Assembly: GCA_905480235.1 (NCBI GenBank)
Contig: CAJQPP010000050.1
Span: 62,001-126,000 of the forward strand
Reading direction: 5' to 3'
From: an uncultured Pirellulaceae bacterium
GTDB lineage: Bacteria; Planctomycetota; Planctomycetia; Pirellulales; Pirellulaceae
Length of the DNA stretch: 64,000 nt
Position numbers and translations under genes: made by a program
Part shown: in pieces, positions 1 through 64,000 of the stretch
How the letters are laid out: each line of letters begins with the position of its first letter
Numbering within the stretch: the first letter of the stretch is position 1
The notes under the pieces: generated by a model
Seen by the model: only the letters and a program-made list of their open reading frames with translations
The model's database searches: none
Told to the model about the DNA's origin: nothing

Positions 1-2407
1 GATGGCAACCTTGGCGCGAAAGATCGAGGAACGCGGCGGGCGTTGCTACCTGGTGACCAATGACAAAGATTGTCGCCAGCTGATTACGGGGCGAGTCAAG
101 CTTTTCAATATTCGCAAAAATCGAGTCTACGATGAAACCTCCCTCATGAATGACTGGGGGATTCGTCCCAACCAAGTGGTCGATTTTCAGGCCATGGTGG
201 GAGACTCTGCAGACAACGTCCCTGGGTTGCCCTCGGTGGGACCAAAGACAGCTCAAAAATACTTGGATCAATTTGGCTCGTTAGACGGACTACTTAGCGG
301 TGTTGAGCAGCTGAAAAGTAAGAAGCAGCAAGAAAAAATCCGGGCCAATGTTGAATTGGCTTGGTTGAGCAGGGATTTAGTGCGTTTGGATAATCAGGTG
401 CCGATGGAGATCGATTGGGAAAGCGCGCGGATTGGCAACATCGATGTTCAGGCAGCCGTTGACCTGTGTGATCAGTTCGGTTTCCGTTCACTGGCCAAAC
501 GCATTGGCGAAATGCCGATTGCCCAGGCCCCCGATATCTGGGAAACCGATTATCGCTTGGTTGCGGATTTAGAGGAACTCGCTGAATTGGTCCGTCAATT
601 GGAGCAAACGTCACGCTTTGCGATCGATACCGAGACCACATCTACCAAGCCCCGAGAAGCGGAGCTGGTGGGTTTTTCTGTCGCTTGGGGGGTTGGCCAA
701 GCAGCCTACGTTCCGGTCATGGCCCCCGAGGGTCAGGTTTGCCTCGATAGAGAAGAGGCGCTGCGTTTGCTGCGGCCACTGCTCGAAAATTCATCGATCG
801 AGAAAATCGGCCAGAACCTGAAATATGACATGATCGTGCTACGGCAATTGGATATCGAGTTGCAGGGACCAATTTTCGATACGATGGTCGCGGATTATTT
901 ATTGGATGCCGGCCAAAGAAATCATGGCATTGACGACTTGGCGCGTCGTTACCTGAACCACCGCACGATCAAAATCAAGGAGTTGATCGGGACGGGCAAA
1001 AACCAGCGAAAAATGAACGATGTGGATGTTGAATTGGTGGCTCGATACGCGGCCGAAGACGCTGACATTCCCTTTCGTTTGTATGAAATTCTGCGAGATC
1101 GATTAGAAAAAGCCAAGTTGCTGGATCTTTTTCACGATGTGGAAATGCCTTTGGTACGGGTCTTGGCAGAAATGGAATTCAATGGCATTCGTTTGGACGT
1201 GGCGGTGCTGAAAAAATTGAGCGGTCAATTTTCGGAGGCAATTACGCAACTGCGGGCTGAAATTTATCAAATCGCGGGGGAGGAATTTAATATCGACTCG
1301 CCGCAGCAATTGGCGGGCGTGCTGTTTGATAAACTGGAATTGCCGGTCGTCAAAAAAACCGCCACCGGTCGTAGCACTGCGGTGGACGTTTTGGAAACAC
1401 TTGCTGAACAACACGAACTCCCGCAAAAAATTATTGGCTATCGGCAATTTGCGAAACTGAGAAGTACCTATACCGACGCTCTGTTGTCGCTGATCAATCC
1501 AAAAACGGAGCGTGTGCATACGTCATTCATGCAGGATGTTGCCGCCACGGGCCGATTGAGCTCCCAAGATCCCAATCTGCAAAATATTCCGATTCGAACC
1601 GATGCAGGTCGACAAATCCGTGAGGCTTTCGTTGCTGACCCAAAAAGTTGGACGCTTCTTTCAGCCGATTATTCCCAAATCGAATTGAGAATGCTGGCGC
1701 ATTTCACGCAAGATCAGAATCTTTTGAGTTCATTTACATCCGGCCATGATATCCATGCGGCTGTTGCGGCCGAGATTCACGATGTCGATCTCAGTGCGGT
1801 TACGAAAGAAATGCGTCGAGCCGCCAAGGCTGTCAACTTTGGGATTATCTACGGGCAAACTCCTTTTGGACTTGGTAAGGCCATTGGGGTTAGCAAAGAG
1901 GAGGCCAGTGAATTTATTGATAATTACTTCGCTCGTTACCCAAGTGTTCGCGAATTTACAGATGGTATTCTCGCAACGGCCCACCGCGACGGTCATGTGA
2001 CGACCATACTGGGTCGTCGACGTCGTATCGAAGGTGTACGAAACCCAGAAAATATAAAAAATCATCGTTTTTTGACCTTTCCGGAACGGACCGCTATCAA
2101 CACGGTCATTCAGGGGTCTGCAGCCGATTTAATCAAGCTGGCGATGCTGAAAGTCCACCGGGAAATTGAGACTAGTCAGCTGCCAATGCGGTTGTTGTTG
2201 CAAATTCATGATGAACTGGTGTTTGAATTTGATCCTCAACAGCAAGACAGGGTGCTCCCACTGGTGAGCAACTGTATGACATCTGCGGTAGCATTGCAGG
2301 TGCCCATTCAGGTGGATATGGAAATGGGAGATTGTTGGGGTGGGACCCAACCAATTGATTTTGTCGCAAATCCTGATAAGAAATTGGATAATTCGACGCA
2401 GGCATAA
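1..2407 (+). CDS. polA: DNA polymerase I, 5' end outside window
   Basis: Repair and Okazaki-fragment polymerase. The window opens inside the N-terminal 5'-3' exonuclease domain: the first residues align with about residue 95 of E. coli Pol I, so the Met at base 2 is internal and not a start. 801 residues are present. The flap-nuclease part includes the helix-hairpin-helix region near GDSADNVPG. The 3'-5' exonuclease domain keeps DTET, NLKYD and YAAEDAD, so proofreading looks intact, unlike in many bacterial PolA proteins. The polymerase domain has motif A (SADYSQIELR), motif B (RRAAKAVNFGIIYG) and motif C (IHDELVFE). It is the first gene of a co-directional run with coaE, rho, ribH, nusB and ftsY. 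Identity is certain; only the N-terminus is missing. Confidence 0.97.
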   Translation, partial: MATLARKIEERGGRCYLVTNDKDCRQLITGRVKLFNIRKNRVYDETSLMNDWGIRPNQVVDFQAMVGDSADNVPGLPSVGPKTAQKYLDQFGSLDGLLSGVEQLKSKKQQEKIRANVELAWLSRDLVRLDNQVPMEIDWESARIGNIDVQAAVDLCDQFGFRSLAKRIGEMPIAQAPDIWETDYRLVADLEELAELVRQLEQTSRFAIDTETTSTKPREAELVGFSVAWGVGQAAYVPVMAPEGQVCLDREEALRLLRPLLENSSIEKIGQNLKYDMIVLRQLDIELQGPIFDTMVADYLLDAGQRNHGIDDLARRYLNHRTIKIKELIGTGKNQRKMNDVDVELVARYAAEDADIPFRLYEILRDRLEKAKLLDLFHDVEMPLVRVLAEMEFNGIRLDVAVLKKLSGQFSEAITQLRAEIYQIAGEEFNIDSPQQLAGVLFDKLELPVVKKTATGRSTAVDVLETLAEQHELPQKIIGYRQFAKLRSTYTDALLSLINPKTERVHTSFMQDVAATGRLSSQDPNLQNIPIRTDAGRQIREAFVADPKSWTLLSADYSQIELRMLAHFTQDQNLLSSFTSGHDIHAAVAAEIHDVDLSAVTKEMRRAAKAVNFGIIYGQTPFGLGKAIGVSKEEASEFIDNYFARYPSVREFTDGILATAHRDGHVTTILGRRRRIEGVRNPENIKNHRFLTFPERTAINTVIQGSAADLIKLAMLKVHREIETSQLPMRLLLQIHDELVFEFDPQQQDRVLPLVSNCMTSAVALQVPIQVDMEMGDCWGGTQPIDFVANPDKKLDNSTQA

Positions 2408-2577
2408 TATCCTGTAATCGGGTAGAGTCTTGCTTAGCGAGCTTTTCGTAACCGCTTTTCACGAATCCCAGCGAAGTCAGCAATGTCTTGAGGGATTTTG
2501 CTAAGATCGACGCGCCTCCCAGGTTGCCGTCAAACGTAAGTTTTGAGACCAGAAAAGAACCTCTTACTGGAAACAAA

Positions 2578-3180
2578 ATGATTGTCATTGGCGTCGTCGG
2601 CGGAATCGCGAGTGGCAAAAGTTTTGTGACTCAACAACTCAAGTCACATGGTGCGGTGGTATTGGATGCCGATCGTATCGGGCACGAAGTTCTGTTACGG
2701 GATTCGGTAAAGCAAGCATTGCGGGATGAATGGGGGAATGCTGTTTTTGACATTGCTGGTGAAGTAGATCGAAGGCGATTGGCGGAGATTGTTTTTGATC
2801 CGAATCAGCCCCAGCAACTGAAAAAGCTCGAGCAAATCACCCACCCGATAATTGCGGCACAGCTACAACAGGAAATTGATCGTTTGGCAACTTCGGAGGG
2901 CGTGGATGTTCTCGTTTTAGACGCCCCGATCATGGTAAAAGCCGGTTGGCATGTGTTGTGTGATTTGATTGTGTTTGTCGAGGCATCGCTGGAACAGCGA
3001 TTAGCTCGCGTGGTTGAACGCGGTTGGAGTGAGGAGATGCTTCACAATCGGGAGGCTATGCAGGCAGGTATCGATCATAAACGTCAGATTAGTAAGCACT
3101 TGATCGAGAATAACGGTACGCTAGAGGACGCGATTCAACAGGTAAATGAACTTTGGGATCACATTCAAGCCATCCGCTAA
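2578..3180 (+). CDS. coaE: Dephospho-CoA kinase
   Basis: Catalyses the last step of coenzyme A synthesis, ATP-dependent phosphorylation of dephospho-CoA. 200 aa from the chosen ATG. The P-loop GGIASGKS sits at residues 8-15, where it belongs in this family, and is followed by the DADRIGHEVL substrate motif. An upstream in-frame ATG at 2488 would put 30 unrelated residues before the P-loop, so 2578 is preferred; it has a weak GGA about 6 nt upstream. The gene lies 170 bp after polA. The same window also carries coaD, the preceding step, about 18 kb away and not in the same operon. Confidence 0.92.
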   Translation: MIVIGVVGGIASGKSFVTQQLKSHGAVVLDADRIGHEVLLRDSVKQALRDEWGNAVFDIAGEVDRRRLAEIVFDPNQPQQLKKLEQITHPIIAAQLQQEIDRLATSEGVDVLVLDAPIMVKAGWHVLCDLIVFVEASLEQRLARVVERGWSEEMLHNREAMQAGIDHKRQISKHLIENNGTLEDAIQQVNELWDHIQAIR

Positions 3181-3304
3181 TTTAAGCATTCGAATTCAGT
3201 AGTTAGATAATTCAGTTTTCCTGGCCTGGGAATAACTGTTACCCCCAACCCACCTTTTTAAACATAAGCCCGTTCCTTCTTTTCAAAAACGCGGGAGTAA
3301 ACGA

Positions 3305-4804
3305 ATGGATAAGCCGAGAGATTTTCGTGGTGGTAAATCGCGAGGGCCGCAGCGCGGTCCGAGGCGCCCAAGCAGCCGCCGGCCCAGGCAACAGGGCTAC
3401 GAATCTAACCGGCAGATTGACCAACGAATCCAGCAACTGGAATCGGGCGGGGATCCGCTTTCATTGGCTGAGCAAATTGCACACCAATACGATTTTGATG
3501 CGGTGCATGATACGCAAGAATTCGACCAAACGGATCGCACAAACATCACCCGTCTGCAAAGAATGCCGCTTGAAAAGTTGATCGAAGCTGCACGGACAGA
3601 GGGCGTGGTGGAGCCGGACTCCAAATCACGTAGCGAATTGGTCGTGGATGTGATCAAAATTCGCTTGCGGGAAAACGGCATGATGTTTGGAGAGGGAACT
3701 CTTGAAATATTGCCAGATGGATACGGTTTTTTGCGTAGCAACGATCATAACTACGGTGTATGCATGGATGATATCTATGTTTCACCGAGTCAAATTCGAA
3801 AGTTCAATTTACGCACGGGCTCATTGGTTCGCGGTCAAATTCGGCCGCCCAAGGGTTCGGAGAAATACTTTGCTTTATTGCGCATCGCGGCAGTCAATGA
3901 TGGCGAGCCCGGGGACGCTTCGCGGAAAGCGGGTTTCGACGAATTGACTCCACTGCACCCCAGTGAACGAGTGGTGATGGAAGCTGAGCAGAATGAAATG
4001 TCCACGCGTGTCGTGGACATGTTGGCGCCGATTGGGTTCGGGCAACGAGGTCTGATCGTCAGCCCACCGCGGGCAGGGAAAACGATGCTAATGCAGTCGA
4101 TGGCCCGATCGGTATTGAAAAATCACCCAGAGGCTTATGTGGTTATCCTGTTGGTTGACGAACGGCCTGAGGAAGTCACAGATATGGAGCGGGAGATCAA
4201 AGGCGAACGCTGCGAAGTCATTAGCTCGACCTTTGACGAAAAACCAAGTCGCCACATTCAGGTTGCTGAAATGGTGTTGGAAAAATCCAAACGCCTGGTC
4301 GAGGGAGGTCGCGACGTTGTGATCTTTTTGGATTCCATCACGCGGTTGGGACGAGCTTGGAATCAAGAGTGCCCGCAATCAGGGAAGACACTCTCTGGCG
4401 GATTGGACGCCAATGCGATGCAGAAGCCGAAAGCCTTTTTTGGCTCAGCCCGAAAGGTTGAGGAGGGGGGCTCGTTGACGATTATCGCCACGGCTTTGAT
4501 CGATACCGGAAGCAAGATGGATGACGTGATCTTTGAAGAATTCAAAGGCACCGGCAATTTGGAAATTGTTCTTGATCGCTCTCTGGTGGAACGTCGGATT
4601 TGGCCGGCCATCGACATCAACCAGAGCGGCACGCGGCGCGAAGAAAAGTTGATGGATCCGGAAGAATTTGAACGAGTCTGCATGTTGCGACGAGTGTTGT
4701 CAGAAATGAATCCTCCCGATGCGATGGAGCTGTTGACATCCAAGTTGCGTAAGGCGAAAACCAACGCTGAATTCCTCATGGGACTGCAACCGGGCAAATT
4801 GTAA
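3305..4804 (+). CDS. rho: Transcription termination factor Rho
   Basis: Hexameric RNA-dependent ATPase that ends transcription. 499 aa, longer than the E. coli protein because of an N-terminal extension rich in Arg, Gly and Pro (about residues 1-60), a feature of Rho in several high-GC and planctomycete-type lineages and probably an extra RNA contact. After it come the Rho N-domain, the OB-fold RNA-binding domain (GYGFLRS region) and the ATPase with Walker A PPRAGKT and Walker [11 protein letters not shown]. The start is supported by GGGAG 8 nt upstream of the ATG. It sits between coaE and ribH on the same strand, 124 bp after coaE. Confidence 0.97.
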
Positions 4805-4901
4805 AAAGATTGACTGAAACGCGACTGGAACGAGCCGCGCGGACGGAATCCTAGACGCATTCCCACCACTCCCCCATTTCCCCTTTTGCAAGGCCGGTCC
4901 G

Positions 4902-5384
4902 TTGATTAATGAAATCAAGCCGTCAACTAAAGCGGCAGATTATGCTGGAAAAAGATTCGCCATCGTGGTGTCCACTTACAATGAAATGGTCACCGGCAAA
5001 TTACTGCAAGGTGCTATCGAGACGTTGCAGAATCACCAGATTGCTGATGAAAGAATTGATGTGCTATGGGTTCCTGGGGCGTGGGAACTGGCTTTGGGTA
5101 CCAAGCAAGCCCTGAACAGCGGCCGATATGCCGGTCTGGTCTGTTTGGGGGCCGTCATTCGCGGCGAAACGACGCACGATCAACACATTAACCGATTCGT
5201 CAGTACGGCCTTGGGCGAAATGTCACTCGAATCGGGGCTGCCCATCGCCTTTGGACTGTTGACCTGTAACTCGTTTGAGCAGGCGCACGCCCGGGCGGGT
5301 GGCAAAGTTGGAAATAAAGGGCATGAGGCCACAATGGCGATGTTGGAAATGATGCACCTATCAGAACAACTCAATCAGATGTAA
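4902..5384 (+). CDS. ribH: 6,7-dimethyl-8-ribityllumazine synthase
   Basis: Penultimate enzyme of riboflavin synthesis; joins the ribityl-diaminouracil intermediate with dihydroxybutanone phosphate. 160 aa, normal for the family. Motifs seen: VSTYNE near the N-terminus, [22 protein letters not shown] carrying the catalytic-loop histidine, and the C-terminal NKGHEA. The only in-frame start upstream of the conserved core is TTG at 4902; the nearby ATG at 4909 is in another frame. Located 97 bp after rho and 111 bp before nusB. The ribH-nusB pairing is common in bacteria. I see no FMN riboswitch structure in the leader. Confidence 0.94.
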
Positions 5385-5495
5385 AGTTGATTCTAGGTTG
5401 AGGGCGCAGAGGTAGTGCCAGTTTGCGTAAACGCCGACGACACCAGCATTGATTGTTCTTTTTCATTTTCGCGGTTTTTATCTACGGAGTTACTT

Positions 5496-5915
5496 ATGTC
5501 TCGTCGCCGTCGAGCTCGAGAGGTGGTTATGCAACTACTTTACCGTGACGATCTGAATGGCGTCGGCGTTGGCGACGGCAGTTCCGACCAACAATTTCTT
5601 AGCCGGCGGCTGAATCGAAACGCCGGGCTGATTAGCTTTGCCGATACGATTTTGCAAGGTGTTCGGCAAAATCGGGAGTCCATCGACGAAAAACTGGAAT
5701 CCACGACGGTCAACTGGAGTTTGGCTCGCATGGCAGTCACGGACCGAAATGTGATGCGAATCGCTGCTTGGGAGATTTTATTTACCGAGACTCCCCCGCG
5801 GGTAGCTATTAACGAGGCAATTGAGCTGTCGAAACGTTATGGCGATGAGAATTCGTCGCGATTTGTGAATGGGGTGTTGGATAAGTTGATGCAGGAGGCT
5901 CACACCGAATCCTAA
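5496..5915 (+). CDS. nusB: Transcription antitermination protein NusB
   Basis: All-helical RNA-binding protein that with NusE (S10) binds boxA in rRNA leaders. 139 aa from the chosen start. The start at 5496 gives the typical basic N-terminus (SRRRRAREVVMQLLYRDD) and has GGAG 7 nt upstream; an upstream in-frame ATG at 5415 adds 27 residues that do not fit. The C-terminal core shows TPPRVAINEAIELSKRYGDE followed by FVNGVLD, the most conserved NusB segment. The gene follows ribH and precedes ftsY. Confidence 0.93.
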   Translation: MSRRRRAREVVMQLLYRDDLNGVGVGDGSSDQQFLSRRLNRNAGLISFADTILQGVRQNRESIDEKLESTTVNWSLARMAVTDRNVMRIAAWEILFTETPPRVAINEAIELSKRYGDENSSRFVNGVLDKLMQEAHTES

Positions 5916-6085
5916 AGCGGATTTTGAAAGTGTGTGCTCTTTGGCCGTATTCTCGGGCGACTTGGTCAGATTCTTCGATTTCATGCCCCACGCGTGCCTT
6001 TCCCGACCCCGGTAAGTCTTGGCGACTAAGCCTCTGGTTCGTTAAGATTCGGATTCCATCATTAAATAGCAGGTGCGAAAGACCC

Positions 6086-7174
6086 ATGGCGATTTGGAAA
6101 TTTGGCAAGAAGAAGAACGACGAGCAATCCGACGAGAAGGCAACCCTTGCATCGCGTGCGGAAGAGGCGGCTGCCGAGGAGGCGGTGGTTGAACCCGCAG
6201 CAACCGAAACAGAATCCACGCCAGTCGCCGATAATGCTGCAGAAAAAAAAGGCGGCTTATTTGGGAGATTTCGCCAGGCTGTTAGCAAGACCGTGGCGGT
6301 GCTCAATACAGATATTCGAGATCTTGTCGGCGTAGAAGGCCGATTGGTCGATGATGATTTTCTGAAAGAGCTGTTTGCCCATCTGGTTAAAACGGACATG
6401 GGCGCGGGGCCCGCGGCATCCATCCGCGATGACGTCGGTGCCGAGCACCGAGCTCGTAAGGTGACCATGGAGCAATTAGCCGATTCGGCTAAGCGGACCA
6501 TTCGCAAAATCATGGCTCAAGAGAGCGCTGAGATTCAATTCGCCACCTCCGGGCCAACCGTGATAATGGTCGTGGGGGTCAACGGATCGGGCAAGACAAC
6601 TTCGATTGCCAAGTTAACCCATCTGTTTAAGCAGCAGGGTAAATCCGTTGTGCTGGGGGCCGGAGATACCTTTCGTGCCGCTGCGGTCGAGCAATTGACA
6701 ATCTGGTCCGAGCGTTTGGGAGCCGAAATCGTGACCGGAAATTCGGGCAGCGATCCGGCATCGGTGGCTTACAAGGCCGTTGACAAGGCGAAGGAGCTCA
6801 ACGCAGATATCTGCATCGTCGATACCGCCGGTCGGTTGCAAACGCAAACTAATTTGATGGACCAACTGACCAAGATCAAACGCGTTATGGCGAAAGTGAT
6901 CGACGATGCCCCGCACGAGGTCTTGTTGGTTTTGGACGCCACCGCCGGTCAGAATGCCATCAGTCAGGCCAAAGGATTTTCCGAAGCCGCCGATTGTACG
7001 GGTATCGTCCTTGCCAAATTGGATGGCACCGCCAAGGGGGGGGTCGCCATCCCCATCCGTCAGGAATTCGGCCTCCCCGTCAAATTTATTGGGCTAGGGG
7101 AAACGCCTGATGCTTTCGCTCAATTCGATGTCGACCACTACGTTGATGCCCTGTTTGACCTCGCCAAGGAATAA
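6086..7174 (+). CDS. ftsY: Signal recognition particle receptor FtsY
   Basis: SRP receptor GTPase that docks ribosome-nascent chains at the membrane. 362 aa from ATG 6086. Residues 1-55 form a short acidic Ala/Glu-rich A-domain, followed by the N domain (GLFGRFRQAVSKT). The G domain has GVNGSGKTT (164-172), GDTFRAAAVEQL, DTAGR (246-250) and AKLDGTAKGG (310-319). An in-frame ATG at 5924 would add 54 residues lacking family character and is rejected. The P-II gene follows after 8 bp, so the two are probably cotranscribed. Confidence 0.95.
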   Translation: MAIWKFGKKKNDEQSDEKATLASRAEEAAAEEAVVEPAATETESTPVADNAAEKKGGLFGRFRQAVSKTVAVLNTDIRDLVGVEGRLVDDDFLKELFAHLVKTDMGAGPAASIRDDVGAEHRARKVTMEQLADSAKRTIRKIMAQESAEIQFATSGPTVIMVVGVNGSGKTTSIAKLTHLFKQQGKSVVLGAGDTFRAAAVEQLTIWSERLGAEIVTGNSGSDPASVAYKAVDKAKELNADICIVDTAGRLQTQTNLMDQLTKIKRVMAKVIDDAPHEVLLVLDATAGQNAISQAKGFSEAADCTGIVLAKLDGTAKGGVAIPIRQEFGLPVKFIGLGETPDAFAQFDVDHYVDALFDLAKE

Positions 7175-7182
7175 GACGACCA

Positions 7183-7530
7183 ATGAAACTGATCATTGCA
7201 ATTATCCAGCCGCATATGCTCGAATCTGTCAAAGCGGCGCTCTCGGAAGTTGAGGTGTTCCGCCTTACGATCATGGATTGCCAAGGCTTTGGTCGGCAAC
7301 ATGGAAAAACGGAACTTTATAATGCGGATGAATTTCTGGCGAATCTAAGACGCAAGGTGCAATTGCAAATCGCCGTCAATGAGGAGTTTGTTGAACCCAC
7401 GATTGCCGCGATAAAAAAGGGCGGCCGCAGTGGCGATGAAGGAGACATCGGAGACGGTAAAATTTTCGTCTTGCCACTCGATGATTGTATTCGGATTCGG
7501 ACCGGTGAACGGGGACCGGAAGCGATTTAA
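7183..7530 (+). CDS. Atypical P-II family signal protein
   Basis: 115-aa member of the GlnB/GlnK P-II family, trimeric sensors of ATP/ADP and 2-oxoglutarate. The N-terminal strand (MKLIIAIIQP), T-loop GFGRQHGKTELY, IGDGKIFV and the C-terminal RIRTGE ATP contact are all visible. An ungapped alignment to E. coli GlnB from memory puts Phe at position 51, where GlnB has the uridylylated Tyr51; Tyr46 is kept. The B-loop before IGDGK carries about three extra residues and is acidic and Gly-rich. No amtB, glnA or glnD is in view. It follows ftsY by 8 bp. The family call is firm. The partner and signal are unknown, so I give no glnB symbol. Confidence 0.87.
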   Translation: MKLIIAIIQPHMLESVKAALSEVEVFRLTIMDCQGFGRQHGKTELYNADEFLANLRRKVQLQIAVNEEFVEPTIAAIKKGGRSGDEGDIGDGKIFVLPLDDCIRIRTGERGPEAI

Positions 7531-7578
7531 TTGAGGTGCGGTGGGAACTTGCCGGCTTGATTGGCTTTGCAGGCCCCT

Positions 7579-8511
7579 TTAAAAATTTTGCCCCAAGCCT
7601 TTCGTTAACGCCATAAATGCCGATTCCAGGTTGACTTCCTCTTCGTTAAAGCGGGTGATACGAAAGCCGGCTTCTACTAACTGGGTCGGTATATCGAAGT
7701 ATTCTTTGACGCCCTCCTGCAGGGTGACGACCAAGAATCCGTCGCCCTGGGTGACCGTTTCCACCGCCTCCATTGATTCGAGTGTTTGAGCTGCCTGGTC
7801 CTCTTTTTCGGCGATGCCAATTTGTAACACCATACGTTGCCGCACTTGCTGCATGACTTCGCTGACTTCTGCCGAAACGCTCATAACTCCCCGATCAATG
7901 ACGCCGACCTTGTTACATATATCGGCTAGCTCGGGCAGGATGTGACTGGAGACGACAATGGTCTTTCCCATCTGCCCCAGTCGTCTAAGGAGGTTCCGCA
8001 TTTCGATTCGTGCTCTGGGATCCAAACCACTGAGCGGTTCATCGAGCAGCAGCACTTGGGGGTCATGTAACAAAACGCGGGCCAAACCGAGGCGTTGCGT
8101 TTGTCCACGGGAAAGCGTATTGGCGAAGGCATCTCGTTTAAAGTCGAGATCGACAGTGTTCAGCATTTCATCACAGCGTTTCCGTCTGGCGGTGCCCGTG
8201 ATGCGATAAGCGGCTGCAAAAAACTCCAAGTACTCAATGACTTTCATGTCGTCGTAGACGCCGAAAAAATCGGGCATGTAACCGACCAGTCGCCGGATTT
8301 CTTTGGGGTTGTTGTAGATCGAGTGATCACAAACGTAGGCTTCGCCCCAAGTAGGTTCCAGTAAGGTGGCAATGATCCGCATGGTGGTCGTTTTACCAGC
8401 ACCATTGGGACCAATGAAACCGAACAGGTCGCCCTGTTTGAGATCCAGATTGATCGCATTGATAGCGAACATCTCGCCGTACTTCTTTGTCAGGTTTTCA
8501 GTCTTAATCAC
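7579..8511 (-). CDS. ABC transporter ATP-binding protein
   Basis: 310-aa nucleotide-binding subunit of the CcmA/GldA/NatA type. Walker A GPNGAGKT (34-41), signature LSRGQ (133-137), Walker B LLLDEP (154-159) and switch His in SSH (190) are all intact. At the Q-loop the usual GYLPQ reads GYMPD, so the Gln is replaced by Asp. Residues after about 220 form a C-terminal regulatory-type domain. No ABC-2 permease is adjacent. The gene lies 18 bp downstream of the two-TM protein at 8530-10701, on the same strand, and is probably its partner. Substrate unknown. Confidence 0.9.
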   Translation of the reverse strand: MIKTENLTKKYGEMFAINAINLDLKQGDLFGFIGPNGAGKTTTMRIIATLLEPTWGEAYVCDHSIYNNPKEIRRLVGYMPDFFGVYDDMKVIEYLEFFAAAYRITGTARRKRCDEMLNTVDLDFKRDAFANTLSRGQTQRLGLARVLLHDPQVLLLDEPLSGLDPRARIEMRNLLRRLGQMGKTIVVSSHILPELADICNKVGVIDRGVMSVSAEVSEVMQQVRQRMVLQIGIAEKEDQAAQTLESMEAVETVTQGDGFLVVTLQEGVKEYFDIPTQLVEAGFRITRFNEEEVNLESAFMALTKGLGQNF

Positions 8512-8529
8512 TGCGCTTGGCCTTTAGAT

Positions 8530-10701
8530 TTACTTACGCGGTTGCACCGGCAAAACGATGCGAAGCAGCGTCAAGCGTTTGTCATATTGATCGAATGCCG
8601 TGCCGTTGATATTCAACGGAGTTGTCGTGTTCCGGATTCGCCCCATCATGACAGCCTGACCCATTCTTAAATTTTGGCTCAAATCGATGGGGGCGTGGTA
8701 GTTGTTACTCAATTGGGTGTATGTTTCACCCCCAATGATCTCAAAAAACGACATCATTTGTGTAATCCGTGGCAGTTGGATACTGCGCGAATCCCACGCG
8801 GTACTCACCTCATCTTCACCGCGGTTGTTTTCCCGTGTGAAGTAACCAGCGATGGTTTTTTCGCGTAAGTCATCTTCAAGCACGATGGTTTCTCCGGGCC
8901 CTAGCGGACGATCCTTGAGATGGTAGACCCAAGGGCCGTAAAGCACCACAAAGTCATAAAGCGGCTCGTCCAGCGGGTTGGTGAAAGTCCCCAGCAAGGC
9001 ATCGCTGTTCGCGCTTTTCCGAAGTCCATTTTTCAGCGGGCTCTCCAGTTCACCATACCAAGTGGCATGAAATGCCTTGGTAGACGCGTTTTGCATCGGG
9101 ATGGCTTGCAAACGACTCCCCCGAGCGTTGATCGGGGAAGAGTAAGGCTTGCGGTAGAGCCCCAAATCGGTCCGCGATTGCATGGACCCGAGACCTCGTC
9201 CAGGCAGGCCCTGCCAAGAAAGCCAACCATCATCTATCGCACCAAACAGCTCGTTCTGGGCAGGCAACTGGATGTCATAAGTGCGTGTGGACGGACTGTA
9301 AACATGTGCCCAAAGGTTGCCACGGACCAGCCCGGTGGCGGCATCCACATCCACGATTTCGACTTGGTTCACTTGCGTATCTGGCGACTTCATTTTGGAT
9401 GCCAGAAACCAAGCCAAAAGACTGAATCCAGCACAAATTAAGATGAAAGTAACCCAGGTCATCTCCATTTTGCCGACGACTCGTTTCAGGAAGAAGAAGT
9501 CTCCTGGTCCAATCGCAAGAATGAACAGAGCCACCAGCAGGGCGACGAGAGTGAATGTGATGAATGAGACCTGACGGAACTGGTCCATTCCAGCCCGTAA
9601 CTGGCCCACGATATCGGAGAATCCAATGTGGGACATACGTCCCCCTAATAAATCTCCGTCACCGGTTTCTGTTTTAATGCCGGTGGGTTTAAGGGTGCGG
9701 GTCAGCAGGTTTTTTCGTCCTCCCCAGCTCAATATCGGTTCAGCGGTAAGATCTACGCTGATGAAGCTGACGTTACCAAAACCATGAAGCCAATGAACGA
9801 TGAGCGGATGATCGCCGGCCCTGCCCGCGACCGCGTGACCCTCCGTTGGCTCAATGACGGTGATCGAAAGATCGGGACCGCCGCTTTGGACCAGTTGCTC
9901 GTTCACCTGCGTGAATAACTCGATCGAACCCGTATCGGAGATGGAGTCTTTGCCCTGATAGGTACCGGGAGATAATTTACCTAGCACTTGCTCTTGGAAC
10001 TGGGCGTCAAATCCGGGACCACCGGTAATGATGAGCCGGCCACCCAGTTGGACCCAACGTTCGATCGCCGATTGTTGTTTCTGGTTTAGCGGATGATTGA
10101 GTTCACGGGGAGTAATAATCATGGTGCGAATCGACTCGTAACCAATCCAATGCTCGGGCAATTGTTGGAGATTGGTGACCACTGCGGTGGCGTCCGAGAG
10201 TTGACGATCCAGTTCGGGCAGCAGATTAGTGTCTTCTGCTCCGGCCGGCTGAGGGCTCCAGAATGGAAACAGGCTTAGCCTTGCTGTGCCGGGTAAGAAG
10301 GTGTGGGATTCTCTCAGCTCATCCAGTGAAAAGCGGCGACTCGTCCGCTGCTCACCGTTCTCGTCGATCAGACTGACGGTCATACCTGTGGCTCGACCAA
10401 TGCGCACCAATCCGTGTAGTATCTGCGATCCGTCATCCATCTTGGAAAGTTCGAGCTGTTGATCGTAGCGAATGGGTACGGCATCTCCATCCAGTGTTTC
10501 GATCCGCAGAGTCGCGTTTTTGGTGACTGCCGTGGAGCTCATCTCCACCGAGAGCGGCACCCATTTTCCGAGCACAATTTTTCCGTCGAAGCCGATGCTT
10601 AAGCGCTCGATCTCATGGGGCTCCTGCCCGGATACCGTGTCAGCAGGCCCAAAAATCAAGCTGCATCCCAAGAGAACGCACGCAAATATGAGGCTCCGCA
10701 T
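8530..10701 (-). CDS. Exported two-TM protein with amidotransferase-like domain
   Basis: About 723 aa, unnamed family. An N-terminal signal peptide (RSLIFACVLLGCSLIF) is followed by a long extracytoplasmic part that includes a class-I glutamine-amidotransferase-like segment (MIITPRELN, then RWVQLGGRLIITGGPG), as seen in several gliding/ABC-associated proteins. Two TM helices lie at about residues 378-398 and 414-435, separated by GPGDFFFLKR, and then another large soluble region. An upstream in-frame ATG at 10740 is possible; neither start has a clear Shine-Dalgarno. Coupled to the ABC ATPase 18 bp downstream, so it may be the membrane component of an ATPase-driven complex. That function is inference. 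Confidence 0.75.
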   Translation of the reverse strand: MRSLIFACVLLGCSLIFGPADTVSGQEPHEIERLSIGFDGKIVLGKWVPLSVEMSSTAVTKNATLRIETLDGDAVPIRYDQQLELSKMDDGSQILHGLVRIGRATGMTVSLIDENGEQRTSRRFSLDELRESHTFLPGTARLSLFPFWSPQPAGAEDTNLLPELDRQLSDATAVVTNLQQLPEHWIGYESIRTMIITPRELNHPLNQKQQSAIERWVQLGGRLIITGGPGFDAQFQEQVLGKLSPGTYQGKDSISDTGSIELFTQVNEQLVQSGGPDLSITVIEPTEGHAVAGRAGDHPLIVHWLHGFGNVSFISVDLTAEPILSWGGRKNLLTRTLKPTGIKTETGDGDLLGGRMSHIGFSDIVGQLRAGMDQFRQVSFITFTLVALLVALFILAIGPGDFFFLKRVVGKMEMTWVTFILICAGFSLLAWFLASKMKSPDTQVNQVEIVDVDAATGLVRGNLWAHVYSPSTRTYDIQLPAQNELFGAIDDGWLSWQGLPGRGLGSMQSRTDLGLYRKPYSSPINARGSRLQAIPMQNASTKAFHATWYGELESPLKNGLRKSANSDALLGTFTNPLDEPLYDFVVLYGPWVYHLKDRPLGPGETIVLEDDLREKTIAGYFTRENNRGEDEVSTAWDSRSIQLPRITQMMSFFEIIGGETYTQLSNNYHAPIDLSQNLRMGQAVMMGRIRNTTTPLNINGTAFDQYDKRLTLLRIVLPVQPRK

Positions 10702-10946
10702 TGGGTGGGCGTGTTTCGGTTGACGAAGGGCGTCAATCATGGGTAATGGGTTGGGGGAGAGAAAAACGGCCAGGTGTCACATGCAACCAGCATAATCCAA
10801 TGGGATTAACAGGCCTATGGGCAGCATTGCGGGGTTTTCTACGAGCTTGGACGATTAGGTGTTTCATCGTCAAATTGACTGACCTGACGGTCGATTTTTG
10901 AAGGTTAGGGAAGGAACGGGCCTCAAGGTTCGACGGTCTCCCTAGG

Positions 10947-11291
10947 TTACGGTTTTTCCGCATCGGGACAGCTGCACTGGAACTTCTGGCAACCCGGGCA
11001 GCCCGTTCCGTATTTAGCCGCTACCGCTTTCGAAAGGTCGATGTCAGCCACATTTGCGATTGTGAACAACCAAGCAAGTACATCCGCGAATTCTTCGGCA
11101 AGATTCTCTCGATCATCGGACCTCAGCGCTGATGCCAATTCTCCGACTTCCTCCATAAACCACATAAAGGTCCCCGAGGCCCCCCGTGCTTGGTCTTTTT
11201 CGTAGTACATCTTACGAATCAATTGCTGGAAGTCGTTGATGCCGATCTCCGCCGGACGATTCTCATCGGATAGAGGGGCGGTTGAATTCAT
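10947..11291 (-). CDS. MazG-like nucleotide pyrophosphohydrolase
   Basis: 114-aa all-alpha NTP pyrophosphohydrolase-like protein, the single-domain size of this superfamily. The metal-binding EExxE signature is at EEVGE (47-51), and the second acidic helix is EEFADVLAW (66-74). The C-terminal tail has four cysteines (98, 101, 106, 108; GCPGC then CSC), which could bind a metal; that tail is not part of the catalytic fold. Likely hydrolyses a (d)NTP or non-canonical nucleotide. Divergent from the Rieske gene, with 143 bp between them. The 245-bp gap downstream to the 723-aa protein start holds no gene I can support. Confidence 0.82.
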   Translation of the reverse strand: MNSTAPLSDENRPAEIGINDFQQLIRKMYYEKDQARGASGTFMWFMEEVGELASALRSDDRENLAEEFADVLAWLFTIANVADIDLSKAVAAKYGTGCPGCQKFQCSCPDAEKP

Positions 11292-11434
11292 TTGGTAGCC
11301 CGTGGTTTAATTCGATATTAAGATCGTTCATTTCGTCTTGTCGGTACCCGCAAAACCTGATGGTGCTGCGGCAGACCAAGTGTTTTTTAGCGAATTTCGC
11401 CTCCGCCAAAAGCCCCCCGCATGAGCTTCCCCGC

Positions 11435-11758
11435 ATGAGCCAGTTGTTTAGAGTTTGTCGTGTGGACGAAGTTCCCGCGGGCACCGCGTACAGTTATCAG
11501 GTTAACAATGCGATGGTGGCTATCTTTCATATTGAGGGCCAGTACTATGCGATTAATGATGCGTGTCCCCACGCCGGAGCTAGTCTTTCCGCTGGCTATT
11601 TAGACGGTTGCGTGGTTTCTTGCCCTTTGCACGCATGGCGATTTGATGTTCGGGACGGAACTTGGGTCGACAATCCATGCATTGCCACGGACGCTTACCC
11701 AGTGACGATTCAGGACGGAGACGTGTTTATTGAATTCCCGGAACCCCCGCAGGATTGA
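11435..11758 (+). CDS. Rieske [2Fe-2S] ferredoxin
   Basis: 107-aa small Rieske protein of the NirD/dioxygenase-ferredoxin type. Cluster ligands are CPHAG (Cys44, His46) and CPLHAW (Cys63, His66). No signal peptide, so cytoplasmic electron transfer is expected. The start at 11435 gives the usual N-terminus (MSQLFRVCRVDEVPAG); an upstream in-frame start at 11282 would add 51 residues that overlap the divergent MazG-like gene and look non-coding. The only (+) gene in a (-) block. No oxygenase or reductase is adjacent, so its redox partner cannot be named. It converges on the DUF6263-like gene with a 17-bp gap. Confidence 0.88.
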   Translation: MSQLFRVCRVDEVPAGTAYSYQVNNAMVAIFHIEGQYYAINDACPHAGASLSAGYLDGCVVSCPLHAWRFDVRDGTWVDNPCIATDAYPVTIQDGDVFIEFPEPPQD

Positions 11759-11775
11759 TCTGGCAAAACCGGTGG

Positions 11776-12687
11776 TCACTGGCGGTTAAAGGTCATTTCT
11801 ACCGTACTGTCGACGGTGGCCATAATTTCCATATCGCGGTATTGCGTGCGTGTTTTTAGCTGGGTTTTTGAGTTGCTGGAAACGCAATTGCCCTTCTCAG
11901 AGTCGAACATCAGCGATCCGGAAGATTTTTGTCCGGTCAGTGCGACGTTTTCAAAATCCAGTTCGGCAGGGCGTTCCCCGGAATCCTCGATCAGTTCCAG
12001 TTCTCCCGTAAAGTCAATCTTGACCGGATTTTGTTCGGTATCGGCGATGGAGTACTCGGTGGTCAAGCGAAACGTTTGGGGCAATCCAATTTTGAAATTT
12101 CGAGTGAATTGCCATTGAGTTTCCGTGCTATCCGCAGGCAGTTGCAAGCCACTTTGACTGAACATTTCGCGCACGGAAGCCACATCAAACATCTTGCGTC
12201 CTTGCACCGAACCGGGCATTTCCCGGAGGGAGGCCAGCGTTTTTTCGGGGATGTCGACTTTGCGAATTTGGCCCTGCGGCGTCACGCTCAAATTCACGGG
12301 CTGATCGATGAGGCGTGAGAAACTCGCGCCCATTCGCTTGGCATCCCCTTTTTGTTTTTCCTCAGCCGAATCGTAGTTCGTTACCGACGGGCCTTTTTCG
12401 CCGGGTATGCTCAGTTCGACCCGGACCCGTTTAATCGTTTGCTCGATGGTCGCCACACCGTCTTGGAAATTGAGCACCTGCCAAGTGATATCCATTGTCA
12501 TCTGATTGGTTTGTTCTACCAACCGCCGATCCACCACTGTACTGACCGCCGTGCTCTGTTGAATTTGGATATCGAAGACGTCTCCCTTGGCGAATTGCCA
12601 ACTTAGCGTCTGGGATTCCGCGGGCACGCACCACAATGTTGCTAGAAGTAAAGTCAGGCAAGGTAAATTGATATTCAGTTTCGGCAT
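11776..12687 (-). CDS. Secreted DUF6263-like protein
   Basis: 303 aa, exported, function unknown. The start at 12687 has AGGA 7 nt upstream and yields a clean signal peptide (LPCLTLLLATLWCVPAESQ). The mature part opens with LSWQFAKGDVFDIQIQQ and continues as beta-rich sequence with paired TIEQTIKRVRVEL and VDIPEKTL segments, a pattern I associate with DUF6263 proteins of planctomycetes. An upstream in-frame start at 12777 would place 30 residues before the signal peptide and is rejected. Convergent with the Rieske gene; 99 bp downstream of the UPF0173 gene on the same strand. Confidence 0.78.
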   Translation of the reverse strand: MPKLNINLPCLTLLLATLWCVPAESQTLSWQFAKGDVFDIQIQQSTAVSTVVDRRLVEQTNQMTMDITWQVLNFQDGVATIEQTIKRVRVELSIPGEKGPSVTNYDSAEEKQKGDAKRMGASFSRLIDQPVNLSVTPQGQIRKVDIPEKTLASLREMPGSVQGRKMFDVASVREMFSQSGLQLPADSTETQWQFTRNFKIGLPQTFRLTTEYSIADTEQNPVKIDFTGELELIEDSGERPAELDFENVALTGQKSSGSLMFDSEKGNCVSSNSKTQLKTRTQYRDMEIMATVDSTVEMTFNRQ

Positions 12688-12786
12688 GACTATTCCTGTC
12701 GTCTTGCAGTGATCCGTTCCGAGGACCACCTTGAATGTGCGGCCGTATCTCATCTGATAAGTTCGTCTGGTACGCAATATGACGCC

Positions 12787-13473
12787 CTAGACGATGTGTG
12801 TTTTCCCGGGTTCCAATACGATCGGAGTCGAAGCGGTGGACCCTCGAATCATCTCGCACCAAGCAAGGGCGTCCTGCTCAATCGGTGGCCACGTATCGTA
12901 GTGGCTTGGCAGCACTTGCTTGGCCTTGACCAATTGAGCTGCCTTGACCGAGTCGGCCAGTCCCATGGTGTAACGGTCTCCGATCGGTAGCACGGCCAGT
13001 TGAATCCCCATGTCACCGATCAAGTTCATGTCTCCAAACAACGCGGTGTCACAGGCAAAGTAAATCTTTACCTCATCGATCGTCAGCACAAAGCCAGCGG
13101 CTACGCCACCGTAGGAACCATCAGGCAATCCCGAACTGTGCACTGCCGGGACCATCTTTACGAGGCCCCACGGCATTTCGATTTCTCCACCCGGATTCAT
13201 GTCGGCGGGTTCTTGAACGCTGTGGTTGGCCGCCAACCATTGGCAGACTTCGTAATTCGCAACCAATTTTGCTCCGCTGCGATTCGCGATACTGGCAGCG
13301 TCGGCGATGTGATCGAAGTGTCCGTGCGAAACGAGAATCGTATCCACTTCCACATCCTCGGCCTTGATCGGGGAAGCTGGGTTATCGTTAAAAAACGGAT
13401 CCAGCAATATTTTGTGGTTGCCGGTGTCGACCAACCAGGTGGCATGGCCGTACCAAGTTAGATGAATAGACAT
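12787..13473 (-). CDS. UPF0173 metallo-beta-lactamase-fold hydrolase
   Basis: 228-aa cytoplasmic metal-dependent hydrolase. The metallo-beta-lactamase motif HGHFDH (50-55) binds the di-metal centre; further ligands are expected from AVHSSG, ACDTALFGD and the final PSHYDTWP. Length and motif order match UPF0173 (YtkL-type). Substrate unknown. Lies 13 bp downstream of pgi on the same strand, so it is likely cotranscribed with it, though no metabolic link is evident. Confidence 0.9.
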   Translation of the reverse strand: MSIHLTWYGHATWLVDTGNHKILLDPFFNDNPASPIKAEDVEVDTILVSHGHFDHIADAASIANRSGAKLVANYEVCQWLAANHSVQEPADMNPGGEIEMPWGLVKMVPAVHSSGLPDGSYGGVAAGFVLTIDEVKIYFACDTALFGDMNLIGDMGIQLAVLPIGDRYTMGLADSVKAAQLVKAKQVLPSHYDTWPPIEQDALAWCEMIRGSTASTPIVLEPGKTHIV

Positions 13474-13486
13474 TATCGATTCCTGT

Positions 13487-14911
13487 TTATGATTCCGGTG
13501 TTCGCAATATTCGATTCATGTTTTGTTTGTAGCATTCTACTCCCGGTTGCCCGAAGGGGTTAATGCCCATAAGGCGGCCTTCCACCACCGTTGCCAGCAT
13601 CATCATCTGCAGCAGTTGTCCCATGCAGTTTTCATTGATGGCAGGCATCGATAAAGTCGTGGTAGGGCGCCCGTCGCCACGGTAGGCCTCATTGGTCCCC
13701 GCGATGGCAGCGTTCATAAGATCGACCATGGATTTAGAGGACAATTCATTCAGGAGATCCGGGTTGCCTTGGCGTTCGCCAATTTTTAGAAGGTTGCAGC
13801 GGTTGCTCTCGACCACCACGTTGTTCATGACTTTGTTACGCGCGCCCTCTTGGTGTTGTTGCGCACGAGAGTGCAAGTCCCGTGTATTGACGACGGTCAG
13901 CGGAGTGGCTCCGAGTTCCTGTTTACCAACGCTCTCCGCAAACAACTGGTCATACCACAATCCGGTGGTTTCCAAGGCCTTGCTCCAAACCGATAAGACT
14001 CGCATGTCGATTTTGCGATGGTTTTCCAGAAGATGATTCACGCCGACGTAATTCAGAATCAGATTATCTCGAGGTTCTGCCGTTTGGAAATGGGCGTTCA
14101 TTAACCAGGCTCCCCGCAACAGATCCATGATATCGAGCCCGATGATGGAAGCCGGTAGTAAGCCAACTGGCGAAAGGACCGAGAATCGTCCTCCGACTCC
14201 GTCAGGAACCAGGAATCGATCACGGCAGCCGATTGCATCGGCGAAATCAGCTAACTTGCCGGAAGCGCCCGTCACGGGAACGACCAAGTCGGGTAAAGCC
14301 TCTTGGCCAACCTGAGTTTCCAGGGCCGCCAGAAACTGACGAAAGGCTGCCGCCGTTTCGATGGTGCCGCCGCTTTTGCTGATCACGACAAGGGCCCAAC
14401 GACCCCCGCAGGGATCATCTTGATTGGTTTGGCGAATGAGGTGCAGGAGACCTTGCATCGCATCATTATCGACATTGTTACCCTCGAAATAGATGCGGGG
14501 GCGACCTCCGCGATCCGCCCGAGATAACTCGTTGTAATACGGTTCGCAGCAGGCGTCCATCAAAGCCCGAGCTCCCATGTACGATCCGCCAATACCCAAT
14601 ACGACCACGCGATCGACGGACTCGCGAATGCGTTTGGCCGTCTTCAAAATTTGGCCGAGTTCGCTGGCCTCACGGCGGTCGTCATAGGCGGCCAATAAGC
14701 GGTCAGGCAGATCCATAAAACCGGCATCCAGCGGTTGCCGGTCTGCTGGGACGATAGAACCTTCATGGAAAGCTGGCAAATCAACTTCGTAAAGCTCGTC
14801 TCGAATGGCTTGCAGGCGAGGATATAAATCATCCAACTGGGATTGAGAAATGCCGGTCCCATCGAGGAGGCTGTCGGCGTAGTCGAATTTGAGAAGTGGT
14901 TTTTGTGTCAT
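13487..14911 (-). CDS. pgi: Glucose-6-phosphate isomerase
   Basis: Interconverts glucose-6-phosphate and fructose-6-phosphate. 474 aa from ATG 14911. Seen: VVLGIGGSYMGARAL (phosphosugar binding), VISKSGGTIETAAAFR, DGVGGRFSVLSPVGLLP, and ESVGKQELGATPL near the active site. An upstream in-frame start at 14962 adds 17 unconvincing residues. Divergent from apgM, another glycolytic enzyme, with 127 bp between starts, so a shared regulatory region is plausible. No clear Shine-Dalgarno. Confidence 0.95.
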   Translation of the reverse strand: MTQKPLLKFDYADSLLDGTGISQSQLDDLYPRLQAIRDELYEVDLPAFHEGSIVPADRQPLDAGFMDLPDRLLAAYDDRREASELGQILKTAKRIRESVDRVVVLGIGGSYMGARALMDACCEPYYNELSRADRGGRPRIYFEGNNVDNDAMQGLLHLIRQTNQDDPCGGRWALVVISKSGGTIETAAAFRQFLAALETQVGQEALPDLVVPVTGASGKLADFADAIGCRDRFLVPDGVGGRFSVLSPVGLLPASIIGLDIMDLLRGAWLMNAHFQTAEPRDNLILNYVGVNHLLENHRKIDMRVLSVWSKALETTGLWYDQLFAESVGKQELGATPLTVVNTRDLHSRAQQHQEGARNKVMNNVVVESNRCNLLKIGERQGNPDLLNELSSKSMVDLMNAAIAGTNEAYRGDGRPTTTLSMPAINENCMGQLLQMMMLATVVEGRLMGINPFGQPGVECYKQNMNRILRTPES

Positions 14912-15038
14912 TTTTTTCGGCAGCAAAGAAGCGATCTTTAAGTGGTTTTTATCCCAACCCACCGCCCGACGGTCAATGACGGCAAGGGAATCTCAAATGA
15001 CCTCTGGAAGTCTGGGGCAGTTTCGCTAGGTTATCGCC

Positions 15039-16244
15039 ATGAATATTCACACATTGACTCGGGAATTAAACGTTCCCAACGACTCCAAAATCGTCATGTT
15101 GGTCGCCGATGGTCTGGGTGGTTTGCCCATGCAACCCGGTGGTTTAACGGAACTGGAAACCGCCAAAACTCCAAATTTGGATGCCCTGGCCGCTCGCGGC
15201 GCTCAAGGGCGAAGTATCCCTGTTTGCCCAGGTATCAGTCCAGGAAGTGGCCCGGGGCACCTCGGGCTGTTTGGATACGATCCTATGGAATACTTGATTG
15301 GTCGCGGGGCGTTGGAAGCTACCGGAATTGGATTTCAATTGCAGGAAGGCGATGTTGCGGTCCGCTGCAATTTTTGCACCTTGGACGCGGAGGGGAATAT
15401 TTCCGATCGCCGCGCGGGACGAATTTCGTCCGAAGCCAGCTTCCCTTTGGCCAACCGCTTGAACGAAATCGAACTGTCCGCGGGAGAGGTGTTTGTTCAA
15501 CCGGTGAAAGAACACCGGTTCGTGGTGGTCTTTCGTGCTGCCGGGTTAGGCGGCAGTCTTGATGATACGGATCCGCAACGCACGGGAGTTCCACCGCTGT
15601 CGCCATCTGGCGATGATCCGGCCAGCCAGAAAACGGCTAAACTCGCGGTCGAGTTTATCGAAAAAGCACAGCAGATATTGGCAGACCAGACGGCTGCCAA
15701 CGGGCTGACCATGCGTGGCTTTGCTGCCCGCCCTGCCCTGCCCTCTTTTCAGGATGTCTACGGGCTACGCGCTGCCGCAATCGCCGTTTACCCAATGTAT
15801 AAGGGCTTGGCGTCCCTGGTGGGTATGGATGTTGTGGGAGAGCCCAAGACTCTGGATGAGCAAGTCGATCTCTTGACCAGCCATTGGAACGACTATGACT
15901 TTTTCTTTATGCACTTCAAATACACTGACAGCACCGGAGAAGATGGTGATTTTGACGGGAAGGTAGCCAGAATCGAGCAATTGGATGCGGTCATGCCACG
16001 GATCGAAGCCCTCTCGCCGGATGTGTTGATCGTGACCGGAGATCATAGTACCCCTGCTTTTTTAAGTGCCCACAGCTGGCATGCCGTGCCGACGCTTCTC
16101 GTGTCCGATTGTTGCCGCACCGATGGTCACCAAACTTTTGGAGAGACCCAATGTCGCAGCGGTGAACTGGGCCAATTTGAAGCCAAATATCTGATGCCGC
16201 TGGCACTCGCGAATGCCAAGCGGATGACAAAATTTGGGGCTTAG
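15039..16244 (+). CDS. apgM: Phosphoglycerate mutase, cofactor-independent archaeal type
   Basis: Interconverts 3- and 2-phosphoglycerate without 2,3-bisphosphoglycerate. 401 aa, alkaline-phosphatase fold of the ApgM class. DGLGG (24-28) provides a metal ligand, and PGSGPGHLGLFGYDP has the phospho-acceptor Ser at 70. The C-terminal metal ligands lie in VTGDHSTPAF and HSWHAVP. This class is best known from archaea and is distinct from the longer bacterial GpmI. Divergent from pgi. Confidence 0.92.
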   Translation: MNIHTLTRELNVPNDSKIVMLVADGLGGLPMQPGGLTELETAKTPNLDALAARGAQGRSIPVCPGISPGSGPGHLGLFGYDPMEYLIGRGALEATGIGFQLQEGDVAVRCNFCTLDAEGNISDRRAGRISSEASFPLANRLNEIELSAGEVFVQPVKEHRFVVVFRAAGLGGSLDDTDPQRTGVPPLSPSGDDPASQKTAKLAVEFIEKAQQILADQTAANGLTMRGFAARPALPSFQDVYGLRAAAIAVYPMYKGLASLVGMDVVGEPKTLDEQVDLLTSHWNDYDFFFMHFKYTDSTGEDGDFDGKVARIEQLDAVMPRIEALSPDVLIVTGDHSTPAFLSAHSWHAVPTLLVSDCCRTDGHQTFGETQCRSGELGQFEAKYLMPLALANAKRMTKFGA

Positions 16245-16412
16245 TGATTTGGGATGGAGCATCGTCAGTCGGTGAGAATCGGGTGACGAAAAGCGACTGC
16301 GGTGAGCAGACGGCGATCCGCCGCTAGCAGAATTGACCTTGAAGGGAGTGGGCACTTTCTCAAGACTACCGCCCGATTGTTTCTTATTGGGTGGAAATTC
16401 TGGATTCGTTGA

Positions 16413-17057
16413 ATGTCTCGCATCACCATTTTGCTGATGATCGGTTTTCTGATAACCGGTTTCGCAGCTTGCGGCAAAGTCTCGCAAGGTGGTTGGCAGA
16501 TGGCCGGAACTTCTGCGCAGGGATTACCCAATCCCGTGTCGGTACCGATGGTGCCACGTGAATTGATCATGGATGAAGTCGCAGACGAGGTAGATAACTA
16601 CTTTCGAATCCTGCGAGAACAGCAGATTCGACTGACGGACAATATTCTTACCGAGGGCTGGATTGACACGGCTCCCAAGATTGGCTCAACCTGTCTTGAA
16701 CCATGGCGAAAAGACTCGACCAAAGGTTTTGAGTTGCTGCATGCCAGTTTGCAAACGGTGAGACGTTGGGCGCGAGTTAGGGTGATTCCCAACGGGGATC
16801 AATATCTCGTCGATATCAAGGTCTACAAGGAACTGGAGGATCTGGAGCAGCCTGAGGTGTCCAGCATCAGCGGCCCGACATGGCGGCATGATAATGCCTT
16901 GGATTTTGACTCCTATGAGCATGACCAGCGGTTGCTGGATGAGCCTCCGAATCGCGGCTGGATCCCGATGGGACGTGATTTCTCGCTGGAACAGCAGATG
17001 CTGAGTAATATCCGCGAACGCGTGACTCAGGTGTGTAACGAGCGTCCGCGTCGCTAA
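16413..17057 (+). CDS. Putative lipoprotein of unknown function
   Basis: 214 aa. The N-terminus is hydrophobic and ends in GFAAC (Cys20), an imperfect lipobox with Phe at -3, so an exported lipoprotein is likely but not certain. The mature part contains VDNYFRILREQQIRL, then a beta-rich stretch (WARVRVIPNGDQYLVDIKVYKELEDL) and a final part ending ERVTQVCNERPRR. No known domain recognised. 168 bp after apgM and 119 bp before the pseudouridine synthase gene, same strand. Confidence 0.72.
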   Translation: MSRITILLMIGFLITGFAACGKVSQGGWQMAGTSAQGLPNPVSVPMVPRELIMDEVADEVDNYFRILREQQIRLTDNILTEGWIDTAPKIGSTCLEPWRKDSTKGFELLHASLQTVRRWARVRVIPNGDQYLVDIKVYKELEDLEQPEVSSISGPTWRHDNALDFDSYEHDQRLLDEPPNRGWIPMGRDFSLEQQMLSNIRERVTQVCNERPRR

Positions 17058-17176
17058 ACGCGGCAAAGACTATCAAATCCGGCCGGCTTGGCTTAAACTC
17101 CATTCTCTGCTCAAGAACGCGATTTCTCTTTCAGGCGTTCTGAAATCCCCGGTGCTCCAAGATAGTTGACCTTTTA

Positions 17177-18412
17177 ATGCCCAAGCCAAAGACCAGATCG
17201 ACCGCGCAAAAGACTCACGCTGCCATGGACGCTCCGCAGTACCGCTTGCAAAAATTCCTTGCGCAGGCGGGCTTGGGAAGCCGCCGAGAATGCGAGGAGT
17301 TAATTACGGAGGGGCGCGTTACGATCGGCGGCCAAGTCTTCAAAAAACTGGGGACTCAGGTACCGGCCGACGCTGAAAACGTGCGCGTCGACGGCAGCAA
17401 GGTGCTGCCCAGCCGGCCACAGTACTTCATGGTGCATAAACCGACCGGCGTGCTTTCGACTTGCCAGGACCCCGAGGGTCGCCGGCGAGTCATTGATTTA
17501 ATTAAAACGGATCAACGCGTCTACAACGTCGGCCGCCTCGATAAATCAAGTGAAGGGCTGATCCTCGTCACCAATGATGGTGATTTGGCCAATCGGTTGA
17601 CGCATCCCAGATACGGCGTCAAGAAAACGTATCACGTGACGGTCGTCGGTAATCCCAAATGGAGCGACTTGCAGCAATTAAAGCGGGGAATCCGTTTGGC
17701 GGAAGCCGTGGCTCAGGTTTCCGAAGTAAAGGTTCGCAAAAGACGCCGCGATTCCTGCGATCTGGTATTAACGCTGGAAGAGGGACGGAATCGCGAAATT
17801 CGACGTCTGTTGGCGCACATCGGGCACAAGGTGACCCGTCTGCGACGAGTGGCCATCGGTCCCTTGCAGTTGGGTAACTTGAAAGCCGGCGATTACCGTC
17901 GCTTGGAGTACCCCGAGGTAGAGGCCCTGAAGAAAGCTTCCGCCACGGTGCAAACGCGGAAAACCCGTCGCTCGCGACCCGTGGAAACCAGCCAGTTGGA
18001 TAGCGAGAAAATTCGCAAGAAAAAAGCGGCAGCCGCGGAAGCATCGGGCAAAGGAAAGAAGACAGTTGGCGCAAAGAAGAAGCGACCTCTGAAATCAGCC
18101 GACTCAAAAACTCCAACGACCAAAAGCTCAGGTGGCAAAAGAGCAACGACCAAAAGCTCAGCTGGCAAAAGAACAACGACCAAGAGTTCGACGAGCAGGA
18201 AACGCAAGACGTCCAAAAAGGGAGCTGCCTCTAAAAAGCGACCTTTGCAAACCGCCTCCCGTCGAGGTGAGGGTCGAATGACAAGCGCAACTGGTAAGGG
18301 CTCCGCCTCACGGAAGAAGTCCGCGGGGGGGCAAAAGAAAACCGCCGGCGCTAAAAAGCGAACCAGCGGTCGAGTGTCATCAAGTAAGGGTCGTAAGCCG
18401 AGACGCAAATAG
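17177..18412 (+). CDS. rluB: RluB-type rRNA pseudouridine synthase with basic tail
   Basis: 411 aa. An N-terminal S4 RNA-binding domain (about 22-75, YRLQKFLAQAGLGSRRECEE) is followed by the RsuA/RluB catalytic domain with NVGRLDKSSEGL, catalytic Asp122, and the C-terminal EEGRNREIRRLL. By homology it isomerises uridine in 23S rRNA. Residues from about 253 onward are an extra Lys/Arg/Ser/Thr-rich tail of about 160 residues containing decapeptide repeats (TTKSSGGKRA type), resembling histone-H1-like tails and probably binding nucleic acid. Assigning RluB rather than RluE/RsuA rests on domain architecture. Converges on rpsT. Confidence 0.9.
   Translation: MPKPKTRSTAQKTHAAMDAPQYRLQKFLAQAGLGSRRECEELITEGRVTIGGQVFKKLGTQVPADAENVRVDGSKVLPSRPQYFMVHKPTGVLSTCQDPEGRRRVIDLIKTDQRVYNVGRLDKSSEGLILVTNDGDLANRLTHPRYGVKKTYHVTVVGNPKWSDLQQLKRGIRLAEAVAQVSEVKVRKRRRDSCDLVLTLEEGRNREIRRLLAHIGHKVTRLRRVAIGPLQLGNLKAGDYRRLEYPEVEALKKASATVQTRKTRRSRPVETSQLDSEKIRKKKAAAAEASGKGKKTVGAKKKRPLKSADSKTPTTKSSGGKRATTKSSAGKRTTTKSSTSRKRKTSKKGAASKKRPLQTASRRGEGRMTSATGKGSASRKKSAGGQKKTAGAKKRTSGRVSSSKGRKPRRK
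18116..18188 (+). repeat. rluB: 30-bp tandem repeats in the rluB tail
   Basis: Two nearly identical 30-bp units (18116-18145 and 18146-18175) and a diverged partial third (from 18176) begin with ACGACCAAAAGCTCA or a close variant. Each encodes TTKSS followed by a GGKRA- or AGKRT-like half. The unit is a multiple of three, so copy-number change would keep the reading frame and only lengthen the basic tail. Confidence 0.85.
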
Positions 18413-18428
18413 ATCGCTCGGCGGATTG

Positions 18429-18466
18429 AGCGACCTCTGCCGGTTTTCGACGGGGTCGCTTTGTTC
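18429..18466 (+). terminator. Stem-loop terminator candidate after rluB
   Basis: AGCGACC (18429-18435) pairs with GGTCGCT (18454-18460); an inner CCG/CGG pairing lies inside, and TTTGTT follows on the + strand. It starts 16 bp past the rluB stop and ends just before the convergent rpsT stop, as expected for a terminator between converging genes. The U-tract is short and interrupted. Confidence 0.5.
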
Positions 18467-18469
18467 GGC

Positions 18470-18739
18470 TTAGCTACTTTTGGCGGACTTGAGCTTCTTT
18501 TGCAAGCGGGACTTGTAGCGGGCTGCCGTGTTCTTATGGATCACTTTGGCCGAACCGGCCTTGTCCAACTTCACGGAGGCCACAGCAAATTCTTTGTCTG
18601 CGGAATCCATGTCTCCCGCCTCAACTGCGGTGTGAACTTTTTTGATCTGGGTCCGCAAAGCGGATTTCACAGAACGGTTTCGAGAGCGACGTACCTTGTC
18701 TTGGCGGAGTCGTTTTTTCGCGCTTTTGGTATTTGGCAT
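18470..18739 (-). CDS. rpsT: 30S ribosomal protein S20
   Basis: 89-aa primary 16S-rRNA-binding protein of the small subunit. The N-terminus is the classic MPNTKSAKKRLRQ, which fixes the start at 18739; an in-frame TTG 18 nt upstream is not needed. Lys/Arg-rich throughout, and ends KLKSAKSS. Monocistronic, with its own promoter-like sequence at 18803-18831. No strong Shine-Dalgarno. Confidence 0.96.
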   Translation of the reverse strand: MPNTKSAKKRLRQDKVRRSRNRSVKSALRTQIKKVHTAVEAGDMDSADKEFAVASVKLDKAGSAKVIHKNTAARYKSRLQKKLKSAKSS

Positions 18740-18802
18740 AAGAGTATTGTGTTTCAAATGTTAAGTCGGGCGGTTCTTCCACCCCAAAATTTGCAGCTCA
18801 GT

Positions 18803-18831
18803 AATATCGCTGATCGGTCCCGCTTTGTCTA
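18803..18831 (-). promoter_or_regulatory. Sigma-70-like promoter for rpsT
   Basis: On the minus strand TAGACA (5 of 6 to the -35 consensus; 18826-18831) is followed after 17 nt by GATATT (4 of 6; 18803-18808). The predicted start of transcription would lie about 55-60 nt before the rpsT ATG. Spacing is ideal, and a lone ribosomal-protein gene needs its own promoter. Not tested. Confidence 0.4.
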
Positions 18832-18887
18832 GCGATAAAATCGGGCCTTCAGCAGGTCCAGGTGCCGGTTTCTAACGACGCCGGCGA

Positions 18888-19940
18888 TCACCTCTGGAAT
18901 ATCGGCAGATATCCCTTATCCAATTGAAGGATGATCAAATTACAGCTGGATACGTAAGAATCCGCGATATTTCCCCCAGTCCAGTTCCCTTCGCCACGTT
19001 GCTCGCGGACGATTTTATCGTAAAGACGATCTCGAAAGGGCTCCCAAACCTCGCTTTTTTGGCGGTAAACGACTTGGGCGTAATACAAATACGTGTAATG
19101 CCAATGTCCGTAACGAGCCCCTTTTCCCAAATCATGAAGGTGTTTCTTGCAGAAATTCCACATCGGCTCGATGTGCTCGCTTTCATAATCACCCGCATTG
19201 TAGAGCGCGGAAAGGGCTGCCGCGGTAATGGCATGCCGTGAGGTCCCTTTGGTGCGGGAGCTGTAAGAGATGCCACCGTCGACGTTTTTGCATTCATAAA
19301 TGTATTGTCGGGCCCGCAGGATAGAATCCTTGGGAACCAGAATGCCGGCGTTTCGGCAGGCTCTCAGCCCCTGAACTTGGGTGATGGTCGTGGAGCCTTC
19401 ATCGAAAGTGCTGTTTTCGGTAGCGCTGACGTATCCCCAGCCACCGGATCGGGTTTGCGCGTTGACGCTGAAATCGACCGATTTTTGAAGGATCTCTGTC
19501 AGCTCCTCGCGGCGATCTTCGTCCTCCTCCTCACCTAATACCTGAGACAGAAATAACATGGAAAACCCATGGCCGTAGGTGTAGCGGTTGTCGCGGAGGG
19601 GGTCACCGATCAGACCGTTGGGTCGGCTTTTGGTGATTAAATAGTCGACCGCCCGACGAATGTTCTCGGACCAGGGTCCCTGAGTTGCCGTGGAGCCGGA
19701 GCAGATCATGGCCGTTCCCGCCAGTGCGGTCATGGCCGTCGGGTAGGTGGGGTGAGTCCAGTGTCCCAAGCGGGTTTGTTGGCTAGCCAGCCAGCTGAGG
19801 CCTTGGTCGATGGAACGCTGCCAGTTCTCGTTGTAGCTGGAGGTGGCGGCCTGAGTTGGCCGCAAGCCCAAGAGGCTGCCGCCCAGCAACGCGGATGACG
19901 CCAACATCATCCTTCGGGATAAACGATAGGGAGTTTGCAA
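18888..19940 (-). CDS. Tat-exported prenyltransferase/cyclase-fold (alpha-toroid) protein
   Basis: 350 aa. The N-terminus LSRRMMLASSALLGGSLLGL is a twin-arginine signal (Arg9-Arg10), so the protein is exported folded. The mature part has repeated alpha-hairpin segments typical of the prenyltransferase/squalene-cyclase toroid: GLSWLASQQTRLGHW, ITQVQGLRACRNAGI, SVDFSVNAQTRSGGWGY and KIVREQRGEGNWTGG. The acidic DxDD motif of squalene-hopene cyclases is not visible, so cyclase activity is doubtful; binding or enzymatic roles remain open. Many planctomycetes carry several such secreted toroid proteins. It follows rpsT on the same strand but belongs to a separate unit. Confidence 0.82.
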   Translation of the reverse strand: MQTPYRLSRRMMLASSALLGGSLLGLRPTQAATSSYNENWQRSIDQGLSWLASQQTRLGHWTHPTYPTAMTALAGTAMICSGSTATQGPWSENIRRAVDYLITKSRPNGLIGDPLRDNRYTYGHGFSMLFLSQVLGEEEDEDRREELTEILQKSVDFSVNAQTRSGGWGYVSATENSTFDEGSTTITQVQGLRACRNAGILVPKDSILRARQYIYECKNVDGGISYSSRTKGTSRHAITAAALSALYNAGDYESEHIEPMWNFCKKHLHDLGKGARYGHWHYTYLYYAQVVYRQKSEVWEPFRDRLYDKIVREQRGEGNWTGGNIADSYVSSCNLIILQLDKGYLPIFQR

Positions 19941-20098
19941 GATGCGGGGGCTCCTAATTCACGGTGACCCACTAATTGTACAGTTGCAGACCGTCGAATG
20001 GACAAGACCAGTTTGGCAAAGCGACACTGAAATGGCGTAGAAAAACGCAATTTGCCCGAGTTGAGAGGGAGCTCTACGCGAAAGTCCGCAAAATGCGG

Positions 20099-20302
20099 TC
20101 AAACCTGTTCGCGGAATGTGAAGAAACTGAGCATTCCCAGGATCGCAGCCGAGACGCTAAAGACGATATCAATTCCTGTGTGAGCGCCCCGAAAAGGCGC
20201 GGCACTCTCCATCCCGGCTATGCTTAAAAGCAGATCGGAGAAGAAGAGTAAAAAAACAAGGATGGATATAACCAGAGCGGTTAAACACAAAGCCTTGGGC
20301 AT
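20099..20302 (-). CDS. Small two-TM membrane protein
   Basis: 67 aa, two predicted TM helices: ALCLTALVISILVFLLFFSDLLL and a second around IVFSVSAAILGMLSF, ending FTFREQV. The start at 20302 is chosen because GGCAGGA lies 9 nt upstream; ATG at 20311 is too close to that site. The sequence resembles short membrane proteins I associate with planctomycete genomes, function unknown. A good sigma-70-like promoter stands at 20381-20408, which supports a real gene. Confidence 0.7.
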   Translation of the reverse strand: MPKALCLTALVISILVFLLFFSDLLLSIAGMESAAPFRGAHTGIDIVFSVSAAILGMLSFFTFREQV

Positions 20303-20380
20303 CGAGGTCATTCCTGCCATGATTAATCCATGGCTACACAAGAGTATTCGGCAAATTCAGAAGCTGGTCCGTTCAAGGTT

Positions 20381-20408
20381 AGTATAGTTGCCGTGCGGAC
20401 CATGTCAC
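20381..20408 (-). promoter_or_regulatory. Sigma-70-like promoter for the small membrane protein
   Basis: Minus strand: GTGACA (5 of 6, at 20403-20408), a 16-nt spacer, then TATACT (5 of 6, at 20381-20386). A transcript would start about 70 nt before the ATG at 20302. One of the best consensus matches in the window. Confidence 0.5.
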
Positions 20409-20613
20409 GCCACCTATTTATGGATCGTATAATCCCAGCCAATAATTTACCCTTGTCAAACGATTGTGCGAGGGGAATGGCTTGTTGCGAGTGGGAATTT
20501 ACCATTCTTAACGATAATACAGGTATCTAAGGCAATCTTTGGGTATATGAAAGAGGTCACTGAGCCTGTAATTGAGCCTTCGGGATGCTGTCGGGGATTC
20601 TTAAAAGGGTCGA

Positions 20614-20642
20614 TTGACAGGAGGCTGTGGCTGGGTTGTACT
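20614..20642 (+). promoter_or_regulatory. Sigma-70-like promoter for coaD
   Basis: A perfect TTGACA at 20614-20619, a 17-nt spacer and TGTACT (4 of 6) at 20637-20642. The predicted leader is about 65 nt and contains the GGGCG/CGCCC hairpin. No other gene start lies downstream before coaD. Confidence 0.5.
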
Positions 20643-20712
20643 TGGATTTTGGGTGCCGAGGGCGTTTTCGCCCCTAAAATAATCCTTTCTCGACAAGGAC
20701 AGGTTTGCCTCC

Positions 20713-21213
20713 ATGTCACGAAAAGCAGTTTACACGGGGTCGTTCGATCCGATCACCTTGGGCCACCTGAATGTCATCGAACGAGGCAGGCAGTTGTTCG
20801 ATGAACTCATCGTTGGCATCGGCCGCAATGCAGAGAAAGCTGCTCTGTTTGCGCCTGATGAACGTTTGGACCTGGTACGCCGCGTAACTCGGGACATGGA
20901 TAATGTACGGGTCGAAGTATTCGACGGCTTGGCGGTCGATTTTGTCCGCCATATGGGGGCCCGCATCATGGTGCGTGGAGTACGTCCCCTCACCGATATC
21001 GCAGCCGAGTTCACGATGACGATGGCGAATCGTCAGTTGGCCGACGACTTGGAGACGGTATTCTTGATGGCTGACGCCCGTTTTGCACATGTCTCCAGTT
21101 CTTTAATTAAACAGGTGGCTCCGCTGGCTGATGACTGGCAGATGGCACGCTTTATTCCCGAAGAAATTATTCCGGCATTGCGTGGAAAGTTGGCTGGACC
21201 GAACAAGCCATAA
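20713..21213 (+). CDS. coaD: Phosphopantetheine adenylyltransferase
   Basis: Transfers AMP from ATP to 4'-phosphopantetheine, the fourth step of CoA synthesis. 166 aa, the normal size. The nucleotidyltransferase motif TGSFDPITLGHL is at 8-19, RGVRPLTDIAAEF follows in the middle, and HVSSSLIKQVA closes the active site. Monocistronic: own promoter candidate upstream, terminator candidates immediately downstream, convergent with mdh. Confidence 0.96.
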   Translation: MSRKAVYTGSFDPITLGHLNVIERGRQLFDELIVGIGRNAEKAALFAPDERLDLVRRVTRDMDNVRVEVFDGLAVDFVRHMGARIMVRGVRPLTDIAAEFTMTMANRQLADDLETVFLMADARFAHVSSSLIKQVAPLADDWQMARFIPEEIIPALRGKLAGPNKP

Positions 21214-21237
21214 AAAAAGATGGCTTGAGTAAAGCCA
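21212..21237 (-). terminator. Rho-independent terminator of mdh overlapping coaD stop
   Basis: On the minus strand TGGCTT, a 5-nt loop and AAGCCA (21221-21237) are followed by TC and then seven T (21212-21218). This is a textbook intrinsic terminator for mdh, whose stop codon is about 90 bp upstream. The T-tract is provided by the A-run that includes the last base pairs of the coaD stop codon. Confidence 0.7.
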
Positions 21238-21259
21238 CCTTGAGGATCCCGCCGCCTGC

Positions 21260-21316
21260 CCACGGTGTCTCTCCGCGAATCGCAATGAGAACACCGTGGC
21301 CAACGGGGTTATTTTA
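21260..21316 (+). terminator. Stem-loop terminator of coaD
   Basis: CCACGGTGT (21260-21268) pairs perfectly with ACACCGTGG (21291-21299), with extra CTC/GAG pairing inside after a one-base bulge, and is followed by TTATTTT about 10 nt later. Located 46 bp past the coaD stop and 28 bp before the mdh stop. The stem is symmetric and could act in both directions. Confidence 0.6.
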
Positions 21317-21326
21317 ATGTGGGGTA

Positions 21327-22304
21327 TTAAAGCAGGTCTTTGACTTCATCTCTTTCTTCGCGAAGTTCCTGAGCCGTTGCATCCATCCGTTCTCGGCTGA
21401 AGTCGTTGATTTCCAATCCTTGGACAATGGAGTATTCTCCGTTCTCGCAGGTGCAGGGGAAGGAATAGATCAGACCTTCATCGATGCCGTAGCTACCATC
21501 GCTGGGCACGCCCATGCTGACCCAATCGCCTGCCGCGGTACCATGCATCCAAGTGTGGAAGTGATCAATGGCAGCGTTGGCCGCGGAGGCGGCGCTGGAA
21601 GCCCCGCGAGCTTCGATGATGGCGGCACCGCGTTGCTGAACTTGGGGGATGAAATCTCCCTCGTACCAAGCCGAGTCCACTAATTCCATGGCGGGTTTTT
21701 CGTTAACCACGGTGTGGTGCAGATCCGGATATTGCGTTGCGGAGTGATTGCCCCAAATGATCATTTTGCTGATATCGCTGGAAGCCGCGTTTGTTTTGCC
21801 CGCCAATTGGCTGATGGCACGGTTGTGATCCAGACGGGTCATGGCAGTAATATTGCCCGCTTTTACGTTCGGGGCATTCGCTGAGGTGATCAAGGCGTTG
21901 GTGTTGGCTGGGTTGCCGACCACCAGGATGCGTATGTCGCTTTTCGCATTCGCGTTAATCGCTTTTCCTTGAACGGAAAAGATCTCCGAGTTAGCCGACA
22001 AAAGGTCTTTTCTCAGCATGCCTTTTTTTCGTGGCATGGCACCCACCAATACCGCGAAATCCGCATCTGCGAACGCCTTATTGGGATCGTCGGTGGCTAC
22101 GATTCCCTGCAGCAGAGGAAACGCACAATCGTCCAGTTCCATGCAGACACCGCGAAGGGCATTCATGGCCGGAGGTATTTCCAGCAATTGCAGAATCACG
22201 GGTTGGTCAGGGCCCAGCATATTGCCTGCCGCTATGCGAAACAAAAGCCCGTAACTGATCTGACCTGCTGCTCCCGTGACCGAGACGCGTACCGGTGCCT
22301 TCAT
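21327..22304 (-). CDS. mdh: Malate dehydrogenase
   Basis: NAD-dependent oxidation of malate to oxaloacetate in the TCA cycle. 325 aa from ATG 22304, which has GAGGAG 7 nt upstream, the best Shine-Dalgarno in this part; an in-frame start at 22460 is rejected. Seen: [19 protein letters not shown] (NAD site), [18 protein letters not shown] (active-site loop), [19 protein letters not shown] and [11 protein letters not shown] with the catalytic His. This is the cytosolic/NADP-like Mdh subgroup rather than the LDH-like one. Monocistronic, with a clear terminator. Confidence 0.96.
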
Positions 22305-22481
22305 GACAAAACTCCTCGGCGGATGCCGTAGATGAAATAAGAAGATGGTGGTTGGTTGTTGTTTCCGCAAATTCTGGCGATTCAGCGTTTTGTCGCAAGG
22401 GGCGAAATTCACGAAATCCCACAAGACCGCGGAACAATCGTCGCGGCCTGTCTTCCGCACCCCTGATTTACCGAGGCTTAT

Positions 22482-23339
22482 TCAATCGAGATGGGACAGG
22501 TCCACCGCATCTTGGCTGCGGGATTGTCGAGATTGCTTGTTGCGAAAATTGAGCCATTGCCACCCCACCATAGCGATCAGGAAAACCACCATGCCGCCCC
22601 AAAACAAGCCAATCAATGAATCTGCCGAGCTTTGAAAGCTACCCTCAACCGGCTTGGCCAACGAGCCGATGCCAAACACGATCGGATTGGGACGCCGTAA
22701 TTCGTCGGAAATTTCGCGCGTTTCAATCGTTTTGTGCGCCCAGTTTTTAAGGAAAAAACCAGGCAGCGAAATGGAAGCTTGGTCAGGGTTATCCCGCAAA
22801 CAGGCTGGCAAGTCAAAAAGCAGCAAAGTAATGCCGTAAGTACCACTCAAAACGACTGTTCCCTCCGCTGCCTTGAGTTGGAAATTGGTTTTGTTGGTGG
22901 AAACAAACAGGTCGACTTGATAATAGGTTGCCGTTCCAAGCGCTGCTTGCAATCTTGGCGAGGTGATTTTGATCGGGGTGATCCGGCGCACGTTTCCCTG
23001 CAATAAAGCGTAATCTCCGGTGTGCGCCCGCGGCGAACTGAGCACGTCTCGCAAATTGAAAGGGGACGCGGTCACCTCGGGTGGATGGGCGTCGAATTGA
23101 ATCGTCGCCTTGGCCATCGCCTCGAAAAGCGCCCCCTCCGATGCAGTGAAAGCCTGCAAGGACCCATTTCTTACATTGCCCAACAGCTCACTATTGACGC
23201 CGACCTCGGCAAGTAGGGAGGGGCCAGGGTTGGATTGTGCGGATGAAAGAGCGGGTCGCAACAAGCAAAGCAACACACTGGCCAGTATGACCGCTGGGAA
23301 AGTTGGCTTGGGAATCCGGAACAAGGGGACGTGTTTCAC
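22482..23339 (-). CDS. Exported single-TM protein, twin-domain pair member B
   Basis: 285 aa, no named family. A signal peptide (AVILASVLLCLLRPALSSAQ) is followed by a periplasmic domain and a C-terminal TM helix (about 244-262) with a basic cytoplasmic tail. The central segment (about 95-205: DVLSSPRAHTGDYALLQGNVRRI ... TYYQVDL ... GFFLKNW) has the same spaced pattern as residues 272-368 of the upstream partner. Its start codon overlaps the stop of that partner by 4 bp (ATGA), so the two are translationally coupled. Function unknown; it is not related to mdh, which lies 177 bp downstream. Confidence 0.75.
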   Translation of the reverse strand: MKHVPLFRIPKPTFPAVILASVLLCLLRPALSSAQSNPGPSLLAEVGVNSELLGNVRNGSLQAFTASEGALFEAMAKATIQFDAHPPEVTASPFNLRDVLSSPRAHTGDYALLQGNVRRITPIKITSPRLQAALGTATYYQVDLFVSTNKTNFQLKAAEGTVVLSGTYGITLLLFDLPACLRDNPDQASISLPGFFLKNWAHKTIETREISDELRRPNPIVFGIGSLAKPVEGSFQSSADSLIGLFWGGMVVFLIAMVGWQWLNFRNKQSRQSRSQDAVDLSHLD

Positions 23340-24784
23340 GCTTGGTCGCTCGAATCCGAGGGAGGATCCCCCATTTCGTCGCTTAGTCTTTGCAGTTTTT
23401 CGGACGTCGTTTCGACACGACCGTCCTCTTGCAGAATTTGGAACCCTTTTTCCAGGCTGTTTTTACGGGGGAGCGATCGGGCGGTCGTGAGCGTGGTTCG
23501 GTAGACGTAAAAAGCAATCAGCAAAGCAACAACGGAAATCAGGGTAATTGAAAAAATGATTGTGCTGGCGCTCGGCAGGGAGGTTTTTGTACTGGTAGAT
23601 GCGTTTGGGTCGGCAACCGCTTCCACCATGGCGGTTAACAAAACCGGCGCGAAAGCAGCTTCATTTCCCTTTTTTTGCGACGCGTTGAAAAGTCGATTCT
23701 TAAAAAATCTGGCGGTCGTTGTCACGGGCTGCCTGACTTCCCGCATCGTTTCGTCTGGTTCGCCCATCAGCGATTCCGGGGCTACCAGTGTGTAGACACA
23801 AAATGGATAGATGGAAGGGTGGTCGGGCTTGATCCAAACAACATAGTAATTTTCAATCCCGATCGCATTGTAGGAGGCTTCGACGCGTTCCACTCTCATC
23901 GCGGTGCCGTTGATGCGAATGTTTTCACCGCGCCACGCATCTGGTTGGGCGATGAGTTGGGTTACCGTTGCTGATACGGCATTGTCCTGAGACAGCGGCT
24001 GATCAAATATTTGAGACCAGGCAGCGAACCATGCATACGCTTCCCTGCCCCGCTCGATCGGAGTTTTATCTTGAATCAATGTCTCGGCGGTTTGGTTCAG
24101 CAGAGGCTTTAGCTGTCGCACTTCGTCATTTATTAAATCAACGTTTGGTCGATTGGCAATTACAGCTTCGATGGCTGGCAACCACGACTCCGACCACACC
24201 TTTTGAAACGCCTTCAATTTTTCGGGATGGTCGGATTCCTGTTCGACAAACTTTTTGTGAAACACCATGATGCGATTTACCACCGGGCGAACTGCCGCGG
24301 TCGAACCCAACGGTAGATCGGTTTGAGCGGTCGCGGCCTCGATCAGATTGAAAAGCCGAACTTGCTGTTGTCCGTCCAGTTGCTTTAGCAAGTTTCTCCA
24401 AAACTGGCGTTCCAGGTTTTCGGCGAGTGCTCTATCCCGAGATGCTGCGGTTACCGGCTGAGATGAACCGGACGCCGTTTCCGGCGTCTTGGTGGTTTGA
24501 GAGGGTGGCGGCGTGTCCACAGGAACGCCAGTCGTGTTGTTCGGTAAATCAACTTGGTCAAATTGGAACAACCAATTCCAGCTCTGTGGTTTGGAAGCAT
24601 GATTCATAGCCATCAGTACCATGACCAGGAGAAGGCACAACAATCCCAAACGCACGCCTGCTGTGCCACCCAGTGCTGAGCGGGGTTTACGACGAGTAGG
24701 TTCGCGTAAAGGCACGGACTCCGCCGCATCTTCCGAGTGATGGTCGTCCCGTTGAGGGATCGTGAACTTAATATTCCGATTCAT
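23336..24784 (-). CDS. Two-TM protein, twin-domain pair member A
   Basis: 482 aa from ATG 24784. TM1 is at about 44-60, the Pro/Thr-rich linker at 85-115, a helical region at 115-260, then a beta-rich segment 272-368 (LIAQPDAWRGENIRINGT, RVERVEA, ENYYVVWI, RFFKNRL) followed by APVLLTA and TM2 (about 407-429). This middle pattern, LxxPxAxxGxxxxxxGxxxRh ... YYxV ... FFxKN, recurs in the protein encoded just downstream. I recall similar domains in planctomycete proteins but cannot name a family. The central domain probably lies in the periplasm. Likely transcribed from a TATAAT promoter at 24824-24829. Confidence 0.75.
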   Translation of the reverse strand: MNRNIKFTIPQRDDHHSEDAAESVPLREPTRRKPRSALGGTAGVRLGLLCLLLVMVLMAMNHASKPQSWNWLFQFDQVDLPNNTTGVPVDTPPPSQTTKTPETASGSSQPVTAASRDRALAENLERQFWRNLLKQLDGQQQVRLFNLIEAATAQTDLPLGSTAAVRPVVNRIMVFHKKFVEQESDHPEKLKAFQKVWSESWLPAIEAVIANRPNVDLINDEVRQLKPLLNQTAETLIQDKTPIERGREAYAWFAAWSQIFDQPLSQDNAVSATVTQLIAQPDAWRGENIRINGTAMRVERVEASYNAIGIENYYVVWIKPDHPSIYPFCVYTLVAPESLMGEPDETMREVRQPVTTTARFFKNRLFNASQKKGNEAAFAPVLLTAMVEAVADPNASTSTKTSLPSASTIIFSITLISVVALLIAFYVYRTTLTTARSLPRKNSLEKGFQILQEDGRVETTSEKLQRLSDEMGDPPSDSSDQA

Positions 24785-24800
24785 GGGCAGCAAGCGTATT

Positions 24801-24828
24801 TTGACGTGACAACACCCCATCTTATTAT
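24801..24828 (+). promoter_or_regulatory. Promoter candidate for the TPR-ExbBD operon
   Basis: Plus strand TTGACG (5 of 6; 24801-24806), 16-nt spacer, TATTAT (5 of 6; 24823-24828). It would give a leader of about 235 nt before the gene at 25071. The -10 overlaps the minus-strand -10 of the divergent gene, so the two promoters may compete. Confidence 0.4.
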
Positions 24829-24829
24829 A
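24824..24829 (-). promoter_or_regulatory. -10 element for the twin-domain pair
   Basis: A perfect TATAAT on the minus strand, placing a transcription start roughly 33 nt before the ATG at 24784. No convincing -35 is seen at the proper distance, so it is only a candidate, perhaps needing an activator. Confidence 0.35.
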
Positions 24830-25070
24830 CTGTCATGAGACATTGTATCCGGGTCCCTTCGTTCGTTACCTAGTTGATTTTCACGGGTCTGCTGGCTACC
24901 CTTGGATAGAGTCAGGGCGTTTTCCCGTTGAGGGGTGACGTCAGTATTTCTGCTGCAGGCTCTTTGCCACTTCCCAACCTCTTCGTCTCTTGGCGACCAG
25001 GCTTTTCTGCAGCGGATGGGACTCAAAAGATTGATCTGGCCAGTATCAGTTTGTTCTTACAGGATACAAG

Positions 25071-28000
25071 ATGCGACCTTTGCTTTACGGCACTCGTCTT
25101 ACATTAACTTTTCTCTTCCTGATAGCGCTATCGAACTGCTTCTACAGCAGCTCGCAAAAGGTGCACGCTGAGGAACCTTGCCAGGCGTTTCTGGAGGCTT
25201 TGCGTGAGGATCGGCTTTTTGATGTCGCAATCGAGTACCTGGACGCCATGGAAAACAGTCCTCTGGCTCCGCCGGAGTTCCGTGAGCGGATCGCTCTGCA
25301 CAAGGTCGCGGTCCTGTTGGACGAGGCGGGGTTGATTCGAGATGACGCTCGGCTGACAGCTCAGTTGGATCAAACGGAAAAGATTCTGACCGACTACATT
25401 AAAGCGGAGCCAAGAGCGGTTTTGCTGGCGGAGGCTCAGGAGCAGCGTGCCCGAATATTAATGGCTCGGGCTGGACGTTTGCTGAGCCAGTCAAAATCAG
25501 ATCGGATGACTGCCGCTCAGAAAACAGAAAAACAAGAAAAGGCGCGAGCCTGTCTGGAAGAAGCGAGTAATGCCTACTCGGACATTCGTGAACGGCTACG
25601 CAGCGAATTAAAAAAGAAACTGGATCCGCAAAACCCGAATGCCAATTCCGAACGCGAGAAGTTACGTAATAAATACGTCCTCGTGCGTTTACAGTCTCCC
25701 AAAATTAAGGAGCGCATCGCCGACTCTTTCGGGCCTAATCATCCCGAGTACACCAAGTTGTTGCAGCAGGCCTCGGCGGAAAATCTGGAACTGTATGAGA
25801 AATATCGAACGCGGTTGAGCGGTATCGATGGGTGCCTGGGAGCGGCGAGATGTTTTGTAAAGCTCGGCGAACCTGATAAAGCGATGGGGCACCTTGTCGA
25901 CGTCTTTGATTTGCCGAGAGGGACGCTGCAAATAGCCAAGAAACGTGAGGCGGCCTTGGTCGCGATCGATTGCTGGAACCTCATGGACCCGTTTCCATTG
26001 GAGGAAGCATTCCAGCGACTCCGGCAAGTGGTTTACTCCATGCCGCCCGATTTCAGTCGCGGCACAGATGGGGTCAAAATTCAGTTGGCATTTGCCAAAG
26101 CCTGCAAAGAGAAAGTGGACAAGATCAAGGCCGATGGTGGGGCTCGTGATCCGGAAACTCGGAAAGAACTGACCAATCTGAAAAAACAAGCCAATCGCAT
26201 ACTGCGCAGTTTGACGCGTATTGCAGGCACGCACCGAGATGAGGCGCGAGCATTGCTGGAAGCGATGGGCAGCTCCGTTGCCGAGGTGGAGGTGGTTGAA
26301 AATAAAGGTCCCCCGGAATCCATGTCGGAAGCTCGGAAACGCGGAAAGGAAATGCAGGTTCGCGTGGGACAATTAAAAATGGATTTGCAAAAAGCAGAGG
26401 CCGCCGGAGATGACGCAAAAATTGCTGCCCTGAAACAACAGATCGCTGCCAATTCCCAATCTGCGCTGGCGATGCTGGAATTGGCGTTGAAGATGACCGA
26501 TGAACAAAGCTCCGAGGATGATTTATCCAATATTCGTTATTTGCAATGTGCCAACTACTACCAAAACAATCTGTTTTTCGAAGCCGCAATCATCGGGGAG
26601 TATGTGCTTGAAAATTTCCCTAATAATTCCGGAGCTGCACCCTCCGCCGGATTGGTGTGCAACTCGTACTGGAACATGTATCGGGAAGAGGGGAAGTTAG
26701 CCACGGGGGAAGCCCCGGTAGATCGCAGTTTTGAACGGGATCGATTAATCGAGCTTTGCGATCTCATTTTTTCGACGTGGCCAGGCAGTCGCCAGTCTGA
26801 ACAGGCTGGTTTGGTCATGACATTATTGTCATTGGCGGAAGGTGATTTGGAAGAGGCCAATGACTATCTGGAACAGGTGCCAGCGAATTCCCCCTCGCGA
26901 CCACCGGTGGTGTTGGAGGTCGGTAACCGATTGTGGCAAGCCTACGTTCGAGAGAAACGCCGCGGAGAGGCCGATGCAGCGGAGTTAACCGCGATACGTG
27001 AAAAGGCTCGGTCCAGGCTGCAAGACGGTATCGTTTCCTTAGATGCCTCGAGTGTATCTACTTACCAAGCGCGATCAGTATTGGCATTGGTGGAGTTGTA
27101 CTTGGACGCCGGCGAGACAGATATGGCGATTGAAATGCTGGAAAACGCGCCGGTAGCTCCCTTGGATCTCATCAAGAATAAAAACAAAGTCGCGAAGGAC
27201 GATAAATTCCGTCGGGATACCTATCGGACAGCGGTTCGCGGCTACCTTGCCAAGCTCCGCGATACCGAAAACGCCTTAAGTTGGGTGGAGAAGTCACAAG
27301 CTGTATTGCAAGCCTTGAAGAATGATATCGGAGACTCGCCGGAAGGGAGAAAGCAGCTGTCCGATATTTACTTAACGCTCGCACGGGAGCTTAAGCAACA
27401 ATTTGAATCGCTTGGAAGTAACGAACAACGTGAGGCGTTTGCAGATGGCTTGGAAGCCTTCCTCGCGGCACTGGGGAAGAATGCGGAAGATAAAAATTTG
27501 ATGCTCTTGACGGGTTCCATGGATTTGGAAATTGGCCAAGGGTTGAATGAAAATGGCTTACCAGTACCAGCGAGGCGATTCTTCCAACAAGCGGTGACCA
27601 TTTACAGCGCCTTGGATAAAGCTAACGAAGCGGATCCTCGGATTCGGTTGGAGATCCAAAGAGGGCTTGCGAAATCACTCAGCGGTACGGGACAGTACGA
27701 GGAAGCCATCAAAAAGTTTGCCGATATCTTGAGTGTTGGTAAAAATCGACAATTTATCGATTTGCAGATAGAAGCGGCTCGCGTGTACGCCGATTGGGGT
27801 ATCGCAAAAGGTAACTCGGAAGCCTTGGTGAAGGCGATTCGCGGCGGCGCGAAACGGGAAGCCGAAAACGGAAAGACAGTCACGACGATCATGGGTTGGG
27901 TGAATCTGGCCAAAGCTGCACAACGCAGCAAAAAGAACGCGTTTTTAGCGGAGGCGGTTTATAACATCGCGAACTGCAAATTCCGTTACGGACAAATCAA

Positions 28001-28136
28001 GAAACAGGAAAGTATGCAGCAGTCGGCGATCGACGAAGTCATTCGATTTAAGACCAAGGTTCCCGAAATGGGTGGCGAGCCTTGGAAAAGTCGTTTGGAC
28101 GCGTTGCTCGTTCGCATGCAGCAGGAAAAAGGATAA
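25071..28136 (+). CDS. Large exported TPR-like repeat protein
   Basis: 1021 aa. An N-terminal signal peptide (about 1-33, LTFLFLIALSNCFYSSSQKVHA) is followed by almost wholly helical sequence with TPR-like hairpins, e.g. FVKLGEPDKAMGHLVDVF, AANYY-type NYYQNNLFFEAAIIGEYVLENFPNN, LVELYLDAGETDMAIEMLENAP and GQYEEAIKKFADIL. A charged coiled-coil-like stretch lies around 350-470. No enzyme motif. The start has AGGA 6 nt upstream. First gene of an apparent operon with a second TPR protein (7-bp gap), ExbB and two ExbD proteins, suggesting a periplasmic scaffold energised by the ExbB/D complex. That role is inference. Confidence 0.85.
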   Translation: MRPLLYGTRLTLTFLFLIALSNCFYSSSQKVHAEEPCQAFLEALREDRLFDVAIEYLDAMENSPLAPPEFRERIALHKVAVLLDEAGLIRDDARLTAQLDQTEKILTDYIKAEPRAVLLAEAQEQRARILMARAGRLLSQSKSDRMTAAQKTEKQEKARACLEEASNAYSDIRERLRSELKKKLDPQNPNANSEREKLRNKYVLVRLQSPKIKERIADSFGPNHPEYTKLLQQASAENLELYEKYRTRLSGIDGCLGAARCFVKLGEPDKAMGHLVDVFDLPRGTLQIAKKREAALVAIDCWNLMDPFPLEEAFQRLRQVVYSMPPDFSRGTDGVKIQLAFAKACKEKVDKIKADGGARDPETRKELTNLKKQANRILRSLTRIAGTHRDEARALLEAMGSSVAEVEVVENKGPPESMSEARKRGKEMQVRVGQLKMDLQKAEAAGDDAKIAALKQQIAANSQSALAMLELALKMTDEQSSEDDLSNIRYLQCANYYQNNLFFEAAIIGEYVLENFPNNSGAAPSAGLVCNSYWNMYREEGKLATGEAPVDRSFERDRLIELCDLIFSTWPGSRQSEQAGLVMTLLSLAEGDLEEANDYLEQVPANSPSRPPVVLEVGNRLWQAYVREKRRGEADAAELTAIREKARSRLQDGIVSLDASSVSTYQARSVLALVELYLDAGETDMAIEMLENAPVAPLDLIKNKNKVAKDDKFRRDTYRTAVRGYLAKLRDTENALSWVEKSQAVLQALKNDIGDSPEGRKQLSDIYLTLARELKQQFESLGSNEQREAFADGLEAFLAALGKNAEDKNLMLLTGSMDLEIGQGLNENGLPVPARRFFQQAVTIYSALDKANEADPRIRLEIQRGLAKSLSGTGQYEEAIKKFADILSVGKNRQFIDLQIEAARVYADWGIAKGNSEALVKAIRGGAKREAENGKTVTTIMGWVNLAKAAQRSKKNAFLAEAVYNIANCKFRYGQIKKQESMQQSAIDEVIRFKTKVPEMGGEPWKSRLDALLVRMQQEKG

Positions 28137-28143
28137 GTCTCTG

Positions 28144-29202
28144 ATGAAAGTACGATTGATGGTGAAACGCTACTCGGTTGCAGCGGGCATGGCATGTCTG
28201 CTGATATTGTGCACGACGGAAACCCTGCTGGCTCAATCGGATTCGGTTACCTTGGTGGCCGGAAGGCCGATACGCGGAACGGTGGAGTCGTTCACCCCAG
28301 AAAACATTGTCGTAAGTACTTCCGAAGGAGAAAAGAATATCGCTCCATGGAAGGTGAGACTGATCCGTTTCGATGGCTCCAATGAGTTAGTGAGGGCGAA
28401 ATCTGCTTATTCAGATGGTCGCTACACCGCCTGTCTCGATGAACTGCAAGGTCTGACGGAACCTCCCAGTCGAGACCTGCTAAAGCATGAAGTCGACTTC
28501 TATCTGGCCGCGGCATCGGCTCAGATTGCCCTGCAAGGGGGCAAGGTTTCCATTGACCAAGCTGGCCGTGAAATGGATGCTTTTATCAAAAAATATCCCA
28601 ACAGCTATCACTTGTATCCCGCCAAGGACATGTTCGGGGAACTCGCGATGGCTAACGGACGGTTTGCTAAGGCGATCAACCAATATGAAGAAACGGCTGC
28701 CAGTCCTTGGCCGTCCCTGAGTTTTTATGGCAAGTTGAATTCTGGCAAAGCCAAGCTTTATTCCGAAGAATACGACGAAGCGATTGCTGCATTTCAGGCA
28801 ACAGAAGCCGATCCGAGCGGCGAGGATTACGCGATCCAGGCTAAACTTATTGCAACATGTTTGCGAGCCCAAGCTGTGGCCTTGGCCGGTCAACCCGAAG
28901 TGGGAAGAAAACTGGTCATGCAGATCATTGAAAATGAAAGCTCCAAAAATATAGAATTATTTGCGCATGCCAATAATGCTTTGGGCATTTGTTTTAACGA
29001 GGAGCAAAAAACTAAAGAAGCGATTCGCGCGTTTTTGAAAACGGACCTGCTGTTTACCTTGGATCCGGACAGTCATGCTCAGGCGTTGTACCACTTGGTG
29101 AATTTGTGGGCCAAAAGCGAGCGACCGGATCGCGCGGCCAATGCCAGACAGAAATTGACACAGCGATACCGAAATACCTATTGGGCTTCCAAGTTAAAAT
29201 AG
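28144..29202 (+). CDS. Exported TPR protein with N-terminal beta-barrel-like module
   Basis: 352 aa from ATG 28144, preceded by AAGGA which overlaps the stop of the upstream gene; the 7-bp gap implies translational coupling. Signal peptide (SVAAGMACLLILCTTETLLAQ), then a short beta module (VTLVAGRPIRGTVESFTPENIVVSTSEG...IRFDG; about 32-80), then TPR-like helices (FGELAMANGRFAKAINQYEET, AKLYSEEYDEAIAAFQA, NNALGICFNEEQKTKEAIRAFLK). An alternative upstream start at 28072 lies inside the previous gene and lacks a signal peptide. Likely partner of the large TPR protein and the ExbB/D proteins downstream. Confidence 0.85.
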   Translation: MKVRLMVKRYSVAAGMACLLILCTTETLLAQSDSVTLVAGRPIRGTVESFTPENIVVSTSEGEKNIAPWKVRLIRFDGSNELVRAKSAYSDGRYTACLDELQGLTEPPSRDLLKHEVDFYLAAASAQIALQGGKVSIDQAGREMDAFIKKYPNSYHLYPAKDMFGELAMANGRFAKAINQYEETAASPWPSLSFYGKLNSGKAKLYSEEYDEAIAAFQATEADPSGEDYAIQAKLIATCLRAQAVALAGQPEVGRKLVMQIIENESSKNIELFAHANNALGICFNEEQKTKEAIRAFLKTDLLFTLDPDSHAQALYHLVNLWAKSERPDRAANARQKLTQRYRNTYWASKLK

Positions 29203-29214
29203 CGATTCTTCGCC

Positions 29215-29238
29215 GACCGGCAGACCTGTTTGCCGGTC
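29215..29238. other. Perfect 8-bp hairpin between TPR gene and exbB
   Basis: GACCGGCA (29215-29222), 8-nt loop, TGCCGGTC (29231-29238). It is not followed by a T-run, so it is not a clear terminator; it could be a partial terminator, processing site or RNA stabiliser that sets relative levels of the TPR and ExbB/D parts of the operon. Confidence 0.55.
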
Positions 29239-29324
29239 CAGCAAATGCCCGCTAGAATCAGACCAGTCTATTTTTATCCTCCCCAGCAATTTGCAACCTT
29301 TCCCTTCGAAAGCGGAGAACATCG

Positions 29325-30152
29325 ATGCCTTTCAATGCTGAACCCACCTCGGGTGAATTCCTATCCCAACCACTCGATCGAGTGGGGTGGCGTCACCGTC
29401 GTTGGGGATTGGGTATGCTGGTATTAACCGTTGCAGCTGTACTGGTTTTGGCTCCACAATTCGCAAGCGATTTGCTGGCTCTGCAAGCAACGGAGGCGGG
29501 CGATGGTGACTTGCCGCAAAAGAAGTCGTTTCTGACGTGGTTGGTCGAAGCCTTGGGGCCGCTTTACATCATCATCTTCTTGGTGCTCTCGTTCACGCTG
29601 GTGGCATTGTTTGTCATGAATTTAATGTCAGCCCGCCGCGAGACCCTTTGCCCGGATCACTTGATTGAAAATTTTGAAGCCAACCTTGATCAAAAAAATT
29701 ATCAAGAGGCTTACGAGATGGCCAAAGCGGACGACTCCTTTTTGGGCAATGTCCTATCGACCGGTTTAGCCAAGTTAACCGCTGGTTATTCCCACGCGGT
29801 GGAGGGCATGCAGGAGGTCGGGGAAGAAGAGAGCATGAAACTCGATCATCGACTGAGCTATTTAGCGCTGATTGGAACGATTTCACCCATGATTGGATTG
29901 TTCGGTACGGTGCATGGAATGATCGATTCATTCAGTACCATCGCATTGTCGGGCGGTGCCCCCGATCCCAATGAGTTGGCGGGAGGGATCTCTCGGGCCC
30001 TGATGACGACCTTGGTGGGCCTGGCAATCGCGATTCCCGCCATTGCCGCTTACAACATTCTGCGAAACCGTGTGCAGCGTCTGGTATTGGAAGTCGGAAT
30101 CGTCAGTGAAAACTTGATGAGCCGATTCGAAAACGTATCAGCGAAAAATTAA
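29325..30152 (+). CDS. exbB: MotA/TolQ/ExbB proton channel family protein
   Basis: 275 aa. Four hydrophobic segments (about 28-45, 78-100, 177-200, 222-243); the last two with ALIGTISPMIGLFGTVHGMIDSF and ISRALMTTLVGLAIAIPAIAAYN form the conserved ExbB/TolQ pore region. The start has GGAG 7 nt upstream. By homology it forms the pentameric inner-membrane channel that with ExbD converts proton-motive force into mechanical work on a periplasmic partner. Followed after 64 bp by exbD. The additional N-terminal TM/linker before the core is longer than in E. coli ExbB. No TonB, TolA, TolB or Pal is encoded near it. Confidence 0.93.
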   Translation: MPFNAEPTSGEFLSQPLDRVGWRHRRWGLGMLVLTVAAVLVLAPQFASDLLALQATEAGDGDLPQKKSFLTWLVEALGPLYIIIFLVLSFTLVALFVMNLMSARRETLCPDHLIENFEANLDQKNYQEAYEMAKADDSFLGNVLSTGLAKLTAGYSHAVEGMQEVGEEESMKLDHRLSYLALIGTISPMIGLFGTVHGMIDSFSTIALSGGAPDPNELAGGISRALMTTLVGLAIAIPAIAAYNILRNRVQRLVLEVGIVSENLMSRFENVSAKN

Positions 30153-30216
30153 GCGGATGGGCAGCGTCCCAACTTTTTTCGCGCAGTGAAGATTCCCAGA
30201 GTTTAGTTGGAAGCCG

Positions 30217-30657
30217 ATGAGATTTAGAAGGAAAAGAAACGAAATACTGGAAGGCGATCTGACTCCCATGATCGATATGACTTTCCAGTTGATTGCCTTC
30301 TTCATGCTGGTGATTAATTTCTCGGAAGTTGAACTCAGTGAGGAGATCAATTTACCGATGAGTGAATTGGCGCGGCCGCCGGAAGAAGCACCGCCGTTCA
30401 AAATCACACTAAACCTGAAAGAAGACGGGAGTATCAAGTTCTTCGATCAATTGATTGCGGGAATTGACGTGATTAAACCGGTGCTCGTGAGGGAGATTCG
30501 TCAAGCGAATTCGGATGGGGTGCCAACGAGCGATGTGGTTGTGATTATTCGCGCAGATATGGACGCCCGGACGGGCGACGTGCAGCGTTTGATGAACAAA
30601 TGCAAAGCCGAGCAGTTGGAGAATTTTTCGTTGCGCGTAATCGAGCGGTTGAGGTGA
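30217..30657 (+). CDS. exbD: ExbD/TolR family protein 1
   Basis: 146 aa. A short basic cytoplasmic N-terminus is followed by a single TM helix beginning at the family motif LTPMIDMTFQLIAFFMLVI, whose Asp20 is the conserved protonatable residue of ExbD/TolR. The periplasmic domain is about 100 residues, with the expected betaalpha fold (VVVIIRADMDARTGDVQRLMNKCK). The TPMID motif is intact. Separated from the second ExbD gene by only 4 bp. Confidence 0.92.
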   Translation: MRFRRKRNEILEGDLTPMIDMTFQLIAFFMLVINFSEVELSEEINLPMSELARPPEEAPPFKITLNLKEDGSIKFFDQLIAGIDVIKPVLVREIRQANSDGVPTSDVVVIIRADMDARTGDVQRLMNKCKAEQLENFSLRVIERLR

Positions 30658-30661
30658 TATC

Positions 30662-31246
30662 GTGAAAATTCGTGGTTACGACAAAGAGAATGAAGAGATC
30701 AAATTGGCGATGACACCGATGATCGACATCGTGTTTCAGTTGCTGGTCTTCTTCATCATGACTTACAAAGTCACCACCATGGAGGGGGACTACAATATTC
30801 GCATGCCTGCGGCAGCGGCCGAACCGACCTTAACAGAAGAGACGCTGGAAGATTTTCTCGAGGTCCGTCTCAAAGCCGACCCGGAAACCCGTTTCCTGCA
30901 GACGATCGAAGTGAATTACGGTGCGGACCGCCAAGTGTGGAATCGCTCGGCATTTCCCGTTCGGCCCGCGGCGGGCGAGGATTTGACGGCCGCCCAGATG
31001 CAGGAGAATCGGGATTCCCGAAAAGTCTTTGCCAGTCTGAACCAATTTGTGATCAACATCGTCGGATCGGGTAGTTCCGATCCCGGCTCCGGTTCAAAAA
31101 TCGAAGCGGAAATTGATGCCGACCCGGCGCTCCGGTACGAAGATACCGTCTATTCCATCGAGGCGATTTCAGGCTACAAAGATGACCAGAAACGCATCGT
31201 GAAATTGATTGAAAAAATCAAATTCCGCGACACGACGAACCAGTGA
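30662..31246 (+). CDS. exbD: ExbD/TolR family protein 2
   Basis: 194 aa, GTG start at 30662, 4 bp after the first exbD stop. MTPMIDIVFQLLVFFIM carries the conserved Asp22 and the TM helix. The periplasmic part is about 50 residues longer than in its neighbour, with an insertion around EVNYGADRQVWN...PVRPAAGED and a Ser/Gly/Pro-rich stretch (GSGSSDPGSGSK) before the last conserved part. The two ExbD proteins thus differ in their periplasmic domains and probably contact different partners. Last gene of the operon, convergent with the recombinase gene (34-bp gap). Confidence 0.9.
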   Translation: MKIRGYDKENEEIKLAMTPMIDIVFQLLVFFIMTYKVTTMEGDYNIRMPAAAAEPTLTEETLEDFLEVRLKADPETRFLQTIEVNYGADRQVWNRSAFPVRPAAGEDLTAAQMQENRDSRKVFASLNQFVINIVGSGSSDPGSGSKIEAEIDADPALRYEDTVYSIEAISGYKDDQKRIVKLIEKIKFRDTTNQ

Positions 31247-31280
31247 CCGCAAACACAGGCAGCACGCTCGTGGCCACCGC

Positions 31281-32234
31281 TCAGGCCCGAGGATGAAATT
31301 CGGTATGCACCTGCTTTAAACGAGTTTGGTCGACATGCGTGTATATCTGGGTCGTCGCAATACTCGCATGCCCTAGCATCTCCTGCACGTGGCGCAGGTC
31401 GGCTCCTCCCGCCAGTAGGTGGGTAGCGAAACTGTGACGCATCGTGTGCGGGCTGATGCCCGCCGGAATGCCGGCCAACAGAGCGTATTTCTTGACTAAC
31501 TCCCAGATCGCTTCGCGGCGTAATTGACGGCCAGTACGGGAAACGAAAAGCCACGGTACGAAATGTTGACAACGGCCCACCATGCTGGGGCGTTGTTGTC
31601 CAAGGAACTCGCGAACGCTCGCCACCGCGTTTTCACCGATGGGTACCATGCGTTGCTTGTTACCTTTCCCGGTACATTTGCAATAGCCTTGATCGAGTTG
31701 CAGATCTTCCAATCGCAAATTGGAAATCTCAGATACTCGGCAGCCGGTGGCGTAGAGCATTTCTAGCACGGCTCGATCGCGGTAATAAAATTTCTCCAAG
31801 GGGCGCGGGCCTTTCAAGAACCGCTGGATCTGGACAGGAGAAAGCACTTCAGGAATTCTCTGCCAGAGCTTTTGACTGCCCAACAATTCAACGATGTTGT
31901 CACGCAGTACTCCCTCCAGCTGAAGGAACTTGAAATACATTTTGAGCGTGACCAAGTGACGCGCCACTGATGCCGGAGCGAGACTTTGCTCGGACAGCCA
32001 GGAAACGTAATCGGAAAGATCACAAATGAGTAGGTCTTGGACGGCTCGCTTGCCTCGCCAGCTTTCAAAACGAATCAGATCACGACGGTAGGCCGCAACT
32101 GTGTTTACGGATAGATGGCACTCACGTTGCAAGTAATCAGCAAACGAATCAGCCCATTGTTCCCTCCGTTGGGTTGCCCGGGACGGATTGGGGTTAGTTC
32201 GCATCTTCTGCATTTTGGTCATTCGTTTCGCCAT
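31281..32234 (-). CDS. xerD: Tyrosine recombinase XerC/XerD family
   Basis: 317 aa from ATG 32234 (the in-frame TTG further upstream at 32273 is less likely). N-terminal SAM-like core-binding domain (FADYLQRECHLSVNTVAAYRRDL) and C-terminal catalytic domain with Arg in ATGCRVSE, Lys in GKGNKQR, HTMRHSFATHLL, GHASIATTQIYTHVD and the nucleophile Tyr in IYTHVD. All catalytic residues are present. Resolves chromosome dimers in the typical case; XerC versus XerD cannot be decided without a tree. No dif-like site or mobile-element signature was recognised beside it. Confidence 0.88.
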   Translation of the reverse strand: MAKRMTKMQKMRTNPNPSRATQRREQWADSFADYLQRECHLSVNTVAAYRRDLIRFESWRGKRAVQDLLICDLSDYVSWLSEQSLAPASVARHLVTLKMYFKFLQLEGVLRDNIVELLGSQKLWQRIPEVLSPVQIQRFLKGPRPLEKFYYRDRAVLEMLYATGCRVSEISNLRLEDLQLDQGYCKCTGKGNKQRMVPIGENAVASVREFLGQQRPSMVGRCQHFVPWLFVSRTGRQLRREAIWELVKKYALLAGIPAGISPHTMRHSFATHLLAGGADLRHVQEMLGHASIATTQIYTHVDQTRLKQVHTEFHPRA

Positions 32235-32356
32235 ATTCGATCTATCGGCGAAACACGCTGGAAAATACAGCAACGCAGCGGGAGGTGCGTTTAATTAGGA
32301 GAAAATGCCCTTTTAACCGGTAATGGACGCGTGTCAGGAAAGCAGGCCCACCTTGG

Positions 32357-32392
32357 TTTGGCGATTCGTTTGGCGATTTGTTAGGCGATTCG
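32357..32392. repeat. 12-bp tandem repeat spanning the prmC stop
   Basis: Three 12-bp units on the plus strand, TTTGGCGATTCG (32357), TTTGGCGATTTG (32369) and TTAGGCGATTCG (32381), with a fourth fragment TTTGGC at 32393. Read on the minus strand they encode KRIA; the single T-to-A difference in the third unit produces the prmC stop codon. See the finding on prmC. Confidence 0.85.
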
Positions 32393-33322
32393 TTTGGCAA
32401 CGACAATCCGCGCGTGGCCAGCCAGATCCTTTACCAAACGCTCGAATTGAAAGCATGGGTGCTCTTGGATTAGCGAGCAGCACCGCTCGGCAATCATGGG
32501 ACTGAGTTCGAAAAGTAGATGCCCATTTTTCTCAAGACGTTGAGCGGCTTGTTCGATCAGTTGTTGTATGGTTTCCGTGCCGTTAGCCCCCTGCGAAAAA
32601 AGCGCTAGATGGGGCTCGAAATCAATGACTGATTTATCAAGATCCGCTTTCTCTGAGAGCCCGATATACGGAGGGTTGCTAACGATTAAATCAAAACGAG
32701 CTGGCTGCGCAACACTTGTCAGGAGATCCGAGTTGGCAAAACAGATTCGCTCACTAACTCCATGAGCTTGCGCATTTTGGCGGGCCACATCCAGAGCGGA
32801 ATCGGAAATATCGCAAGCAGTCATGACAGCTTGGGGAGCGTGTTTGCAAATGGCGATGGCAACGCACCCGCTGCCGGTTCCCACGTCAATGACTTGCACG
32901 TTTTCGGCAGACGATTCGCGGATAAGATCGATGGCTTCGGTGACTAGATGTTCGGTTTCTGGCCGCGGGATTAACACCTCGGGCGTGACTTGGAATTTTA
33001 GCGAAAAGAACTCTTTTTGGCCGACAAGATAGGCCACGGGTTCCCCCTCGGCATGCCGCGCTACCCAGTCACGAAATACCCCGCGCACGGCCTCAGGGGG
33101 CTCTTCATCAAAACGGGTGTAGAGCTCAATCCGGGGGCAATTTAACGCCTCTGCCAGGAGGATTTCCGCATCTAGGCGAGATTGACCCGCACCATGTTCC
33201 CGGAAAAAATCCGTCGTCCAACTGAGTAACCGCTTGATCGTCCATAACTCGGAGGTGGCAGCTGGGGCACCATTTGAGGGGGTTTCGCCTTGGCTATTAA
33301 TCGAGATCTCCCATGGAATCAC
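32381..33322 (-). CDS. prmC: Release factor glutamine methyltransferase
   Basis: 313 aa. SAM-dependent methylation of the GGQ glutamine of release factors. The SAM site [15 protein letters not shown] (144-158) and the NPPY motif (216-219) are intact. GTG at 33322 is the only plausible start in frame; it lies inside prfA, giving a 26-bp overlap with its target gene. The C-terminus ends in RIVVAKRIA, its final KRIA being the last unit of a 12-bp repeat. Confidence 0.94.
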
Positions 33323-34373
33323 GTAGGCTGCGACGATCGTGCTCTATTAACGCGTCAGTGACGGGTTGCACATCTCCCGCGACGATGGAATCCAGTTTGT
33401 AAAGCGTCAAGTTGATGCGGTGGTCGGTCAAGCGGTTTTCTGGAAAGTTGTAGGTGCGGATGCGTTGGCTACGATCGCCGGAACCAACCAACGTTTTTCG
33501 TTGATCCGCGCGTTCCTTTTTTTGCGTTTGTTGATAGTGATCGTAGAGCTTGGATTTCAAAAGCCTTAACCCCTTGGCAAGATTCTTATGTTGGCTTCGT
33601 TCCTCAAAGCACTTGACCACAATTCCGGAATCATGGTGAGTGATTCGCACCGCTGAAGCGGTTTTGTTCACATGTTGACCGCCCGGTCCGCTACTCGCCG
33701 CATATCGCTCGACTTCGTAGGACTCTACCGGTAAATCAACTTCTACGTCCTCTACTTCCGGCAGCACAGCGATCGTTGCCGCTGAAGTGTGGATACGGCC
33801 TTTGGTTTCGGTTTCCGGGACGCGCTGGACGCGATGCCCACCGCTTTCGTATTGCAGATCGCGGTAGCAACCATCGCCTGATATGGCGACTGTCACTTCC
33901 TTGAATCCACCCAGTTCCGTCGGGCTGGAATCCATCACTTCATATTTCCATTTTCGGATCTCGCAGTAACGCTTGTACATTTCGTAAAGGTTGCGAGCAA
34001 ACAAGGCGGCTTCGTCGCCACCGGTACCCGCGCGGATTTCCATGACGCATTTGGTTCGACTGGCATCTTCACCACCGATTGTGGATTCCAGCAGTTCGTT
34101 CCAAATGTTCTCCCGCGTTTCTATCAAGCCGGGGATTTCACTTTCGGCTAACTCCCGCTCTTCCGGGTCCGTGCTCCCAGCCATTTCTCGAACTTCGTCA
34201 AGTTCGTTGCATACGCTTTTGAAACGCCGGTATTTGATGACGAGTTTGGCAAGCGACCCGTGTTCCCGAGCAACCTCGGCCATTTTACGGGAATCCCCCT
34301 GCACTACTGGATCAGCCATTTGGCTTTCCAGTGTTTCGAAGCGACTGAGCTTTTCTTCCAGCATTTCACGCAT
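33297..34373 (-). CDS. prfA: Peptide chain release factor 1
   Basis: 358 aa. Recognises UAA/UAG and triggers peptide release. GGQ at 231-233; the RF1-type PxT anticodon tripeptide is PET at 186-188 (E. coli PAT), which distinguishes it from RF2. Start ATG 34373 is preferred over in-frame ATG 34364 and an upstream start at 34427. Its 3' end overlaps prmC, whose product methylates the GGQ Gln. Confidence 0.95.
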
Positions 34374-34668
34374 GAAATTTTCTCTTTTTACCGAACAGTA
34401 ATCGTTAATGATTTGCGAGCATGCCACTGGGGGCTCGCGGTAAACAAGAAGGCGATATCGCTATTGGACATTCGCACTAAATTGGCCGGCTAGGCTAGGT
34501 ATCGCTCAACATAAAAGAGCAGACACGGTGCCAGCGAAACGTCCGTGTTGAGTTGCTGCGATCCATTGATTATTTCCACGACTGATTGACTCAAATACTA
34601 TAGAGTTCATGGCAAAAAGGGGCAACCGGAGCCATTTTCAGCGTTTTTAGCATGCTGAGTGAAACGCG
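34374..34668. other. Intergenic region upstream of prfA, 295 bp
   Basis: Between the prfA start and the stop of the transporter gene, both on the minus strand. It contains a perfect palindrome GCGATATCGC (34452-34461) and a hairpin ACACGG/CCGTGT (34523-34548). No good promoter match and no coding ORF were found. Confidence 0.45.
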
Positions 34669-35643
34669 TCACTCGGTCGCTGCAGACGGGGTGCCACTTG
34701 CTAAGTCGGTGAAGCCGCGAGCTCGGAAACGATCGGCCACAAAAGTGTCGATGGTCAACTGGACGGCGTGGTAAATCACCATCGGCAAAAGACTCACATT
34801 CAATTGGATGCAAACGAGTAAACCAATCATCAGGGTTTTTTGAGAGCCAGCAATGGCGACGGCGATCTGGTTGGCTCGCGAAAATTGAAGGCTACGCGCA
34901 AGCATTAACCCGGACACTAACACAAACACATGCAAGACACAGCAAATGCCAATCAATCCTGCAATGCTCAATAATCTAGGGATTTGATCGGCTGGCAGTT
35001 TTAGCATCGTTTGAGAGGTCCCCAATAAAACCATGAGCAGGAGTCCCACCTGCGCGATCGTGCTTAAGGAACGCTTCCGCTGGGTCGCCCATTTACCGAC
35101 TGATTTGCGGGCAGCAACGATCTGAGCAACGAGCATTGGTAACAGCACAAGTAGTCCAAGTTTGATCACCATGTCGATGAATGGTACCTCGGCCGATTCT
35201 CGAATCAACAAATAAACAATCAACGGCGTCAACACAAAACTCAATGTGTTGGTGATAACCGTGGTCATCAACGCGGTGACGTCATTACCGTGGGCCCGCC
35301 GCGTCCACACCGCAGCGGATGCCAATGTGCAAGGAGTGGCTGCGACGACTAGGAAACCAGCTCTCACCAATGGATCGACGGTCGGTGCTAGGAACCAGGC
35401 AACCAACGGAAATAAACCAAAATTTACAGCCGTTGCCAGCAAAGACGCCCAGGGACGTCGGACCGTCTCCAAAATCGTCGCAAGAGGCAGTGGCAGTGCC
35501 ATCAAAAACATGACACTCATGACGATAGCGTTACGTAACCAAGCTTGATCGCTGACCGGCTGCAAAGGACTGGCAAAGAAATGTCCCAGAAAGATGGCCG
35601 AGGCCAATCCAAGGAGGAACCAATATTTTTGCAAAAATAGCAT
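34669..35643 (-). CDS. Bile-acid:Na+ symporter-like (SBF) transporter
   Basis: About 324 aa with some nine to ten hydrophobic segments (e.g. FLLGLASAIFLGHFF, AIVMSVMFLMALPLPLATIL, VTALMTTVITNTLSFVLTPLIVYLL). TPCTLASAAVWTRRAHGN matches the PCTLASA-type motif of SBF/YfeH-like transporters. ATG 35643 gives a conventional N-terminus; an in-frame TTG at 35718 is less likely. Substrate unknown; members of this clan move bile acids, pantoate, pyruvate or other organic anions. Divergent from aroC across a 270-bp region with a palindrome. Confidence 0.85.
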   Translation of the reverse strand: MLFLQKYWFLLGLASAIFLGHFFASPLQPVSDQAWLRNAIVMSVMFLMALPLPLATILETVRRPWASLLATAVNFGLFPLVAWFLAPTVDPLVRAGFLVVAATPCTLASAAVWTRRAHGNDVTALMTTVITNTLSFVLTPLIVYLLIRESAEVPFIDMVIKLGLLVLLPMLVAQIVAARKSVGKWATQRKRSLSTIAQVGLLLMVLLGTSQTMLKLPADQIPRLLSIAGLIGICCVLHVFVLVSGLMLARSLQFSRANQIAVAIAGSQKTLMIGLLVCIQLNVSLLPMVIYHAVQLTIDTFVADRFRARGFTDLASGTPSAATE

Positions 35644-35766
35644 CGGTTGAGTGGCCGTTTGAGGGTGATTGCGGTCAGCAAAGGAGAGTAGTTTGATGCT
35701 TGCTAGCAGGTAATTCAATCATGGCTGCCATGCCAATCGCACTTTCGGCAAAATCAACGTGCTCGT

Positions 35767-35780
35767 AGACTCGCGAGTCT
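35767..35780. promoter_or_regulatory. 14-bp perfect palindrome, operator or short hairpin
   Basis: AGACTCGCGAGTCT, followed by TTTT, nearly midway between the divergent transporter and aroC starts (124 and 133 bp away). It may be an operator for a dimeric regulator or, less likely because the loop is only 4 nt, a terminator-like hairpin. Confidence 0.4.
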
Positions 35781-35913
35781 TTTTCGCATTCACGATTCGA
35801 GCATCCGGTGACTGAATTTCGTCCGCTGCGTGGTCGAGCAATCACATTTCCCGGATTGGCTTCATCAGGCCGACCGACCTTACATTTCCTAAACGATCAC
35901 AGCCAAAATTCCT

Positions 35914-37056
35914 ATGCCATTACGATATTGGACCGCAGGTGAATCACACGGCAAGACCATGCTGGCCATGTTGGACGGTTTTCCTGCTGGCCTCAAAATA
36001 GACCATGAGGCCATTGATTCAGAATTGCGTCGACGCCAAGGCGGTTATGGTCGCGGCGGTCGGCAAAAATTAGAAACCGACGCTGTCGAAATACTGACGG
36101 GTGTTTGGCAGGCAGTAACATTGGGAGGCCCGATTACACTGCAAGTCATTAATCGAGATTACAAACTGGAGCGGTTAAAAGAATTGCCACGCCCTAGACC
36201 GGGGCACGGCGATCTAAGTGGTTCCATAAAATACCTCAGTTCTATCCGGGGTGTGTTGGAACGCGCCAGTGCGCGGGATACGGCATCCCGCGTGGCCGCA
36301 GGTGGTTTGGCGCAACAGTTGCTCGACCAATTTGGGATTCGCAGTTTTGGCTATGTGGTGCAACTAGGGGGCGTCGACATTCCGATCCCGGACCAACCGC
36401 TCGAAAGTTTGCTGGAGGCGCGGGCCAGTAGCGAAGTTTATTCACTGGCACCGGATAAAGATGCTGAAATAAAGGCTCTGATTGATCAGGCGAAGTCTGA
36501 CGGGGATACGCTCGGTGGCGTCGTCGAGGTCCGCGTCGAAGGTTTACCTTTCGGCTTGGGGACACATGCACAGTGGGATCGTAAACTGGATACGAGGCTG
36601 GCCGCTGCAGCCATGAGTGTACAGGCGATCAAGGGTGTGGAAATTGGACTGGGCTTTCGATCGGCAGCATTACCCGGATCGAAAGTTCACGATGCGATTA
36701 ACTTTGATGAAAGCCAGAAAGAAAGTCACACCTTGGGATATACCCGACCCACTAACAATGCAGGCGGACTCGAGGCAGGTATGACCAACGGTCAACCACT
36801 GGTTTTACGTGCTGCCATGAAGCCAATCAGTACTTTGCAAAAACCGCTGGACTCGATTGATATGGAAACCAAGCAACCCAGTCGGGCGAGTTATGAACGC
36901 AGCGACATATGCGCGGTGCCAGCGGCCAGTGTTATTTTGGAAGCGGTTGTTGCATTGGAGATTGCCGCAGCATTGATTGATAAATTTGGTGGCGACAGCG
37001 TGACGGAAATGACTCAACGCTGGCAGGCTTATCAAGAAATGGCACGAAACCGATAA
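35914..37056 (+). CDS. aroC: Chorismate synthase
   Basis: 380 aa. Final shikimate-pathway step, 5-enolpyruvylshikimate-3-phosphate to chorismate, needing reduced FMN. Conserved signatures: GESHGKTMLAMLDG at the N-terminus, RRQGGYGRGGRQ, RPGHGDLSGSIKY, RASARDTASRVAAG, GGLEAGMTNG and RSDICAVPAASVILE. Monofunctional, with no flavin reductase domain. 76 bp before an unknown exported protein on the same strand. Confidence 0.97.
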   Translation: MPLRYWTAGESHGKTMLAMLDGFPAGLKIDHEAIDSELRRRQGGYGRGGRQKLETDAVEILTGVWQAVTLGGPITLQVINRDYKLERLKELPRPRPGHGDLSGSIKYLSSIRGVLERASARDTASRVAAGGLAQQLLDQFGIRSFGYVVQLGGVDIPIPDQPLESLLEARASSEVYSLAPDKDAEIKALIDQAKSDGDTLGGVVEVRVEGLPFGLGTHAQWDRKLDTRLAAAAMSVQAIKGVEIGLGFRSAALPGSKVHDAINFDESQKESHTLGYTRPTNNAGGLEAGMTNGQPLVLRAAMKPISTLQKPLDSIDMETKQPSRASYERSDICAVPAASVILEAVVALEIAAALIDKFGGDSVTEMTQRWQAYQEMARNR

Positions 37057-37132
37057 GAAGGATTTTACATTTGACTGTTTCGAATCGACCCGAATGTTTG
37101 TTTCCTTGAACGGGAATTAATCCAGAAATCAC

Positions 37133-38422
37133 ATGGAAGTGGTAATCAGCGATAACGCTCGACGATACTTTTGCCGATTCGGCTTTGTGATGCTGTGCGC
37201 ACTACCGACCCTGCTCTGCTTGAATTCGATTTTATTTCCTCCCAGTCAAGCGGATTGGTCGACCCGAATTCAGCAAGGTTTCGGGGTCATTAACCAACTG
37301 CAGGGCGCGCAAACGTTATCTCCTCGACGAACCGATTTCCAGGGTTTGATATTTGGTGGCGATCGATTTGAATCGCGTTTGGAATTGGGGGACGCGTCAC
37401 TGCAATCTCTGAATGAAGGTCGAGTCCTCTATGTCGAAAATGCTCGCGGATCCGTTACAGCATTTTGGACGGTTGTCGATCGGTTGATTGAAACGGTGAC
37501 ATGGGCTGGGAAAAGTGACCGACCCCTGCAACTGCAATTCCGTACGCTCACGTTTTTGGAAACAGAGCATGCAGAAGCACGAACCTGCCTGTTACGGGAT
37601 GTGAAGGTTGTGGTTGATCAGAAGGGCCGCTTTTTTTCTGTGGCGTTTCGACCCGAGGAAAAAACGGGAGCAGGGGAAACCGGGCGGCAGTTTGCCGTCA
37701 TTGAACGGACGATCAAAGCAGAGCAGGAAGACTGGTATTTTGATGCCGTCGGTTTCAGTATTCCCGTTTGGGTGATGCAGCAGATGATCCCAGTGGTTCA
37801 AGGCTTGAACCCGGATGCCAATTTTGTCGACGCCACGGCATCTTTGGTGCGTTCGCAAGCAGATTGGTCAGGTGAGTTTTCCGGTCAGTTACGCGATGCC
37901 GATTTGCAATATATCGTGGGTCAGCGGTTCGATCGTATGATTGACGGGCGGGCCATGATCAACTTGAAAAATGTCCGCCTCAAGCATAGTCGCGTTGAAT
38001 TGCTTGATGGCGATTTACACAGTCCGGCGGGCATGATCAGTTCGACTCTCTTGCACGCAAGTCACCATGCTATGGGAATGCAATTAGTCGAACCGTACGG
38101 TCAGCAAGCTTTCGAGGCCTACGCAGATCTGCGGTTGGGATTTCAGCTCAAGGCCGACAAGCTTTCGATCTATGGCATGGAATCAGGCGCGGTCTTGAAT
38201 GATTCCCGGGGCAATCAGATGTTGGTTGCTCAACACGGCGCAAATTGGCCGTCCTCGGCGATCATTGATTTGGTGGCCTGGCCTTGGCAACAGGTAAACG
38301 CCAACACCGCTGCAGTGGCCAAATATTTAGTCATGCCCGCTCTGCAGGATGACACTAATTCCGGAATGCGACGAACCGGACGAGCCAAGGCGATAGGCGG
38401 CGGTAACTTTTTTAACCGCTAG
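37133..38422 (+). CDS. Unknown single-pass or exported protein
   Basis: 429 aa, unrecognised. A hydrophobic segment after a short basic N-terminus (FGFVMLCALPTLLCLNSILF) can be a signal anchor. The remainder is soluble, with beta-rich segments (WDRV-like VTAFWTVVDRLIETVTWAG, LRDVKVVVDQKGRFFSVAF) and, at the C-terminus, GYDLRLGFQLKADKLSIYGM-like sequence. It follows aroC but shows no shikimate-pathway feature. Its TAG stop shares the CTAG tetranucleotide (38419-38422) with the convergent ResB-CcsA gene. Confidence 0.7.
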   Translation: MEVVISDNARRYFCRFGFVMLCALPTLLCLNSILFPPSQADWSTRIQQGFGVINQLQGAQTLSPRRTDFQGLIFGGDRFESRLELGDASLQSLNEGRVLYVENARGSVTAFWTVVDRLIETVTWAGKSDRPLQLQFRTLTFLETEHAEARTCLLRDVKVVVDQKGRFFSVAFRPEEKTGAGETGRQFAVIERTIKAEQEDWYFDAVGFSIPVWVMQQMIPVVQGLNPDANFVDATASLVRSQADWSGEFSGQLRDADLQYIVGQRFDRMIDGRAMINLKNVRLKHSRVELLDGDLHSPAGMISSTLLHASHHAMGMQLVEPYGQQAFEAYADLRLGFQLKADKLSIYGMESGAVLNDSRGNQMLVAQHGANWPSSAIIDLVAWPWQQVNANTAAVAKYLVMPALQDDTNSGMRRTGRAKAIGGGNFFNR

Positions 38423-41400
38423 TCTGCCGTATTCTTGAGGTCCGGGGATGATTTTCTAGCTTGGGCTGCGGATTTGGCGGCGGCCGCGGCGCGGTTTCCT
38501 AACCAATATTTTGTTGGGATGGCAGCCAATAATATGATTGCTCCCTGGGCTAACCACGCGTCGCATAAGGTTTTCATGCGACCCTCCGTCAATCCGTACG
38601 TATGCAAGCCAATCCCCAGTTCGTTCACCGCAAACCAAGACCACAGCGTAACGATGTTGCCAAGGATTGCGATTACTGCCATGCCGCGGTCCCTAACCAA
38701 ACCAGCCCAACGAGCATGCAACAAGATGGCGTTTACCAGAACGATCATCAGGGCGCCATTTTCTTTGGGGTCCCAACCCCAGAAACGACCCCATGAGTCG
38801 TCTGCCCAGAGGCCACCTAAGACGGTTCCTACAAAACTGAATAGGAGGGCAAGGCAAGTCACCCCGTAAACCATCTTTGCCATGGTTTTACGGGTGTTAC
38901 TGAGATCCCGGGGAACGAAGATCGAAACGATTAAGTAGAGGATGCCTAGCAGTCCTGCGACCAGCGTGGCAGCGTAGCCAATCGTGATACTGACCACGTG
39001 GGTAGAGAGCCAAAACTGGGTATCGAGCACTGCCTGTAGAACCGAAAAAGTATCTCCCTCCGAGCCTAATGCAAATGCCGTCAACAGTGTGGTGACGCCA
39101 GCAAATGCCGCTTTGACGTTCCCAAAGCAATAGCCAATCATGCGTTCGGTAACCAAACCAAAAAGTACTCCGACCCATCCGATGAAGATCGCGGAACCGT
39201 ACAGATTGGTAACGGGAGGTCTCCCGGAAACATAAATTCGCAATACCAAACCTAGTGTGTGAATCGCGAAACCGAGGATGACTAGCCAAAATGCAGAACG
39301 CCTTGACGCCGTAGCCAATGATGACATCAGCGAGGAGTTTTGAGCCCCGGTTAAGAACAGCCAAGAGAGCAGCGACAAAAGGAACGCGCCGATATAAATC
39401 GCGGTTGCCAGATAAAACGGCGACACGCGGTTCAGAGTATGCTCCCATCCAACTTTTCCTGCGTTGACCTGCACATCTGGCTTCGTCAGCGCGTCTGATA
39501 AATGAGCTTCCACGTTGCTATTAAATGTGGTCGCTTCGCCTTCCAGATAGGCGCTTCTTAACTTGGCCAGTGGGAGGTCGTTAAAGGGGATTCCTGTAAA
39601 GTCAAATTTTCCGTCTTTGATTGGTACCAGACTGGATAATTGATCAAGGATACTCGCTTTTAATTCGCCGAGTTGAAAAGCCACTTGGTCCGCGATGCGG
39701 CTCTGAGTGAGTCTTACCAATTGCTCGACTTTCTCGCGAACCTCTTCCGATTCATCGCTTAGTAGAGCGTCAATCACTCGGTCGATTTGTTCCGGTGAGA
39801 TGCTGCGTGGATCCAAACCGCGATTGCTCATCAGAGTGCGGCCAAGTTCTCTTCGCAGGATAATTTCATTTAGTTTTTCGGCAGCGTTAGCATCCAGGAT
39901 TTTCGTGGCAATTTTGTCGGCATCATTGGTGCCGTACAGATCGCATAACGATTGAATCCACTCTGGCGCCAGCAGCGGTGATAGTACGGACCAGTCATTT
40001 TCTTCGGTTCCAGGAACAACCCGTGGGATGAAGTTAGGTGCCTTTGCGGTTAGCAGGATGCGCTCAAGCGTTTGAAAAGGATCATCGGTTTCGTAGACAA
40101 TGGGTGAAGAAAATGCATATTGGAGATTGCGAACCAAATCCAGATGGTCATTGAGTTCAATGATCTTCTTTTGGAATGCTGACAATTGACTGGCGTCTTG
40201 GGAATTGACGGCCCGCGCGTCGGCTAAGTACTCTCGCAGTTCTTTCTCGACAGCGAGCAAATCTTGCATGGAATAGAGATGGGATTTTCGACGTTCCAGC
40301 TCCAGCCCTTGCACAATCTCCGGGTCATCGATTTTAAAGATGCGATACTGATCGGAGCCTTCAGCTCCAAAGATCCAGTCTGTCAGCCAACGAACGGGTG
40401 GATGTTTGACTTCCTTTTGCGCCTGCCAATCCCATTTGACGGGAATTTCGTACTTGCGTAATTGCCTTAGCGTGGTCCGAGCAATCGAGTCGATGGGTTG
40501 TACTCGACCTGCAAAAGCAACTGGGATTTCTCCGAACCGTTCCAGATTGAATTCTTGTTCAATGACGGCTTTGGGCACGGTTCGGTAGGCGTACATCCCG
40601 AACAGGATGAGGAAACCAGCAACGAAAATCATGGAATATTTATCGTAACCTGGAACCGGTTCACGGTTGGTAGCGAGCTTCTCTACAAAGCCAACGAAAG
40701 TGCCAAGAAAATGCAGCAATAATCCGATACCCACCATGGCGCAGCTGACGTAGGGGATCATCCATCCCGTATTCCGCACCACTTGAAGCACGGAATATTT
40801 CTTGCCCGTCACCGGATTTGTATCGTGGCCCGATTGATAAAACGTCTCGTTGTTGTAACGCAAAGGATTGTTCATCGAAACTTCCTTAATCGCGTTAACG
40901 TTATTGTCGGGATCGGTGATGCGAAAACTCGAAGAATAGGCCTGAGGGATATCTGTTCCCGTGTAGTTGACCCGACTCGTGGTATTGAGTTTTACGGAAT
41001 AGGGTTTGTAGATGTGTCGAAAACGCAGAGCGATTTGCCAGGTTTCCCCGTCGGCCTCGATGGTGTCTAGCTCAAAATCTTCGTTGTCGTACAACTGTTG
41101 TGAGATCAGATAGGTACCTAGGTCGTTGTCGTTCCGGTCCAGCACACGGACGTAGGCCGCCGATGAGTTAATCTCGCTTCCATCAACCCCTGCAATCTCC
41201 GGGATTGGTTGAGCGGAAATAAACCTGGCGAGTCCCTTGGCACCCGGCACCGCGGGATCTTCGGGCTTCACGTTAAATAATCGGGCATTGGGGTAATACT
41301 CCTCCGTTTGCAAACGAAAAGGTGAACCTTCTACATCCACGATACCATCGATCCCCAGGCGACTGGACGGGACAGTGATCACGTCCTGTCTTTGCTCCTC

Positions 41401-42348
41401 GTTACTTTCTCCGAGGAAAGCGACTTCTACTGCATTGACGTTGACAGTGTGTTGGGTGGTATCGCCCTCGTAGAAAAATAGTCGTTGTTCGACGGCGGAG
41501 TAGGTGGTGTACAGTTCCCCGATCATGAGCAGTAACAATCCAGCGTGGATAACAACGATCCCAGCTTTTCTGCGGAATACCATCAAGGCTCCGATGTACA
41601 GCACGATAGCGGCCACGGATCCTTGGACGAGTCTCCACACCACCCGCATCGCGTCGTTGCCGATGAAAGCTGAGGGGCCTTGAAACAATAAGAAAGCCAA
41701 TAAGCCGCCCAAGACCAATCCCGTGATGAACGAAAAAGTTCGCCTTACGGAAGATTCCAGAAAGTAGGTACCCGCCAGTCCAGCTAGCGCAGCCGCTCCC
41801 AGCAAACCTTGCAATAGGTTCCACTGGGTGCACCAGGCAATCAAAGGTTCGTCTTGGAATTCACCCCGCGAGTTACCATTCATGACGACCAACAGCGTCG
41901 TGACCACCCCGGCAATTAGAAAAAGGCTCCCCACCAGCAAACGTTTTCCGCGGGCCTGAATACGAAAGCGGGTGGCGTGAGCGCAAAACAGATTCACCAG
42001 CATCAAGCTTAGAATTAGCGCTCCGCTAGGCATCAGAAAGCCCCCGCCAACCTCTTGGAAATTGGGGAACCAAGCGGGGGTTAACATCTCCTGAAACTCA
42101 ATGAACACGACCGGAGATCGAAAGTGCTGCTGTTTGACGCTGTAGATGTCACGCCGAGATTGCTGAAGGGTGGCGATGAGGACGACGACCAACGCCAAAG
42201 AGAGCAGGAATACGGTGATTTTTAGTGAGCCAAGCGCGAGAAGCAACTTGTGGAAAAACGAACGGCCCGCCGATGAGGTTGCCCTTCGGGAGGCGGACGC
42301 TGTGGGTTGATTCGTCTTTTCGTTGCTCATGTTCGCTACTTTGGCCAT
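38419..42348 (-). CDS. ccsA: ResB-CcsA cytochrome c biogenesis fusion
   Basis: 1309 aa. System II haem export and ligation to apocytochromes. The N-terminal ResB-like region starts with TM helices around 42-62 and 105-150, followed by a long periplasmic part with FRHIYKPYSVKLNTTS and NDLGTYLISQQ. The C-terminal CcsA domain has many TM helices and the WWD-type haem motif WGRFWGWDPKE (residues 1186-1196) and VNELGIGLHTYG. Between them lies a large non-membrane stretch of about 400 residues. The fusion fits System II CcsBA architecture, but at greater length. It matches the window's tetraheme cytochrome. Preceded by a lipoprotein gene on the same strand (74-bp gap). Confidence 0.92.
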   Translation of the reverse strand: MAKVANMSNEKTNQPTASASRRATSSAGRSFFHKLLLALGSLKITVFLLSLALVVVLIATLQQSRRDIYSVKQQHFRSPVVFIEFQEMLTPAWFPNFQEVGGGFLMPSGALILSLMLVNLFCAHATRFRIQARGKRLLVGSLFLIAGVVTTLLVVMNGNSRGEFQDEPLIAWCTQWNLLQGLLGAAALAGLAGTYFLESSVRRTFSFITGLVLGGLLAFLLFQGPSAFIGNDAMRVVWRLVQGSVAAIVLYIGALMVFRRKAGIVVIHAGLLLLMIGELYTTYSAVEQRLFFYEGDTTQHTVNVNAVEVAFLGESNEEQRQDVITVPSSRLGIDGIVDVEGSPFRLQTEEYYPNARLFNVKPEDPAVPGAKGLARFISAQPIPEIAGVDGSEINSSAAYVRVLDRNDNDLGTYLISQQLYDNEDFELDTIEADGETWQIALRFRHIYKPYSVKLNTTSRVNYTGTDIPQAYSSSFRITDPDNNVNAIKEVSMNNPLRYNNETFYQSGHDTNPVTGKKYSVLQVVRNTGWMIPYVSCAMVGIGLLLHFLGTFVGFVEKLATNREPVPGYDKYSMIFVAGFLILFGMYAYRTVPKAVIEQEFNLERFGEIPVAFAGRVQPIDSIARTTLRQLRKYEIPVKWDWQAQKEVKHPPVRWLTDWIFGAEGSDQYRIFKIDDPEIVQGLELERRKSHLYSMQDLLAVEKELREYLADARAVNSQDASQLSAFQKKIIELNDHLDLVRNLQYAFSSPIVYETDDPFQTLERILLTAKAPNFIPRVVPGTEENDWSVLSPLLAPEWIQSLCDLYGTNDADKIATKILDANAAEKLNEIILRRELGRTLMSNRGLDPRSISPEQIDRVIDALLSDESEEVREKVEQLVRLTQSRIADQVAFQLGELKASILDQLSSLVPIKDGKFDFTGIPFNDLPLAKLRSAYLEGEATTFNSNVEAHLSDALTKPDVQVNAGKVGWEHTLNRVSPFYLATAIYIGAFLLSLLSWLFLTGAQNSSLMSSLATASRRSAFWLVILGFAIHTLGLVLRIYVSGRPPVTNLYGSAIFIGWVGVLFGLVTERMIGYCFGNVKAAFAGVTTLLTAFALGSEGDTFSVLQAVLDTQFWLSTHVVSITIGYAATLVAGLLGILYLIVSIFVPRDLSNTRKTMAKMVYGVTCLALLFSFVGTVLGGLWADDSWGRFWGWDPKENGALMIVLVNAILLHARWAGLVRDRGMAVIAILGNIVTLWSWFAVNELGIGLHTYGLTEGRMKTLCDAWLAQGAIILLAAIPTKYWLGNRAAAAAKSAAQARKSSPDLKNTAD

Positions 42349-42422
42349 GTGTTGTAAAGACGCTCCAGCGGCTTTGCCCAGTCAGTTTTTTCGCGGCCAA
42401 TTCTGGAGAACTGGCCGATCCA

Positions 42423-43553
42423 TCAGCCCTTGTTTTCTTGGAAATGGATCGAATCTAAAATCGCTTGAAACGCCGTTTCGGCATCGCTAACTCCGGCTTG
42501 GTCTCCGGAAAGCTTCAGGATAAATCCGTCCCCATCGGTGTTGGCAAACATCACAGCCATCACCGCTCGCGTCGTGGAATCGTTAGTAGGTGGGCCGAGT
42601 AATCGAACTTTTTTGCCATCGGAACCGGCAACTTTTTGGCTCTCGGTGACCTCTGCAACGTTGACGTCTTTGTCCAATGCGACCTCTCGCGCCCAAGCTT
42701 CCACGTTTTGATTCCAGGATTCCTCACTGGGTTTCATCCTCAGCAGGAGAATTTCGGTCGGGCCATTGTCGGTGTCTTTAGTCCAGCGACCCAGAACCAT
42801 GGCGGAGGTCTTCCCCGTCGTCCAGTCGGCCGGTGCCGTAAACTCGATGGGGGATTCCGCGGAATCGGTTTGACCGAGGTTGGCAGTTGCGGCGGGATCA
42901 ACTGGCGGGTGTCCGGTCGGCGGACGCTTCGTTGCCATCTTTCCTGCGAAGGGACCGCCTCGACCCATGCGCGTCGTCAGTTCAGGGCCGCTGGCAGCGA
43001 AAACTTTGAGTTTCACCTGGTCATTGTTGAGTTGTGAAAGTTCCGCAACCATCTGGCCTTCGGTTACAGGTTTCAAACCGAGTTGGCCACGCCAGCGATT
43101 GACGTTGGGGAGTAGTTGTTGCCCCGCCGGCATGCTGGTGACAGAAATCGAAAGGTCACTGTCTCCGGTTGCGATATTTGCAATCCGCATGGCCGATCCG
43201 CCCGGCATGGCGCGTTCCTCAAGACCTGGGGTGCTCCAACCTTCGGGTAGCGTCCAGCGCGGTTCACCATTGGCAAAATTGATCGACCTCAGAAATGCCA
43301 GCCAAGGTTGATCGATCGCCTTAAAGTTGGGGATGGGGCCCGATAATTTGAAGAACCAAGTTCCGCTAGGTTGATCGGCAATCGCAGCGACCATGCGGTA
43401 TAGCGGCTCTTGATTCTGGAGGTCGGAATATCTGGTGATGGGAACGCTGGAGTGGAAAACCACAGGCTCGTCCCGGCAACCAAGAAAGCATAGACAGGCC
43501 ATTGCCATCGTGAGGGCTAACGAAAATCGTCCATGCTGTGCAGGTTGTGTCAT
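42423..43553 (-). CDS. Lipoprotein with two related modules, next to ccsA
   Basis: 376 aa. N-terminal signal with lipobox LCFLGC (Cys26). Two regions carry matching phrases, WFFKLSGP...WLAFLRSINF early and GFILKLSGD...FQAILDSIHF at the very end, separated by ISVTSMPAGQQLLPNVNRWRGQLGL and a Pro-rich linker. This suggests a duplicated domain, possibly a lipoprotein family of planctomycetes; I cannot name it. Upstream and co-directional with the ResB-CcsA gene, so a link to cytochrome c maturation or the cell envelope is inference. Confidence 0.75.
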   Translation of the reverse strand: MTQPAQHGRFSLALTMAMACLCFLGCRDEPVVFHSSVPITRYSDLQNQEPLYRMVAAIADQPSGTWFFKLSGPIPNFKAIDQPWLAFLRSINFANGEPRWTLPEGWSTPGLEERAMPGGSAMRIANIATGDSDLSISVTSMPAGQQLLPNVNRWRGQLGLKPVTEGQMVAELSQLNNDQVKLKVFAASGPELTTRMGRGGPFAGKMATKRPPTGHPPVDPAATANLGQTDSAESPIEFTAPADWTTGKTSAMVLGRWTKDTDNGPTEILLLRMKPSEESWNQNVEAWAREVALDKDVNVAEVTESQKVAGSDGKKVRLLGPPTNDSTTRAVMAVMFANTDGDGFILKLSGDQAGVSDAETAFQAILDSIHFQENKG

Positions 43554-43674
43554 CGAATTGTCATAGTATGGTTGGCAAATTCAGGAGCTTCCCTAGTCTC
43601 TCATTATAACGGGGTAAGACCTGTGGGATACATCAAAGGTTGTGCGACATTCTGCCGCATCGACGAATTGCCTC

Positions 43675-45018
43675 CTATTTTGCGGCTGCCAAAATCGTTC
43701 CTCGGCACTGACCGAATCCTATGCGGCGAAATCCGTCTTTTTCGCAATAGCCTGACATAATCACTTCATCGCCATCGGCAAGAAATTTTCGTTCTTCTCC
43801 GCTAGGCAAAGGAATAGGGGTCCTCTGTGTGCCCGGAACGGGATTGTCCAGTTCGCCATCCCAAGTCAATTCGAGCAGGCAACCACGGGAACTCCGTTCG
43901 CGGTTGGATACCGTACCACTCGCCATCAGATCACCCGCCTGTAAGTTACATCCGTTGCTACTGTGATGAGTTAACATCTGTGCGACTGTCCAATACATAT
44001 CCCGAAAATTTCCGCGGCTGAGGACATGTGGAGCCTGATTTTCGTTCCGCATCTGGGCGGTGGTCAGAGCCACTTCGAGACGGATGTCTACGCCTCCCTG
44101 AGATTGGTTTTGCTGATGGCTCAAATAATCAAGTGGTTGCGGATCCGTTTCCGGTCTCTCAAAGACTGGGCAACGAAACGGAGCCAACGCTTCCATGGTC
44201 ACAATCCATGGTGAGATCGTTGTGGCAAACGACTTTGCCAAAAAAGGTCCCAACGGTTGATACTCCCATTTTTGAAGATCTCTGGCTGACCAATCGTTGA
44301 CTAAGCACATACCAAAAAGATGATCTTCCGCGTCGGCAATGGAGATCGTCTCTCCCAAAGCGTTCCCGGTACCCACAAAAAATCCGACCTCCATTTCGTA
44401 GTCCAGCAATTTGCAAGCACCTCGGGTGGGTGAACCACCCTCTTCCGCCGGTGCTAACTGACCGATAGGACGGCGTACCTCTTGCCCGCTCATAACGATG
44501 CTGCTGGCTCTTCCATGATAGCCAATGGGAATGTGCTTGTAGTTAGGAAGCAGCGGGTTGTTGGGGCGGAACATGCTGCCCACGTTGGTCGCATGAAATA
44601 CGGACGCATAAAAATCCGTGTAGTCTCGAATGTCAGTGGGGACGACGTAAGAGACACTGCTTTGTGGGATCAAGGCAGAATCGCGCAACCCTTCGTTGCC
44701 CTGTAATTCATCGCAAGCAAGACTTAGCAATTCACTGATACGATGCCGGACGGCAAGGCGGTCGGCGACTGGCGCCTCCATTAAACCTGCCAGGTTGTGA
44801 CCGTCGATATATTCCTGCAGTTCTTCCGCGAACAGCGCTTTGCAGCAAGACAAATCAAGGACGTGATCACCAATGCCAACACCGATCCCATGGAATTCAC
44901 TTTCTGTATGGAACAGACAGTAGGGCAAGTTCTGAATTGGGAAATCACTGCCTTCTTCGTTGGCAGATTCAACCCATGATTTCAAGTCGACGGAATGGGT
45001 GTGATCGATCGGTCGCAT
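43675..45018 (-). CDS. fahA: Fumarylacetoacetase
   Basis: 447 aa. Last step of tyrosine/homogentisate degradation, 4-fumarylacetoacetate to fumarate and acetoacetate. The active-site residues known from the mouse enzyme are found at DYTDFYAS (Asp135), FHATNVG (His142), DYEMEVGF (Glu208, Glu210), NDWSARD (Asp242) and AKSFATTISPW (Lys262). Length is typical of the full-length FAH class, not the short bacterial FAH-domain hydrolases. No homogentisate dioxygenase or isomerase is in the window, so the pathway is only partly seen. Confidence 0.93.
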   Translation of the reverse strand: MRPIDHTHSVDLKSWVESANEEGSDFPIQNLPYCLFHTESEFHGIGVGIGDHVLDLSCCKALFAEELQEYIDGHNLAGLMEAPVADRLAVRHRISELLSLACDELQGNEGLRDSALIPQSSVSYVVPTDIRDYTDFYASVFHATNVGSMFRPNNPLLPNYKHIPIGYHGRASSIVMSGQEVRRPIGQLAPAEEGGSPTRGACKLLDYEMEVGFFVGTGNALGETISIADAEDHLFGMCLVNDWSARDLQKWEYQPLGPFLAKSFATTISPWIVTMEALAPFRCPVFERPETDPQPLDYLSHQQNQSQGGVDIRLEVALTTAQMRNENQAPHVLSRGNFRDMYWTVAQMLTHHSSNGCNLQAGDLMASGTVSNRERSSRGCLLELTWDGELDNPVPGTQRTPIPLPSGEERKFLADGDEVIMSGYCEKDGFRRIGFGQCRGTILAAAK

Positions 45019-45130
45019 AATCGTCTTATCTAATTTGAATGAGGGGTTTTGTAATGGATGGTTGTCCGGGTAGGACGTCGCGTAAAGCTCGCATCGCTAG
45101 AGCCCAATGCGATTGAATAGGCAGTCGTTA

Positions 45131-46063
45131 TTAGACCGTTTTTGCGGCAGTCGCCAACCAGTCTAGGCTTGTCAAATCCTCTAGGGGTTCCACAAAGGAA
45201 CAAGAGCCGAACGAGATCGCGAATTCTTTGCGTACTAACGCCAGATCAGACGCAGTAAGTGTGGCGCCTTGGAATTGGATTTGTTGCTCGGTAATGACAA
45301 ATTCCGCCGGATCCCGGCATGCGAGCAAGGCGGTAAGTGGTTCTTGGGTCCAGTTTTTTTGCTTGGCGAAACAGGCAGCCAAAAAGACATTCATGAATCC
45401 ATGCATGACAGCGCGGGGCGAATCCGGTTCGTACGTCAACGCGAATTCGGCAGGCAAAGGATGGTGCAGCCCAGCGGTAGCCTTGAATCCAAGGTTATTG
45501 GCAGCACACTGCACAATGAAGTTGGCAACGCGTTCAGCCTCAGGGATTAGGTTTGCCGTTACCCCACCGGTTCGAATTTTTGCGAATGTGCGGTCGCGGC
45601 CTTGTGCAGCTATTTGACCGAGGATTTCGTCAGGGTCTTGGTAAGGGACTTCCAGGAACGCAAAAAGCGAATTGGGAAGCTGAGTACAGGTCGGCTCTAT
45701 CAATTCGGTTCGAGGTGATTTTCCCTCGACCGTATCAACTTCCGCAAAATCGCTGGTCTGGTTGAATTGCTCAATGGCTTCCAGGGCCAGCGAGAATGCA
45801 GAGTCCGCAGCATCAACGGCCGGAATCAGGGCGCTGATCAACCACTTGTTTCCATTTGCTTTTGCTCCGGAAGTCTCTTGGTAAACACTCGTCAATGTGG
45901 ATAGCTTGGCGGCTGGTACGATCAACCTAGAGAGCATCCAGCTGTTTTCGTGCAGGGTGTAGTCGCGGTAGTTTTGCACCACTGCCGGCATCGGTAGGCC
46001 AGCGGGTGGGAACAACCCAGCGTAATCGACGATGTTTTGGAGTAATTGCCGCATGGCCGACAT
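45131..46063 (-). CDS. Unknown conserved protein upstream of fahA
   Basis: 310 aa, no known domain recognised. Starts MRQLLQNIVDYAGLFPPAGL and contains FAKIRTGGVTANLIPEAERVANF, then FKATAGLHHPLP, and a C-terminal part with MHGFMNVFLAACFA. The periodic strand-helix pattern and the central KIRTGG and KATAGLHHP segments are reminiscent of a TIM-barrel enzyme, a weak impression. It is separated by 112 bp from fahA and read on the same strand. I recall similar proteins beside fumarylacetoacetase in other genomes, so a role in aromatic-acid catabolism is suspected, not shown. No signal peptide. Confidence 0.8.
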   Translation of the reverse strand: MSAMRQLLQNIVDYAGLFPPAGLPMPAVVQNYRDYTLHENSWMLSRLIVPAAKLSTLTSVYQETSGAKANGNKWLISALIPAVDAADSAFSLALEAIEQFNQTSDFAEVDTVEGKSPRTELIEPTCTQLPNSLFAFLEVPYQDPDEILGQIAAQGRDRTFAKIRTGGVTANLIPEAERVANFIVQCAANNLGFKATAGLHHPLPAEFALTYEPDSPRAVMHGFMNVFLAACFAKQKNWTQEPLTALLACRDPAEFVITEQQIQFQGATLTASDLALVRKEFAISFGSCSFVEPLEDLTSLDWLATAAKTV

Positions 46064-46356
46064 GTTTTTTTCCTCGAGAGTTTGAAGCTCACAAGAGTTT
46101 AACCAATTGGCCGAAAGAAAATCGGCAGAAAGATCTTAAAAACCAAATTGAATCGGCTTTAACGCAATATCACAACGCGGAACTCGTGGGCCCAACTCTC
46201 CAAAATTCTTATCACCGCGATACTTCGGTTTGTCCTCATGCAGTACAAAGTACTCGAGAGGAGACGTGCTGGTTGTTGGATGCTGCCAGCGGGTGAATCT
46301 GCGGGAGCTACGAGACAATCAGCATGGTACCTCTAACATGGGGAACCTAGACAAGC
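46064..46356. other. Intergenic region, 293 bp
   Basis: Between the unknown fahA-linked gene and the FAD protein gene, both on the minus strand. Contains a small hairpin GCCGA/TCGGC (46110-46126) and no convincing ORF, RNA or promoter. Its length suggests separate transcription units. Confidence 0.4.
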
Positions 46357-47604
46357 TTAAGCCGAGGCCGCTGCGTCTGAACGCAGCCCTTCAATCCATG
46401 GGTCGAGATCTTCAAACATGGCTCCGGGATTACCCTCAAACACCTTGCCTACCAGTAAATCGGTGAGGTTCTCAGCATATTGTGGGTGTTCTTTCATGAA
46501 GCTCCCAAAGCTGAAGTCCTTGTTGTAGAAGGTCATCACCAATTTTCGCAACCAGTGAGTGCCGGCGTCGAATTCGTAGGTCCAGCTGCCAAGTTGTTCG
46601 GCTGAGAGATCGTTGCGTCGGAGGCCATCGCAAATTGCGTTCGATGCCATATCGGCGGATTTCAGTGCCAGGTAGACGCCAGTTGAGTAGATCGGGTCGA
46701 TAAATCCGTAGGCATCGCCCACTAATACCCAACCATCGCCGGCATGCTCCTTCGTGATATAAGAAAATTCTTTGGCGACTTGGTACTTACCTTCTTGCTT
46801 GGAATCCCGCACGCGTCGTTTCAAGCCGGGGCAATTTTCCATCTCCTGTTTGAACGCCTCTTCGGGCTTGCAGCCTCTTTTCAAGAGGAAGTCGTTATCG
46901 CCCACGAGTCCAACGCTTACTAGATCGTTCGACAGGGGGATGTACCAAAACCATGCGTCTTTTGTTTTCGTGCTGAGAATGCAGGTAACCTCGGGGTTCT
47001 TTCCGCCGGCCCGCTCAGCCCCACGAAAGTAGGTCCAAATCGCAGCTTTTTTAAGATCAGGATTGATTTCCTTGAGGCCCATGCGCCCAGCCAGGAAAGA
47101 TGATTGACCGGTTGCATCGACGACGACGCGCGTCTTCATCGTGCGATCATTCCCCTTTTTGTCCCTGACGATTACCGTGTGTTGCCCGTTTTTATTAAAT
47201 TGGACGTCCATGACGCGGGTCTCGTCCAAACAACTGGCGCCCTTGCGTGCCGCCGTGTCGTACAACATCTGGTCAAACTTGATTCGTTCGACATGCCAAG
47301 AGTTAGCCGATTCCCGCTCATCGTGGTCGGTAAAGATGAATGGGCGGGACTCCTTGTCCTCTGAATTCACAAACTGGACACCGTGTTTCCGCACGAACCC
47401 CAATTTTTGGAATTCTTCTTGGATCCCTAACTTTTCAAAGACCCAAAAAGTCTCTGGCATGAGGGACTCGCCGACCTTCTCGACCGGCATCTTCTCACGC
47501 TCGACTAAAGCGGTTCGGAACCCACGTGCGGCCACCATCGCGGCGGTCGTACAGCCACCGGGGCCAGCACCAATCACTACGCAGTCATAATTTTCATTTT
47601 TCAT
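46357..47604 (-). CDS. FAD-dependent halogenase-like oxidoreductase
   Basis: 415 aa, p-hydroxybenzoate-hydroxylase/halogenase fold. The FAD site is GAGPGGCTTA (Gly12-x-Gly14-x-x-Gly17), and GDAYGFIDPIYSTGVYLAL binds FAD later in the sequence. Trp218-Phe-Trp-Tyr-Ile-Pro223 matches WxWxIP, the halogenase signature, and Lys73 in VRKHGVQF sits where halogenases have the catalytic lysine. It has no TM or signal. The match suggests a phenol- or tryptophan-type flavin halogenase, but the family also includes related reductases, so the substrate is unknown. It starts about 480 bp from the divergent peptidase. Confidence 0.8.
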   Translation of the reverse strand: MKNENYDCVVIGAGPGGCTTAAMVAARGFRTALVEREKMPVEKVGESLMPETFWVFEKLGIQEEFQKLGFVRKHGVQFVNSEDKESRPFIFTDHDERESANSWHVERIKFDQMLYDTAARKGASCLDETRVMDVQFNKNGQHTVIVRDKKGNDRTMKTRVVVDATGQSSFLAGRMGLKEINPDLKKAAIWTYFRGAERAGGKNPEVTCILSTKTKDAWFWYIPLSNDLVSVGLVGDNDFLLKRGCKPEEAFKQEMENCPGLKRRVRDSKQEGKYQVAKEFSYITKEHAGDGWVLVGDAYGFIDPIYSTGVYLALKSADMASNAICDGLRRNDLSAEQLGSWTYEFDAGTHWLRKLVMTFYNKDFSFGSFMKEHPQYAENLTDLLVGKVFEGNPGAMFEDLDPWIEGLRSDAAASA

Positions 47605-48081
47605 GATGGAGTTCCAAAAATCCGGCGCCGCTGAGGGCAGTTATACTTGTGAACCGAGGTCTGATCCCGGTACCTAAACGGCTGTTTGTTTTGTCGTCTG
47701 GTTGGCCCGACTGAAAAGAACCGATATTGGTCGGCTCAAATAACCGATCGGGCTTAGATGTGGGAGATATTACAGCTTCTGCTCATCTTTTCATATTTCG
47801 TCGATTTCATCTAATTTTAGCCAGCCTGATGGCGGGAAAAACCGCAAACTGTTGGTTTGAGCTTCCAATCACGATTTTTTTTCCGAAAATAGACGAGCTT
47901 CAGCGGTAACATCTACAGCTGATCCGAAAAGATCACGCTGAACCCCGTGTTTCTCTCGCCGAATCCGGTTGTATCCCTCAATTTGGGTCGCGAGATATCC
48001 CGCATTTTGCTTGTTTTAGCAAAGGGATCATCCCCAAAACTAGCGGTCCTTTGAATATCTTGGTCCATTTGCAGAATTGAA
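47605..48081. other. Divergent intergenic region, 477 bp
   Basis: Lies between the halogenase-like gene and the peptidase gene. Rich in imperfect CCGAT/ATCGG motifs at 47720-47760 (ACCGATATTGGTCGG then ACCGATCGG) and an 8-T run at 47876-47883. A small minus-strand ORF at 47913-48203 overlaps the peptidase start and does not look coding. It might hold regulator binding sites; nothing definite. Confidence 0.45.
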
Positions 48082-51000
48082 ATGTCAAAATCGTCAACGA
48101 TCGAAATTCCTAACCGTCCTATCCCAGCGTTTCTTTTAGCGACTCGCATCTCCACAGCATGTTGGAGGTTGGTCGTTCTTGCCGGCTTGATGATCGTTTT
48201 CATCGCTCCGCCGAATTGCCTTGCCTCAGGCTATGGCAGTGCGCTACCCGCTGCACCCCGACAGGAAGCATCGAAGTCCGCTCCCACCCAGTCGCCCGAG
48301 GAGCTGGAGGCCAAGTTTTTTACCGATGTGAAGCAACGGACGCGAACGGGCCTGCGATCGGGCGAAGGCTATTACAGCGCGGACGGGAACAAAATGGTCT
48401 TCCAAAGCGAGAGGTCCAGCGACAATCCGTTCTACCAAATTTATCTGATGGATTTTGAATTAGGTGATGTGGACCGCATCTCGCCCGGATACGGCAAAAC
48501 GACGTGTGCCTGGATCCATCCCAATGACGAATGGGTCATGTTTGCATCGACGCACGGAGATCCGCGATCGGTTGATTTGCAGAAAGCCAAACTGAAACAA
48601 CGGGCGGAGGGTAAAGAACCGAGGTACAGCTGGGATTATGACGAGCACTACGAAATCTACAGCTACGACTTAAAAACCAAGGAGTACCGACAATTAACCG
48701 ACGCGGTCGGTTATGACGCGGAAGGTTCTTATTCTCCTGACGGCTCACAGATCTGTTTTGCATCGAATCGTCGAGCTTTCGCGGAGGGGGCGCTCACGGA
48801 CCGCGAAAAATCTTTGGTCGAAGCTTACGGCCCGCAAACCGTAATGGATCTTTATTTGATGGACGCGGATGGGTCCAATGTCGTTCGGCTGACCGATGAA
48901 GATGGCTATGACGGCGGCCCTTTCTTTTCCGCCGACGGTCAAAAAATCTGTTGGCGACGTTTTGTACCCGGCGCCCCGGGTGAAAATTACGCTGAGATTT
49001 GGACCATGAATCTCGATGGCAGTGACAAGCGATGCTTGACGGACTTAAAAGCGGTTTCCTTCGCCCCTTATTTCCACCCGTCGGGAGAATATTTGTTGTT
49101 CATGTCAGATTTTGAAGGGTTCTTTGAGATTTACATGATCCCGACGTCCAGAAAGGCGAAACCGATACGAGTGACTCACACGAACTCGTTTAACGGTTTC
49201 CCCGTTTTCTCCACGGACGGCAAAGCCTTTTCTTGGACTTCCAATCGAGCGGATCGAAGGTCGCAAGTTTTTACTGCGGACTGGGACCATGAAGCGGCAA
49301 TGAAAGCGATCGGTCAGTCCCCCTCGTTAGATGGTGACGCTCAAAATAATGTGTCCGAAGCACGGCAAAAAGGAGTGGGAGCAGGAGCGGCGACTTCAGC
49401 AAAGTTCGTTCCAGAAGATGTGCTTCGCCACGTCGATTATCTCTGTCGTCCGGAACTTGGTGGACGTATGACAGGTTCCATTGGCGAGCGGAAAGCAACC
49501 GCCTACGTCGCCGCTTACCTCGACAGTTTGGGGTTTGTGCCCGCAGGTGATCTCGACTCGCAGACCGGCGAACGTAGCTGGTTCCAAGAATTTGATTTCC
49601 CATCGGGTGCCAAGTTGGGGACGGACAATTCCCTTGCGATAACGAATATCAAGTCTGCCGAGGTCGTATTAAATGACGATTGGCGTCCTTTGACATTCAG
49701 CGAGAACGGCACCGTTGAGGGTCCCCTGGTGTTTGCAGGCTACGGGATGAAAGCTCCGAAAACAGATGATCTTGAAGAGTATGACTCCTTCGTGCATCTC
49801 CCGGTGGAAGGCAAATGGGTGATGGTTTTCCGATACATGCCAGAGGACGTGCCTGTTTCTTGGCGGACCCAGCGTGCATTGCAGAGCCAGTTGCGGGTCA
49901 AAGCGGCAACCATTCGCGACTTGGGCGGTCTGGGGATGATTATTGTCAGTGGCCCTAAATCGAACACGAAACAAGAGGTGATTCCGTTATCACGCGACTC
50001 CGCCCTTGGGAAAATATCGATCCCGGTTATCAGCATTTCTGATGATATCGCCGAGCAACTGATGAAGTCAGCAGGGCAAGACCTGGGATGGTGGCAAAAC
50101 CAACTGGATAACGGGGATCTCAAAATTGGTTTTGAATTTCCCGATGTGCGAATCAAAGCCAATGTCGATGTGGAGCAGATTCGTGGTCGCGGCCGCAACG
50201 TGATTGGGCGACTGCAGTTTGAGCAACAGCCTACTGACCAGTGCGTCGTCGTCGGTGCCCACATTGATCATCTCGGTACCGGAGTGGCCGGTTCCATGGC
50301 CCGCGATGATGAACGGGGACAGATTCATCGGGGAGCCGATGACAACGCTTCGGGTGTCGCTGCGATGTTGGAAGTGGCTCAGTTTATGTCCGCACAAAAA
50401 CGTTCCGGGAAAATCAATGCAGGACGCGATTTAGTGATCGCTGGTTGGTCTGGTGAGGAATTAGGCCTGCATGGCTCGAATCATTTTGTGAGCGCATGGA
50501 TGAAATCTTTTGGCAAAGATGTAGCGCTCGATGGTGGCACATCGCGACGTTCTCTCAAGAATCGCGTCGTGGCTTACCTGAACATGGATATGGTTGGGAG
50601 GTTTGATGGCAAGTTGGTTTTGCAGGGATTGGGTTCGTCCGATTGGTGGGAATCCGAAATTGAAAAACGAAATCTGGTAGTCGGATTAAACTTACAGACA
50701 CAAAAAGACACGAACTTGCCAACCGACGCCAGCGAGTTTTATCAAGCCGGTGTTCCTATCTTGGCGGCCTTCACCGGGTCCCACAAAGATTACCACACCC
50801 CACGCGACACACCGGATAAGTTGAATTACGACAAAGCAGCCGAGATCGCCAAGCTGATGGGCCTCATTACACGATCGTTGGTGGTGGGCGATGAAACGCC
50901 GACTTATCAAGTACACAATGACGAGCAATCTAGTCAACGCATGTCACTGCGTGTTTCCCTAGGGACCAGCCCGGATTACACGGCTGAGTTAAAAGGGGTC

Positions 51001-51204
51001 ATGCTGAAGGCTATTCGAACCAATTCGCCAGCCGACAAGGCTGGTGTCAAACCTCAGGACGTGGTGGTTGAGTTGGCTGGGATCGCCATCGAAAATGTCT
51101 ACGATTACACCAACGTGATCGGCGCACTCAAGCCAGGTGAGACCATTAAAATTACGGTCCTCCGCAAAGGGGAGAGATTGGAAATGGAAATCACCCCCGA
51201 GTAG
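48082..51204 (+). CDS. Secreted TolB-propeller/M28 peptidase/PDZ protein
   Basis: 1040 aa. N-terminal hydrophobic signal (about 28-48), then a TolB/WD40-like beta-propeller (85-400, repeats with SYSPDGSQICFAS, FFSADGQKICW, YFHPSGEYLLFMSD), a PA-domain-like insert (about 540-670) and an M28 aminopeptidase domain with zinc ligands His727 (AHIDH), Asp753 (ADDNASG), Glu792/793 (SGEELGL), Asp836 (NMDMVGR) and His905. A PDZ domain closes the protein (about 955-1037: AIRTNSPADKAGVKPQDVVVEL). All catalytic residues are present, so it is likely an active exported exopeptidase. Confidence 0.92.
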   Translation: MSKSSTIEIPNRPIPAFLLATRISTACWRLVVLAGLMIVFIAPPNCLASGYGSALPAAPRQEASKSAPTQSPEELEAKFFTDVKQRTRTGLRSGEGYYSADGNKMVFQSERSSDNPFYQIYLMDFELGDVDRISPGYGKTTCAWIHPNDEWVMFASTHGDPRSVDLQKAKLKQRAEGKEPRYSWDYDEHYEIYSYDLKTKEYRQLTDAVGYDAEGSYSPDGSQICFASNRRAFAEGALTDREKSLVEAYGPQTVMDLYLMDADGSNVVRLTDEDGYDGGPFFSADGQKICWRRFVPGAPGENYAEIWTMNLDGSDKRCLTDLKAVSFAPYFHPSGEYLLFMSDFEGFFEIYMIPTSRKAKPIRVTHTNSFNGFPVFSTDGKAFSWTSNRADRRSQVFTADWDHEAAMKAIGQSPSLDGDAQNNVSEARQKGVGAGAATSAKFVPEDVLRHVDYLCRPELGGRMTGSIGERKATAYVAAYLDSLGFVPAGDLDSQTGERSWFQEFDFPSGAKLGTDNSLAITNIKSAEVVLNDDWRPLTFSENGTVEGPLVFAGYGMKAPKTDDLEEYDSFVHLPVEGKWVMVFRYMPEDVPVSWRTQRALQSQLRVKAATIRDLGGLGMIIVSGPKSNTKQEVIPLSRDSALGKISIPVISISDDIAEQLMKSAGQDLGWWQNQLDNGDLKIGFEFPDVRIKANVDVEQIRGRGRNVIGRLQFEQQPTDQCVVVGAHIDHLGTGVAGSMARDDERGQIHRGADDNASGVAAMLEVAQFMSAQKRSGKINAGRDLVIAGWSGEELGLHGSNHFVSAWMKSFGKDVALDGGTSRRSLKNRVVAYLNMDMVGRFDGKLVLQGLGSSDWWESEIEKRNLVVGLNLQTQKDTNLPTDASEFYQAGVPILAAFTGSHKDYHTPRDTPDKLNYDKAAEIAKLMGLITRSLVVGDETPTYQVHNDEQSSQRMSLRVSLGTSPDYTAELKGVMLKAIRTNSPADKAGVKPQDVVVELAGIAIENVYDYTNVIGALKPGETIKITVLRKGERLEMEITPE

Positions 51205-51436
51205 ACGGCGTTTTCAGAATCGTTGGATGGCAGTTTGGCGAATTCGCCTGCCCGGTCCCTCCCGGAGAGCGATGCCTCTGATGAGCGGAGATGGAATGGG
51301 TGGCTTGGGCGTGGGGTTCGCTCCGCCCTACCCTACTGGCAGTTGCTGAGTTTTCTCGCGAGAATCAGCAGTGGTCGTGCTATGTAGCAGACGTGTTGCA
51401 GCGCCCCGTTCTAAGAATTCGTTAGAGGATTGCCGG

Positions 51437-53011
51437 GTGAATCGAATCGTTTCATTTGGATTGTTGCTTGCTGTTATCCTGATCACAGGCTTCGTTTTCT
51501 TTAAGGTGATGGCAGGTTTTTTCCTGCCTTTGTTTTTAGCGGCGTTGCTAGTTGTCCTCTTCTACCCCCTTCATCGTTGGATTCTGAAGCGGGTTCACGG
51601 CCGGAAGAAAATTGCCGCTCTATTGGCGACCACAGTAATTTTATTGTGCGTGCTGCTACCGTTTACGACGATTCTGTTTTTTGCCGCTAACGAAAGTCGT
51701 TCGGTTATTCGGCGACTTGATCCTGCATCGATTGACGACAAAATTGTCACCGTCAGGACGAAGCTGGGTTTGGAGCTTCCCGCACAATCCGAATTTGAGC
51801 GCATGGATCGGGTACTGGAGGCGATTCAAAATCAATCCATCGCTCAGAATATGCAAAAGCAACGAGAGCAGTTGGATTTTGATATCACGGAATTGCGGGG
51901 TATCTCCATTGAGCTAGGTGAAGAGTTGAACCGGCGGGGTAGCAAGCTGATTTGGCAAGAAGCACCTGGCGACGACGATTCGTCCGAAGAAAGCAATTTT
52001 ATTAGTTCGGATCAACAAAAGTCATGGAGTCTTTATGGCCGTAGCCTGCGCGACGCTCGAGAGATGTTGGCGGAGAAATCCTGGGCGGAAATTGTCGATG
52101 TAGATGCGCAGCAAAAACAAATATCGGATGCCCGAAGAAAATTCAACGAAGCCATCGACGCTTATTTCCAGTTCAAAGCGGACTTCTTGGGTGGACCCTT
52201 TCTGGGTTGGCTTAAAGAGATGGCCAATCCCAATATCAATGAGCAAAAGGATTACATTCAAAAAGTAGCTGGTTGGCTACGTAGTCGAATGGTCACCTTT
52301 GGCAGCGCGACGACCAGTTTTGTGGTTCGGTTTTTATTCGGCGTGGCCATCATGGCGATCGCGTTGTTCTCTTTCTTTCTCGATGGCCCTGCCATGCTGA
52401 CGGCCTTAAAGCAGATGACGCCTCTGGATAACGAGCACGAAGACGAGTTGATTGCGGAATTCCAAAATGTCAGTCGAGCTGTCGTCTTAGCGACCTTGTT
52501 GTCGGCGGCGGCTCAAGGGTTGTTGTCGGGCTTGGGTTATTATTTTGCCGGCCTTGATTCCGTCACGCTCTTGATGGTCTTAACCACGGTTTTAGCGCTC
52601 GTGCCGTTCGTTGGCGCCGCGGCTGTTTGGCTGCCCTGTAGTCTTTGGTTGCTTTTCATCGAGGGTCATGTTGGATCCGGTGTATTCCTGGCGATTTACG
52701 GTCTGGGGGTGATCTCGCTTGCCGATAATGTGATCAAACCGCTTATCCTGCATGGCCGATCTAATTTGCACCCATTGTGGGCCTTGTTGAGCGTTTTGGG
52801 TGGCGTCGCGGCACTGGGGCCGGTTGGCATTTTAGTGGGCCCAATGGTTGTGGTTTTCTTGCAGACCCTCCTCAAAATATTGCAGCGTGAGATCGCATCG
52901 ATGGATCAAAAGCAAAACCGCACGCTTGATCGGCGAGTCTTTTCTGACGCCATGCGTATGGAAGATTATCGTCAATCGCAGCGCCGGGCACGCAAGGACG
53001 ATGCTGTTTGA
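51437..53011 (+). CDS. AI-2E family transporter with enlarged loop
   Basis: 524 aa from GTG 51437, which follows GAGGATTGCCGG. Core helices include LLLAVILITGFVFF, AGFFLPLFLAALLVVLFYPL, TTVILLCVLLPFTTILFF, then FVVRFLFGVAIMAIALFSFF and C-terminal helices with ALVPFVGAAAVWLP and LADNVIKPLILHG, as in YdiK/TqsA-like proteins. Between TM3 and TM4 lies a hydrophilic region of about 200 residues (roughly 90-290), far longer than usual. Substrate unknown, since most family members are not shown to move AI-2. An earlier in-frame ATG at 51371 is less supported. Confidence 0.85.
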   Translation: MNRIVSFGLLLAVILITGFVFFKVMAGFFLPLFLAALLVVLFYPLHRWILKRVHGRKKIAALLATTVILLCVLLPFTTILFFAANESRSVIRRLDPASIDDKIVTVRTKLGLELPAQSEFERMDRVLEAIQNQSIAQNMQKQREQLDFDITELRGISIELGEELNRRGSKLIWQEAPGDDDSSEESNFISSDQQKSWSLYGRSLRDAREMLAEKSWAEIVDVDAQQKQISDARRKFNEAIDAYFQFKADFLGGPFLGWLKEMANPNINEQKDYIQKVAGWLRSRMVTFGSATTSFVVRFLFGVAIMAIALFSFFLDGPAMLTALKQMTPLDNEHEDELIAEFQNVSRAVVLATLLSAAAQGLLSGLGYYFAGLDSVTLLMVLTTVLALVPFVGAAAVWLPCSLWLLFIEGHVGSGVFLAIYGLGVISLADNVIKPLILHGRSNLHPLWALLSVLGGVAALGPVGILVGPMVVVFLQTLLKILQREIASMDQKQNRTLDRRVFSDAMRMEDYRQSQRRARKDDAV

Positions 53012-53032
53012 TCAACGGGCGGGCAGGTCTGC

Positions 53033-54670
<1,638 letters not shown>

Positions 54671-54832
54671 TTATCAGCTTCCATAAAAACGTCAGCGAGC
54701 GAGGTAAGTTTGCATTATACGCGAGGCTGGCGATTCGCACAGCGACACGAGTTCATTTGATAGGGAATGCCGTCAAAAACCGTAATCGACTTTCTATCGA
54801 CTACTACCGCGGTTGCTGCGAGGGAGCTCGGT

Positions 54833-56419
54833 TTAGTCATCCTCGTAATGCTTGATCTGTTCCCAGTACTTATCGAAGGCCCCGTCAACATGAAAATCAG
54901 GGCTGTTGTCTAGATCATGACAAGAGATGCACAAGCTTGCTTTGGCTTGCTCCAGGGTCACCACCATGTCTTGGACCATCTTGACGCGTTGCTCCTCGGA
55001 AACGTCGATGTCCCCATTTTCAGCGGCCACATGCAGCGATCCGGGACCGTGACAGTTTTCACAGCCGTTGCCGTGCAGCAGAGAATCCTCCAGTTTGAGA
55101 TACCCGGACTGATAGGGGAAATATTGTTGCGGGTTCCAACCGGTGACATGGCAACTCAAGCATTCTGGATCATGGTGCCGCTTGACCCAGGTTCGTTCGC
55201 CGGGATCGGTGAGGTCCGCGGTAGCACGGAAGTGCGGCCCGCCCTGACCGTCGATCCCATCTTTCCAAATATCGAAGGCCGCATCGTGGCAATCGTAACA
55301 AGCCTCGGAGCCCACATAGTTCCGACCCGAGGGGTGAGCAACTGGTTTAACTGCCAATCCCTCCAATCCGAGAGATTTGAGTTGGCTCTGGTAGCTCAGG
55401 AATTTTTCCTTGATCGAATCAGAATCCTGATAGCGAGCATCCAAAGGAACGCGTTGGTAACGCATCACGGTCTCGTTCTCTTTATCGAACAATCCCACCA
55501 CACCGACATGCATTCCTTTATTGCCCGTTTGGATCATCTGGGTTACGTGACCACTAGCCGGGTCTTCAATGATCTCAGGTTGCCCGGTTGGCTCTCCATC
55601 GACACCACAGCAAACCAGCAAATCAAAGATCGGGTATTGTTTGGCTAAGGCGCGACTGTTTTCCAGCGACGTATTGGCGACAAGCACCTTAAAATCGCAA
55701 GCCTCTTTATTCAGTGCCTGAATGGCAGATTGCAACGCAGGAGCAATCGCTTCCGTGGTCACATCGCTCATCCCCTCCAGTGATTTGAAATACTCCTCGC
55801 CGAGCACCATGGTCAGACCGATTTTTTTTCCGCCCTGCTCAATGACTTTATACTTACTCGTGAAATCCGGATCAAAGACAGTGACATTGCAAGTCACAAA
55901 ATCATCGTTGGCGATCCCCGAATTAGTCATGGCTTGCATTAATTCAATCGTGGGGAGCTTCAGGTCATTGGGACCGAGCCCAATCGCCGCATAATGCAGA
56001 TCTTCGCCTAAACACTGGTAGGTGGTTCCAATCTTCAAGTTTGCCTGTGGGCCAAATCTTCGAACCTGGTTTCCGGTATCGATTCCTACCAAGTTCCAGC
56101 CATCGTTTTGTAATTCCGTCATCAATGTGTGGCGACGCATCATGCCACCAAGTTGATTGGCCAGTCCCGTGCATCCGCAGGGCTCGATATAACCGTCCTG
56201 TCTACCGGTGATAAAAAGTGCGACCGAGGGGATTTTCCAATCGGTGAAAACTGCTTCCTGGACTTGCGCAGGTTCCTCTTCTTGCTGAACAGGTTTGCGG
56301 GTAGCGAGGTCTTGGTCCCGTTGGGCTGCAGGCTGGCCCTCTGGCGTCGAAATGGCGCCAATTAAACAGCCAAGCGACAAAATCAAAGGCAAGAAGAAAG
56401 CGTTTACTTTGTGTTGCAT
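54833..56419 (-). CDS. Phosphoesterase-like/tetraheme cytochrome c fusion
   Basis: 528 aa. Signal peptide at 1-23 (LPLILSLGCLIGAIS). Residues about 65-330 look like a 5'-nucleotidase/metallophosphoesterase-type fold, yet the metal motifs are absent: the DxH, GNHD and GHTH positions read TGRQDG, GLGPND and CCGVDG. A Cys pair EPCGC is at 79-83. The C-terminal part is a multiheme cytochrome c-554-like segment with CxxCH at 374-378, 420-424, 453-457 and 497-501. Exported and haem-loaded, so it depends on the ccsA system. Function unknown. Confidence 0.85.
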   Translation of the reverse strand: MQHKVNAFFLPLILSLGCLIGAISTPEGQPAAQRDQDLATRKPVQQEEEPAQVQEAVFTDWKIPSVALFITGRQDGYIEPCGCTGLANQLGGMMRRHTLMTELQNDGWNLVGIDTGNQVRRFGPQANLKIGTTYQCLGEDLHYAAIGLGPNDLKLPTIELMQAMTNSGIANDDFVTCNVTVFDPDFTSKYKVIEQGGKKIGLTMVLGEEYFKSLEGMSDVTTEAIAPALQSAIQALNKEACDFKVLVANTSLENSRALAKQYPIFDLLVCCGVDGEPTGQPEIIEDPASGHVTQMIQTGNKGMHVGVVGLFDKENETVMRYQRVPLDARYQDSDSIKEKFLSYQSQLKSLGLEGLAVKPVAHPSGRNYVGSEACYDCHDAAFDIWKDGIDGQGGPHFRATADLTDPGERTWVKRHHDPECLSCHVTGWNPQQYFPYQSGYLKLEDSLLHGNGCENCHGPGSLHVAAENGDIDVSEEQRVKMVQDMVVTLEQAKASLCISCHDLDNSPDFHVDGAFDKYWEQIKHYEDD

Positions 56420-56541
56420 TGCCTGATGCCGATCGAGACTTGAAGAGGAGTCAACTGCGAAGAACCATCCACAATATGAGATATTTCCAGCTTGGTAAAC
56501 GGCATATCAAGTGCCAGCAATGCGGCGCCACGACAGCAGCG

Positions 56542-56661
56542 TCACGGTTTGTAATTGATGAAGACTTCGTTTAGACCGCCAAATTCGGACCAGATCAGAG
56601 CGACCCCAACCAAACAACCGATGAGAGTTCCAGCGACCAAGGGAACTAGGATTTTCTTCAT
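56542..56661 (-). CDS. Possible 39-aa single-TM protein
   Basis: Short ORF of 39 codons, MKKILVPLVAGTLIGCLVGVALIW as a membrane segment, then SEFGGLNEVF. It lies between DUF4416 and the cytochrome gene on the same strand, about 120 bp before the latter. Topology suggests a small membrane protein. No Shine-Dalgarno is evident and the length is too short to be sure. Confidence 0.4.
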   Translation of the reverse strand: MKKILVPLVAGTLIGCLVGVALIWSEFGGLNEVFINYKP

Positions 56662-56706
56662 GGCAATTTGCGAATTTGTGAAGGGATGGTTGGATTTAGC
56701 CACATT

Positions 56707-57255
56707 CTACGAGGACGAGGCGAGTTGCTGCAAGTCTTTTCGCAGATGTTCCCGGCATTCAAAAAAGAATTGGTGGTAGTCGTCTCGCTTGTAGTCGGGG
56801 TAGGTCCACCGTGATGAAATCCATTTTCCCGGAACTTGATAGAATAGGGTTATCTCAGCAAAGATGCCCTCTCCCATGTACAGTCGATGATCCCGATCTT
56901 TGGTCGTCATCAACACGACCTTGGCTTCCGTCAGGTATCCGGGATCAATGTTAAGCGGGCGCTCTGCGGCGTGCTCACCCTCATCGCAAAACGCTTTCTC
57001 CCACTCGATTGCCTGGCGTTTGGAAGAGACTAATTCTACGGGATCTACCAAGTTCTTGAACGCGACCAGTCGTTTCTTTAGGCCGCAACCCATCGTCGTG
57101 TCATAGTACGACGTCATGTCAAAATCGATATCCGGCGACTGGATCACCACCTCTCCCCATTGTTGGGCGGCCCTTTGGCATGCCCAATCCATGGCAGTGG
57201 TCTGCTGGCTAAAGATGGCGGCAAATCGTAACGAAGGCAAGTGATGACGAGGCAT
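56707..57255 (-). CDS. DUF4416 family protein
   Basis: 182 aa, cytoplasmic, function unknown. Recognised by the DUF4416 phrases SYYDTTMG near the middle, then RPLNIDPGYLTEAKVVLMTTKDRDHRLYMGEGIFAEITL, and WTYPDYK near the end. ATG 57255 is preferred; a GTG start at 57324 would translate a hexanucleotide repeat. Downstream of proS with a gap of 139 bp that holds the repeat. Confidence 0.82.
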   Translation of the reverse strand: MPRHHLPSLRFAAIFSQQTTAMDWACQRAAQQWGEVVIQSPDIDFDMTSYYDTTMGCGLKKRLVAFKNLVDPVELVSSKRQAIEWEKAFCDEGEHAAERPLNIDPGYLTEAKVVLMTTKDRDHRLYMGEGIFAEITLFYQVPGKWISSRWTYPDYKRDDYHQFFFECREHLRKDLQQLASSS

Positions 57256-57267
57256 GGTAGACCAAAA

Positions 57268-57291
57268 GGAAACGGAAACGGAAACGGAAAT
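57268..57291. repeat. Hexanucleotide repeat upstream of DUF4416 gene
   Basis: Three GGAAAC units and one GGAAAT on the plus strand (57268-57291), 13-36 bp upstream of the predicted ATG of the DUF4416 gene on the minus strand. Followed by a purine-rich stretch (GGGAGAGGGAGCG). Confidence 0.8.
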
Positions 57292-57394
57292 GGGAGAGGG
57301 AGCGAGCCGTCTCGTCAAATACACGAACCCCAGTGAAGTTGGTTTTTCAGTGTTTTGAGACGGGGTAATTCGCGATCATAAAACGTATCTTCTA

Positions 57395-58900
57395 TCAATA
57401 TGACTTAGCAAAAATCGCCCGACCTTGACTGGCTTTACCGGTGAAAATGCAGGTGCCTTTCGCTTCGTTTTCTTCCAACGGAATGCAACGGATCGTGACC
57501 TTTAAGTCCTTGCAGATCTGATCCACTTCGGCACAGTCCACGAAATGGCAATAAGCAAAACCGCCATGGATTTCAGGTCGTTTGGCATTCTTGGCGGTGA
57601 AAAACTTTTTGAATTCGTCCAGTGAGTTGATCTCGTGAGTATTGTCCTCACGTACTTGCAAGGCGCGATCGAACATACCTTGCTGCATTTCATCGAGAAT
57701 ATTGATGACATTGTCCACGAGTTCTTGGCGGTCCATTCCCGTTGATTTCGGTTGGTCGCGACGTCCCACGAAGACTTTGTTTTCTGCGATGTCGCGGGGA
57801 CCGATTTCTAAGCGTAAAGGAACACCTCGTTTAACGTGGTACCATTTTTTCTCGCCACCACGCAGATCTCGATCATCGATCATGACCTGTAGTTTTCGAT
57901 CATGATATCGCTGACTGGTAATTTCCTGTTTTAATGAATCGCAATACTCCAAGACGGCTGCGCGGTCTTCGTCGCTTCGATAAATCGGTAGGATGACCAC
58001 CTGTTTGGGCGCTAACTTGGGAGGGAGTACCAAACCGTCATCGTCGGAATGGGACATGATCAAGGCTCCGACCATCCGCGTGGAAAGTCCCCACGAAGTG
58101 GTCCAGGCGTGTTCCAATTGCCCGTCCTCACTTTGAAACTTGATGTCTTGGGCCTTGGAGAAATTCTGACCCAGGAAATGGGAGGTTCCGGCTTGCAACG
58201 CTTTGCGGTCTTGCATCATGGCCTCGATGGTCAGTGTTGAAACGGCCCCCGGGAATCGCTCGCCGGCGGTCTTTTCGCCTTTGATAACGGGCATGGCCAT
58301 CGTGTTTTCCGCGAAGTCTGCGTAAACATCCAACATCTGTCGTGTCTCTTCCCAAGCTTCATCGCTACTGGCGTGAGCGGTGTGTCCTTCTTGCCAAAGA
58401 AATTCCGCGGTTCGCAAAAACAACCGAGTTCTCAATTCCCAACGTACGACGTTGCACCATTGGTTGATCAAGATCGGCAGGTCGCGATGGGATTGGATCC
58501 ATTTTGCAAACATGTGGCCGATAATGGTCTCACTGGTGGGGCGAACGACCAGTGGTTCATCGAGTGGACCGGCAGGCACCAACCCTCCGTCTGGGCCCGC
58601 TTCCAGGCGATGATGGGTAACCACTGCGCACTCCTTCGCAAACCCCTCGACATGTTCGGCTTCTTTTTCGAGAAAGCTCTTGGGTATGAAAAGGGGGAAG
58701 TAGGCATTTTCGTGACCGGTTTCCTTGAATTTTTCATCCAGAACACGTTGCATATTTTCCCAGATCCCATAACCCCATGGTTTGATGACCATGCAACCGC
58801 GAACCGGGGATACTTCCGCCAATTCTGCTGCCTTGATGACCGCTTGGTACCATTCGGGATAATCTTCGCTGCGGGTGGGGGTGATTGCGTTCTTGGCCAT
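57395..58900 (-). CDS. proS: Prolyl-tRNA synthetase, archaeal/eukaryotic type
   Basis: 501 aa. Charges tRNA-Pro. Class II motifs include RPTSETIIGHMFAKW, WELRTRLFLRTAEFLWQEGHTAH and the C-terminal anticodon domain followed by the extra C-terminal zinc-like domain (ENEAKGTCIFTG, FAKSY). The editing INS domain of the bacterial type is absent, so this is the ProS3-type found in archaea, eukaryotes and some bacteria. The start at 58900 agrees with the family. Confidence 0.95.
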   Translation of the reverse strand: MAKNAITPTRSEDYPEWYQAVIKAAELAEVSPVRGCMVIKPWGYGIWENMQRVLDEKFKETGHENAYFPLFIPKSFLEKEAEHVEGFAKECAVVTHHRLEAGPDGGLVPAGPLDEPLVVRPTSETIIGHMFAKWIQSHRDLPILINQWCNVVRWELRTRLFLRTAEFLWQEGHTAHASSDEAWEETRQMLDVYADFAENTMAMPVIKGEKTAGERFPGAVSTLTIEAMMQDRKALQAGTSHFLGQNFSKAQDIKFQSEDGQLEHAWTTSWGLSTRMVGALIMSHSDDDGLVLPPKLAPKQVVILPIYRSDEDRAAVLEYCDSLKQEITSQRYHDRKLQVMIDDRDLRGGEKKWYHVKRGVPLRLEIGPRDIAENKVFVGRRDQPKSTGMDRQELVDNVINILDEMQQGMFDRALQVREDNTHEINSLDEFKKFFTAKNAKRPEIHGGFAYCHFVDCAEVDQICKDLKVTIRCIPLEENEAKGTCIFTGKASQGRAIFAKSY

Positions 58901-59075
58901 TTTGGGATCTTGGGTCTACGGGGTAATAATCGTGCCGGCTCGCATTCTAGAGTTTCCTCGGCTTAGCCGACAAGGTTGGCAGCGGTGCCGGCGCGGGGTA
59001 ACTATACTGGAACCTTGTGAATCGACCACCAACCGTCTGTTAAAACGCCAAATTCTTAAACACGTGACCAACGAA

Positions 59076-61805
59076 ATGAATCCCACTTCGCTATTACGAT
59101 TGATTATTTGCACTGTTATTTTGACTGGATTACTTTCGTCTCCCCTCGTGGCATCTCCGCAGGAGAAAAAAGGCAAGGACGCAAAACAGGTCAAGCAGGA
59201 AGGTAAACAGAAAACTCAACGTCGCCGGCAAGGGAGGCAGAGCCCAAAGCGTGGCAAGCGTGGGCCGCAACGAAGTAGCAAGCCGACGATTTATTGGCCA
59301 AGCGGAGTGGAATTCAATAAGGACATTCCCACACCTAAAGAGTTTTTTGGGTTTGAAGTCGGCCATCGGCATCTCCGGCACGACCAAGTTGCCGCCTACA
59401 TGCGAGAACTTGCTCGCGTATCTGACCGGGTCGCGATTCAACAATACGCGCAGACGCACGGTGGCAGGCCGCTGCTTTTGTTGACGATTACCGCAAAAGA
59501 GAATCATAGCCGCCTTGGTGAAATTCAACGTCGGCATCAGGAATTGGCTCGAGCCAACAGCGACACGCATCCCGAACTGGCGGATTTACCGGTGGTTATG
59601 AACATGGGATATGGCGTGCACGGAGATGAACCGAGCGCGACCAACACTTCACCCTTAGTAGCCCACTATTTGGCCGCGGCGGAGGGAGATGAGATTGAGC
59701 GTATTCTGAAGAACAGCGTGATTCTTTTGGATCCTTCGCTCAATCCGGACGGCTTTGATCGATTTGCACGCTGGGCAAATACATTTCGCGGCAAGGTGCC
59801 CAATCCTGATTCCGCTCACATTGAACACCGCCAAGGTTGGCCGCCCGGCCGCGTTAATTACTACTGGTTTGACTTGAACCGCGATTGGTTGCCGCTGCAA
59901 CATCCGGAAAGCCAGGGACGGATGCGTTGGTACCATCGATGGAAACCAAATGTGGTTTTAGATTTTCATGAAATGGGTACCAACTCAACGTTCTTTTTCC
60001 AGCCAGGTATTCCCGAGCGAAAGAACCCACTCACGCCCCAAAAAAATGTTGAGTTGACCGAAGCAATGGGGCAATTCCACGCCAATGCTCTCGATCAAAC
60101 CGGCTCGCTTTATTTTACCCAAGAACTCTTTGATGACTTTTATATGGGTAAAGGATCGACTTACCCCGACCTGCATGGCGCGGTCGGTATTTTGTTCGAA
60201 CAGGGTAGTTCTCGCGGCCACGTACAAGAAAGTGCGAATGGAATTATTCGCTTTTCAGACACCATCTCGAACCAGTTCACCGCATCCTTGTCAAGTTTGC
60301 GTGGAGCTGCGGAGCTCAGGGAACGGCTGCTGAAATACAAACATGATTTCTACCGGGATTCGATTAAGCAGGCACAAAAGGCGAAATTTCAGGCCTACGC
60401 ATTCACCTTGCCAAACAATCAATCTCGACTGCAACAATTTGCCGATATTTTGATCCGGCATGACATTGATTGCTTCTGGGTAACCGAAGATTCCATCGTC
60501 GATGATCAGGTTGTGAAGTCGGACAGTTTGATTGTGCCGACGGAGCAGCGAGAGTATCAATTCCTGCGCTCTTTGATTGAGCGTCGCGAGAAGTTTCGTG
60601 AGTCAATCTTTTATGATGTGTCCGCATGGACTTTGCCGCTGGCTTTTAATTTGCGACAACGCGGCTTGAAATCAATTGACCCTTTACGTCCGGCGATGCG
60701 TTCCGCCAAATTGGGTGAAAAGCATGCCAGCCAAATGCTGGAACAAACAGGCGCGGAGCCCGTCGCTTGGTTTATCGACTGGCGAGACGACGCCTCGGTG
60801 AAGGTGCTGCAGCAGCTGTTAAACCGGGATGCTCATGTGCGAGTTGCCATGCGTCCGTTAAGCGCAAAGACGACCGCTGGCGATAAATCATTTCCCGTGG
60901 GCACGCTATCAGTACCCATGGGTGTCAAACAAAACCAAGCGAAACGCCGGGCCATTAAGCAGATCTTGCAACGAGCATCTCGCGATGGCGTACGTGTTGA
61001 CGCGGTTCAGTCGGGCTTGGCATCCGCGGGAGTCGATTTGGGAAGTAATAATTTTCCCCGCATTGAAAAACGCGCGGTGGCGATGTTGATTGGGTCGGGA
61101 ATCAGTGCCTATCAGGCGGGCGCTGCATGGCATCAATTGGATCATCGGATCGGGATGCCGGTTTCTCTGATTGCGGCTGAGAGAGCTGACAGCACCGATT
61201 TTTCAAAATACTCGACAGTAATTTTGGTGAGTGGGAATTATGAAATAGGTCGCAACGGACTGGAGAAGTTAAGGCGTTTCGTACGCGAAGGTGGGACCGT
61301 GGTGGCGATCAGTGGCGGCACTGCTTACGCCCAGCAAGAAATCTTGCAATTGCCACCGGACCAAGTCGGCTCGATCGCCGAAGTTGTGGAGCCAGAAAAT
61401 GGTGAGGGAGAGACTCCGAAATTTAGCGAGGCGCGGCGAAAGGCTGCGTTAGATTTAGTAAGCGGTGCGATCTTTGCCACCGAAATCGACACCACTCATC
61501 CGCTCATGTTTGGATTCGAAAATAAACGACTACCGGTTTTTCGAGGCTCTACCAGCCTGCTAAAAGCTGCTACACCGGAGGTCTCCAATCCGGCGCGTTA
61601 TCCGGAGGAACCGCTGTTGGCAGGATACGCATCGCAAAAGAATGAAGCCAAGATCGCGGGAAGCTCTGCCGTTACAGTGCATGCGATGGGGCGAGGGCAA
61701 GTCATTCTCATCGTCGATGATCCGAATTTCCGTGCTTTTTGGCCCGCCACCAGTCGCGTGTTTATGAATGCTATTTATTTTGGACCCTTCGCCAACGCTC
61801 GGTAA
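59076..61805 (+). CDS. Secreted M14 zinc carboxypeptidase-like protein
   Basis: 909 aa from ATG 59076. Signal peptide (IICTVILTGLLSSPLVA), a Lys/Arg/Gln-rich linker (30-70), then the M14 domain with zinc ligands His182 and Glu185 (VHGDEPS), third ligand His298 (LDFHEMG), substrate residues in FDLNRDW and LNPDGFDRF, and general-base Glu375 in GILFEQGSS. The C-terminal half of about 500 residues has no assigned domain; a segment GGTVVAISGGTAYAQQE resembles a GATase-like fold. All catalytic residues are intact. Confidence 0.88.
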   Translation: MNPTSLLRLIICTVILTGLLSSPLVASPQEKKGKDAKQVKQEGKQKTQRRRQGRQSPKRGKRGPQRSSKPTIYWPSGVEFNKDIPTPKEFFGFEVGHRHLRHDQVAAYMRELARVSDRVAIQQYAQTHGGRPLLLLTITAKENHSRLGEIQRRHQELARANSDTHPELADLPVVMNMGYGVHGDEPSATNTSPLVAHYLAAAEGDEIERILKNSVILLDPSLNPDGFDRFARWANTFRGKVPNPDSAHIEHRQGWPPGRVNYYWFDLNRDWLPLQHPESQGRMRWYHRWKPNVVLDFHEMGTNSTFFFQPGIPERKNPLTPQKNVELTEAMGQFHANALDQTGSLYFTQELFDDFYMGKGSTYPDLHGAVGILFEQGSSRGHVQESANGIIRFSDTISNQFTASLSSLRGAAELRERLLKYKHDFYRDSIKQAQKAKFQAYAFTLPNNQSRLQQFADILIRHDIDCFWVTEDSIVDDQVVKSDSLIVPTEQREYQFLRSLIERREKFRESIFYDVSAWTLPLAFNLRQRGLKSIDPLRPAMRSAKLGEKHASQMLEQTGAEPVAWFIDWRDDASVKVLQQLLNRDAHVRVAMRPLSAKTTAGDKSFPVGTLSVPMGVKQNQAKRRAIKQILQRASRDGVRVDAVQSGLASAGVDLGSNNFPRIEKRAVAMLIGSGISAYQAGAAWHQLDHRIGMPVSLIAAERADSTDFSKYSTVILVSGNYEIGRNGLEKLRRFVREGGTVVAISGGTAYAQQEILQLPPDQVGSIAEVVEPENGEGETPKFSEARRKAALDLVSGAIFATEIDTTHPLMFGFENKRLPVFRGSTSLLKAATPEVSNPARYPEEPLLAGYASQKNEAKIAGSSAVTVHAMGRGQVILIVDDPNFRAFWPATSRVFMNAIYFGPFANAR

Positions 61806-62065
61806 ACTTGCTGCCCCCTCCGATAAATCCGAGACGGCTCGGTTACCCATTTCAGTTTTGCCGCGAGATGCAGTAACCTGATATTTTGGCGATGTTGAGG
61901 GTGGGGAGTCATCTGTAATGCCTCGGTTTCGGTGGGTCACCTTGGGTGGGCGTGCGGATCAGCAAAATGCTCCGATCGGATCCTTGTTCGATAGGCTTCT
62001 ATGCCCCCTTGGCGTCTCCATGGTTTTGCATGCGTCTTGGGATCACGAACCTACTCGGGCAACCT
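61806..62065. other. Intergenic region, 260 bp
   Basis: Between the M14 and phosphatase genes, both on the plus strand. No terminator with a T-run, promoter match or ORF of note was recognised. Confidence 0.4.
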
Positions 62066-63466
62066 ATGAAACTCTTTATTCTCTCCAGTCTGATCGCACT
62101 CACGGTTTGTTTGTCCACGAACGCGCAGGAACGGCGGTCGCCTTCACCTTTCTCGCAGTCGGTCATTTCGTGGTTGGATAGACCCCTGTCCGCCTCGATG
62201 AAAAAGGCAGATCAGCCGTTGCCTGGCAATGAAGATGAGGCGACCGGGCCCCTATTGGGACACGTTGATGCGAAGCAAGCGTTGGTCTGGTATCGACCCG
62301 TTGAGGTGGGAGATTATGCTTTGCTCGTTAAAAAAACGGAGCAAGGAGAAGATGCGGTATGGTCGCATCGTTTGCTGGCGAAGGCTGAGAGAGAGCATGA
62401 CCTGTGTATTACTTGGCGCGCTGCCGATTTGTCACCGAACACCGTTTACGAATATCAAATTCGGAAAGGCAGTGCTGAAGGTCCGATTTTGGCGAGTGGA
62501 ACCGATTATCGTTTTCGCACCCCGCCACTGAATGAAACCCCGCGTCAGGTTACTCTGGCTTTTGGCTCCTGCGCATCGAGTACGAAATTTTTCGAAATTT
62601 GGGATCAAATCGGTCGCCAGCAAATAGAAGGCTTGGTATTGCTTGGCGACACGCCTTACATCGATTCCTCCGATGTGGTGGTCAATCGGAAACGCCACCG
62701 AGAGTTCCTGCAAATACCCACACTGGCAACGCTAGGGAAAAATACGCCGATTTGGGGTACCTGGGACGACCACGATTTTGGCGGTAACGATACTGACGGA
62801 ACCGTTAAGGACAAGCGTGTCATACGCAAAGTATTCACGGAGTATCGTGCGCACGATCAATTTGGAAACGATCAGCAGGGTATTTACACCCGGTTTCGTC
62901 GTGGGCCCGTGGAAGTTTTTCTTTTGGATGCCCGGTACTTTGCACAAACGGAACCGTCTCCGGTGGATGCCGATAAGAAAACCTGTCTCGGTCAACGCCA
63001 ATGGAAGTGGTTATTAGAGGGCCTGACTCAGTCAACTGCTCCGTTCAAAATCATCGCCAGTGGCCAGATCTGGGACGATAAGACCAATGGTGAAAAAGAT
63101 GACTGGCACACCTACGCGCATGAACGCGAGGCGCTGTTGGATTTTATAAAAGAAAATGACGTGGAGGGAGTGATTTTAATGGGGGGGGATATCCACGCCT
63201 CCAGAGCTTTGCGGTATGACGACCGTGTTGGATACCCGCTTTGGCAATTCATCGTTTCACCGATGCACAGCAGTACGATTCCGAGCTTAAATGTGCCACA
63301 TCCCAATCTTGTTTGGGGGGAACCTGTACCCAACGTGTTTTTGCGGATCGTCGCCGATAATCGCAGTGAACCTGCCACGTTGGTTGCCACCTGGTTAAAA
63401 ATGGATGGCCAGCCCATTCACGAAGTACGCTTGAGTTCGCCAAAAGGTGCTAAGGATTGGCCTTAA
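62066..63466 (+). CDS. PhoD-like exported phosphodiesterase/alkaline phosphatase
   Basis: 466 aa from ATG 62066, giving signal peptide FILSSLIALTVCLSTNAQ. A fibronectin-like N-terminal region is followed by the PhoD-type phosphatase core: LAFGSCASS, LLGDTPYIDS, WGTWDDHDFGGND, LLDARYF, ASGQIWDD and GGDIHASRAL, which together carry the metal ligands of the calcineurin-like fold. Exported and probably frees phosphate from organic sources. The in-frame start at 61946 has no signal and is less likely. Confidence 0.88.
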   Translation: MKLFILSSLIALTVCLSTNAQERRSPSPFSQSVISWLDRPLSASMKKADQPLPGNEDEATGPLLGHVDAKQALVWYRPVEVGDYALLVKKTEQGEDAVWSHRLLAKAEREHDLCITWRAADLSPNTVYEYQIRKGSAEGPILASGTDYRFRTPPLNETPRQVTLAFGSCASSTKFFEIWDQIGRQQIEGLVLLGDTPYIDSSDVVVNRKRHREFLQIPTLATLGKNTPIWGTWDDHDFGGNDTDGTVKDKRVIRKVFTEYRAHDQFGNDQQGIYTRFRRGPVEVFLLDARYFAQTEPSPVDADKKTCLGQRQWKWLLEGLTQSTAPFKIIASGQIWDDKTNGEKDDWHTYAHEREALLDFIKENDVEGVILMGGDIHASRALRYDDRVGYPLWQFIVSPMHSSTIPSLNVPHPNLVWGEPVPNVFLRIVADNRSEPATLVATWLKMDGQPIHEVRLSSPKGAKDWP

Positions 63467-63694
63467 TTCACGTGCTTGCAACTCACCAACCGGGGGTGTG
63501 ATAGGCCCCAATCGCAGAGTTAGCAAGGGCTCCGCTGGAAAATTGCGGGTAGGGATTGACGAAACACTTTTTGATGGGCCGTGGAAAGTTTAGCTGCTTG
63601 AATCAATTTCCCTTCCATTGAAGGCATTTTCCTTTACCCCTAGAATCCCCTTTCGATCAATTATGACGAGGACCTCCAACCCAGCGATAGTTTT

Positions 63695-64000
63695 ATGCCG
63701 CGAACGTTTGTAAATCAGTTAACCCATGGCGAAGGTGTCGATGAGGTTTTTCTTGCTGCCGACAAGCAACTTCGCCCCAATCGTGAGGGGAAACTCTATC
63801 TTCAGGTGCGTCTCTGTGACAAATCTGGTTCAGTCACCGCGATGATGTGGAATGCCAGCCAGGATCACTTTGATAGCTTCGACAACGGGGATTTCGTGCG
63901 GGTGGAAGGCAAGTCTCAGTTGTATAACGGCGGCATGCAGGTCATCGCTCGGGGTGTAAAAAAAGTCAGTCAGGATAACGTTGAAGAGGATGACTTTATC
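63695..64000 (+). CDS. yhaM: 3'-5' exoribonuclease YhaM-like, 3' end outside window
   Basis: The first 102 residues are in the window, starting at ATG 63695 and continuing past the end. FVNQLTHGEGVDEVFLAADKQLRPNREGKLYLQVRLCDKSGSVTAMMW is the OB-fold nucleic-acid-binding domain of YhaM/CMP-binding-factor proteins; the HD nuclease domain would follow outside. Family assignment rests on this OB part alone. Confidence 0.75.
   Translation, partial: MPRTFVNQLTHGEGVDEVFLAADKQLRPNREGKLYLQVRLCDKSGSVTAMMWNASQDHFDSFDNGDFVRVEGKSQLYNGGMQVIARGVKKVSQDNVEEDDFI

Follow-up and report, generated by a model that had tools for sequence, protein, structure and literature searches.

A candidate thiol-haem oxidoreductase that joins a metal-less 5'-nucleotidase fold to a tetrahaem cytochrome in Planctomycetota

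Introduction

What can a phosphoesterase-like domain be doing when its metal ligands are gone and a multihaem cytochrome follows it on the same chain? This question is raised by one gene in a 64,000-nucleotide stretch of DNA (hereafter the window) from an uncultured Pirellulaceae bacterium (GenBank assembly GCA_905480235.1, contig CAJQPP010000050.1, positions 62,001 to 126,000). The UshA-like family to which we relate its product has already been named and listed as a selenoprotein family, and its NF041198 model implies the haem fusion. UshA-like selenoproteins have nevertheless been listed in publications from 2008 at the latest with no function assigned to them, and a 2008 paper singled them out among the major families as being without the usual conserved Cys-based redox motif. 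Searching the open literature for EPCGC, for DUF1573 in Planctomycetes and for a metallophosphoesterase with tetraheme in planctomycetes returned no paper, and we found no description there of the DUF1573 pairing, the DsbA swap or the anchor-peptide remnant reported below.

Our favoured reading, which we consider reasonably likely, is that the window protein is an exported thiol(selenol)-haem oxidoreductase in which the ex-hydrolase fold serves as docking and active-site module. The family is widespread, and its probable role is the transfer of electrons between protein thiols and haems. The haem fusion, the DsbA swap and the adjacent gene for a CxC-bearing DUF1573 protein lead to a testable proposal for the UshA-like selenoproteins: electrons would pass from thiols to haems on the outer side of the cytoplasmic membrane, in a system found widely among Planctomycetota, anammox bacteria among them. 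The features of the locus are collected in Table 1.

Table 1. Features of the locus, in window coordinates, and the basis of each assignment.
Feature	Position	Strand	Basis
UshA-like EPCGC tetrahaem protein (whole ORF, 528 aa)	54833..56419	(-)	ORF translation, dN/dS, orthologues
5'-nucleotidase/SoxB-fold pseudo-phosphoesterase domain, residues ~62-355	55355..56236	(-)	AlphaFold2, Foldseek, VIA-align, family alignment
TGRQDG (71-76), degenerate NDxH metal motif	56192..56209	(-)	alignment to four intact UshA-type homologues
EPCGC (79-83), Cys81-Gly-Cys83 pair; relatives have TGA (Sec) at the Cys83 column	56171..56185	(-)	codon and homologue alignments
GLGPND (147-152), degenerate GNHE/D motif	55964..55981	(-)	alignment to intact UshA-type homologues
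CCGVDG (270-275), degenerate GGHxH motif	55595..55612	(-)	alignment to intact UshA-type homologues
Cytochrome c554-like tetrahaem domain, residues ~366-528	54836..55324	(-)	PF13435, PDB cytochrome c554 match
Haem site 1, CYDCH (374-378)	55286..55300	(-)	motif, invariant in alignment
His396, candidate distal haem ligand	55232..55234	(-)	160/160 homologues
Haem site 2, CLSCH (420-424)	55148..55162	(-)	motif, invariant in alignment
Haem site 3, CENCH (453-457)	55049..55063	(-)	motif, invariant in alignment
His463, candidate distal haem ligand	55031..55033	(-)	159/160 homologues
Haem site 4, CISCH (497-501)	54917..54931	(-)	motif, invariant in alignment
His524, candidate distal haem ligand	54848..54850	(-)	138 His and 21 Cys of 160
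39-aa ORF MKKILVPLVAGTLIGC...NYKP, apparently the retained N-terminal anchor of a deleted DUF1573 gene	56542..56661	(-)	alignment to sister-genus DUF1573

Results and discussion

A conserved fusion protein

The gene encodes an N-terminal export segment, the phosphoesterase-like domain and a C-terminal domain with four CxxCH sites. Compared with its 91%-identical orthologue in the Cli_10 genome, it shows a dN/dS of about 0.038 (dS about 1.3); it is under strong purifying selection, and this value rules out a sequencing artefact or a decayed gene. A homologue or orthologue was present in 57 of the 60 relatives searched, which also rules out a recent fusion private to the window genome. A search for plasmid relatives found none.

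In NCBIfam, the window protein matches NF041198 (UshA_like_PCGU; E 5e-39, best over profile positions 344-517), with which it shares a PCG[C/U] pair on an UshA-type domain followed by a haem-bearing C-terminus in a single chain. However, it scores 134.2 bits, below the curated cut-off of 275, has Cys rather than Sec, and belongs to a Pirellulales-type clade with a longer PCGCtGL.NQ.GG loop. Members above the cut-off (L032-L045) have four CxxCH. A second model, NF049981 (UshA-like (seleno)protein family 2; listed motif CxxU, PMC13188914), gives a short match at the EPCGC region (residues 68-106) that reaches 13.5 bits, far below the cut-off of 140; its nearest planctomycete matches include haem-less proteins fused to DsbA, to which we return below.

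A nucleotidase fold that has lost its metals

AlphaFold2, run on 68 aligned sequences, gave a model with a mean pLDDT of 90.6 and a pTM of 0.86. Foldseek and VIA-align matched its N-terminal domain to 5'-nucleotidases with Z scores of 28-31 over 275-290 residues; the matches include Thermus thermophilus 5'-nucleotidase (VIA-align Z 30.6), CD73 (about 30), SoxB (29) and E. coli UshA (28). The disulfide-linked SoxB-SoxYZ complex 4uwq was among the structural matches as well. Besides the fold, the GG-x-x-R, DxG and N178 signatures are shared with the 5'-nucleotidase/UshA/CD73 group (COG0737), whereas the second domain of the window protein is a cytochrome and not the substrate-binding domain of UshA.

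The active site is another matter. In E. coli UshA we take the metal ligands to be D41, H43, D84, N116, H217, H252 and H254, and the catalytic residue to be H117. The ligand columns are occupied in the window protein by R73, D75, N117, P150, N249, G275 and P277, and the catalytic column by N151, so that all eight are changed. As an intact reference we used four haem-less homologues of the same phylum (L048, L049, L053 and L054), which retain NDxH, GDxN, GNHEFD, the H217-type His and GGHxH. The dimanganese ligands of SoxB, which occupy the same columns as those of UshA, are equally missing.

Could the protein still be a metal-dependent phosphoesterase with a rearranged metal site? The fold is intact, and 83 of the 160 haem-bearing homologues have a His where UshA has H217. 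Yet the alignment of these 160 contains no conserved metal-ligand column and no alternative ligand set, which leads us to reject an intact alternative site, and the window protein has no Pfam metallophosphoesterase match. We regard continued metal-dependent hydrolysis as extremely improbable; the domain illustrates clearly how a metallo-hydrolase fold can lose its metals while its cleft is kept, presumably for another chemistry. A preliminary description of the sequence had likened the N-terminal half to the 5'-nucleotidase fold, placed TGRQDG, GLGPND and CCGVDG at the metal-motif positions and judged metal-dependent hydrolysis unlikely. The fold prediction and the alignment to the four UshA-type homologues bear out all of this. 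It had also placed an EPCGC pair where the first metal motif should be; the pair is there, but its residues, 79-83, come shortly after the NDxH position (71-76) and do not coincide with it.

A Cys-Gly-Cys pair with selenocysteine in relatives

Conservation was assessed over 160 aligned haem-bearing homologues drawn from two collections, in which some species are present twice. Cys81 is found in all 160 and Cys83 in 159, a conservation that is free of selection bias in the genome-contig set, which was collected through haem motifs. The one exception, L058, reads PCGF, with Phe for the second Cys and the haems still in place; it is the single homologue of its kind. No further Cys, His or Met close to the pair is invariant among the 160.

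At exactly the Cys83 column, homologues from several lineages have an in-frame TGA, with the frame otherwise open and four CxxCH downstream. Besides several lineages of planctomycetes, they include a deltaproteobacterium (L169) and Krumholzibacteriia (L180), and SelB was found above its cut-off in all TGA-bearing planctomycete genomes tested. In the planctomycete set the TGA is repeatedly followed, at a distance of about 20 nt, by a stem-loop that shows a compensatory change (CUGGGC..GCCCAG versus CUCGGC..GUCGAG); the SECIS z-scores of single sequences are weak to modest, and this shared stem is the only suggestive part. UshA-like proteins are listed as CxU selenoproteins (PMC2398784, PMC9312934, PMC13188914). 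The substitution of Sec for the second Cys points to chemistry and not to a structural disulfide. A CxC this well conserved would fit metal binding or persulfide carriage too, and both are weighed below.

Selenoprotein status of the window gene itself is ruled out, for its Cys83 codon is TGC, although the genome has a full-length SelB (381.7 bits; G000:C39:24932-26821). As a separate observation, the Sec-type homologues L092-L097 form tandem pairs, a CGU gene followed by a DVCGC gene, both tetrahaem.

A cytochrome c554-like wire

The C-terminal domain matches Pfam PF13435 (Cytochrome_C554; 43.3 bits against a cut-off of 20.8, residues 373-458), and the closest solved sequence is Nitrosomonas cytochrome c554 (PDB 1bvb, E 1.2e-5). 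The likeness to Nitrosomonas CycA extends to four CxxCH in the same order and three distal His; the differences are the fusion to a pseudo-phosphoesterase and the lack of any link to hydroxylamine oxidation genes. All eight haem Cys and all four proximal His are present in 160 of 160 homologues, which is partly selected for because our searches used haem motifs or full-length profiles. A few of the 21 Cys at the His524 column stem from poorly aligned C-termini. In the Sec-type group, a C-terminal Cys (..ACPP..) stands where other homologues have this distal His.

In cytochrome c554, three haems are six-coordinate (bis-His) and one is five-coordinate and open. The three near-invariant His outside the CxxCH sites (396, 463 and 524) for four haems would fit that pattern. 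This leaves room for a reading in which the haems do the work, perhaps at a five-coordinate haem as in c554, while the ex-hydrolase is a docking scaffold only and the CxC a structural disulfide; L058, which manages without the second Cys, is consistent with it. Replacement of Cys by Sec is, however, hardly expected of a structural disulfide, nor would such a disulfide be likely to be the best-conserved feature of its domain, and disulfides between the Cys of a CxC are strained. We therefore think this reading improbable and retain that of a thiol-haem oxidoreductase.

The cytochrome is exchanged for a DsbA-like domain

Through the NF049981 matches we reached haem-less relatives in another planctomycete class (L190-L198). 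These carry an UshA-like domain with PC[DN]C, a DsbA-like domain with CPxC and some 300 residues more, among them conserved Cys. Comparison of the haem-less PC[DN]C homologues with the window family by hhalign (99.6%, E 8e-25, 278 columns) confirms, at the level of sequence profiles, the common descent of the two UshA-like domains. In eight of eight haem-less proteins a single CPxC takes the place of the start of the haem domain and is followed downstream by a cis-Pro-type motif. All members of a seven-sequence alignment matched Pfam DSBA, some of them below threshold (best E 8e-8), and a profile of the swapped domain found DsbA in the PDB (E 5e-6). That the CxC module occurs in fusion with a haem wire in some proteins and with a thioredoxin-type redox domain in others is the strongest indirect evidence for a redox role.

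With thiol-disulfide oxidoreductases the window protein thus has in common a conserved Cys pair with Sec substitution, while its fold is that of a 5'-nucleotidase and not of thioredoxin, and it is the haem-less relatives alone that have a DsbA-like domain. The preliminary description had suggested a redox protein with a docking or thiol-redox module and four haem sites. The four sites were located as listed in Table 1, the pair and the haems are retained jointly in 159 of the 160 aligned haem-bearing homologues, and the thiol-redox half of that suggestion gains independent support from Sec at Cys83 and from the DsbA-like swap, both of which argue for a putative redox activity.

The same relatives bear on a further alternative, in which the CxC is a site for Cu, Zn or a similar metal and the protein a metal sensor or an electron carrier for metal delivery. 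The CxC pairs of other proteins are known to bind soft metals, and copper-resistance proteins account for several of the DsbA-like structures that the swapped domain matched in the PDB. Against this, Sec at the second position and the DsbA swap itself point to redox chemistry, and the pair lacks additional invariant Cys, His or Met nearby. We hold a metal site to be distinctly unlikely and continue with thiol redox chemistry as the preferred reading.

A DUF1573 protein as likely partner

If the pair reacts with another protein, its gene neighbours could tell us with which. In the order to which the window belongs and beyond, the adjacent upstream gene has the same orientation and encodes a DUF1573 protein of about 400 aa, scoring 40-70 bits with PF07610 (cut-off 26). 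Among the 95 loci with upstream gene sequence, DUF1573 is immediately upstream in 63 and within 300 bp in 62. The pairing spans Pirellulales, Planctomycetales, Gemmatales and the anammox Scalindua/Brocadiaceae, and in two more loci the neighbour is a divergent DUF1573-like protein with C[AS]CG that the DUF1573 profile did not detect.

A CxC is present in 64 of the 71 upstream DUF1573 proteins of at least 280 aa. AlphaFold predicts for one of them (pLDDT 86.6) a membrane helix at the N-terminus together with three Ig-like domains, with the CxC modelled in a loop of the first of these domains, and Foldseek matches it to HYDIN/ASH-type Ig domains. DUF1573 is on published lists as a UGC selenoprotein family, and the DUF1573 genes of the loci examined contain no TGA; nor did these loci hold a natural fusion of DUF1573 with an UshA-like domain. 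A few partners are without the CxC (L076, L078 and L083), and in the window genus the domain itself is gone, so a strict CxC-to-CxC exchange is not universal.

SoxB docks the Ig-like Cys carrier SoxYZ, and this is the closest structural analogy to the pair of UshA-like and DUF1573 proteins. It also brings in an alternative from sulfur metabolism, in which the CxC/CxU would carry or remove the sulfane or persulfide of a partner Cys and the haems would take up the electrons of sulfur oxidation. In its favour are the SoxB fold (Z 29), the match to 4uwq and a DUF1573 partner that is Ig-like, as SoxYZ is. However, the SoxB-type metal ligands are all gone, no sox genes, SoxYZ included, occur among the conserved neighbours, and the DsbA swap favours ordinary dithiol chemistry. 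The window protein differs from SoxB also in its CxC and covalently fused haems, and the likely partner of proteins of its type is DUF1573, not SoxYZ. Sulfur handling thus seems to us rather unlikely, and our preference remains with electron transfer between thiols and haems.

Two side observations concern the wider neighbourhood. A gene for an O-antigen-ligase-like TPR protein and one for a family-4 glycosyltransferase often lie upstream of the DUF1573/UshA-like pair. In Blastopirellula marina, a second paralogue group (GWIVPCGCTSNQSGG; L178, L179 and L176) adjoins an exported protein that ends in a CCCCGG motif and a VWA-like protein, not DUF1573.

A proposed thiol-to-haem route

We infer redox activity of the CxC, docking and the identity of the partner, and propose the following scheme. 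A fold of the 5'-nucleotidase/SoxB type has lost its dinuclear metal site, and at the rim of what was the active site the Cys-Gly-Cys, or in relatives the Cys-Gly-Sec, would carry out reversible dithiol/disulfide chemistry with a docked thiol partner. By analogy with SoxB and SoxYZ, the partner thiol may be received in the old substrate cleft. The fused c554-like domain would then pass electrons over its four haems to or from the electron-transport chain; as to the direction, our guess is that thiol oxidation feeds the haems. In most planctomycetes, the likely partner or substrate would be the membrane-anchored, Ig-like DUF1573 protein encoded just upstream, with its own CxC.

It is possible, and we put this forward tentatively, that the two proteins make up an extracytoplasmic redox system as a whole, with the CxC of DUF1573 and the CxC/CxSec of the pseudo-nucleotidase meeting in a docking like that of SoxYZ on SoxB, electron traffic between thiols and haems, and an interchangeable electron module. 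That module is tetrahaem in most planctomycetes and DsbA-like in one class. If such a system exists, the hydrolase fold would join the scaffolds for thiol-redox catalysis as the third, and the UshA-like and DUF1573 families, both of them orphans among the selenoproteins, would share a function.

An anchor-peptide remnant at the window locus

In the window itself, the place of the partner is taken by a 39-aa ORF that aligns with the first ~38 residues of the DUF1573 protein of a sister genus. The ORF is found in the Cli_10 genome as well, with 14 synonymous and 4 nonsynonymous changes, which shows that it is maintained by purifying selection in the genus and not decaying. From these alignments, we take it to be a small membrane protein that arose through truncation. 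The sister genus (L083) retains a full-length DUF1573 protein, which has lost its CxC. The lineage of the window thus seems to have shed first the thiols of the partner and then everything but the membrane anchor, while strong selection on the EPCGC tetrahaem protein has persisted.

Outside the genus, we did not find the ORF as a small gene of its own, and the window genome (87% complete) contains no other full DUF1573 of the partner type. A low-scoring DUF1573 relative in that genome was considered and rejected as a substitute; it is of a different type and is also present in the sister genus beside the true partner. Since DUF1573 is reduced to an anchor peptide in the window genus, another thiol partner must serve there. 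Further upstream, at window positions 56707-58900 (-), lie genes for a DUF4416 protein and a proline-tRNA ligase, an order common to several relatives.
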